Position numbers and translations under genes: made by a program. This document shows, piece after piece, positions 1 through 33,287 of a DNA stretch of 33,287 nucleotides (within the stretch, counting starts at the first letter, position 1; the number at the start of each line of letters is the position of its first letter). Where the stretch lies: positions 1 through 33,287 of IMG/VR virus record IMGVR_UViG_3300034520_000150. The stretch is one strand, 5' to 3'. The notes beneath the pieces were generated by a model. It was given only the letters and a program-made list of their open reading frames with translations. It was not told where the DNA came from and did not search any database. The stretch comes from a virus.

Positions 1-2
1 TG

Positions 3-440
3 CAGGTAGAAAAAATCGTATATGTATCCTGTAATCCCAGTACTTTAGCAAGAGATTTAAGATTTCTCGAAGATAGAGGATATAAGGCAATAGAAGTGCA
101 GCCGGTGGACATGTTTCCTCATACGAGTCACGTTGAGACGGTTGTTCTTTTATCCCACAAAAAACCTGACGATTTTATCAGTATAAAAATGGACTATAGT
201 GAGGACAGAGAAACCAAGCCAGACCGTGTTACCTACAAGCTCATTCAGCAATATATCGAATCAAAATACGGGTTTAGGGTTCACACAGCTTATATAGCTG
301 AAGTCAAAAGAAGCTTAGGCCTGCCGATGTACGACGCACCTAATGCGGTTGAGAAATTAAAACACCCATATAAACCTGCCACACCGCACAAGGTAGAAGC
401 TATCATAGACGCCTTACGACACTTCAAGGTCATAGATTAA
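3..440 (+). CDS. rlmD: RlmD/RumA-type 23S rRNA uracil-5 methyltransferase, C-terminal part (5' truncated by window)
   Basis: This reading frame is open from the window edge to a TAA and encodes about 145 residues. The visible part carries the TrmA/RlmD hallmark [13 protein letters not shown], whose Cys is the catalytic nucleophile in this family. It is followed by [12 protein letters not shown], which holds the general-base Glu. These enzymes use S-adenosylmethionine to methylate a uridine in RNA. After the catalytic end (about residue 60) there is a tail of about 85 residues ([10 protein letters not shown]...[21 protein letters not shown]) that the E. coli enzyme lacks but that I recall from clostridial homologues. 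A terminator follows directly. I read this as the host gene bordering the prophage, although its DNA contains one TTTTATCAG copy and no GATC, so it could belong to the same element. Which uridine is modified cannot be told from the fragment. Confidence 0.8.
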
Positions 441-486
441 GAACCCTCTCAGAGCGATTTTATTCGCCGAGAGGGTTTCTCTTTAT
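441..486 (+). terminator. Rho-independent terminator after the rRNA methyltransferase gene
   Basis: AACCCTCTC (442-450) pairs perfectly with GAGAGGGTT (469-477), followed by TCTCTTTA. The 18-nt loop contains TTTTATTCG, a one-base variant of the motif that recurs through the prophage. The next genes converge on it from the right, so it may also end the leftward operon. Confidence 0.75.
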
Positions 487-953
487 CCGCAGCCTGCAAG
501 TACTATTAGCGATTTACAAGCGTCAGGGTCTTTTCCATCCAGCCAAGTTTCAAGATTGCTTATTGATATTTCTTTTTGAAAGTCGATGCTTTCTTGGTCG
601 CACTCACTGGGAGGGTGTTCAATCGTACATATAAGTGCTGTGACTGGCTCTCCCAATGTGTAGCCATCGTACATAGGATATTCGTCAGTTAGTTCCCAAT
701 CAGGAGGGAGTTCGTTGAACAAAGACTGCAGGTACAATTCACTGAAGCCGATTTCAAGTTGTGTGAGCTTACCGTCTTGGTCTTTATCTGTATAGCATTT
801 AGCGTAAGATACCTTAAAGCCTCGATGTATAAGCATTTGCACAATCCTTATAAGCTCTACGCTGACTGTGATTGTTTTAGTGGTACACTTACAGCAAGGC
901 TTAGACCAGATGTCTGCATATAGTTCAAAGCACGACGGACACATAGTCATCAT
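483..953 (-). CDS. Zinc-ribbon protein cotranscribed with serine recombinase
   Basis: A 156-residue protein of no family I recognise. The N-terminus has two cysteine pairs (CPSC at residues 5-8 and CCKC at about 20-23), which fits a small zinc ribbon. The remainder is acidic and mixed alpha/beta, with no catalytic motif that I can name. Its start overlaps the stop of the upstream recombinase gene (ATGA at 953-950), so translation is probably coupled. That coupling suggests it works with or regulates the recombinase, for example as a DNA-binding accessory factor, but this is inference only. The gene lies at the extreme left of the prophage and reads leftward towards the rRNA methyltransferase terminator. 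Confidence 0.7.
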   Translation of the reverse strand: MMTMCPSCFELYADIWSKPCCKCTTKTITVSVELIRIVQMLIHRGFKVSYAKCYTDKDQDGKLTQLEIGFSELYLQSLFNELPPDWELTDEYPMYDGYTLGEPVTALICTIEHPPSECDQESIDFQKEISISNLETWLDGKDPDACKSLIVLAGCG

Positions 954-1549
954 ACATCTACCTCCTCCTTCACTAATTTATAGAAAGTAGTTCTTTTAAG
1001 ATTAAGTGCCTGCATAGTTTCAGTGGCAGTTTGCTCGCCAGCCTTCCACTTGCGTACCTCATCCATAAAATCTTGTGGGATTTTAGTCTTAGGCCTGCCA
1101 AACTTTATGCCTTTCTTGCGAGCCGCAGCAACTCCTTCTGCCTGACGTGTTTTGATTTTTATTCGCTCTTTCTCACTCAAGTAGGCGAGTAATTCAAAAA
1201 TTATATTAGATATAAGCTGTTTTTCAAGGTCACTTTTATCGGCAGTAGAGAGTACGGGTATATCAAGTACTACAAGGTCAACTCCCATCTGCCTGAGTTC
1301 TTGCCACTCACTTTTTATTTGCTCGTAATCACGTCCGAGCCTGTCCATTTCTTTGATAACAAGTATGTCGCCTGACCTTAATAGCTGACCTTTAAGCGTT
1401 TGGTATCCGGGACGTGAGAAATCCTTGCCAGACATCTTATCCGTAATGATGTGTCTATCCTCGACACCGTAAGCGAGTAAGGCTGCTATCTGTCTGTCAA
1501 GGTTTTGTTCTGTGGAGCTTACACGAGCGTAGCCGTATATCCTACACAT
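950..1549 (-). CDS. Small serine recombinase (resolvase/invertase family)
   Basis: A 199-residue protein with the resolvase/invertase plan. The N-terminal catalytic domain begins IYGYARVSSTEQNLDRQ, with the nucleophilic Ser in the YARVSS motif and the conserved R and Q around it. It continues through VIKEMDRLGRD and the long E-helix region LLAYLSEKERIKIKTRQAEG. A C-terminal HTH of about 45 residues (GRPKTKIPQDF...TATETMQALNLKRTTFYKLVKE) follows. This is the Hin/Gin/Tn3-resolvase size class and is distinct from the large integrase at 28036. A leftward AGGAGGTGG-type ribosome site precedes the ATG. It would cut and rejoin DNA at short dyad sites. A possible role is dimer resolution, inversion or relaxase-independent excision of part of the element. 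Candidate sites are the repeats at 1721 and 25821. Confidence 0.9.
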   Translation of the reverse strand: MCRIYGYARVSSTEQNLDRQIAALLAYGVEDRHIITDKMSGKDFSRPGYQTLKGQLLRSGDILVIKEMDRLGRDYEQIKSEWQELRQMGVDLVVLDIPVLSTADKSDLEKQLISNIIFELLAYLSEKERIKIKTRQAEGVAAARKKGIKFGRPKTKIPQDFMDEVRKWKAGEQTATETMQALNLKRTTFYKLVKEEVDV

Positions 1550-1586
1550 TAAACCACCTCCTTTGTGCTCGAAAAAGTATCTTTAC

Positions 1587-1604
1587 TTTGTGAATGTTCA
1601 CAAA
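1587..1604. promoter_or_regulatory. Perfect dyad upstream of serine recombinase, probable operator
   Basis: TTTGTGAA-TG-TTCACAAA has two perfect 8-bp arms. It sits 38-55 bp upstream of the recombinase start codon at 1549, where a repressor or the recombinase itself could control the leftward operon. The sequence CGAAAAAGTATC occurs on both sides of it (about 1570 and 1658). The function is inferred from position. Confidence 0.45.
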
Positions 1605-1720
1605 CACATGATAAGTTAGTTTTTGAACACTGTAAGCATGGTACTTTTATCTGTACGAAAAAGTATCATTTTACGAATACTGTAGCTCAAGTTATACCGG
1701 GCCTCGCACCTTTAGTCAAG

Positions 1721-1756
1721 AGTTTTATTCGATGTCATCGGGCTTCCTGCCAAAGT
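1721..1756. repeat. Direct repeat shared with 25821-25856 (copy 1)
   Basis: About 30 of 36 bases match the copy at 25821-25856: both start AGTTTTATTCG, share GTCATCGG and CTTCCTG, and end near AAAG. This copy contains the perfect 11-bp dyad CGATGTCATCG (1730-1740), which is also found at 4625-4635. It lies about 180 bp from the small serine recombinase gene. Confidence 0.5.
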
Positions 1757-1801
1757 AACCATTCCAGAAGTTCTGCCAGACAGAATCACGTACACAATAA
1801 A

Positions 1802-1830
1802 GACCCTTATCACGCAGTTTGATAAGGGTC
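1802..1830. terminator. Strong hairpin, possible bidirectional terminator
   Basis: GACCCTTATC (1802-1811) pairs perfectly with GATAAGGGTC (1821-1830) around a 9-base loop. Only a short T-rich stretch follows on either side (GTATTTC to the right), so termination is plausible but not certain. It would insulate the leftward recombinase operon from the rightward promoter at 2074. Confidence 0.5.
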
Positions 1831-2013
1831 GTATTTCAAGTCATATCAAGCTCAGAGAGGTTTTATTGGTGTAAGTCGATGATTTTATCAGGTAAGTAAT
1901 TGCAGATGGCTTGTAGAGCGATTAGAAGGCTTTTAAGCATCAGAAAATTTTTATAAAAATTTTTCGACGAATTTATTACCAAAAATCCAATTTCTAAATA
2001 TTATTTCGGATTT

Positions 2014-2083
2014 ACAGATATTATTCAGTTAAATACAGATAAAACTACTTAATATTGTTTTAAGTACAGATACTTGACAGATA
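2014..2083 (+). repeat. Four ACAGATA direct repeats in helical phase
   Basis: ACAGATA occurs at 2014, 2035, 2066 and 2077. The spacings of 21, 31 and 11 bp are close to two, three and one helical turns, so all copies face the same side of the DNA. The first lies in the AT-rich stretch and the last overlaps the -35 box of the promoter at 2074. This layout suits a cooperatively binding regulator or iteron-like initiator sites. Confidence 0.6.
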
Positions 2084-2102
2084 GATACATTTATGTTAAT
2101 AT
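2074..2102 (+). promoter_or_regulatory. Consensus promoter for the left rightward operon
   Basis: The -35 box TTGACA (2074-2079), a 17-bp spacer and the -10 box TAATAT (2097-2102) form a sigma-A type promoter about 30 bp before the first ribosome site. The fourth ACAGATA repeat overlaps the -35 box, so a protein bound there would repress, or if bound to the upstream copies, activate. Confidence 0.75.
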
Positions 2103-2135
2103 TGACTCATAGAAAACAATCAAGGAGGTGCTAAG

Positions 2136-2315
2136 ATGAATCAGGTTCTCGCAGAAAACGCAAAGATAAAGATAGGCGACACTTGGCATACAGTGACCGT
2201 AATCCTCACAGATGTGCGAGGAGGTAAGCGAGTTGAATATGTAGCTGAGGACGGCAGTGTCGTAAAGCAGGAGAAGTGGAGTACCAGCAGCTACAACACA
2301 AAGAAAAGCAAGTAA
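2136..2315 (+). CDS. Small conserved-looking protein, 59 residues
   Basis: ATG at 2136 follows AAGGAGGTG at an ideal distance and is the first gene after the promoter at 2074. The product is rich in beta-forming residues (KIKIGDTWHTVTVILTDVR) and ends in a lysine-rich tail. I do not recognise the family. First-gene position after a controlled promoter and small size fit an early phage regulator or host-interaction protein, but that is only inferred. Confidence 0.65.
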   Translation: MNQVLAENAKIKIGDTWHTVTVILTDVRGGKRVEYVAEDGSVVKQEKWSTSSYNTKKSK

Positions 2316-2370
2316 AAATAAAAGGCGGTCTGGCGGGACCACCTCAACCCCACAAGGAGGTATAGATATT

Positions 2371-2607
2371 ATGTGTAAACAATCTTTTATTAGTAAAATT
2401 ATAACAAGCCTAAAGGCTACAGTCAATGATTACAGCCTGCGTAAGATACAGTCTTATGGACCACTCGATTATGACGAGGTTAAGACAGACTATTACATCT
2501 ACAGACAGACATTAGGCGATTATGCACGTAGAGCATACGGAAAGCGATTAGCAAAGCGATTAGCAAAGCGTTTTATCGGGTTATTTACAGGGACTTACTA
2601 TATATAA
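2371..2607 (+). CDS. Small basic protein of unknown function, 78 residues
   Basis: Preceded by AAGGAGG at good spacing, this gene encodes a tyrosine- and arginine-rich protein with no domain I recognise. Near the C-terminus the peptide KRLAKRLAKR is encoded by a directly repeated 12-bp segment (AAGCGATTAGCA), so a small in-frame duplication has occurred. A TTTTATCGG copy lies in the coding sequence at 2571. The following gene starts 13 bp downstream, so the two are in one operon. Confidence 0.6.
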   Translation: MCKQSFISKIITSLKATVNDYSLRKIQSYGPLDYDEVKTDYYIYRQTLGDYARRAYGKRLAKRLAKRFIGLFTGTYYI

Positions 2608-2620
2608 GGAGGAGAAGGCT

Positions 2621-2797
2621 ATGGCTAAAAAGTTAAAGCATTATATATGCGGTGAATGTGGTGCAAGAGGATTTAAGCAAAGCATTTGTCCTCAGTGTGA
2701 AGAAGATATGCTCTCAGCTGTATACGAAGACACAGAGACAGGAGAAGAAGTTAAAGAATCATACTTAAATAAATTGTTTGGTTATGGGATTTACTAG
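2621..2797 (+). CDS. Zinc-ribbon mini-protein, 58 residues
   Basis: ATG at 2621 follows AAGGAGGAG. The first half has the rubredoxin-like ribbon YICGECGARG...ICPQCEED, with two CxxC pairs at about residues 10-13 and 23-26, able to bind one zinc ion. The second half is acidic. Such ribbons often bind nucleic acid or a protein partner, and no specific role can be assigned. It is tightly packed between neighbours in the same operon. Confidence 0.65.
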   Translation: MAKKLKHYICGECGARGFKQSICPQCEEDMLSAVYEDTETGEEVKESYLNKLFGYGIY

Positions 2798-2809
2798 GAG
2801 GTAAGGACT

Positions 2810-2911
2810 ATGAGAGATGAGCAAGAGCAACAGCAAGAACACCAGCAAGAACACGACTTTTGGGAGATATGGTTCTCAAGCCCAGAGGTGCTTGAAAAAC
2901 TGGAAAAGTAA
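2810..2911 (+). CDS. Very small acidic Gln/Glu-rich protein, 33 residues
   Basis: The start codon at 2810 follows TAGGAGGTAAGG overlapping the stop of the preceding gene. The product is dominated by an EQEQQQEHQQEH tract followed by a short amphipathic segment (FWEIWFSSPEVLEKLEK). The strong ribosome site and operon position support translation. The function is unknown, and a small interaction peptide is conceivable. Confidence 0.5.
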   Translation: MRDEQEQQQEHQQEHDFWEIWFSSPEVLEKLEK

Positions 2912-2980
2912 AGTTTATTAGGCAGTTATATTGGTACGATAACTTGGGCATGATTTAAGGCTTTCTGATTTAAGGCTGCC

Positions 2981-3004
2981 CCTAAAAATCAAATTTTTAG
3001 GAGG
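2981..3004 (+). promoter_or_regulatory. Perfect hairpin overlapping the HNH gene ribosome site
   Basis: CCTAAAAAT (2981-2989) pairs with ATTTTTAGG (2993-3001) around a CAA loop. The right arm includes the first half of the AGGAGG ribosome site (2999-3004) for the gene at 3013. Folded mRNA would partly hide the site, which would lower or condition expression of the endonuclease. Confidence 0.5.
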
Positions 3005-3012
3005 CAAGTCAA

Positions 3013-3891
3013 ATGACAAACAATACTTTAACTTTAGAACATATTAAGAACCTTATGAAACCGCTTCATTCAGATAACCACAACCACACACTTCTAATCA
3101 ATCCAGCCGACGGCAAGCACGCCATCAACCTTGCTATATTACGTTGGGCAGGAGGAGCAAAGCAATTAACACTCACCAAGTATGAGCTTCCACCTGATGC
3201 CTGCGGTAGAATTTACGTAGTAGATACTTTTATCGGCGACGTTGTAGGTAAGACATATACAGATTGGGCTAACAAAGTACATCGTGGAGAGTATATCTAC
3301 TCTGGTACATCACACACTAAGGGCGACTACAAGACATTCCCTCACGTGATGTTAGATTATATTGATGGAAGCAAGAAGCGTCGCCATTACAGACCTATGA
3401 TGCACACAATTATAGCTTATGTTTGCCCAGAAACCCGTGAGCAGTACGCACAGGCAGCACTTCTTGATATGAAGGAGAAGAACAGAACATTTGAAGAAGC
3501 CTGCGTACAAACTAACCACATGGATAAAGATGTACTCAATAACTCTATCTATAACTTAGAGGTTGTAACGACTGGAGAGAACGTAAGACACAGGAGCAAG
3601 ACAGTACGTGGAGTACCTTACAGTGCAATCTGCGATAGACCTATTGATGATTTTATACTTAGGGACCTTAAAGAGTTTACAGCCTGTGGTATAACAGACG
3701 CACGTAAATCATATCTTGATAAGCTCTGCCGACATCTATCGGAGTCAGACATTAGTCCAACAGCGTCAGAGCTACTTGTTAAAAGCGTAGATGGTAAGTA
3801 CGTAGTAGTACCGATTAAAGACCTTACAGCGTGGGGTATACTGACTAAGTTATTTTTAGCACAGGCTGTCTGCATTGTAGGCGTAAAGTAA
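3013..3891 (+). CDS. HNH endonuclease-like protein
   Basis: A 292-residue protein. The HNH core is visible as HYRPMMHTIIA (about 122-132) followed by TNHMDKDVLNNSIYNLEVV (about 167-185) and ENVRHR. This matches the phage/homing HNH_3 pattern N-H-x-D-x-D-x-x-N-N-x-x-x-N-L. The family uses a beta-beta-alpha metal fold to nick or cut DNA. An N-terminal region of about 100 residues and a C-terminal region of about 90 residues are unfamiliar and may recognise DNA. HNH nucleases encoded just upstream of terminase genes often take part in cos cleavage and packaging. A free-standing homing endonuclease is the alternative. Its ribosome site lies in a hairpin (2981-3004). Confidence 0.75.
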   Translation: MTNNTLTLEHIKNLMKPLHSDNHNHTLLINPADGKHAINLAILRWAGGAKQLTLTKYELPPDACGRIYVVDTFIGDVVGKTYTDWANKVHRGEYIYSGTSHTKGDYKTFPHVMLDYIDGSKKRRHYRPMMHTIIAYVCPETREQYAQAALLDMKEKNRTFEEACVQTNHMDKDVLNNSIYNLEVVTTGENVRHRSKTVRGVPYSAICDRPIDDFILRDLKEFTACGITDARKSYLDKLCRHLSESDISPTASELLVKSVDGKYVVVPIKDLTAWGILTKLFLAQAVCIVGVK

Positions 3892-3906
3892 ACAGGAGGT
3901 GCTATT

Positions 3907-4212
3907 ATGTATAAGTATGGTTATGGGTATAAAGATATTTTTTACGCCCACACTGATGGAAAGTTTATAGAAAAGCGTGGTATAAAGTGGACCTGTGGTA
4001 AATTCGATTTTTATTTAGTGCGTGAGGGAGCATGGATAGCTTTCGAGGCGAGGTCTGGGTATCAAGTCTTTTGGAATCACAGTCTAACACAACTGAAGGA
4101 AGACCTTGAGAGAATTGCTGCGCATGAAGCTCAATATTCTAAGGTCATTGAGGAAGCAATCAAGACCACAGGTATTAGCCCGTTATACAGGCAGATAAGC
4201 CTTTTCGATTAA
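3907..4212 (+). CDS. Hypothetical protein, 101 residues
   Basis: ATG at 3907 follows AGGAGGTGC, 15 bp after the HNH gene, so the two are co-translated. The N-terminal half is aromatic-rich and beta-like (YKYGYGYKDIFYAH...WTCGKFDFYLV). The C-terminal half is helical (LKEDLERIAAHEAQYSKVIEEAIK). No family is recognised. It is the last gene before the strong terminator at 4236, so it closes the left operon. Confidence 0.65.
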   Translation: MYKYGYGYKDIFYAHTDGKFIEKRGIKWTCGKFDFYLVREGAWIAFEARSGYQVFWNHSLTQLKEDLERIAAHEAQYSKVIEEAIKTTGISPLYRQISLFD

Positions 4213-4235
4213 AACTTAATGTAAACATATTAGAA

Positions 4236-4268
4236 ACACCCAGTGAATTTACTCACTGGGTGTTTTTC
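4236..4268 (+). terminator. Strong intrinsic terminator
   Basis: ACACCCAGTGA (4236-4246) pairs perfectly with TCACTGGGTGT (4253-4263) and runs into TTTTTCT. It ends the left operon before the packaging genes. Confidence 0.9.
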
Positions 4269-4329
4269 TGTCTTAGGCCTGTCACAGATATACGATAAAG
4301 TTCAACAAGATGTGAGGTGAGGTGAGGCT

Positions 4330-4569
4330 ATGAAAGACCGTGGAAGGAGTGCCTTGTCGGAACGAGAGCGTAAGCGTATTAAGCAGGCAATAGACGACAT
4401 TGGCATATCTATGCAGGCATTAAGTCTGCGTCTTGGTTATCACAGAGGAGCCGTTGAGCAAGTAGTGAACGGAGGGTCTACACCAAGCATTTATATGCTG
4501 GCGGACATTTATCGGTATCTTGGACTTAATTACATTGACCTCAGGGACGACGAGGCTGATGAGGCTTAA
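4330..4569 (+). CDS. XRE-like helix-turn-helix protein
   Basis: A 79-residue protein that is essentially one HTH domain: KRIKQAIDDIGISMQALSLRLGYHRGAVEQVVNGGSTPSI fits the XRE/Cro pattern, with recognition-helix residues around HRGAVEQV. The ribosome region is a triple GAGGTGAGGTGAGG before the ATG. It sits between a terminator and the putative packaging-site region, directly upstream of terS. It could be a late-gene regulator or a small DNA-binding packaging factor. It is not followed by a partner gene, and an acidic tail (DDEADEA) ends the protein. Confidence 0.7.
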   Translation: MKDRGRSALSERERKRIKQAIDDIGISMQALSLRLGYHRGAVEQVVNGGSTPSIYMLADIYRYLGLNYIDLRDDEADEA

Positions 4570-4754
4570 CCGTGCCGTTTATTTACAGGCGTTTTCTACT
4601 TTTAATTAACTTTTATTTTCATTTCGATGTCATCGACATTTTCTCAAAAGAACCCTGAACGCCTTTTATTTGCAGGCGTCAGAGGTATTGAAGAAGACGA
4701 TAGCTGGAGCGATACTCAAGTAAATAGGAGACTATTGTAAGGGGGTGTTACGCT
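4570..4754 (+). other. Region upstream of terS with direct repeats; candidate pac/cos site
   Basis: The 15-mer TTTATTTRCAGGCGT occurs at 4578-4592 and 4665-4679 (14 of 15 identical). Between them lies the 11-bp dyad CGATGTCATCG (4625-4635), also found at 1730. The second copy is part of an imperfect hairpin CTGAACGCC...GGCGTCAG. Packaging initiation sites commonly lie next to terS, so this is a candidate, without direct proof. Confidence 0.35.
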
Positions 4755-5243
4755 ATGGCGACAAAGAAGAAAACAACTGAAACAAGTACAAAGCCTACAA
4801 AGGGACAAGTGCGTCAAGTAGTGCGTGACAAGACCCACCCCGACAACCCAGCAATGACTTTACTCAGTGACCTACGCTTACACGGTGGGATTGACTATCT
4901 TTGTGATTTTATCCGTAGCTGTAAGCTTCTAAAGATAGACGACGCAGATATTGTTCACGAATTGAAGAAGCGTTATAGCCTTTTCTTAAAGGACTTCACG
5001 GAGAATGATTTCAGGACGTGGATACGCCGTGATAGAGAAATTGAGAAAGCTTATTTTAGTGCGTATGAAGCTATTGGTGCAAAAGCCATGCACAAGATAT
5101 ATGAAAGGCTTGACGACCCAGACAAAGCCGACAACGAGTTTATTCTTACTGTTGTTGATAAGTTCGGAGCAGTTAAAGACGAAAAAGAGGCTACGACAGG
5201 CACGGCAGCAATGCTTGCAGCTATCTATAACAACTTAAAGTAG
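4755..5243 (+). CDS. terS: Terminase small subunit (putative)
   Basis: A 162-residue protein immediately before the TerL-related genes. It has a charged, disordered N-terminus (ATKKKTTETSTKPTKGQ) and then a helical region that can hold an HTH (LCDFIRSCKLLKIDDADIVHELKKRYSLFL). A second helical block (DFRTWIRRDREIEKAYFSAYEAIGAKAMHKIYERL) resembles the oligomerisation region of TerS proteins. TerS binds the packaging site and loads the large subunit onto DNA. Identification rests on gene order, size and predicted architecture, since no strong sequence motif exists for this family. A TTTTATCCG copy lies inside at 4907. The start follows GGGGGTG. Confidence 0.7.
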   Translation: MATKKKTTETSTKPTKGQVRQVVRDKTHPDNPAMTLLSDLRLHGGIDYLCDFIRSCKLLKIDDADIVHELKKRYSLFLKDFTENDFRTWIRRDREIEKAYFSAYEAIGAKAMHKIYERLDDPDKADNEFILTVVDKFGAVKDEKEATTGTAAMLAAIYNNLK

Positions 5244-5256
5244 GAGGAGATAGATT

Positions 5257-5775
5257 ATGAAGACATATAAAGTTAAAGACCTCATAGTAGAAGGCGGTTC
5301 AGAGCGTGCTAAAGCACGTGATATACTACGAGACTTTGGTGAACATTTACAGGAATTAACTACTTACACAGATGAACGTTTTCATTTTGCCTTAGTAGGT
5401 CAAACGAAAGAATCAGTTAAAAAGGATATGTGCGAGGTTTTATCAGATTTATTCGGAGAAGATTTTCGCTACGATTATTCACGCAAGACTTCTCGTGACG
5501 CAGTTTTATTCGGACATAGTCTCCACATAGTAGGACTTAAAGGTCCTCATTCTGAGGCTTATATAAGAGGACTTGCAGGAATTGCAGGCATTACACATAA
5601 TGAGGTCGACCTTTGCTCTGAGGAGCAGTTTGAACTTCTTACAAGTCGTATTAGAGGTGTCAAACTTCCGATTGCTCATAGTGCTGGGTATTTAGGCATG
5701 ACTAATCCAGATTTACATTCTACGCACTGGATTCATAAGAAAGCCGAGCAAGGTGCTATAAGGCTGATTAAGTAG
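5257..5775 (+). CDS. P-loop-less partial paralogue of the large terminase
   Basis: From residue about 43 (FALVGQTKES) to its end (KAEQGAIRLIK), this 172-residue protein aligns with residues about 56-190 of the TerL at 5787, roughly 60% identical by eye. Shared landmarks include RDAVLFGHSL, the Walker B region (HNEVDLCSEEQF against HDEVSLCSEEQF), and the coupling motif YLGMTNPD. The first 42 residues are unrelated to TerL and replace the segment with the Walker A loop. The nuclease domain is absent. It has a good ribosome site (AGGAGGAGA) and an uninterrupted frame, so it is probably expressed. It could be a degenerate duplication left in place, or a subunit that modulates packaging. It sits between terS and terL. 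Confidence 0.8.
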   Translation: MKTYKVKDLIVEGGSERAKARDILRDFGEHLQELTTYTDERFHFALVGQTKESVKKDMCEVLSDLFGEDFRYDYSRKTSRDAVLFGHSLHIVGLKGPHSEAYIRGLAGIAGITHNEVDLCSEEQFELLTSRIRGVKLPIAHSAGYLGMTNPDLHSTHWIHKKAEQGAIRLIK

Positions 5776-5786
5776 TGTGATAGACT

Positions 5787-7028
5787 ATGAAGCCATTTAC
5801 AGAAGCACACAAGAACCTTTTCAGGGGCTTAGGGAGGTATTCAGACCGTATTCTTTACGGATGCTTTGGTTGTGGTAAGACCCACACTACAATGCAAGCC
5901 TTTGGCTTATATCTGCTATTACTTAACGAGTTCACTACTAAACGGTTTAATTTCGCACTCGTCGGGCGTACACAGGTAGCAGTCAAGCGTAATATGTGCA
6001 ATGTTTTATCAGAGTTGTTTGGCTCAGACTTCAAATATGACAGCTCAAGACGCACAGGAAAGACCCGTGACGCAGTTTTATTCGGACACTCGCTGTTTAT
6101 TATAGGACTTAATGACTCAGGCTCTGAGGCTCGAATCCGTGGTCTTACAGACATCATGGGAATGGTACACGACGAGGTCAGCTTATGCTCCGAGGAGCAG
6201 TTTGATTTAATCCAAGGGAGACTTAGGGGTGCAAAGTTACCCCCGGAAGTACCTAATATATTTAGGACTGGTTGGTATCTTGGCACAACTAACCCTGATG
6301 TGCCTACGCACTGGATATTGCAAAAAGCCGAACAAGGCGTCTTTGACTTAGTTAAGTGGACCATGGACGACGCAATATGGGACGGGGCAGAAGAATATTA
6401 CGAGAAACTTATACGTACCTACAAGTCGTCTGAGGCTCTTTATAAACGCTTCGTCTTAGGCGAGTGGACAGGTAATGACCTACAGGTTTACCCGCAGTTT
6501 AACCCTAAGATGCACATAGTCAAAGCATCAGAGGTTGACATTGACTACAAGCAGATGCGTAGGACGTTTTTATCGGTAGACTACGGCAGCAATCATCCTA
6601 CGGCGATTTTGCTTATAAGCCTGTCTTACGGTGGCGAGTATATCGTAAGTCGTGAGATTAAGCTCACTACGACAGCACCTTCGGACATAGTCGCCAAGGT
6701 CAGCCTTCTTTATCAGGAGTTTGCGGGTAAAGGCATCACATTGTCACCGATGTACGTTGACCCATCTGCTGCGGCTCTAAAGGATGAGTTGCGTAAGGTA
6801 GGGATTGAGTACAGGAACGCATTTAACTCGCATAAAGACGGAATAGCAACAGTCAGGGATTATTTGGCATTAGGAAAGCTTTTAGTCTTTGACACTTGCA
6901 CAGAGCTAATCAAGGAATTTTATTCGTACCAGTTCAAGAGTGAAACATCAGATGATGTAGTAAAGCTTAATGACGACTTTGTCGACGCACTTAGGTACGG
7001 AGTACACACAGATAGTACATTATCGTAA
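5787..7028 (+). CDS. terL: Terminase large subunit
   Basis: A 413-residue packaging motor with both domains intact. The ATPase has Walker A GCFGCGKT (residues 25-32), Walker B with the acidic pair DE at 129-130 (MVHDEVSLC), and coupling motif YLGTTNPD. The RNase H-like nuclease has acidic residues in FLSVDYGSNHP (D265), MYVDPSAAAL (D325) and DDFVDALRYG (D396/D400). It cuts concatemeric or circular phage DNA and pumps it into proheads through the portal. It begins 11 bp after the partial paralogue and, unlike its neighbours, has no good Shine-Dalgarno sequence. Its translation may therefore depend on readthrough of ribosomes from that gene. Confidence 0.95.
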   Translation: MKPFTEAHKNLFRGLGRYSDRILYGCFGCGKTHTTMQAFGLYLLLLNEFTTKRFNFALVGRTQVAVKRNMCNVLSELFGSDFKYDSSRRTGKTRDAVLFGHSLFIIGLNDSGSEARIRGLTDIMGMVHDEVSLCSEEQFDLIQGRLRGAKLPPEVPNIFRTGWYLGTTNPDVPTHWILQKAEQGVFDLVKWTMDDAIWDGAEEYYEKLIRTYKSSEALYKRFVLGEWTGNDLQVYPQFNPKMHIVKASEVDIDYKQMRRTFLSVDYGSNHPTAILLISLSYGGEYIVSREIKLTTTAPSDIVAKVSLLYQEFAGKGITLSPMYVDPSAAALKDELRKVGIEYRNAFNSHKDGIATVRDYLALGKLLVFDTCTELIKEFYSYQFKSETSDDVVKLNDDFVDALRYGVHTDSTLS

Positions 7029-7040
7029 GGAGGTGAGCCG

Positions 7041-8726
7041 ATGGTAAACTTTAATGATAATATTTACAATTTACTTGAAGAAACCGACTACTCGGCGACC
7101 CCTACGGGCGTTGACGTGTGGACGGGTTCAAACCCTTTTATTGGTAGCAATAAACAGTTTCCACCACCAGCATTAGTTGAGAGGGCGAATATCAGTTACA
7201 CAAATAACAAACTTTTCGAGAATGAAATTCAAGAGGTTTTTTCCGATGTTATCAACATCTACAGAGAAATATCCCCTCTAACAGGTATGCCAATACACGA
7301 AATCATCTGCGGCTTGCCACATTTTCGCAACGTAGAGCAGTACTGGCAGGCGTTAATCGCAGGCGATACGCCGATAGTAGAGCACAGCGACAGAGAAACT
7401 TCTAAAAGACTGGCTGATGTTATAAGTAAGTCAAACTTTTCGGAGTTTATAGCAACCGAGTTATCAAGCCGTATGCGTGATGTAATCAGTGCATACTCAG
7501 TAACACCTAAAGCCGACGGAAGTATACACATCGGAAAGATTGAGGCTAAGAATTTTACTGTTTACCTGTCAGCGGAGGATGCAGGAACAGTCGAGGTTAT
7601 ACTCTTTTCTAATGTCTTCGAGGTGGCACAGCCAACGGAAGATATGAAAAAAGGCAAGTATGTGCAGTTTATAGAGTATCACAGAGACGGTCTTATAAGG
7701 GAGACTATCTGCGAGTATCGCAATAAAAAGGTAGGAGCAGTTTTATCCGAAACAGAGGAGCAAGCATACGGAGGAACACATCCTATATCACCTGTTGTAC
7801 TGTTTAAGCACAACACCGTCGGCAATCAAGTCTACGGGACAGACCAATACAGATATATGGCAAGCTCCGTAGCAGGTGCTCTCAGGTCGTTACAGAACCT
7901 TTTACGTTTAGGAGAAACACTCAGAGAGCGTCTATGGTATGGCTCTGACAAGCTAACGTCTAAAAATCCAGCTGACGGCTCAAGTACGTTTATGTTAAAT
8001 GGTTTCGCAGGTATCCCCGAGGGTATAGACCATCAAGTAATTCCCGGCTACGTAAGTCCGAAAGTTCCAATTACCGAAGCCGTAGAAGTTTTCAATAAGT
8101 GTATTAAGTCAATCGCTATGGACAGCAAGCTTGGGATGGTTTTCTTCGACATCGAGAAACTTGGAAGCAATTTATCAGCTAAGTCAATCATTGCAGCGAT
8201 GTACCCAGCACAGTTAGAGGCAAAAAGGGTAACTCAAGAGCTTAGTAGGCCTGTCATAGAAGTAGTGAGAAGAATTTACTTGGCGGCTACAGGTGAACTC
8301 CTCCGAGCTGAGGACTTGTCAATTACTTGGTTCGACGGGCTACCCGTAGACGAAAAGGAGCTTACGGAAACTATCCAAAGTCGTATTGGCGTAACGCTCA
8401 CATTAGAGCAAGCAATAAGCCGATTAGATAAGGTTTCATCTGCCGTAGCTTACGACAGAGCCAAAGAAATCAGACAACAGGAAGGTTTTATCAGCGTAGA
8501 CGACATTGTTGGTGTGGATGAAGATGTGGAGGACGATGAACCTACGACAGACGCAACTGTAAGCACTATATCCCCTATCCTTACGCAAGCTGATGATGAA
8601 ACTGTCGTAAGCGATAGACCGAAGTTTCATCAAGGGCGATTTGAACGTCCTAAACTGAGCAAGGATGGCTTTTTGGAGTGGCAGTTACCATTTATCAGAA
8701 TAAAAGGAAGGAGGGGTGAAAGATGA
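7041..8726 (+). CDS. Portal protein
   Basis: A 561-residue protein directly after terL with an AAGGAGGTG ribosome site. Size, position and features such as the long central helical region (YRYMASSVAGALRSLQNLLRLGETLRERLW) and the acidic C-terminal tail (VDDIVGVDEDVEDDE) fit the SPP1/HK97-type portal families. Portal dodecamers form the DNA entry channel at one capsid vertex and dock the terminase and the neck proteins. The last codons overlap the next gene (ATGA at 8723), indicating coupled translation with the protease/scaffold. The assignment rests mainly on context and architecture. Confidence 0.85.
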   Translation: MVNFNDNIYNLLEETDYSATPTGVDVWTGSNPFIGSNKQFPPPALVERANISYTNNKLFENEIQEVFSDVINIYREISPLTGMPIHEIICGLPHFRNVEQYWQALIAGDTPIVEHSDRETSKRLADVISKSNFSEFIATELSSRMRDVISAYSVTPKADGSIHIGKIEAKNFTVYLSAEDAGTVEVILFSNVFEVAQPTEDMKKGKYVQFIEYHRDGLIRETICEYRNKKVGAVLSETEEQAYGGTHPISPVVLFKHNTVGNQVYGTDQYRYMASSVAGALRSLQNLLRLGETLRERLWYGSDKLTSKNPADGSSTFMLNGFAGIPEGIDHQVIPGYVSPKVPITEAVEVFNKCIKSIAMDSKLGMVFFDIEKLGSNLSAKSIIAAMYPAQLEAKRVTQELSRPVIEVVRRIYLAATGELLRAEDLSITWFDGLPVDEKELTETIQSRIGVTLTLEQAISRLDKVSSAVAYDRAKEIRQQEGFISVDDIVGVDEDVEDDEPTTDATVSTISPILTQADDETVVSDRPKFHQGRFERPKLSKDGFLEWQLPFIRIKGRRGER

Positions 8727-9766
8727 GTATAGACATAAATAAAGAGTTTGAACATATAAAACCGCTTGTATCAGAAGATACGACGCCAGAGCAACTGTAC
8801 ATATTCTCTTTGAGGATGTGCAATAACGACATCGACGCTGACAATGACAAGCTCTCAGACGACTTTTTAAGGCAGTTTGCAGAGCAGATTAACACATCGT
8901 CTATACCGCTTATTAAAGACCACACATGGACTGCTGACGGGCAGATTGGACGTGTATACCGTGCAGAGGTTTTATCCGATGGAGTAAACTCCTTAGGCGA
9001 GCCTTACACGTACGTCTTAGGTTACGCTTACGTAGCTGCTGACTCTGATATAGTATCACGCATCAAGCTTGGGCTTTTATCCGAGGTATCTGTGGGGTTT
9101 GACGGCTCTGGATATACCTGTTCCGTTTGTGGTGCGGGTGTTAAATCACATGATTGCCAGTGTACTAATGGACACGTCTTTGGCACTGAATACGAAGGTA
9201 ATCCAGTTTATCGTAATGTAAATCAGTGTTTATCAGCTCTTGAGTGCAGTTTTGTACCTGTGCCTGCACAGGATGGAGCTGAAATACAAAGTAAATCAAA
9301 GGAGGGACGCAGAGTGAAGATTAGCGAGTTTAGAAAGATTTTAGGATTGAAGTCAAAGAAGGCTGAGGATGAAGTAACGGAGGTCGCTGTTGACGAAGCT
9401 CCAGCGACAGACGAAGAAGAAACCAAAGCCGAAGAAACACCAGCAGAAACCGAGGCAGAAGAAACACCTGCTGAGGAAGAAGTTAAGGAAGAAACACCTG
9501 CTGAGGAGGACGACCCAGAGGTAACAATCGCAGACTTAGTTTCAGCTATCGCAGACTTAAAGCAGGCAGTGGATGAATTAAAGGCTGCGAAAAATGAAAG
9601 TGTGCCTGTCAAGGAAGAAGTAGAAGAAACAAAGACAAAGGCTCGCAAACCGTACGTACTGGAAAGACCTGTTGTACAGACTGGCATTAAAGCGAGAGTA
9701 AATCAGGCAGGCAGTGACAGAGCTGTCAAGTCACGTACACCGTACGTAGTTGAGCATACAATCTAA
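8723..9766 (+). CDS. Prohead protease fused to scaffold domain
   Basis: A 347-residue protein. Residues 1-197 look like a prohead serine protease: the candidate catalytic His is in IKDHTWTADGQIGRV (H67) and the candidate Ser in LLSEVSVGF (S123), as in HK97-type proteases. An unusual insertion with C133, C136, C145 and C147 (CSVCGAGV...CQCTNGH) looks like a zinc-binding loop. Residues about 198-347 are an acidic, Glu/Pro/Ala-rich tract (repeats of EETPAE) followed by a coiled-coil-like stretch (LVSAIADLKQAVDELKAAK), typical of capsid scaffolds. An internal in-frame GTG with its own ribosome site lies at the junction (see 9314). The protease would cut the scaffold, and possibly the capsid protein, during maturation. 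Confidence 0.85.
   Translation: MSIDINKEFEHIKPLVSEDTTPEQLYIFSLRMCNNDIDADNDKLSDDFLRQFAEQINTSSIPLIKDHTWTADGQIGRVYRAEVLSDGVNSLGEPYTYVLGYAYVAADSDIVSRIKLGLLSEVSVGFDGSGYTCSVCGAGVKSHDCQCTNGHVFGTEYEGNPVYRNVNQCLSALECSFVPVPAQDGAEIQSKSKEGRRVKISEFRKILGLKSKKAEDEVTEVAVDEAPATDEEETKAEETPAETEAEETPAEEEVKEETPAEEDDPEVTIADLVSAIADLKQAVDELKAAKNESVPVKEEVEETKTKARKPYVLERPVVQTGIKARVNQAGSDRAVKSRTPYVVEHTI
9314..9766 (+). CDS. Nested in-frame scaffold protein (internal GTG start)
   Basis: GTG at 9314 is in frame with the protease gene and is preceded by GGAGGG (9301-9306) with a 7-nt gap, a strong initiation context inside a coding region. Translation from here gives a 150-residue protein (MKISEFRKILGLKSKK...) consisting only of the acidic, coiled-coil scaffold part. 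The arrangement matches lambda C/Nu3, in which one gene yields a protease-scaffold fusion and an excess of free scaffold. Expression of the short form is inferred from the start signals. Confidence 0.65.
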   Translation: MKISEFRKILGLKSKKAEDEVTEVAVDEAPATDEEETKAEETPAETEAEETPAEEEVKEETPAEEDDPEVTIADLVSAIADLKQAVDELKAAKNESVPVKEEVEETKTKARKPYVLERPVVQTGIKARVNQAGSDRAVKSRTPYVVEHTI

Positions 9767-9812
9767 ACGGTTTTATCCGTAAGTAAATTATTTTATTAGG
9801 AGGATGAGAATT

Positions 9813-10958
9813 ATGGCATATACAGTTTATGACAGTGCTAATGCGTATCTTAACAAGATTAAATCCGCACTGGCTATCAGTGCAAAGACTTTAATCCTGC
9901 ACAATGAGGATAATTTCCGCTACGAGCTTCGTGGTGGTAAAACGATGGTTCGTTCCGCTGATGCTGGTGGTGCTGGAACTTACAACAAGTCCAGAGGATT
10001 TACACAGCCTTATGGCGGAGGTACAGGCATCACTTGGGAGGAATACGAACCTCAGACTGACCGTGCTAAAGTCATCAGAGTTGACAAGGCTGATGAGTTG
10101 GCATCCTATCTTGCAGGTATGGATAGCTCTATCGGTGCTATGGCTCATAACTATGCGAAAAATTACTTTGCACCTGAGTTTGACGCTGTAAACATCGCAA
10201 CTATTTTTAGCAAGCTACCTGAGGATAACATCATTACAACTGGTACTGATGGATACAAGACAGATATTGACAACATCTGTCAGACGCTTATCAACATCGA
10301 CGCAGCCATGTATAATGCTGGTTCTGATGGTCCTGCCGTTATCTTCATTGAGTCTTCAGTTTTTGCTACTTTGCAGGCAGCTCTGCTTAAAAATCCGGGA
10401 GCCTTGGCATTTGTAAATGCTATTAGAGAGGTTCGAGTTGAAACTGGCTTTGAGTCTCTTATTGGCATGGAAGCTCCACTGACTGTACAGACAAAGGCTA
10501 TCAAGTGGAACGAGCATTACATTGTGCCTATGCCTTCTAACCGTATGAATTCACTCATTACACTGCTTGATGGACAGAGTGATGGACAGGAAGCTGGTGG
10601 TTATGAGGTTGCTGAAGAAGGCAATAGAGTTATTCGTATCCTTGCTGTACCACTTGAAGCGGGTTTCACCTCTGTTCGTTATGAGGTTAATAACTTGTTG
10701 CTACCGGGCGATATGAGAGGCTTCAACATCAGTGACTCTGAAGTAACTCGTGCAATGGCTAAACTCCGTGAAGGTGTCGACGGTAACGGTATGTTCAGCA
10801 ACCTTACTATTCAGAACGTGGCACTTAACCCGTACTACGACGCTTTCGAGTTCCAGTCACGTATCATCTACGGTGCTGACCTGTTCAAATCCCGTAAGAA
10901 CGTCTGCTTCGCAGTAGCTGATGAGCCTACTGCGGAAGATGGCGGTAGTGAAGATTAA
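9813..10958 (+). CDS. Major capsid protein
   Basis: About 381 residues (MAYTVYDSANAYLNKIKSALAISAK...). ATG at 9813 is preferred over the in-frame ATG at 9804, because the latter lies immediately against the AGGAGG (9799-9803 core) while 9813 is 9 nt away. Position after the protease/scaffold, length and an E-loop/P-domain-like plan fit the HK97 fold, though I rely mostly on order. The coding region contains no TTTTATCNG copy, although the average is one per 565 bp. A hairpin follows the stop, as often seen around highly expressed capsid genes. An acidic C-terminus (DEPTAEDGGSED) ends the protein. Confidence 0.85.
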   Translation: MAYTVYDSANAYLNKIKSALAISAKTLILHNEDNFRYELRGGKTMVRSADAGGAGTYNKSRGFTQPYGGGTGITWEEYEPQTDRAKVIRVDKADELASYLAGMDSSIGAMAHNYAKNYFAPEFDAVNIATIFSKLPEDNIITTGTDGYKTDIDNICQTLINIDAAMYNAGSDGPAVIFIESSVFATLQAALLKNPGALAFVNAIREVRVETGFESLIGMEAPLTVQTKAIKWNEHYIVPMPSNRMNSLITLLDGQSDGQEAGGYEVAEEGNRVIRILAVPLEAGFTSVRYEVNNLLLPGDMRGFNISDSEVTRAMAKLREGVDGNGMFSNLTIQNVALNPYYDAFEFQSRIIYGADLFKSRKNVCFAVADEPTAEDGGSED

Positions 10959-10986
10959 GAACAATAATCGTGACACTATCATAGGA

Positions 10987-11013
10987 CACCTGCTACCTGC
11001 GCGGTAGCAGGTG
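10987..11013 (+). terminator. GC-rich hairpin after the capsid gene (attenuator or mRNA stabiliser)
   Basis: CACCTGCTACC (10987-10997) pairs perfectly with GGTAGCAGGTG (11003-11013) around TGCGC. No T-run follows (CCTATAAATAAAGG), so it should leak or instead protect the 3' end of capsid mRNA, lowering downstream expression relative to capsid. Confidence 0.6.
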
Positions 11014-11037
11014 CCTATAAATAAAGGAGGCTAAACT

Positions 11038-11334
11038 ATGAAAGTTCTTTTGATGAAAAAAGATGGTATCATCCATAAAGTCTCGGAGTTAAACAAGCAA
11101 AAGGTTCAGGATAAGCTGGATGCTGGATTTGTAATTGTTGGTTCAGAAGACCTCGATGCTCCAGATGAAGTATCCGACGCAGTCGCTAAGGCTGTTAAGG
11201 CTCTAAATATCGACGATAAAATCGCAAAAGCTGTTGCAGATGCTGTGAACAAAGCAGTAGAAAAGGCTGTCACAGAAGCTGTAAAGAAAATGCAGAAAGC
11301 TGAGCAGACAGCTACACAAGAACCTAAAAAATAA
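11038..11334 (+). CDS. Hypothetical head-region protein, 98 residues
   Basis: ATG at 11038 follows AAGGAGG. The N-terminal 35 residues (MKVLLMKKDGIIHKVSELNKQKVQDKLDAGFVIVG) could form a small beta-alpha domain. The rest is an alanine/lysine/valine-rich amphipathic helix with repeated AVAKAV/AVADAVNKAVEKAV units that suggest a coiled coil. No named family is recognised. Position between capsid and connector genes suggests a head decoration or assembly factor, by context only. Confidence 0.6.
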   Translation: MKVLLMKKDGIIHKVSELNKQKVQDKLDAGFVIVGSEDLDAPDEVSDAVAKAVKALNIDDKIAKAVADAVNKAVEKAVTEAVKKMQKAEQTATQEPKK

Positions 11335-11352
11335 TGTCACGGAGGGGAGGTT

Positions 11353-11907
11353 ATGACTATGGACTTACAGATAGGAATAAATAGCTATGTTACAGTCAGC
11401 GAAGCTGACGACTATGTAGCCTCCCACTATCTATCCACAAATGCAGCACGTCAGTCATGGGAAGCCCTCACAGACGACGATAAGTCCGCCGCCCTTCTAC
11501 GCTCCTGTATGGCTCTTAATAACCTAAAATACACGGGCAGGCGAAAGAACCCCGGACAGAAGCTGGAGTTCCCACGCACCAACACCTACGGTGTAGCAGG
11601 AGTGTTTTATCAGCCAGTGTTTAACCCAGCCTACGACCAAGGTCTTGGCGGGTATTCTGCGTCAAGCTCCGACGGTTTAGATAAGGCGAAGATGGCACAG
11701 ATAGAAAATGCCTTATGGTATGTAGCGCTTGACCCACAAGTTACAGACGGTGCTAAAATCACTGTTCGTGGGCTTACATCAAAGAAGGCAGGTCCTATAT
11801 CAGAGAGCTACGGTCAAACATCCGTACAGGCTCAGGAAGGCATTTACACTAAGCAGGTTTATGCAATTCTCAGCGAGTGGTTGTCGACCAGTCGCTATAC
11901 AGTATAA
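11353..11907 (+). CDS. Head-tail connector (DnaT-like/gp6-like)
   Basis: A 184-residue protein beginning LQIGINSYVTVSEADDYVASHY, with a helical section ending in GRRKNPGQKLEFPR. This matches proteins annotated as putative DnaT-like domain or phage head-tail adaptor in siphoviruses. These form a ring below the portal that links head to neck. The strong GGAGGGGAGG site supports the start at 11353, and ATG at 11359 is also possible. The assignment is moderately strong from the pattern SYVTVSEADDYV and position. Confidence 0.75.
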   Translation: MTMDLQIGINSYVTVSEADDYVASHYLSTNAARQSWEALTDDDKSAALLRSCMALNNLKYTGRRKNPGQKLEFPRTNTYGVAGVFYQPVFNPAYDQGLGGYSASSSDGLDKAKMAQIENALWYVALDPQVTDGAKITVRGLTSKKAGPISESYGQTSVQAQEGIYTKQVYAILSEWLSTSRYTV

Positions 11908-11919
11908 GGAGGTGCGACT

Positions 11920-12300
11920 ATGGAGGCAATCACTCAAGGATTTTTGGACTATGGTGTTTTAGGTCTTGTCATAGCAGCTCTCATAGCAGCACTTGGTACC
12001 CTATGGAAACATCTAACATCCGAACGAAACGCCACAGCAGAGAGGCTTAAAGAGTTGCAAGAGCATCATGCGAAGGAGCGTGAGGTTCTTGTATCGGATA
12101 CAAGGAAAGCAAATGCTGAAACGCTTGATAAGGTATATATGTTGACCCGTGAGGTAACCAAAACCACAGAGCGCGTCACGGCAGTTATCGAAGAAAACAC
12201 AAAAGCAATCAAAGAGTGGGGTTCGAGGATTGACGAAATGGGAGAAAAAGTGCTTGTATTATGTGAGAGAGTGGAAAGATTGGAGGAGAAGCAGAAATGA
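11920..12300 (+). CDS. Single-span membrane protein with coiled coil
   Basis: A 126-residue protein with one N-terminal hydrophobic segment (GVLGLVIAALIAALGTLW, about residues 12-29). A long charged helix with heptad-like spacing (TSERNATAERLKELQEHHAKERE...RVERLEEKQK) follows. This plan resembles phage XhlA-like or holin-partner proteins that anchor in the membrane and project a coiled coil. Its stop overlaps the start of the next gene (ATGA at 12297), which encodes an LLH-type holin, so the two probably act together in lysis. Lysis genes within the head-tail cluster are unusual. Confidence 0.7.
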   Translation: MEAITQGFLDYGVLGLVIAALIAALGTLWKHLTSERNATAERLKELQEHHAKEREVLVSDTRKANAETLDKVYMLTREVTKTTERVTAVIEENTKAIKEWGSRIDEMGEKVLVLCERVERLEEKQK

Positions 12301-12683
12301 CGAATATACTCAGTTTTATCAGTACGCACATCGTTGAATTGTCTGTTGCGTTAGTCTTTATACTGGCTCTGCTGTACTTTGTGTTTTTAGTGAAAGACAA
12401 GAAGGTGCAGTTAGCTAAGATAGCTCTTTACTTTGTCGCTTGGGCAGAGAAAGAGTACGGAGGTAAGACAGGAGAAATCAAGTATGCTGCTGTCGTAGCT
12501 CAACTTTATAAGTACATCCCAGCAGTCTTACGACCTTTTATCAGCGAAGCATTTATCGGGGAAGCTGTTGAAACAGCGGTTACGAAGCTTAAAAAGCTTT
12601 TAGAAGACGGTGCAAATCTTGACTCCTACTTTGTTGAGCACTACCTCGAAGGAATCGACCCCGGCAGTCCTACGGTAAAATAA
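12297..12683 (+). CDS. Holin, LLH family (putative)
   Basis: A 128-residue protein with a single N-terminal membrane span (IVELSVALVFILALLYFVFLV, about residues 12-32). An amphipathic helical region with the pattern KIALYFVAWAEKEYGGKTGEIKYAAVVAQLY follows. This matches the LLH-type phage holin family as I know it (membrane span, then WAEKxYGxGxGxxKY). Holins make membrane lesions that release endolysin at a set time. The gene overlaps its partner at 12297 by 4 bp. The endolysin is 12 kb away at 24712, which is an uncommon separation. Confidence 0.75.
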   Translation: MTNILSFISTHIVELSVALVFILALLYFVFLVKDKKVQLAKIALYFVAWAEKEYGGKTGEIKYAAVVAQLYKYIPAVLRPFISEAFIGEAVETAVTKLKKLLEDGANLDSYFVEHYLEGIDPGSPTVK

Positions 12684-12711
12684 CGCTTAGGCCGATGGGA
12701 GGTGAACGACG

Positions 12712-13005
12712 ATGATTTACAAGGATTATATGCTATATCCCGTAACGCTTGAACGCATGACTGGAAAAGACCCTGACACGAGGATGGACAGCTACTGTGC
12801 ACCAGAAGTAATAAAAGTATTTAGGCACGGCGGGTTAGCTCGCATCCATACGGGTCAGGGTGATACGACAGTATCAATGCAAAGATATATTACGGTGGAT
12901 GATATAAAGATTGGTGATAAAATCAACGGTCAGGTAGTGCAGTCAGTCGAAATCGTACCTGAGTTTGATGGCAGTGAACCTTTATTTGAAGTTACGTGTT
13001 GGTGA
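12712..13005 (+). CDS. Head-closure/neck protein (putative)
   Basis: A 97-residue, beta-rich protein (MIYKDYMLYPVTLERMTGKDPDTRMDSYCAPEV) with a GGAGGTGA ribosome site. Small beta-barrel proteins in this position, such as SPP1 gp16 relatives, plug the portal channel and join head to tail. Identification is by order, size and predicted fold. Residues ITVDDIKIGDKINGQVVQSVEIV resemble the barrel segment of that group. Confidence 0.55.
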   Translation: MIYKDYMLYPVTLERMTGKDPDTRMDSYCAPEVIKVFRHGGLARIHTGQGDTTVSMQRYITVDDIKIGDKINGQVVQSVEIVPEFDGSEPLFEVTCW

Positions 13006-13071
13006 GAAATTAACTGCAGGCCTTGCCAAGTATAAGCATAGATGGCGAGTGAAGTGTAGGGGGTGTATGGG

Positions 13072-13446
13072 ATGAAAAGGCTTGACGTAGAGGCAATCGT
13101 AAGCAGATACGCAACACAACCTGTCGTCGTAGACGCACTTGCAAGAGCAATCTACGCAAGAGCACTGCACTACACCCCCGTAAAGACTGGAAGGCTCAAA
13201 GCGTCAGCGGTCTTGGAGGTTTTATCTGACAGAGCTACGATACGATACACAGCTCCTTACGCAACTTATGTGCACGAAATACCTTTCAGGACACATAAAC
13301 CGCCTACTGGGATGAAATTCTTGGAGCAGGCAGCTGCTGAGGTTGGGTTAGGCAGTGGAATACCGCTTACGATAAGCTACGACCCGCTCGAACTGTATAT
13401 AAATCAGCCAGACAAAGGCTCACCAATCACTATGTGGTATTCGTAA
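13072..13446 (+). CDS. HK97 gp10-like neck / minor capsid protein
   Basis: About 124 residues. ATG at 13072 is chosen because AGGGGG (13058-13063) lies 8 nt upstream, while the in-frame GTG at 13063 overlaps that site. The core ALARAIYARALHYTPVKTGRLKAS...TAPYATYVHE carries the motif TPVxTGxLxxS...Y(A)xYVE characteristic of HK97 gp10-type proteins. These link the neck to the tail terminator. Confidence in the family is high because of this signature. Confidence 0.8.
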   Translation: MKRLDVEAIVSRYATQPVVVDALARAIYARALHYTPVKTGRLKASAVLEVLSDRATIRYTAPYATYVHEIPFRTHKPPTGMKFLEQAAAEVGLGSGIPLTISYDPLELYINQPDKGSPITMWYS

Positions 13447-13511
13447 GGCGTCAGAACGCCCTACAAGCGATTTTAATGACTTAGGTAGTACTTTTATCGG
13501 GAGGTGAACGT

Positions 13512-13964
13512 ATGGAGCAATATGGACTGTTTCTTGCCTTAAAAGAGCTATTAAAAAGCTGGGGTGGACAGCAATTTTCATTTGGATTTAATGACATGGA
13601 TATAAACGCTGACTTTGATTGTGGAGTGTACATCAGAGGCGACGCACCCGGCGAGTATCGTGACATAACAACAGGTGCTTACGTCAATCGTACAGCACGT
13701 GTACAGTTCCTTGCACAGTCTGACCTATCAGCGGATGGAAATATTGCTACTGCTACGTTCACAGCTTTTATCCGCAATCTACTACCGCTTACGATATGCG
13801 AAACCGTGTCAGTCACATACAAAGATGTCACTTACGACGTTACGATTATAAAAGCAAGCCTGATAGGTGATGTAATACCGTTAGGCAGAAACGAGCAAGG
13901 GCGTGCTCGATACTCCTTAAACGCCCTTATAACTTATACAATATCCGAGAAGGAGGATGATTAA
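13512..13964 (+). CDS. Tail terminator / minor capsid protein (putative)
   Basis: A 150-residue protein placed between the gp10-like gene and the tail tube gene, where tail-terminator (tail completion) proteins normally sit. The sequence GLFLALKELLKSWGG...VQFLAQSDLSADGNIATATFTAFIRNLL resembles the minor capsid/tail completion proteins of clostridial siphoviruses. It would cap the tail tube before joining to the head. Its stop overlaps the Shine-Dalgarno to start region of the next gene. Confidence 0.6.
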   Translation: MEQYGLFLALKELLKSWGGQQFSFGFNDMDINADFDCGVYIRGDAPGEYRDITTGAYVNRTARVQFLAQSDLSADGNIATATFTAFIRNLLPLTICETVSVTYKDVTYDVTIIKASLIGDVIPLGRNEQGRARYSLNALITYTISEKEDD

Positions 13965-13965
13965 A

Positions 13966-14511
13966 ATGGCACAAGATAATTCGGCTTTGTCATTCATGGG
14001 TATGTACCTGTTTTTAGCGGATTACGTGGATTCTGCCACTGTGCCTACATCAGGTACTATACTAAGAGGTATTCTTGATTTTACTCCACCGAGTGAAGAT
14101 AAAGAAACGAAGAAGTACAGGACACTCGATGGTGATGGCTGGGAGACAGTAGTTCCGTTGGGTCAATCCCTCGGTGATATTACTGTAGAATTTTTGCGTA
14201 CAGGAACTGGGGATATTTTTGTAGGTACTGCAGGGCAGTCCACATATTCTATTTTGAAGGCTTGGAGTCGTCAGACTACTAAGGAAGGCGGTAAGGCTGC
14301 TCCTAAATGTCTTATTTTTGCTAAGCCGAGAGGTACTGGCTACGAAGGAACTTTATACTATGTAATCCTTAAGTCATTTTCAGACGGTAAAGCAGGGGAT
14401 AACGGGCAGGAGTTTACTGTAACGCTTACTCCGTTTGGACCGCCTGTTGACATTCAAGTGACTAAAGTTAGCGAAAACGAATTTACTTTTGCGCCAGTAT
14501 CAGGCAGTTAA
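13966..14511 (+). CDS. Major tail tube protein
   Basis: About 181 residues (MAQDNSALSFMGMYLFLADYVDS...). ATG at 13966 has AGGAGG 9 nt upstream, whereas the in-frame ATG at 13957 abuts that site. A beta-rich composition, with PPSEDKETKKYRTLDGDGWETVVPLGQSLGDITVEF, fits tail tube proteins, and the gene sits just before the chaperone pair and tape measure. Subunits would polymerise as rings around the tape measure to form the non-contractile tube. No sheath gene is present, so the phage is siphovirus-like. Confidence 0.8.
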   Translation: MAQDNSALSFMGMYLFLADYVDSATVPTSGTILRGILDFTPPSEDKETKKYRTLDGDGWETVVPLGQSLGDITVEFLRTGTGDIFVGTAGQSTYSILKAWSRQTTKEGGKAAPKCLIFAKPRGTGYEGTLYYVILKSFSDGKAGDNGQEFTVTLTPFGPPVDIQVTKVSENEFTFAPVSGS

Positions 14512-14546
14512 AGACTTTTATCGGTGTAAACACACTACTTGACACC

Positions 14547-14570
14547 GCCCGCTATATGTAGATGGCGGGC
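14547..14570 (+). terminator. Hairpin between tail tube and chaperone genes
   Basis: GCCCGC (14547-14552) pairs with GCGGGC (14565-14570), followed by TGTTATTTAA, a weak T-tract. It could attenuate transcription so that tube protein exceeds chaperone and tape measure. Confidence 0.45.
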
Positions 14571-14599
14571 TGTTATTTAATCTAAGGAGGTATCATTTT

Positions 14600-15085
14600 A
14601 TGGAAAACAAAGACGTTAAAGCCTTAGTAACTCAGGCTAAGGAATATATAAAGTCATTAAATCTAAAATGGACTTTTCGCTCTATCGAATACATCGTAAA
14701 CACTGAGGGCTACACGCTCAATCAAATCAGAGGAGCTATATTTGACGTTAATGGAACGCTACAACATGACATTGAACGGTCAGCTAAGATACTTTTATCG
14801 GCAGGTCTTGTAAATCCCGCAACTGTTTCACCTGATGACTATAGAGCAGTTAAGGAGAGAGCTGCTGAAATCTGCGAGGAGTGGCGCGAGAAGTTTGGCT
14901 ACGTAGGGGTTCTCCAGATTTTATTGGTAGACCTAATGGAGAAGAAGCATTTTTTTATCGGAACGTCGGATGCAGAACTTCTGAAACACCTGCACGAGGA
15001 AGGGACGCAGACCGACCTGATAAAGACGCTAATGGCGGTAACTTTGGACAGCAAAGCACATCAGACAGAGGCATTGACATCCTAA
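14600..15085 (+). CDS. Tail assembly chaperone, short form (gpG-like)
   Basis: A 161-residue protein between the tail tube and tape measure genes, the position of lambda G. It is mostly helical (DYRAVKERAAEICEEWREKFGYVGVLQILLVDLMEKKHFF). A T-TTT-TTT slippery heptamer lies in its zero frame at 14950. Ribosomes that slip there continue in the -1 frame to give the long form. The short form would be in excess and, with the long form, coat the tape measure during tail assembly. Confidence 0.8.
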   Translation: MENKDVKALVTQAKEYIKSLNLKWTFRSIEYIVNTEGYTLNQIRGAIFDVNGTLQHDIERSAKILLSAGLVNPATVSPDDYRAVKERAAEICEEWREKFGYVGVLQILLVDLMEKKHFFIGTSDAELLKHLHEEGTQTDLIKTLMAVTLDSKAHQTEALTS

Positions 15086-15417
15086 AAGAAATACAGAATG
15101 ACCTTGAAGTGAGCCGTGAAGAGCTTGATAAAGTGAGAGAAGTGGCTGGATTAGTTGGAGTTGATTACAATACAATTCTCAACAATGATTTAAGGTTCTA
15201 TCAGTCGTTAATACGAGGTTATATGCGGCGTAGAGAGTATGCTATTAACGATAGTTTACAAGTAGGTCACGTGATAGCAGAAAAGATTGCTATGGCGGTC
15301 TGGGGCGATAAAAACTTTTTGAAGCCTATTAAGCATATTGAAATAGTAGAGCCTACACCTCGTGAAAAGCGTGCTCGACGTATTGCACATTTAAAATCTT
15401 TACTGGAAGGAGAGTAG
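14600..15417 (+). CDS. Tail assembly chaperone, -1 frameshift fusion (gpGT-like)
   Basis: The zero frame (14600-14956) joins the -1 frame (14956-15417) at slippery T-TTT-TTT. The junction peptide is EKKHFF then YRNVGCRTSETPARG. The -1 frame stays open to 15417 and adds about 153 residues, including a structured helical part (DILKEIQNDLEVSREELDKVREVAGLVGVDYNTILNN). It has no convincing start of its own: a GTG at 14881 lies inside the other frame without a ribosome site. The stop is only 5 bp before the tape measure gene. This is the well-known G/GT arrangement of siphoviruses. Confidence 0.8.
14950..14956 (+). promoter_or_regulatory. Programmed -1 frameshift site T-TTT-TTT
   Basis: A canonical X-XXY-YYZ heptamer in phase with the chaperone frame (codons CAT TTT TTT ATC). 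It overlaps a TTTTATCGG copy at 14953. No downstream pseudoknot was worked out. Confidence 0.75.
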
Positions 15418-15422
15418 ATAAA

Positions 15423-17678
15423 ATGGCTTTAATAACAGATACACGTGGAGACCAAGCGTTTGAGCAGTCTATGAAAAACGCCATTGCTCTCCTCGGCGGA
15501 CTTGAAAAGCAGGCAAGAACATCAGACAAAGCCGTCCAAGAGTTTGGTAAGACTATGGACGCTCTAAGTAAACAACTTAATAAATTCCAGAAAGATGGTG
15601 GTAAATTCACAGTTCCGAGTGTTGCTGGAAAGTCTTCAAGCAGGCAGAACGCTGACGCTCTTAAAGCGTCGGCAACACTTGATAAACTGGCAAAGCAAGG
15701 TACGGCACTGATTGGTGCGGCAGACAAAGGGCTTATTGGGCTTACAAGCACTCTTGGTGCAGCAGTGCCGGTAGTAGGTCTTGTAACTGCAAGTCTTGTT
15801 GCTATGGAGCGTGCAGGTAGAGCTGCAAACAAGCGTAATGTAGAACTTGCAAGCTCCTTCAGAACGCTTGGTATAGAACAAGACGCTGTTTTATCCGCTT
15901 CTGTTGACAGTGCAAACCGTGCGAATGAAGTATCTGTACGATGGAAAAAAGTCGGCCAAGACTTCCAGCAGGCATTTGAGCCAGTATTTGAGTTCCTTGT
16001 GAGTGCCTCTGAATGGTTAGTGGAGTTTCTGGGCTATTTATTGCCTTTGGGTAACGAAGTAAATAGCAGTTATATGGGCGGGTCGTCAAAGAATTCAAGT
16101 TATAATGACCTGTTAAAGTATTTAATTGGTTTAGAGGAGTCTAATGTTTCAACTAAGGGTGATGCAGCTGCTACAATAGCTGAAATTGTAGCAGGTGCTC
16201 GTCAACTCGGCTTTGACTTACAGTCAGCAACTAATCTTGCAGTAGGTACTTACGACGTTGCGATTAAAAAAGCTAAGGAGTTAGGGTTGACCGCCAATCA
16301 AGTGGCGAAAGACCTATCAGCGTCTTGGTTAAAAGCGTCAGAAGCTGCCGTCAAGTACGGAGTAGTTTTATCCGACAACGTCCTTGCAGGTTGGATGTCA
16401 GAACGTGGCTACGACCCAATGGTTGAAGTATCCGACGCTATGGAGGCAGCTTATCGCTATCAACTTATGCTTGAACAGCTCAACACAACAATGACACAGC
16501 AAGAAATGTCCGAGTACATCAGGCACTGGGAAGAACTTGGAGCACAGATAAACGAGGCTAAACAGACGTTATTTGAGTTTGACGAAGTTATCAACCTCAC
16601 TGCAAAAGATACGACTGTGCCTACTATTCTTGGCACTGATGGAACTTTAAGTGTAGAGCCGAGACTTGATAAACCCGCTCTCGATGAACTTTATGAGTAT
16701 ATTAAAGATAATCCTGCGTTAATGAATCTACTTCTCCTACTGCCTAGGGAAGATTTAGCATTATTCCTTGAAATAGTTAAGAACAATCCCGGACGTTTAG
16801 ACATATTGCTTGACTCTGTACCTACTGACAGTGTGCAGGCATTTAGGGATTGGATACACAAAACTGCTGCTTTGCAAAACATTAAGGTTGGGCATATTGA
16901 TACGACTTTATTAGATAACTTCCGCAGACAAGTACAGCAGATGGTTATACAGCTAAAGGTACAGCCTGTATTTACATCTTGGCAGGAAAAAGGCTCACAA
17001 GGGTACATGACTGCGGGTCAAAGTGCTATGAACCTGATAGAGGACGAACGAACTAAGTATTTAGGTACTAAGGTCAGTAGTACATCTACAACAACCCAGA
17101 CCCAGACACAGACACAGACGACAACTCAGGCTACGACTAAAACAAGTGCTGCTACGAATAGTAGGTCACAGCCACCTACGCTACAAGAAGCAGTTAAAGA
17201 AGCCTTCTATCACTTTGGTGGTAAACCTAATATCTTGGGTTTCGGTACAGGAGGTCAATATTCACAAGACAGAATAATGGCGGTTATAAACCGTACAGGA
17301 CTTCGTCAATGGAACTCTATGAGTTGGGCTGACCGTGAAAAAGAGCTTAAAAACAGTAGCTGGCTTACGACTATAACAGGAGGGTATTTTGGTTTTGCGT
17401 CTGGTGGTATAGGCACAAAAGAAATGGACGCCCGTCTTTTTGAAGGTAACAAAGCAGAGGCAGTTATACCACTTGAAACGCCAGAGGGTATCGGCTACCT
17501 CGCCAATGCAATGCAAGAGGCAGCAAGCAGAGGCACTTTATCGGGAGGTAACGAAATACACGTGCACCTTTCACAACAGGGCTTTTTTGACACTAACGAC
17601 ACGTACCTTATCAACAAGTATGCCGACAAGATTGGTAATGCAATCTTGCTAAGACTTAATCAGCGAGGAGGTGCTTAA
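15423..17678 (+). CDS. Tape measure protein
   Basis: A 751-residue protein right after the chaperone pair. It starts with helical sequence (FEQSMKNAIALLGGLEKQARTSDKAVQEFGKTMDALSK) and has a hydrophobic stretch at about residues 100-125 (GLTSTLGAAVPVVGLVTASLVAME). A low-complexity TQTQTQTQTT tract (about 557-575) precedes a C-terminal domain rich in glycine and aromatic residues (FGTGGQYSQDRIMAVINRTG). Tape measures set tail length. At the usual 0.15 nm per residue this predicts a tail of about 110 nm. No peptidase motif was recognised. It is preceded by GGAAGGAGAG. Confidence 0.9.
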   Translation: MALITDTRGDQAFEQSMKNAIALLGGLEKQARTSDKAVQEFGKTMDALSKQLNKFQKDGGKFTVPSVAGKSSSRQNADALKASATLDKLAKQGTALIGAADKGLIGLTSTLGAAVPVVGLVTASLVAMERAGRAANKRNVELASSFRTLGIEQDAVLSASVDSANRANEVSVRWKKVGQDFQQAFEPVFEFLVSASEWLVEFLGYLLPLGNEVNSSYMGGSSKNSSYNDLLKYLIGLEESNVSTKGDAAATIAEIVAGARQLGFDLQSATNLAVGTYDVAIKKAKELGLTANQVAKDLSASWLKASEAAVKYGVVLSDNVLAGWMSERGYDPMVEVSDAMEAAYRYQLMLEQLNTTMTQQEMSEYIRHWEELGAQINEAKQTLFEFDEVINLTAKDTTVPTILGTDGTLSVEPRLDKPALDELYEYIKDNPALMNLLLLLPREDLALFLEIVKNNPGRLDILLDSVPTDSVQAFRDWIHKTAALQNIKVGHIDTTLLDNFRRQVQQMVIQLKVQPVFTSWQEKGSQGYMTAGQSAMNLIEDERTKYLGTKVSSTSTTTQTQTQTQTTTQATTKTSAATNSRSQPPTLQEAVKEAFYHFGGKPNILGFGTGGQYSQDRIMAVINRTGLRQWNSMSWADREKELKNSSWLTTITGGYFGFASGGIGTKEMDARLFEGNKAEAVIPLETPEGIGYLANAMQEAASRGTLSGGNEIHVHLSQQGFFDTNDTYLINKYADKIGNAILLRLNQRGGA

Positions 17679-17680
17679 CG

Positions 17681-18121
17681 ATGGCAGAGAGCAGTTCAGT
17701 CTTAAAATACACTATACGACACGAAAAAGAACCTGCTGGGTCTGAGGTAGAGTTGCCCGTATACCCTACCTCTGTCTCCCCATCCAATAATTATATAAGC
17801 CATGCGTGGAACACAATGCGTGGGCAGTTTCGTGAGCGTCTTATAAATCGTAAGCTGAAACTTGTTTGGGTTTTTGACGTTATGCCTGAGGATAAAGCAG
17901 TGCAACTTTTAGAAACGATGATAAACGCCAAGATTGACACCTACAAGACACGTAACTTTTACCTCAACTGCTACGTTCCGGGGCGTGGGTGGATTAAAGG
18001 TCTGTTTTATCTGGGTACGCCAGACAGTATTTCCTCCGTAGGCGGGTTTAGTGGTAAAGGTAAAGTAGGATTTAGCAAGGCAGAAATACACTGGATTGAG
18101 GTAGACGGTAATCCATATTAG
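17681..18121 (+). CDS. Distal tail protein (small, putative)
   Basis: A 146-residue protein immediately after the tape measure gene. It has aromatic-rich beta strands (YTIRHEKE...LKLVWVFDVMPEDKAVQLLETMINAKIDTYKTRNFYLNCY) and a typical GGAGGTG ribosome site. It resembles a family of short tail proteins seen in clostridial prophages in place of a classical Dit (DUF6711-like, from memory). It would form a ring at the tube end. Function is inferred from position. Confidence 0.6.
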   Translation: MAESSSVLKYTIRHEKEPAGSEVELPVYPTSVSPSNNYISHAWNTMRGQFRERLINRKLKLVWVFDVMPEDKAVQLLETMINAKIDTYKTRNFYLNCYVPGRGWIKGLFYLGTPDSISSVGGFSGKGKVGFSKAEIHWIEVDGNPY

Positions 18122-18155
18122 GCCTGTCTAAGATTGTTATAAGGTGGTGAAAAGT

Positions 18156-19487
18156 ATGGACGTACTATACAACAACGAACAGTTGAGAGCTACGATAAAG
18201 TTCCCAAGTGGGGATTACGTAGCTCTATCGGATAAACCAAGCACAGACATAAACAGACTGTTGCTGAGTGCTGAGTTTTCCTTACGTGACGGAAACACAG
18301 CCGTCAACCCAGTCGGTACGATGATGAGTAACTCGGCGTCGCTCGTAATTTACGACGCAGACGATAATTTATCGCCCGGAAATCAGCTATCCCCTTATTA
18401 TGGTGAAATGGTAAACGGCGTAAAGGTTTTATTAGAAATAAAAGGCTCATCAGGCGACTGGGAGCCTTACGGTACATGGTACACAACAGGATGGTCTGGT
18501 GCTTACTACGACGGAGGAGCTGACGCCGTACGCATATCGCTTGAGGACAGATTAAATACGCTTGGACAGCTCCCGCTTCCTAAGGTGGCGGCTTATAAGA
18601 ACATTGCTGTGGACGCATTGATAGTAAATGTGCTTACGGCTGCGGGTATAGACGAAGAAGAAATCTATATAGACCCCGCACTCAATCAAGTCGTGTCCTA
18701 CGGCATATCCAAAGGCGATAAGCTACGTGACTTCATCAATTCAATCTGCCAGATGGTATTCGCTCGTGTTTGCGTAGACCGTAATGACATAATCTGCTTT
18801 TACCCAGCACTCAGCACACTACCTACGGGCAACACTTGGACTTTAACACCTGATGAACTTGGAAGTCTATACAACAAGAACGAGTCAGCAATAAACTATG
18901 GTTCTGTGAAGCTGAGCTATTACGAACCAGACAGCGTAGTCAAAGATATTTTATTTGAGAAGGTCTTCAACTTACAAGCAGGTACAAACTCGATAACAGA
19001 TATTACACCAAGTGGAAAAGTTATCAGCATTGAACAAGTAGACGTCACAGCAAAAGATACCACAGTACAAGGATTACAGGTAAATGCTTTCCAAGACTAT
19101 ATTTCACTAAGTATTACCGTATCCGACGCATCAGATGAAGTTTCCGTGACAGGTATAGGGTACACCCTTGGAAATAAGTTGTCGTACGCTACGGCGACTA
19201 TAACCAACGCTGCTATATCAGGAGCAGGCGTCTTGCCTTTTGATACTTACCAAATACTTACGCCGTCACAAGCACAAGCACTGGCTCAACAGGTAGCATC
19301 CTTCGTCCAAGTCGTAAGCAGGTCTTTTGGAGTGTCAGGAACGCCTCTGACGCCATTTATCTATCCCGGCGATGAAATTGTCATTGAGGATACGAATACG
19401 CATTACGATGGTACGTACAAGGTCACACAGGCTACTATAAGATTTGCTGAGGGATATGGCGTAGATGTATCTTTTATCCGCATTTAA
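18156..19487 (+). CDS. Tail hub / baseplate protein
   Basis: About 443 residues. ATG at 18156 lies 8 nt from AAGGTGG (18141-18147), better than the in-frame GTG codons within that site. The sequence contains an N-terminal beta region (NNEQLRATIKFPSGDYVALSDKP) and a domain like gp27/D hub folds (ALIVNVLTAAGIDEEEIYIDPALNQVVSYGISKGDKLRDFINSICQMVFARVCVDRND), where the KGDKLRDFINSICQ segment recalls phage hub proteins. The end is beta-rich (YPGDEIVIEDTNTHYDGTYKV). It would sit at the tail tip and organise the fibres. Confidence 0.7.
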   Translation: MDVLYNNEQLRATIKFPSGDYVALSDKPSTDINRLLLSAEFSLRDGNTAVNPVGTMMSNSASLVIYDADDNLSPGNQLSPYYGEMVNGVKVLLEIKGSSGDWEPYGTWYTTGWSGAYYDGGADAVRISLEDRLNTLGQLPLPKVAAYKNIAVDALIVNVLTAAGIDEEEIYIDPALNQVVSYGISKGDKLRDFINSICQMVFARVCVDRNDIICFYPALSTLPTGNTWTLTPDELGSLYNKNESAINYGSVKLSYYEPDSVVKDILFEKVFNLQAGTNSITDITPSGKVISIEQVDVTAKDTTVQGLQVNAFQDYISLSITVSDASDEVSVTGIGYTLGNKLSYATATITNAAISGAGVLPFDTYQILTPSQAQALAQQVASFVQVVSRSFGVSGTPLTPFIYPGDEIVIEDTNTHYDGTYKVTQATIRFAEGYGVDVSFIRI

Positions 19488-19500
19488 GGAGGTGTAGAGA

Positions 19501-20187
19501 GTGGCTGACGACAAATTAAATTTTTACCCTACGAACACACTGCGTGCCTTGAAATCTTGGGACATTTTTAGCGGTGCAAGTGTCGTAGGTGACACTATAG
19601 TCGTAAGCTCAGGCGGTTACGCAGGCTACGACCTAAGCAATGACATAGGCAGAGGTCTTTCAGTGTCACTTTATAGAGCATTAAAAATATCTATATCATT
19701 GGTAGGCCTTGCTCAGAGTAGTGATAGCGATAACAGGCTTGAGGTAGTTTTACAGGGGGTTTTAGAGGAGACAGTCCATGAGCAGACGGCGAACTACTAC
19801 AAGAGCGTAAACCTTGCACCACAGAGCGGTAAAGTGTCTGGTTCAACATATACGGCGACCATAGTACTGCCGTTTCCTAACAGAAACTTTACTTCCCTAC
19901 GGCTGCTTGTACTTAACCACACAGGTGAACCTATAACAGTTACGACCGTCGAACTTTACCGTTCCCAAGACATTGCGTCTGCTCAGGTAGGTAACAGTAT
20001 AGGCTTCGGCGTCACTTTAAGTGGTTTTATCAGCTACCTTGACGGTTTTCAAATTTTCTACGACGGCAGACAAGACCCTGACAGTGCGTGGTTTATGACC
20101 GACAATGAAGGTAATTTCGTAGGCGTAAACTGGAATAACGAACGAATAATCACCTACGAACACAAAGATGAGGCACTTGTCATCTAA
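19501..20187 (+). CDS. Baseplate or tail-tip protein, 228 residues
   Basis: A GTG start at 19501 follows AAGGAGGTG. The protein is beta-rich with carbohydrate-binding-module-like texture (GLSVSLYRALKISISLVG...SLRLLVLNHTGEPITVTTVELYRS). The C-terminal part contains FYDGRQDPDSAWFMTDNEGNFVGVNW. I do not recognise a named family. Position between the hub and the fibre genes suggests a tail-tip component that may touch the cell surface. Confidence 0.55.
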   Translation: MADDKLNFYPTNTLRALKSWDIFSGASVVGDTIVVSSGGYAGYDLSNDIGRGLSVSLYRALKISISLVGLAQSSDSDNRLEVVLQGVLEETVHEQTANYYKSVNLAPQSGKVSGSTYTATIVLPFPNRNFTSLRLLVLNHTGEPITVTTVELYRSQDIASAQVGNSIGFGVTLSGFISYLDGFQIFYDGRQDPDSAWFMTDNEGNFVGVNWNNERIITYEHKDEALVI

Positions 20188-20221
20188 CCCATACCTCTGA
20201 AACACGTCAGAACGGCTCATA

Positions 20222-20277
20222 AGGCGTTTAAGTATGTCGAGGAGTATAAATCACTTAGAAACATATTTCAAACGCCT
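20222..20277 (+). repeat. Inverted repeat in the 118-bp gap before a small tail gene
   Basis: AGGCGTTT (20222-20229) is complementary to AAACGCCT (20270-20277), with inner complementary AAGT and ACTT. It may form a structured leader or weak attenuator. There is no T-run. Confidence 0.35.
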
Positions 20278-20305
20278 CTGAGAGCGATACAGGAGGTTTT
20301 AGACT

Positions 20306-20512
20306 ATGAAAAAAGACATAAACGACTGGACTTTAGCAGAATGTTTTTTATTCGGGGCTTTGGTTGCGTCAGGAAGATACTTTTGGGCGGGAGAAGGGCA
20401 TACAGGTAAGCAGTTTCAATTTTATCAATCACTGGACGGCTCAACTGCGTCTGTAGTAACAGACGTAAAAGACGTTAGGCCTGTTCAAGATAATGATATG
20501 TCACAAGATTAA
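20306..20512 (+). CDS. Small tail-region protein, 68 residues
   Basis: ATG at 20306 follows AGGAGG. Its N-terminal pattern NDWTLAECFLFGALVASGRYFW resembles the start of the next protein (SDRQWFAFICGFRAGL), suggesting a shared small structural module. The C-terminus is acidic (DVKDVRPVQDNDMSQD). No domain family is known to me. Good start signals and tight packing argue that it is real. Confidence 0.55.
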   Translation: MKKDINDWTLAECFLFGALVASGRYFWAGEGHTGKQFQFYQSLDGSTASVVTDVKDVRPVQDNDMSQD

Positions 20513-20536
20513 GATTTAGAGAAAGGGGAGTTAAAG

Positions 20537-21745
20537 ATGGCTACATTCAATATCAACTGGAGCGACCGTCAATGGTTTGCCTTTATCTGCGGTTTCCGTG
20601 CAGGGCTTACAGTAGCTGACCTTAACGCCCCTTTTTACCGTATAGATACGATGTTACAGCCTGTAGGTATAGGAGGACCAAACGAAAGAGCTATCGTCGT
20701 AGGCAACACAGAGTACGATGGCGACGGCGAATACCTAATACCTGTCTACACTTACGGCATGACATTTACGAAGCCGATGACAGACTTTTCAGGGTTCACC
20801 GTACGTATAGACATATCCGACCATCGCTTAGGTTTTATCGGAATTGAGGCAGGCAGTTACGACCCAGCTATGAACCTTACGTATCAGATACTATCAGGCA
20901 ATCACCTGCTTGTACAAGGTTTACGACCTGCGTCTTATGTGGAGCGTGATACAGGCGACCCAGTCCCCTACGACCTGCAAGACCTAAAAGACTATGGACC
21001 TTTACTCTACTCTACGGCAAGTACAAAGCCGTCAGGTAGTAGCGAGGAAATGGAAATCCTGTTTTATCTGCGTCTGTCAGTTACAGGTGGGGTTTACAGT
21101 GACAGTCCTATAAATCTGCCTCTGATATACTCCTCAGGTACAATAGACAGTCCAAACGTCGAAGACGAAACGACTACGCTACTGACCTTCTTAAAAGGCT
21201 CTGACGTTCCGGGCGTAGGTATAAATCCGAACCACTACTATATGTACTTTGTGACTCCTATACTCGCCGTAGGCGGTAAGATTTTATCTGAAATCCCGCC
21301 AATATCAGCACCTCTTGGACCATCGTCGCCTGTAACTATAACGCCATCACCGAGTTGTATATACGCTGCGACAGTCTACACACCAAAGGATTGGCCTGCT
21401 GTGATGGGTCTGTACGTAAATCCCAATCCTGATGATTTAGAGGGCGGGGATATAGAGTATGTTGAGGCTACGTTTTTAGTTAAAGGCAAGCCAGAGTACG
21501 CAATCACCAGATGGCAGATTGAGGCTGGACGTGGCTGGGAACTTCAAGAAACTTTTACGACGACAGCAAACGAAAATGGCGAATTTTTGGTGTATGTTAA
21601 CTCCAAGCGTACGTCAAGCGACGTTTTATCGGGGATGTTCGCTTACATTATAGCAACCTTTCAATTTGAGGATAAACTCTACGTACCTGTAATACCTACT
21701 TTCGGGGCTATCCACTACACTGACGGAGGTGTCGATAATGGCTAA
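20537..21745 (+). CDS. Tail/baseplate structural protein, 402 residues
   Basis: Starts at 20537 after AAAGGGGAG. The protein is beta-rich throughout, with multiple NxN/DxD-type turns (DGDGEYLIPVYTYGMTFTKPMTDFSGF) and a probable immunoglobulin-like C-terminal part (WELQETFTTTANENGEFLVYVNSKRTSSDV). Three TTTTATCNG copies lie inside (20833, 21062, 21282) and a fourth at 21624. Not a recognised family. By place and texture it is a tail-tip or fibre-attachment protein. It overlaps the next gene slightly. Confidence 0.6.
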   Translation: MATFNINWSDRQWFAFICGFRAGLTVADLNAPFYRIDTMLQPVGIGGPNERAIVVGNTEYDGDGEYLIPVYTYGMTFTKPMTDFSGFTVRIDISDHRLGFIGIEAGSYDPAMNLTYQILSGNHLLVQGLRPASYVERDTGDPVPYDLQDLKDYGPLLYSTASTKPSGSSEEMEILFYLRLSVTGGVYSDSPINLPLIYSSGTIDSPNVEDETTTLLTFLKGSDVPGVGINPNHYYMYFVTPILAVGGKILSEIPPISAPLGPSSPVTITPSPSCIYAATVYTPKDWPAVMGLYVNPNPDDLEGGDIEYVEATFLVKGKPEYAITRWQIEAGRGWELQETFTTTANENGEFLVYVNSKRTSSDVLSGMFAYIIATFQFEDKLYVPVIPTFGAIHYTDGGVDNG

Positions 21746-22577
21746 GGAATACAAAGTTATAGAACTTTACGCAGGTTCATTCTTTTATCCGATGCCTGCG
21801 GGTGGAGCCTCTGGCGGTGGAAGTGGTGGCGGTGCTGGTGGAGCAGGTGCAGGAGGCTTCGGAGGTGGAGGCAGTAGTGGAAGCTATACAGGAGGTTTTA
21901 TTAGTGGTTCAGGAACGATTATAAGCGATTTTGAAGGTATTATTTACATTCGCTACGGTGACTGTGAACCTTATCCTGTTTACGTTAAACCCGGCAGAAA
22001 TCAGATTTTCTTTTTCATCCCTATTATTCTGCCTGTGCCTGCACAAGGAGACTTCGCAATAACGATTGAAGCTAAAGGAACAATCCTTATCCCAGCAGGA
22101 TTTAAAATCGTTCGCAAGGCAGGAAACACAATGATACCAGTACCTAACTTTAAAATCGTTGACAAGTTCGGAGTTCGTGATTTCATAGCTCTTGATATTG
22201 AGCATATTGAGCCACCTGTCGACTTAGATGACATCAGTGACGAGTTTGACCTGCAAGACTTTGCAGATATTGAAATCATTAACGCCACAATAAAGGCGTT
22301 TAGTGTAGTTGACGTAGCCGATATGGACGACTTCGCAGACCTTCAGCACTTAATTCCTGTAGAGCCTGTAAATGTTGACGGACTAATAGACAATGTAGTT
22401 TTATCCGACGAACAGAAAAGCACACTTATACCTGTAAACATCAGAGGTACAGCACATCTTGATAGTGTTGATATAGACGATTTAGTGGGCATAGAACAGA
22501 CAAAGGTAACTGTAAAGGCTGAAAATCAGATTGAAGCCTTTAATGTAGAAGATACATTGAAAATTGAAAAAGAATAG
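21738..22577 (+). CDS. Tail protein with glycine-rich hinge and repeated acidic segments
   Basis: About 279 residues. ATG at 21738 is 8 nt after GGAGG, while the in-frame GTG at 21729 overlaps that site. A short N-terminal segment is followed by a flexible glycine tract (residues about 24-55, almost only G, S and A). A beta-domain follows (FEGIIYIRYGDCEPYPVYVKPGRNQIFFFIPIILP). The C-terminal 120 residues are built of loosely repeated acidic units (DDISDEFDLQDFADIEI, VDVADMDDFADLQ, VDIDDLVGIEQ). The hinge may let a receptor-contacting part swing. The repeat function is unknown. Confidence 0.6.
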   Translation: MAKEYKVIELYAGSFFYPMPAGGASGGGSGGGAGGAGAGGFGGGGSSGSYTGGFISGSGTIISDFEGIIYIRYGDCEPYPVYVKPGRNQIFFFIPIILPVPAQGDFAITIEAKGTILIPAGFKIVRKAGNTMIPVPNFKIVDKFGVRDFIALDIEHIEPPVDLDDISDEFDLQDFADIEIINATIKAFSVVDVADMDDFADLQHLIPVEPVNVDGLIDNVVLSDEQKSTLIPVNIRGTAHLDSVDIDDLVGIEQTKVTVKAENQIEAFNVEDTLKIEKE

Positions 22578-22593
22578 AAGGGGGTAACCAACT

Positions 22594-24276
22594 ATGAGTC
22601 TTAAAGAAAAGATACAAAGCTCGATACAAGAACTGCTCTATCAAAGGAGCGTACGACAACATAACAACCTTAAAGTTGACGGGTTCATAGATATAGAGTT
22701 GGTAAACAACAAGGGGAACGTCAAATATAAGCGTAGGCTTAAACAGCCTAACGCCATTACGCCAGCAGGCAAGCAGATGCTATTGGCTCACTCTGCTCAG
22801 AGCTTACTCAATATGGGGTCAGATTATTACGGTCGTCTTGCTACTATCAGTGCCCTTTATATGCGTAGACCTTCCTCTGGATACTATTCGGTTCGTGGTT
22901 CTAACAATAATCGTGACGTAACCAACTTATTATTAAATCTTGATAACCCAGAAGCCGTTACAGACGCAGATAACTATATTCCGATTTTATCGGCAGACGG
23001 TGAGAAAGTGAACGCTGCTAAGGTTGTAGGTTATGCTAACTCTGATACTAACCCTATAGCAGATGGCAAAGCAGGCGAAGCCGACTACTGCCTGCCAGAG
23101 TATGTAGCAGACGGTAAAACAGTAGCTAAACGTTGGAAATACCCAGAGGGCGTAGCAACAGGTACAATCAATGCAGTGGCTATGGCACCGTTTGCAGTTT
23201 ATGGGCATGGTTCTAAAGGTTTAGGTATTAGAAGCGCAAAATGCTTGGATAAAGTGAACTTCACTTACCAGAACTTTGCGAACTTCAGTACGGGGTTCTG
23301 CCCTCCGGGCATAGCAGGGATTACAAGCGACACCGAGGTACTTTTAAACTACAGTCAGGACGGTGTAAATCAACACAAGTACGACATCGCAACAGGCGAA
23401 ACCACAGACATAACTTCGGGTTGGCCTGGAATACCTTTCCCCAGAAACAAAGCAAGTTATAAAATTATGGATTATTGCTACGACGGTAGCAGGTATCTTT
23501 ATTTGCTGGACTTGAATAACAGTATATCCAGCACCTACAGTCCTAGTGTAACTGTTTATGACACTCAGGGTGGTGTGCTGACTTACATTACAAACTTCAC
23601 AATATATCCACCGTCGAGCTCTTATGTGAGCTACGCTTGTTTCTTACAGCATGGCAGCGATTTATATGTATCATTCCTCGAAGCAGATGGATACAATTCG
23701 GGAGGACTTGCTAAACTTACAAAGAGCGGAGCTTATTACAATAGTTATACCTCAGCAGGTACAGATTACAGTATTGTAGGTCTTACAGTGCCTGCTGGAT
23801 TAACACATAGAGATTTCGCTCTAAAGTCACTTGCTAACGGTAGATACGCACTCGTTATGTATGGGATACCTCAGAAGACGAGCACATTATCGACTGACAT
23901 AAGCGCAGGAAACTACGCTAAGAAAGCATATGTTTTCACAGACTTAAATAATGTATTCGGCTCTATCGTAGGCGTAATCGAGTGGATGACAGTTTACGGT
24001 TGCATAGTATCGACACCGTCTTTAACGGGTTTTTTATCCGTGGATTTCTATAACAATATGTATAACCAATCGCAGTCTTATGATGTGGACGGGGCAAACC
24101 AGTATGTAATAAACAACTCCAAGCCTTCAGGTATGGCAAGCCCCAACCCTAACGGTGTCTGGTGGAGCGACCTGTCTTGGAGTAGCAATGTTGTTTCTCA
24201 CGTAGAGCTTGCGACACCAATAGAAAAAGCCGAGAACGACATACTCTATGTCACGTACGGCTACAAGATGACTTAA
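22594..24276 (+). CDS. Tail fibre / receptor-binding protein candidate
   Basis: A 560-residue protein starting at 22594 after AAGGGGG. The N-terminus (DIELVNNKGNVKYKRRLKQPNAITPAGKQMLLAHSAQ) looks like a virion-attachment domain. The bulk is rich in Tyr, Ser, Asn and Gly with repeated beta-propeller or beta-helix texture (YKIMDYCYDGSRYLYLLDLNNS; GLAKLTKSGAYYNSYTSAGTDYSIVGLTVPAG). It is the last large gene before lysis functions, where receptor-binding proteins usually lie. The specific receptor is unknown. Confidence 0.65.
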   Translation: MSLKEKIQSSIQELLYQRSVRQHNNLKVDGFIDIELVNNKGNVKYKRRLKQPNAITPAGKQMLLAHSAQSLLNMGSDYYGRLATISALYMRRPSSGYYSVRGSNNNRDVTNLLLNLDNPEAVTDADNYIPILSADGEKVNAAKVVGYANSDTNPIADGKAGEADYCLPEYVADGKTVAKRWKYPEGVATGTINAVAMAPFAVYGHGSKGLGIRSAKCLDKVNFTYQNFANFSTGFCPPGIAGITSDTEVLLNYSQDGVNQHKYDIATGETTDITSGWPGIPFPRNKASYKIMDYCYDGSRYLYLLDLNNSISSTYSPSVTVYDTQGGVLTYITNFTIYPPSSSYVSYACFLQHGSDLYVSFLEADGYNSGGLAKLTKSGAYYNSYTSAGTDYSIVGLTVPAGLTHRDFALKSLANGRYALVMYGIPQKTSTLSTDISAGNYAKKAYVFTDLNNVFGSIVGVIEWMTVYGCIVSTPSLTGFLSVDFYNNMYNQSQSYDVDGANQYVINNSKPSGMASPNPNGVWWSDLSWSSNVVSHVELATPIEKAENDILYVTYGYKMT

Positions 24277-24292
24277 AAGGAGGTTTTATCTG

Positions 24293-24634
24293 ATGACTAA
24301 GAAAAAGGCAATCGTAGAAACTCAGGAAGTTCAAGAGGTACAAGAGGTACAAGAGGTACAAGAGGTACAAGAGGTACAAGAGGTACAAGAGGTACAAGAG
24401 GTACAAGAGGTACAAGAGGTACAAGAGGTACAAGAGGTACAAGAGGTACAAGCTACGCTGACAATCACTCTACCTAACAGGTCAGCACTGTGGGCAGATG
24501 CCTGCACAGCGAGTGGCTACGACAATTACATCCCTGCGGGTACATATCCCGTAGCAGAAGTTAAAAATGGCTTCACTTTAATCGAGGGCAAAGGTTGGGT
24601 ACACTGTGTACCAGACGACGAAAATCAGGCGTAG
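24293..24634 (+). CDS. Protein with QEV triplet repeat tract
   Basis: A 113-residue protein. The ribosome site AAAAGGAGG is separated from the ATG by TTTTATCTG. Residues about 11-52 are 14 tandem QEV units, followed by a compact domain (LTITLPNRSALWADACTASGYDNYIPAGTYPVAEVKNGFTLIEGKGWVHCVPDD) that looks like an SH3-type small beta domain. The repeat should form an extended or helical spacer. Neighbouring fibre and endolysin genes suggest a virion surface or accessory lysis protein. The repeat length may vary between strains in steps of three residues without breaking the frame. Confidence 0.65.
   Translation: MTKKKAIVETQEVQEVQEVQEVQEVQEVQEVQEVQEVQEVQEVQEVQEVQEVQATLTITLPNRSALWADACTASGYDNYIPAGTYPVAEVKNGFTLIEGKGWVHCVPDDENQA
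24332..24448 (+). repeat. 13 perfect copies of a 9-bp minisatellite (CAAGAGGTA)
   Basis: Thirteen identical units, preceded by one diverged unit (CAGGAAGTT) and followed by CAA. Lack of any synonymous difference between units indicates recent expansion or ongoing slippage. Confidence 0.95.
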
Positions 24635-24660
24635 GTCTTGACAAGTAAATAGATAAAAAC

Positions 24661-24691
24661 AGTGGAGGACTGCAGATTGTAGTCCTCTACT
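24661..24691 (+). terminator. Hairpin upstream of endolysin gene
   Basis: AGTGGAGGACT (24661-24671) pairs with AGTCCTCTACT (24681-24691) with one mismatch and a 9-base loop. No T-run follows, so it is more likely an mRNA stability or attenuation element than a full terminator. Confidence 0.5.
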
Positions 24692-24711
24692 TAGTAAAGG
24701 AGGTTTTATCC

Positions 24712-25710
24712 GTGAGTAACAGTAAACTTGCGACATATACACTTCTGAGTCCAAACTGCACGAAACCACGTAACGCAAAGATTGACACAATTACACCACA
24801 TTGCGTAGCTGGCAACCTGAGCATTGAGGCTACGTTAAAACTCTTTGTGCCTAAGGAGCGTCAAGCTTCATGTAATTATGCGATAGGTTCTGACGGACGC
24901 ATCGGTCTGGGGGTTGATGAGGCTAACCGTTCTTGGTGTTCTTCAAGTGCCTCCAACGACCATCGTGCAATCACAGTTGAAATTGCAAACGACGGAGGTG
25001 CACCTGACTGGCACATGAGCGACGCAGCGATTGAGGCTTTTATCCGACTATCAGTAGACATTTGTACACGTTACGGCTTTAAGGGTGTATACTACGACCC
25101 TGACAAGACCGCACCGCACAGAAATAACGGGTATATGCGTATCACGTTGCACAGATGGTTCGCTGCGAAAGACTGTCCCGGCAACTATTTTATCAGTAAA
25201 ATCCCGTACGTAGTAAATGAAATCAACAAGCGTATGACAGCTACGCAACAACCTGAACCTAAGACTACGCAAGCAGTGTTCAGCCCGTACACAGTGAGAG
25301 TTACCGCAGACAGCTTAAATATACGCTCAGGTCCGGGAACTAATCATACAGTCGTAGGAGTGATTAAAGACAAGGGCATTTACACAATCGTCGAGCAAGC
25401 CTTCGGCACAGGAGCTATTCTCTGGGGAAAGCTTAAGTCAGGAGCAGGATGGATAGCTCTTGATTACACGGTCATAGTAAATACAGATTCACCTACGCAA
25501 GCAGTGTTCAGCCCGTATCTTGTCAAGATTACGGCAGACGAACTCAACATCAGGTCAGGTCCGGGAACGAATTATAGTATCGTAGGTACAATTAAAGGTA
25601 AGGGCGTTTACACCATCGTCAAGGAGAAAACAGGCACAGGAGCGAAGCTCTGGGGTAAATTGAAGTCTGGCGTAGGCTGGATTTCACTTGACTACGCAAG
25701 AAAGATTTAA
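24712..25710 (+). CDS. Endolysin: N-acetylmuramoyl-L-alanine amidase with two SH3 domains
   Basis: A 332-residue protein starting with GTG at 24712, 8 nt from AAAGGAGG; the spacer is TTTTATCC. The N-terminal amidase_2 domain shows the zinc ligands H30 (DTITPH), H147 (RITLHRWF) and C155 (AAKDCPGNYF), with the catalytic-site K153. It should cut the amide bond between muramic acid and the stem peptide. Residues about 188-255 and 262-332 are two closely similar bacterial SH3 repeats (TADxLNIRSGPGTN...GxIKxKGxYTIV). Their starts share the DNA string CTACGCAAGCAGTGTTCAGC, which shows a recent tandem duplication. They would bind the cell wall. Confidence 0.95.
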   Translation: MSNSKLATYTLLSPNCTKPRNAKIDTITPHCVAGNLSIEATLKLFVPKERQASCNYAIGSDGRIGLGVDEANRSWCSSSASNDHRAITVEIANDGGAPDWHMSDAAIEAFIRLSVDICTRYGFKGVYYDPDKTAPHRNNGYMRITLHRWFAAKDCPGNYFISKIPYVVNEINKRMTATQQPEPKTTQAVFSPYTVRVTADSLNIRSGPGTNHTVVGVIKDKGIYTIVEQAFGTGAILWGKLKSGAGWIALDYTVIVNTDSPTQAVFSPYLVKITADELNIRSGPGTNYSIVGTIKGKGVYTIVKEKTGTGAKLWGKLKSGVGWISLDYARKI

Positions 25711-25746
25711 GGTTTTATCCGACAATTACTGGCTTCTTATATTAAC

Positions 25747-25902
25747 CACGCATTGCGTGAGTATTACGAAAGTACATACCCACGCAATGCGTGAGTGCTT
25801 ACGACAAAATAATTTTAACAAGTTTTATTCGTAGTCATCGGACTTCCTGATAAAGACACGCATTGCGTGGAAAATAATTATTGACTACACACGCAATGCG
25901 TG
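25747..25902. promoter_or_regulatory. Four-copy palindromic operator array CACGCAWTGCGTG
   Basis: The 13-bp palindrome CACGCA-W-TGCGTG occurs at 25747-25759, 25781-25793, 25857-25869 and 25890-25902, in alternating orientation of its central base (T, A, T, A). The spacings are 34, 76 and 33 bp. All four arms are perfect. The last fills the spacer of the promoter at 25881. A dimeric repressor, most simply the HTH protein encoded just downstream, should bind it. Confidence 0.85.
25821..25856. repeat. Direct repeat shared with 1721-1756 (copy 2)
   Basis: Shares AGTTTTATTCG, GTCATCGG and CTTCCTG at the same spacing as the copy at 1721, in the same orientation, 24.1 kb away. It sits inside the operator array. 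Confidence 0.5.
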
Positions 25903-25909
25903 GTATAAT
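25881..25909 (+). promoter_or_regulatory. Promoter with operator in its spacer
   Basis: TTGACT (25881-25886), exactly 17 bp, then TATAAT (25904-25909). The spacer contains the complete palindrome at 25890-25902, so a bound repressor would block RNA polymerase. The adjacent upstream AAAATAATTA could act as an UP-type element. Confidence 0.85.
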
Positions 25910-25937
25910 GTAATCAATAAATTAAGGAGGTTACGGT

Positions 25938-26321
25938 ATGATTACGATAAAAAATGCCAGAAAACAAGCAAAGCTTACACAGACGCAACTTGCAGAGAGG
26001 TACGGAATTCCAGTACGCACATTGCAAGACTGGGAATCGGGTAGAAGGACGCCACCTGAGTATGTAGTTACGCTCTTACTCAGATGTATAGAGGTAGACT
26101 TCGGCATACATTTAAAAGCTACGACAGATACAGGCACTGTGCCAAAGTACACTTTAACGTACGCAGACGATAGACCTCTTACACTTGCAGACGAAATGTA
26201 CGTGAACGTAGAGAAAGAGGCTAAGAGGATTGAGTTGATAAAGGTAGATGGTCCAACAGTAAAGACATACCGTTGCAAGTCTAACGGATTTGTATTCAAA
26301 GCAAAGCTTAACAAGGAGTGA
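25938..26321 (+). CDS. HTH transcriptional regulator, probable autorepressor
   Basis: A 127-residue protein starting after AAGGAGG. The first 50 residues form a clear XRE/antitoxin-like HTH: NARKQAKLTQTQLAERYGIPVRTLQDWESGRRTPPEYVV, with recognition helix VRTLQDWESG. The C-terminal 75 residues are beta-rich (KYTLTYADDRPLTLADEMYVNVEKEAKRIELIKVDG) and of unknown type. It lies 29 bp after a promoter whose spacer is a palindromic operator repeated three more times upstream, so it probably represses itself. It is the only candidate lysogeny regulator in this part of the element. An orphan antitoxin-like role is the alternative. Confidence 0.8.
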   Translation: MITIKNARKQAKLTQTQLAERYGIPVRTLQDWESGRRTPPEYVVTLLLRCIEVDFGIHLKATTDTGTVPKYTLTYADDRPLTLADEMYVNVEKEAKRIELIKVDGPTVKTYRCKSNGFVFKAKLNKE

Positions 26322-26327
26322 TAAATA

Positions 26328-26480
26328 GTGACGACTAATAACAGTGAAAAGAGCAAACCGCTTGGCAAAGGTGTAGGATTTCATCGTATCCGTAGGGTTA
26401 CAGGTTATTTAACAGGCGACCTTAAGTTTATGAACGACGCCAAGCGTAAAGAAGTTTCAGAGTGTGTCAAACACGCTTAA
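26328..26480 (+). CDS. Small basic protein, NrdD C-terminus-like
   Basis: A GTG start at 26328 has AAGGAG 9 nt upstream, overlapping the stop of the regulator gene, so the two are in one operon. The 50-residue product contains HRIRRVTGYLTGDLKFMNDAKRKEVSECVKH. This resembles the V-x-G-Y-L-x(4-6)-N-x-x-K-x-x-E segment at the C-terminus of anaerobic ribonucleotide reductase and of small stand-alone proteins often given that name in clostridial mobile elements. At this size it cannot be an enzyme. The role is unknown. Confidence 0.6.
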   Translation: MTTNNSEKSKPLGKGVGFHRIRRVTGYLTGDLKFMNDAKRKEVSECVKHA

Positions 26481-26486
26481 ATAATC

Positions 26487-26516
26487 AAACCTCATCGCTT
26501 TTTGATGAGGTTTTTA
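26487..26516 (+). terminator. Intrinsic terminator of regulator operon
   Basis: AACCTCATC (26488-26496) pairs with GATGAGGTT (26504-26512) and continues in T's (TTTTTAATTTTT). It separates the regulator operon from the convergent methyltransferase gene. Confidence 0.9.
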
Positions 26517-26666
26517 ATTTTTAATTTTTTATCTGTCTGAATTTGAAAATAAATTAGGCCTTGCTATTTATATGTAATGTAGTGGCGGTATGTAGGTGAG
26601 GATGTTGGAGGAGAGAAAAAGGGAGAAAGCCCTATGTGGGCGGGCTTACGAGCAAATCAGTAGCTT

Positions 26667-27695
26667 TTATCTGCTATGTCCAAAGAGCATACGCACACGC
26701 TTCCTCGTCGTCTTTATGGCTTCCTCGTCCACGTCACAAGCAATCACTTTACGCCCTCCCAACTCCAAAGCAGCTACGACCGCAGCACCTCCTCCGCACA
26801 TAATGTCACATACGACGTCGCCTTCCCTACTAGTGCGTCGTAGTATTTCTTTGACACCTTCGACGCTCTGCCCCCACGGATGAAAGCTTTTATCCGTACC
26901 GTCAGGGTCTGGCTGGGCTTCTATTAAATCGTAGACTATCTTCCCTTCGTAAGCACCTTTTACGAACCATAAAATATGCTTAACCGCCGTAGCCGCCTTA
27001 CGACTATGTATCAGAGGTGAGCCGTTGCTTTTACAGACGTAAGCGAGCGTCCAGTTATAACGTAGGTCTTTATCCGTAGACAGCTCCACAATAGCTTTGT
27101 CCAGATACGCACCACCACACATTACAAGTAGTGAGCCTCCCTCAACCAAGATACGACCAGCAACCGAAGCTATGTGACTGTACAGTGTTTCTACGGATTG
27201 GCGGTCATAAGGCGGGTCAACCAGTACCACATCAACCGAACTGTCTTTTATCTGGGGCAAGCCTGTCCTGACATCGCCCACAAAAACGTCTACATCATCC
27301 TCTGTCACCGTAATGGCGGGGTTTTTATTTGCCTTCGTACGCTCCTTATACAGAAGACGCTGGCAGTATCTTGGCGACCTACTCCCTCTCTCCATCATCT
27401 TATCAAGTACACCCGGAGACTTAATTGTACGAAGTGACCTCTCTGATAAACCTATAAGTATGTCTGGATTATCCCGTAAATAAGGGTGTTTCGTCCAATC
27501 CTCCGCACCTGTGTCCACCTGTCCATTTTGGACAGTTTTGTCTGCTAAATCCCGCCGTACAGAGCCGACCGTCGTAGGTGATACACCCAACATCTTAGCA
27601 ATCTGTCTATCAGACAATTCGGGAGCAACCCGCAATTTCTCGGCAATCTGACGTCTTTTCTCACTTTGCGTAGGCGGTTTTATCTGCTTACGCAC
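26667..27695 (-). CDS. HTH-fused DNA methyltransferase (DPPY type)
   Basis: A 342-residue protein with a GTG start after GGAGGTGATAAA on the minus strand. Residues 10-50 form a HTH (RRQIAEKLRVAPELSDRQIAKMLGVSPTTV). A linker follows, then motif IV DPPY (160-163) in SVDVVLVDPPY, and then a motif I-like glycine-rich loop DIMCGGGAAVVAALELGGRKVIACDVD near 297-323. The catalytic-before-SAM-binding order and DPPY indicate an amino methyltransferase (N6-adenine or N4-cytosine) of the permuted beta-like class. No restriction gene is adjacent, so it is solitary and may protect phage DNA or regulate genes through the HTH. Target sequence unknown. GATC is an unlikely target here, because the element has none. 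Confidence 0.85.
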   Translation of the reverse strand: MRKQIKPPTQSEKRRQIAEKLRVAPELSDRQIAKMLGVSPTTVGSVRRDLADKTVQNGQVDTGAEDWTKHPYLRDNPDILIGLSERSLRTIKSPGVLDKMMERGSRSPRYCQRLLYKERTKANKNPAITVTEDDVDVFVGDVRTGLPQIKDSSVDVVLVDPPYDRQSVETLYSHIASVAGRILVEGGSLLVMCGGAYLDKAIVELSTDKDLRYNWTLAYVCKSNGSPLIHSRKAATAVKHILWFVKGAYEGKIVYDLIEAQPDPDGTDKSFHPWGQSVEGVKEILRRTSREGDVVCDIMCGGGAAVVAALELGGRKVIACDVDEEAIKTTRKRVRMLFGHSR

Positions 27696-27818
27696 TTTAT
27701 CACCTCCTCATTTTATATGTAAGCCGATTAAGATTTTATCATAAATCAGATTATAAATAAACAACAAAGGTGTGCCTCTCCAAATATGTATCAAAAGTGG
27801 AAGATGGAGGTCACCAAG

Positions 27819-27932
27819 ATGGATAAGAAAAGAGACAGGTTTATAGCACATTTAGCACAGATGATTGAGAAGTACGGTAATGAAGTACTAAACGAAATAG
27901 AAAATAAAAAAGTTGAGGATGAAGACAATTAA
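27819..27932 (+). CDS. Small acidic helical protein, 37 residues
   Basis: ATG at 27819 has GGAGGT at good distance. An in-frame ATG at 27786 would add 11 residues but lacks a clear ribosome site. The product (RDRFIAHLAQMIEKYGNEVLNEIENKK...) is a single amphipathic helix with an acidic end. It lies between the divergent methyltransferase gene and the integrase and is followed by a terminator. Such short genes beside integrases are sometimes excision factors, but nothing in the sequence proves this. Confidence 0.5.
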   Translation: MDKKRDRFIAHLAQMIEKYGNEVLNEIENKKVEDEDN

Positions 27933-27952
27933 AAATTGAACGTTTTATCAGG

Positions 27953-27979
27953 ACTACCCATGATGGGTAGTTCTTTTTT
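27953..27979 (+). terminator. Intrinsic terminator upstream of integrase
   Basis: ACTACCCA (27953-27960) pairs with TGGGTAGT (27964-27971) around TGA, followed by TCTTTTTTAT. It insulates the integrase from the preceding small gene. Confidence 0.85.
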
Positions 27980-28000
27980 ATATCCACAATGGCGGTGCTT

Positions 28001-28016
28001 ATGGTATAATTACCAT
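28001..28016 (+). promoter_or_regulatory. Integrase promoter -10 inside a perfect dyad
   Basis: ATGGTA-TAAT-TACCAT is a perfect dyad with 6-bp arms, and the TATAAT (28005-28010) of the integrase promoter lies within it, 26 bp before the start codon. No strong -35 box is visible. Binding of a repressor here would keep the integrase silent in the lysogen. Confidence 0.55.
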
Positions 28017-28035
28017 ACGAAGGACGGTGATAACA

Positions 28036-29745
28036 ATGGAAGATACAAAGAGAGCCGTTGCGTATGTGAGAGTTTCAACAGATATGCAGGTAGACGGCTA
28101 CTCTCTTGACGCTCAGAAGGCGTCGATAGAAAGATATGCAAGAGCACATGATATAGAAATTGTGAAAGTGTATAAGGACGAAGGTAGGTCTGGTAAGTCC
28201 ATCGCTGGGCGTGAAGCTTTTATCAGTATGCTTAACGATATAGAGTCTGGTGCTGTAACAGTAGATTATATAATAGTTTACAAGCTTTCCCGCTTCGGGC
28301 GTAATTCGGCCGATGTACTAAACTCTCTGCAACGGATACAACTTCATAATGTAAATTTAATCTGTGCTGATGAAGGATTAAACTCAGCACACGCCTACTC
28401 AAAGCTTATGTTAACAGTTTTATCCGCAGTAGCCGAGCTCGAGCGTGATAATATAGTAGAACAGACTATGTCTGGTCGTAAACAAAAAGCCAGTGAAGGT
28501 AAGTGGAATGGAGGTTTCCCGCCCTACGGATACGGAATAAACGAGGACGATATTTTAGTAATCAATGATAAAGAAGCAGAAGCCATACGCATTATTTATA
28601 AGAAGTACTTAGAGGGTCTTGGGTTCAACGCAATATCAAAATATCTTAAGCGTCAGGGTATAGATAAAATACCTCGCAAAAACGGAACTCTTACACAATG
28701 GAGTGCCAAGCTAATCAAAGACATCATCGACAACCCAGTATATTGCGGGAAAATCGCTTACGGACGACGTACAAAGAAAAAGAAGAAAGGTACAGACAAC
28801 GAGTACCAGACAGTAAAGCAAGTAAAGGACGCCTACATAATTGCTCAGGGAAAACATGAGCCAATTATATCTGAAGAAGATTGGATTAAAGCTCAACAAC
28901 GCAGAGAGGAAACAGGAGTAGCCTCCCCATCTTCTATCGGGCGCAACAGAGTACACCTATTATCGGGGATACTCCGCTGTCCAGAGTGTGGCGGTCCAAT
29001 GTATACCAACAAAAATGCGTGGGTGCGTAAAGACGGAACACCAGTGGAGCGCCACTATTATGTATGCTCCCGTGCCTATCACGCAAGAGGAATAGATTGC
29101 AAGTACAAGGCGAGCCTGCGAGAGGATGTTATTGAGCAAGATGTAATCAAAGCAATAAAGACTTTATCGGCAGACCAAGGCTTTGAGGATGAAGTAAAAG
29201 CCAAGATAGGTAAAACCTTTGATACAGCGGAAATTGATAAAGAGTTGACTCAGTACGAAAAAGCACTTAAACAGGCAACAGCAGTAAAAGATACATTAGA
29301 GCGTGAAATAGATACGCTACCTTACGATGCACCTCACAGAGACAGAAAGTTGCAAGACCTTAACAAGCGATTAGATAAAGCCTATGACGACCTCATCGAG
29401 GTTGAGCAACTTATAGACGACTTAAAAATGCGTCGTGCAGCAATCAGGTCTAATGCTTTATCGGTAGAGCAGATATACACTCTGCTTGAGCATTTCGACC
29501 TCCTCTTTGATAAATTAACAGCTGAGGAAAAACGACAGGTAATATCAGCATTAGTAAAAGAGGTTGAGGTTACTAAAGAGCCGTCTGGCAGAAAAAAGAG
29601 CGACATCAAGAGTCGTTTGAGGTCTATAACCTTTAATTTCCCAATATACTACGACGGTAATGTTGGCGATAAACTTTTGTGGGAAAAAGATACGCACGTT
29701 GAGTGCATAGTTCAGATAAAACGTGCTGAAAGCCGCATGAAATAA
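28036..29745 (+). CDS. int: Large serine integrase
   Basis: About 569 residues from ATG 28036; the upstream in-frame GTG at 28027 lies within the likely ribosome-site region AAGGACGGTG. The catalytic domain starts AVAYVRVSTDMQVDGYSLDAQ, with nucleophile S14 in YVRVST. It is followed by the recombinase domain (WNGGFPPYGYGI...GFNAISKYLKRQGI) and a zinc-ribbon domain with C315/C318 (LRCPECGGPM) and C344/C355. A coiled coil follows (EIDKELTQYEKALKQATAVKDTLEREIDTL). This is the phiC31/Bxb1/TP901-1 type that integrates attP into attB without a tyrosine-type core. Its place at the right end implies that attR lies just downstream. Two divergent-strand motif copies lie around its end (29713, 29802). 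Confidence 0.95.
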   Translation: MEDTKRAVAYVRVSTDMQVDGYSLDAQKASIERYARAHDIEIVKVYKDEGRSGKSIAGREAFISMLNDIESGAVTVDYIIVYKLSRFGRNSADVLNSLQRIQLHNVNLICADEGLNSAHAYSKLMLTVLSAVAELERDNIVEQTMSGRKQKASEGKWNGGFPPYGYGINEDDILVINDKEAEAIRIIYKKYLEGLGFNAISKYLKRQGIDKIPRKNGTLTQWSAKLIKDIIDNPVYCGKIAYGRRTKKKKKGTDNEYQTVKQVKDAYIIAQGKHEPIISEEDWIKAQQRREETGVASPSSIGRNRVHLLSGILRCPECGGPMYTNKNAWVRKDGTPVERHYYVCSRAYHARGIDCKYKASLREDVIEQDVIKAIKTLSADQGFEDEVKAKIGKTFDTAEIDKELTQYEKALKQATAVKDTLEREIDTLPYDAPHRDRKLQDLNKRLDKAYDDLIEVEQLIDDLKMRRAAIRSNALSVEQIYTLLEHFDLLFDKLTAEEKRQVISALVKEVEVTKEPSGRKKSDIKSRLRSITFNFPIYYDGNVGDKLLWEKDTHVECIVQIKRAESRMK

Positions 29746-29918
29746 GGCTTTGCGGGGATTTAGATGAGCGGTCTTTGAAAGGAAAATAGGATGATAAAAC
29801 GCTGATAAAAATGGTTTTTCAATCAGTCAAATATCAATGAGAGCTTTAATCATATCCATGGTTAAGCATTAAATAATGCGACTGCTTATCGTGATAAAGA
29901 AGAATGGTGGTGTAGTAC
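29746..29918. other. Probable right prophage end (attR region)
   Basis: Non-coding 173 bp between integrase and the DUF1232 gene. No repeat matching the left side (440-500) was found, as expected for serine integrases whose core can be as short as 2 bp. GATC reappears at 30077, consistent with a boundary here. CTGATAAAA (29802-29810) is a reverse-strand copy of the prophage motif. Confidence 0.5.
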
Positions 29919-31046
29919 ATGTTGAGGAACATGATTGATAAGTTAAAGAAGCATTCTCGGGAACTAAAAAAAGAAATTTCAGCCTTATACCTTGCGTGTA
30001 AAAAAAAGAATGTTCCCTGGTATGTAAAGGCTATTGCTGCAGTTGTTGTTGCATACGCCTTAAGTCCTGTGGACCTGATCCCTGATTTCATACCTGTATT
30101 AGGTTATCTTGATGATTTAGTCCTTATACCACTTGGAATAACAATAGCAATCAAGCTTATTCCACAGTCAGTAATGGAGGAATGCCGGAGGGAAGCAGGG
30201 GGCTTATTTAAGGATGGTAAGCCCCGTAATTGGAAGGCTGGAGCAGTTATTATACTCATTTGGATTATTTTGCTATGGGTGATAGTTTCAAAGGTGTTTT
30301 CTTTTGAATTGCCTATAGATAATAATACGGCATTAAAGTTTTTACTGCTTTTCACAGGCAGTTTTCTTGCTGCTGCCATATCAGGCGCAGCAGGTTTTGG
30401 AGGTGCACTACTGCTTTTACCCCTCTTATCGAAAACAATCGGTACAACAATGGCTGTTCCAGTTCTTACAGTAGCACAGTTAATTGGCAACCTGTCCAGA
30501 GCCTTTTTTGGGTTTAAACAAATCAAATGGAAGCCTGTATTAATGTTTATATTAGGTGCAGTGCCAATGAGTATTTTAGGAGCATTTTCTTTCGTAAAAG
30601 TACCAAAGGAAATTATAACAAGGGGAATTGGCTTAGCAATCATAGTTTTTGTTATTTTAAAATATTTTAAGGTGCTTAAATTTGAACCCAGTGACAGAAC
30701 GATGTTCGTTGGTGGTGCAGTAACAGGATTAATTTCAGGGCTTGTTGGCAGTGCAGGACCGATTGGTGCAGCATTGTTCCTTTCACTGAACCTTCCGCCT
30801 GTGTCGTATATTGCAAGTGAAGCAGTCACAGCAATCGCTATGCATATTTCAAAGACAATTGTTTATCAAAAGTACCTTGGTATTGGACTGTATGCTCTTG
30901 GCATTGGGCTTTTCATGGGTGTTGCTATGATTGCAGGTACATGGGCTGGAAAAAAAGTGATTGACAAAATGTCCATAGAAAAATTTGTAAAGTTTGTTGG
31001 TGTCCTTCTGGCAGTTATCGGACTTCAAATGCTGATTTTTGGGTAA
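29919..31046 (+). CDS. DUF1232-TauE/SafE (TSUP) fusion membrane protein
   Basis: A 375-residue protein. Residues about 30-95 (WYVKAIAAVVVAYALSPVDLIPDFIPVLGYLDDL) are a DUF1232/YkvA domain with its diagnostic SPVDLIPDFIPVxGYLDDL string. A hydrophobic segment at about 108-127 leads into a TSUP-type transporter with about seven membrane spans (FLAAAISGAAGFGGALLLL; GLISGLVGSAGPIGAALFLS). TSUP proteins move sulfite, sulfoacetate or related organic anions across the membrane. The DUF1232 role is unknown. Codon and oligomer usage differ from the prophage (GATC present, no TTTTATCNG), so the gene belongs to the flank. It has only a weak ribosome site. Confidence 0.85.
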   Translation: MLRNMIDKLKKHSRELKKEISALYLACKKKNVPWYVKAIAAVVVAYALSPVDLIPDFIPVLGYLDDLVLIPLGITIAIKLIPQSVMEECRREAGGLFKDGKPRNWKAGAVIILIWIILLWVIVSKVFSFELPIDNNTALKFLLLFTGSFLAAAISGAAGFGGALLLLPLLSKTIGTTMAVPVLTVAQLIGNLSRAFFGFKQIKWKPVLMFILGAVPMSILGAFSFVKVPKEIITRGIGLAIIVFVILKYFKVLKFEPSDRTMFVGGAVTGLISGLVGSAGPIGAALFLSLNLPPVSYIASEAVTAIAMHISKTIVYQKYLGIGLYALGIGLFMGVAMIAGTWAGKKVIDKMSIEKFVKFVGVLLAVIGLQMLIFG

Positions 31047-31167
31047 TACAAATTTCTTTTAGATGTTGCGATCGATTTTGCAAAGTTACAAAGTACAAAG
31101 GCAAGTGCTTAATTATGCTTGTCTTATATATGACAAAAACTAAATAAAGAATCCCCATTAGCAAATT

Positions 31168-31207
31168 AGCGGTGGCATCTTAGAAATAAGGTGCTGCCGC
31201 TTTTTTT
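31168..31207 (+). terminator. Intrinsic terminator before the ICE-like operon
   Basis: AGCGG...GCA pairs with TGC...CCGCT across 31168-31200, with a small internal mismatch, then TTTTTTT. The 208-bp gap 31047-31254 contains little else that I can identify. Confidence 0.65.
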
Positions 31208-31254
31208 ATGCCCTTTTTTAGGGTGAAAAATCACAAACGATTGGAGGAAATCAA

Positions 31255-31782
31255 ATGTCAAACATCAAGCAAACCATCAAGTTTTTCAGTCCCCTATCGA
31301 TTACAGCGTACCCTTCTAATGAATATGGCGGATGCGGCGCGGACGATCTGCCTGAAGAATTGTCTCCGTCGGAGGCGGTGTATTACATGGATGAAATCCT
31401 TGCCGCCATCGAAAAAGAAAAGCTGCCCAGCGAAGGTGACCGTGGTCTGATGGTTTACTTCTACGACGACCAGGAGCTGTCTGAAAAAGTCTACAGCCTC
31501 CACCCGACAGTTGAAGAATGGAACGGTAAGCTGTGGGGCGTAATGGTAGCAGAGGCTTATGGCGAGCTGACCGAAGCGGAAACAGCCAAGCTGCTTGACT
31601 TTGCCGTTGGTCAAATGTCTGACGGCTGGGGCGAGGGGTTTGAGCAGCGTCCCATTAAAACATGTGACGGTGAAATCTTCGTCAGTTTCTGGAACAGTGA
31701 GGACTTTTTTATCAAGCCGGAACAGGAGCTGAAGCAGGGAGCTGAACAAAACTTCAACGAACAGACGATGGGAGGAATGTAA
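31255..31782 (+). CDS. ICE-associated hypothetical protein, 175 residues
   Basis: ATG at 31255 follows TTGGAGGAAATCA. The protein is acidic with an N-terminal beta segment (IKQTIKFFSPLSITAYPSNEYGGCG) and helical stretches (SPSEAVYYMDEILAAIEKEKLP; GWGEGFEQRPIKTCDGEIFVSFWN). I recall very similar proteins next to YubB-type genes in Tn1549-like conjugative elements, where the role is unknown (sometimes listed as antirestriction-like). It is co-transcribed with the next gene, 1 bp apart. Confidence 0.7.
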   Translation: MSNIKQTIKFFSPLSITAYPSNEYGGCGADDLPEELSPSEAVYYMDEILAAIEKEKLPSEGDRGLMVYFYDDQELSEKVYSLHPTVEEWNGKLWGVMVAEAYGELTEAETAKLLDFAVGQMSDGWGEGFEQRPIKTCDGEIFVSFWNSEDFFIKPEQELKQGAEQNFNEQTMGGM

Positions 31783-31783
31783 C

Positions 31784-32383
31784 ATGCCCAATCATATCAC
31801 AAACATACTTACCGCATATGGTGATAAGGAAAAAGTCAGGGCAATGTTTGAAGCCATTAAAAATGATGAGATTGGAACGGGAAGCATTGACTTCAATAAA
31901 ATTACACCGATGCCGGAACACATCTACAGGGGGGATCTGGGCAGAGAGGAAATAGAAAAGTACGGCGCTGAAAACTGCTGGTACGACTGGAGCATAAAAA
32001 ATTGGGGAACCAAATGGAACAGCTATGGTTATGACGAACATACCGCAGAGAATTTTGATGGCAGCACGGTAAAATTTTTAACCGCATGGAGCAGTATCAA
32101 CGGACTAATAAAAAAGCTTTCCACTATGTTTCCGGATATCTGTTTCGACTACAAATGGGCGGACGAGGACTTTGGCTATAATACCGGCAAGGCAGAGTTT
32201 AAAGGCGGCAAAACCCTGAGTTATTTTACACCAGAAGGCGGTTCTGCCGAGGCGCTTGAGCTGGCGGCAAGTATTCTCGATATAGACCTTGCCGAAGCAG
32301 GATATCTCTACAATGAAAGCACCGGCGAATATGAATATGTGGAAGATGAGCCGGATGAAATTCCTAAGATGGGCGGTGTGTAG
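31784..32383 (+). CDS. YubB/DUF1281-type ferredoxin-like protein of conjugative elements
   Basis: A 199-residue protein starting MPNHITNILTAYGDKEKVRAMFEAIK, the characteristic start of the YubB ferredoxin-like domain family (PNxxxNxLxxxG). It also has WCxxNWGTKWN-like residues (WYDWSIKNWGTKWNSYGYDEHTAENFDGSTVKFLTAWS). The family is common on plasmids and integrative elements of gut Firmicutes, and its function is not established. The preceding gene and the small cysteine protein downstream match the usual accessory block of such elements. Confidence 0.8.
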   Translation: MPNHITNILTAYGDKEKVRAMFEAIKNDEIGTGSIDFNKITPMPEHIYRGDLGREEIEKYGAENCWYDWSIKNWGTKWNSYGYDEHTAENFDGSTVKFLTAWSSINGLIKKLSTMFPDICFDYKWADEDFGYNTGKAEFKGGKTLSYFTPEGGSAEALELAASILDIDLAEAGYLYNESTGEYEYVEDEPDEIPKMGGV

Positions 32384-32478
32384 AAATGCATGCCGCTATT
32401 TTTTTATGAAAGGCAAACGAGCATAAGGCGCTAACTTACGAGGCAGCGTCTTTTTTGTTGCCGGAAAGGAGCTGAACT

Positions 32479-32679
32479 ATGAACACAGACACAAAAACAC
32501 AGGAGAAAAAAACCGGCAGCGATCCTGCGACACCAAGAAAAATTCACAATGTACCCTTGCCAAAAGACACAGAGCGCTGCAAAGGCTGTCCCTATCCTGG
32601 TGTCGGCTTTATCTGCTGGAGTACAGACGGGAGCTGTATGCGGACCGATATGGACAGGATCAGCAGGATGAGGAGGTGA
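32479..32679 (+). CDS. Small cysteine-containing ICE protein, 66 residues
   Basis: ATG at 32479 follows GGAAAGGAG. The C-terminal half has CKGCPYPGVGFICWSTDGSC, four cysteines spaced like a metal-binding knuckle. The N-terminal half is charged and Lys/Thr-rich. Similar short proteins sit upstream of adenine methyltransferase genes in conjugative elements of Clostridia. The function is unknown. The gap of 95 bp before it contains GCATAAGGCGCT...GGCAGCGTC then TTTTTTG, a probable leaky terminator. Confidence 0.6.
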   Translation: MNTDTKTQEKKTGSDPATPRKIHNVPLPKDTERCKGCPYPGVGFICWSTDGSCMRTDMDRISRMRR

Positions 32680-32686
32680 TGACTGA

Positions 32687-33287
32687 TTGAACAGCATTAT
32701 CAGCTGGGTCGGCGGCAAAAAGGCCCTGCGCTCCCTTATCTACCAGCGGATGCCCAAGGAGTATGGGCGGTACATCGAAGTCTTCGGCGGAGGCGGTTGG
32801 GTACTATTCGGCAGGAAGCCGGATACAAGCATGGAGGTCTATAATGACTACAACACCGACCTTGCCAACCTGTTCCGCTGCGTCAAGGAGCGTCCTCTTG
32901 CCCTGCTCAAGGAGTTGAATTTCCTGCCCCTAAACGGCAGGGACGAATTCAACGTCCTCAAAAAATATCTTGAAAAGGAGGAATTCACCAGCGAATACCT
33001 GCGGGAGGAATTGGAACTGGCGGAGAACTGTCTGTCCCCGCCACAGTTTGAGGAAATCAAATCGATCCTCATTGAAAACGCGACCATGTCGGACGTAAAA
33101 CGCGCCGCCGCCTTCTTCAAGCTGATCCGCTACAGCTACGGCAGCGGCTGCACCTCATATAGCTGCCAGCCCTTTGATATCCGGAAAACCTTCCACCTTA
33201 TATGGTCGGGAAGCCGCAGGCTTAAGGATACGGTCATCGAGAATAAAGACTTTGAGGCGTTGATCCTTCAATACGACAGGGACAACG
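32687..33287 (+). CDS. D12-class DNA adenine methyltransferase, N-terminal part (3' truncated by window)
   Basis: The likely start is TTG at 32687, 6 nt after AGGAGGTGAT, giving LNSIISWVGGKKALRSLIYQRMP. SWVGGKKALRSLI and YIEVFGGGGWVLFGRKP are the motif X and motif I signatures of D12-class (Dam-type) enzymes, which bind S-adenosylmethionine and methylate N6 of adenine. The DPPY motif would lie beyond the window edge. It belongs to the ICE-like operon with the three preceding genes. Many D12 enzymes act on GATC, but the target here is unknown. This stretch itself has three GATC sites. Confidence 0.85.
   Translation, partial: MNSIISWVGGKKALRSLIYQRMPKEYGRYIEVFGGGGWVLFGRKPDTSMEVYNDYNTDLANLFRCVKERPLALLKELNFLPLNGRDEFNVLKKYLEKEEFTSEYLREELELAENCLSPPQFEEIKSILIENATMSDVKRAAAFFKLIRYSYGSGCTSYSCQPFDIRKTFHLIWSGSRRLKDTVIENKDFEALILQYDRDN

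Follow-up and report, generated by a model that had tools for sequence, protein, structure and literature searches.

Partial gene duplicates arise at recombination joints of mosaic phage genomes, where a truncated copy stands beside the intact gene at a module boundary. The locus described here shares this arrangement and adds to it a repeated junction unit and an HNH gene 0.9 kb upstream of terS; it differs from such duplicates in that the truncated copy still has an open and well-started reading frame, which is probably used for coupling. Translationally coupled gene pairs, in which the downstream start lies near the upstream stop and the downstream ribosome site is weak (PMC10666635, PMC12548453), represent a second system for comparison. 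Here, however, an 11-nt gap replaces the overlap, and the first gene of the pair is a dead paralogue of the second. The presence of a short, TerL-like N-terminal ORF before the main terL ORF is also reminiscent of phage ICP1, whose spliced terL has a separate N-terminal exon (PMC10448857). In contrast to ICP1, the main terL of our locus possesses its own complete ATPase domain and no Rfam family, and thus no Rfam intron, was found in the window; a spliced terL exon is therefore ruled out. The large terminases (TerL) of the Terminase_6C / PHROG 2 family, for which the D6E TerL (5oea and related entries) is the nearest solved structure by fold, share with the truncated copy the ATPase-core sequence and predicted fold, the TNPD motif and the Walker B glutamate. 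Unlike them, the fragment has no usable Walker A, an asparagine in place of the Walker B aspartate and neither N-terminal helix, lid nor nuclease, and is no active terminase.

The terminase locus and its truncated TerL paralogue

The window, i.e. the whole stretch of DNA analysed, is a virus record of 33,287 bases, in which the ORF under study lies between a gene in the terS position and a complete terL, followed by the portal gene. The terS-position gene (4755-5243, + strand, 162 aa according to the ORF list) has a strong Shine-Dalgarno sequence and ends in AAG-TAG. Pfam and PHROG searches with its product returned nothing above noise, and it is assigned as terS by position only, the relatives carrying an ORF of 159-241 aa at the same place. 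The complete terL (5787-7028, + strand) encodes 413 aa with the Walker A motif GCFGCGKT, the Walker B motif HDE, the TNPD motif and an RNase H-like nuclease (Terminase_6C); its product is recognised by Pfam (2.6e-7) and PHROG (9e-29), aligns with the TerLs of relatives and yields an AlphaFold model with a pLDDT of 88. The portal gene (7041-8726, + strand) has a strong Shine-Dalgarno sequence and weak matches to PHROG portal and SPP1_portal, and its product is 35-37% identical to the TerL-adjoining portals of four relatives. With respect to the window's proteins, the relatives L012 and L013 have a TerL of about 49% identity together with portals of 19-23% identity, while the portals of the L009-L011 group reach 35-37%; judged from these identities, TerL and portal appear to be shuffled between lineages.

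Several features lie outside the terminase region. A large serine integrase (28027-29745) together with TauE/DUF1232- and Api92-like genes at the right end suggests that the record is a provirus; a second serine recombinase gene, of the invertase type, is found near the left end (950-1549, - strand). An ORF at 14600-15085 is followed by one in the -1 frame that stays open to 15415, and a slippery T-TTT-TTT lies in the right phase at 14950. This stretch (14600-15417) shows the classical -1 frameshift arrangement of tail-assembly chaperones and directly precedes a long gene at 15423, likely the tape measure. A small gene at 24293-24634 contains a run of about 14 EVQ repeats (EVQEVQEVQ...) and is flanked by a tail-region gene and an N-acetylmuramoyl-L-alanine amidase with SH3 domains.

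The original prediction described an intact ORF of 172 aa at 5257-5775 (+ strand), adjoining the full terL and about 60% identical to TerL residues 56-190. All of this is borne out: the substitution list gives about 58% identity when gaps are counted and about 61% without them, while BLASTP, covering nearly the whole fragment length, finds 92 of 175 positions identical (53%) over TerL residues 17-190. The coupling motif (TNPD) is indeed retained and the nuclease missing. Walker B, in contrast, was wrongly thought to be kept, as HDE has become HNE; by the exchange of Asp129, which is invariant in all ten TerLs compared, for Asn, only the glutamate remains. The N-terminus had been regarded as different, but this is not the whole picture, as the N-terminal region is collinear with TerL from residue 17 and represents a degenerate homologue. 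Hereby, GCFGCGKT is replaced by GGSERAKA, in which only the first glycine and the lysine are kept and the Walker A pattern GxxxxGK[ST] no longer occurs; the catalytic changes are G30A, T32A and D129N. About 12 codons past the fragment start are missing relative to TerL, and the N-terminal helix is gone. At its other end the fragment stops at the position of TerL's invariant Trp191 (TAG versus TGG), so that the lid subdomain is absent along with the nuclease. All length differences between fragment and TerL are in frame. Of the properties of a functional large terminase, the fragment thus has the ATPase-core homology, while Walker A, the Walker B Asp-Glu pair and the RNase H-like nuclease are missing. 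Judged by these residues, the fragment is a TerL paralogue that is catalytically dead, its lost residues implying loss of the motor ATPase activity. Its AlphaFold model (pLDDT 86) matches TerL ATPase cores (D6E TerL, TMq 0.70); since this prediction rests on an alignment of working TerLs, it says little about the fragment's own stability and is not counted for function.

A TerL ATPase-domain profile run against all ORFs found TerL in 101 of 103 loci, several of these loci having been cut from one and the same contig; only the window's own two loci contained a second TerL-like ORF. The same three-gene order was sought elsewhere and not found, making the arrangement a singleton in what was searched. 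No match was obtained with the fragment peptide pattern in viral contigs, with TerL single-protein patterns in viral and genome contigs, or with a degenerate DNA probe for RDAVLFGHSL and the MCP as probes. An alignment search recovered relatives with one TerL each from the viral contigs and none from the genome contigs, and phage and plasmid records contained distant full-length TerLs alone and no second fragment. The nearest relatives in the collections searched share about 45-50% TerL identity. A literature search for phage-encoded TerL paralogues that are truncated or dominant-negative returned nothing on point.

The duplicated junction and the origin of the fragment

The two boundaries of the fragment resemble each other. 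In a local alignment, the unit composed of the TerS stop, a gap with AGGAGGAG and the fragment start (5238-5275, + strand) is repeated, in degenerate form, by the fragment stop (AAGTAG), an 11-nt gap without Shine-Dalgarno sequence and the TerL start (5770-5804, + strand). The alignment score of 36 was equalled by one of 20,000 shuffles, and the match at 5770-5804 is the best among the window's 894 other ATG sites, the next best scoring 25. More precisely, AAGTAG..TGTGATAGACTATGAAGCCATTTACAG, which starts at the final Lys codon of the fragment and extends about 18 bases into terL, matches AAGTAGGAGGAGATAGATTATGAAGACATATAAAG at the terS end and fragment start, so that an AAGTAG-gap-ATGAAG unit is present at both starts. 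Judged from the aligned sequences, the fragment appears to end in the stop of terS, fused to TerL codon 190 at the short shared sequence TTAA(A)GT(A/G)G. A junction repeated at both copies is what a relic of recombination or tandem duplication should display, and because the unit is repeated, the fragment was probably truncated from birth, by out-of-register recombination or tandem duplication at the TerS-TerL junction. Such an event would have joined the end of terS to a terL at codon 190, whether through an exchange involving two related phages or by tandem duplication within one genome, to yield the order TerS - TerL(1-190) - TerL(complete). While the duplicated junction itself is evident, the event and its direction are our reconstruction, in which a terS-derived stop codon and gap would have been placed behind the truncated copy. 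This copy would subsequently have lost Walker A, the Walker B Asp and the N-terminal helix.

An HNH-type endonuclease gene is located at 3013-3891, approximately 0.9 kb upstream of the terS-position gene. Nuclease genes such as HNH often mark exchange boundaries at such places, and exchange boundaries near terminase genes have been discussed as nuclease-flanked exchange, not as a truncated-copy structure (PMC10448857).

A tree built from the shared core groups the fragment with TerL at 99% bootstrap support, on branches of 0.62 (fragment) and 0.15 (TerL) substitutions per site. Synonymous differences between the two are near saturation (dS about 2), the same codon being used at 39 of 87 shared residues versus 31 expected at saturation; the separation is thus old. 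With a GC3 of 0.277, the lowest among the 36 genes examined, the fragment is compatible with a different (foreign) parent as well as with relaxed codon use. Within these otherwise synonymously near-saturated sequences, an exact match of 23 nt (approximately 5498-5520 and 6067-6089; p about 0.002) is a possible trace of local gene conversion between both copies.

Ribosome sites and probable translational coupling to terL

The claim that the fragment has a better ribosome site than terL agrees with the predicted Shine-Dalgarno energies, which amount to -10.2 kcal/mol for the fragment (AGGAGGAG) and -3.4 kcal/mol for terL. Among 25 late genes, terL is the sole one without a Shine-Dalgarno sequence, the other 24 lying at or below -10.2 kcal/mol if the most favourable start in the vicinity is used, and no alternative terL start was found in a usable place. 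For the fragment, no promoter signal above that of shuffled sequences was detected. Because terL is devoid of its own site, its ribosomes probably come from the fragment. By sequence prediction, the pair shows what is expected of a leader and its gene, namely a strong upstream site and a downstream gene without one, and the fragment occupies the place beside terL that usually belongs to terS. In relatives, TerL usually abuts or overlaps TerS, with a spacing of -14 to +2 nt in five of seven, while two have a 62-nt gap before TerL; the TerL site is the weakest of the terS, terL and portal sites in most of the seven, L022 with its strong TerL site being the clear exception.

Between the fragment stop and the TerL start lie 11 nt, a spacing at which the efficiency of coupling varies by gene (PMC10666635). 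Coupling at 11-14 nt is far weaker than at an overlap: measured values are down by 40-80% at 13-14 nt, where part of the reinitiation persists in E. coli and Haloferax, and almost none is left beyond about 20 nt (PMC10666635). The 11-nt gap is thus compatible with partial coupling, without proving it. Judged from the ribosome sites, the fragment is probably coupled to terL, whereby ribosomes that finish the fragment would reinitiate at the terL start 11 nt downstream. Reinitiation of this kind would preserve an open frame in the fragment, clear of stops and frameshifts, even if the peptide did nothing. Coupling thereby explains the intact frame, the strong fragment site and the missing terL site together, and no peptide function is needed. 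For this reason, the argument that an intact frame and a good ribosome site indicate a functional protein fails, since a terL that needs the upstream ORF to be translated would account for both. Of the three roles offered in the original prediction, that of a translational leader for terL is best supported, by the missing Shine-Dalgarno sequence of terL and by relatives, in which TerL usually abuts or overlaps TerS and has the weakest site.

We therefore consider it about an even bet that the fragment is a recombination-scar fossil of terL, kept open by relaying ribosomes to terL, with no need for a role of the peptide. Several observations speak against this explanation, i.e. the weakness of coupling at 11-14 nt, the 62-nt gap of two relatives and the strong TerL site of another, as well as the rejection of neutrality along the whole fragment branch and the avoidance of conserved sites by fragment changes described below. 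Moreover, an origin by tandem duplication would turn the observed constraint into protein-level selection.

Selection on the fragment and alternative explanations

Between fragment and TerL, pairwise dN/dS amounts to about 0.19 for the core, whereas the 26 codons surrounding the P-loop give about 0.7. The earlier suggestion that the fragment is not simply decaying stands insofar as codon models reject simple neutral decay along its whole branch (2 delta lnL of 8.9 in the core and 9-16 in other settings). It does not stand against a TerL-like past followed by drift, since a two-phase branch, which starts out TerL-like and is neutral over its last 0.15-0.35 substitutions per codon, does as well as a free omega; all omega values are rough, as branch lengths hit their bounds with synonymous sites near saturation. 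Fragment-specific changes shun conserved sites (9/51 versus 15/30, p = 0.005). Of 29 columns invariant in ten TerLs, the fragment loses seven, catalytic ones included, compared to 0-3, in one case 6, when functional TerLs are left out in turn. According to these models, the fragment sequence is one that was constrained for most of its separate history, as TerL or as fragment, the past as TerL and the time as fragment being inseparable in an analysis of a single fragment sequence. A TerL-like past accounts for this constraint equally well, and hence we do not claim protein-level selection.

The same two-phase history gives some weight to a plain vestige, a recombination relic without any role that was recently truncated and is drifting, with terL translated unaided and the open frame a matter of luck. 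This explanation, which we regard as possible but doubtful, profits from a model that fits as well as any, from a probability of about 0.31-0.07 that 172 codons stay free of stops (frameshifts uncounted), and from the lack of the fragment in every relative. It would, however, leave terL as the sole late gene with neither a ribosome site nor a coupling partner, and it would be odd for a relic to have a perfect site while the essential gene next to it has none. All length differences from TerL are, moreover, in frame.

If the fragment arose by tandem duplication, truncated from the start, the constraint would be on the fragment itself, which is the main reason why a protein-level role keeps some probability. 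In such a role, the dead TerL core would act as a pseudo-ATPase that tunes the phage's own packaging, be it by entering or capping the packaging ring or by binding to TerS or portal. The rejection of whole-branch neutrality, the core dN/dS of about 0.19, the concentration of changes at variable sites, the confident fold prediction and a P-loop more diverged than the core would all suit such a protein, and a mixed ring is not absurd given that the T4 motor tolerates inactive subunits (PMC8589836). Yet the constraint is equally expected from a TerL that worked for most of its separate history, and the fold prediction is based on an alignment of working TerLs. In addition, the lid and nuclease, which bear much of a TerL's contacts, are missing, a Walker A mutant poisons the lambda motor (PMC8589836), and no second case occurs in 101 loci. 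We thus consider a pseudo-ATPase of this kind unlikely. The more specific proposal of a dead half-TerL kept as a dedicated regulatory motor subunit in the same operon, with coupling fixing the ratio of dead to live subunits, appears less likely still. Neither the regulatory subunit nor the decoy of the original prediction has gained positive evidence, the ATP site being destroyed, the lid absent and no relative possessing such a gene.

A decoy that poisons the terminase of a competing phage, in the manner of a prophage-borne packaging-interference gene, is highly improbable. Dead subunits do lower packaging in T4 and abolish it in lambda (PMC8589836), and the low GC3 resembles that of accessory genes. 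Against this, the fragment has terS and terL as its neighbours within the late operon and no own promoter above chance, so that its synthesis would accompany that of the phage's own motor, its closest match; it also lacks the lid, and no other phage has it. Similarly remote is an assembly chimera in which the terS side and the terL side come from two different phages, for although the single metagenomic record, the low fragment GC3 and the 23-nt exact stretch common to both copies would fit, a cut terL would keep the N-terminus, P-loop and Walker B Asp that the fragment lacks, and the junction is a clean stop with a homologous gap.

If a protein-level role were true, the fragment would be a natural dead-subunit partner of a packaging motor, of which we know no earlier example. 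The locus also calls for caution, as a small protein encoded next to an essential gene should not be taken to work on the grounds that its frame is intact and its ribosome site strong. In conclusion, with the relay of ribosomes to terL as the favoured explanation, the locus offers a worked case of a phage operon repairing itself around a recombination scar, in which an essential gene, devoid of a ribosome site of its own, seems to rely on its dead copy's reading frame.
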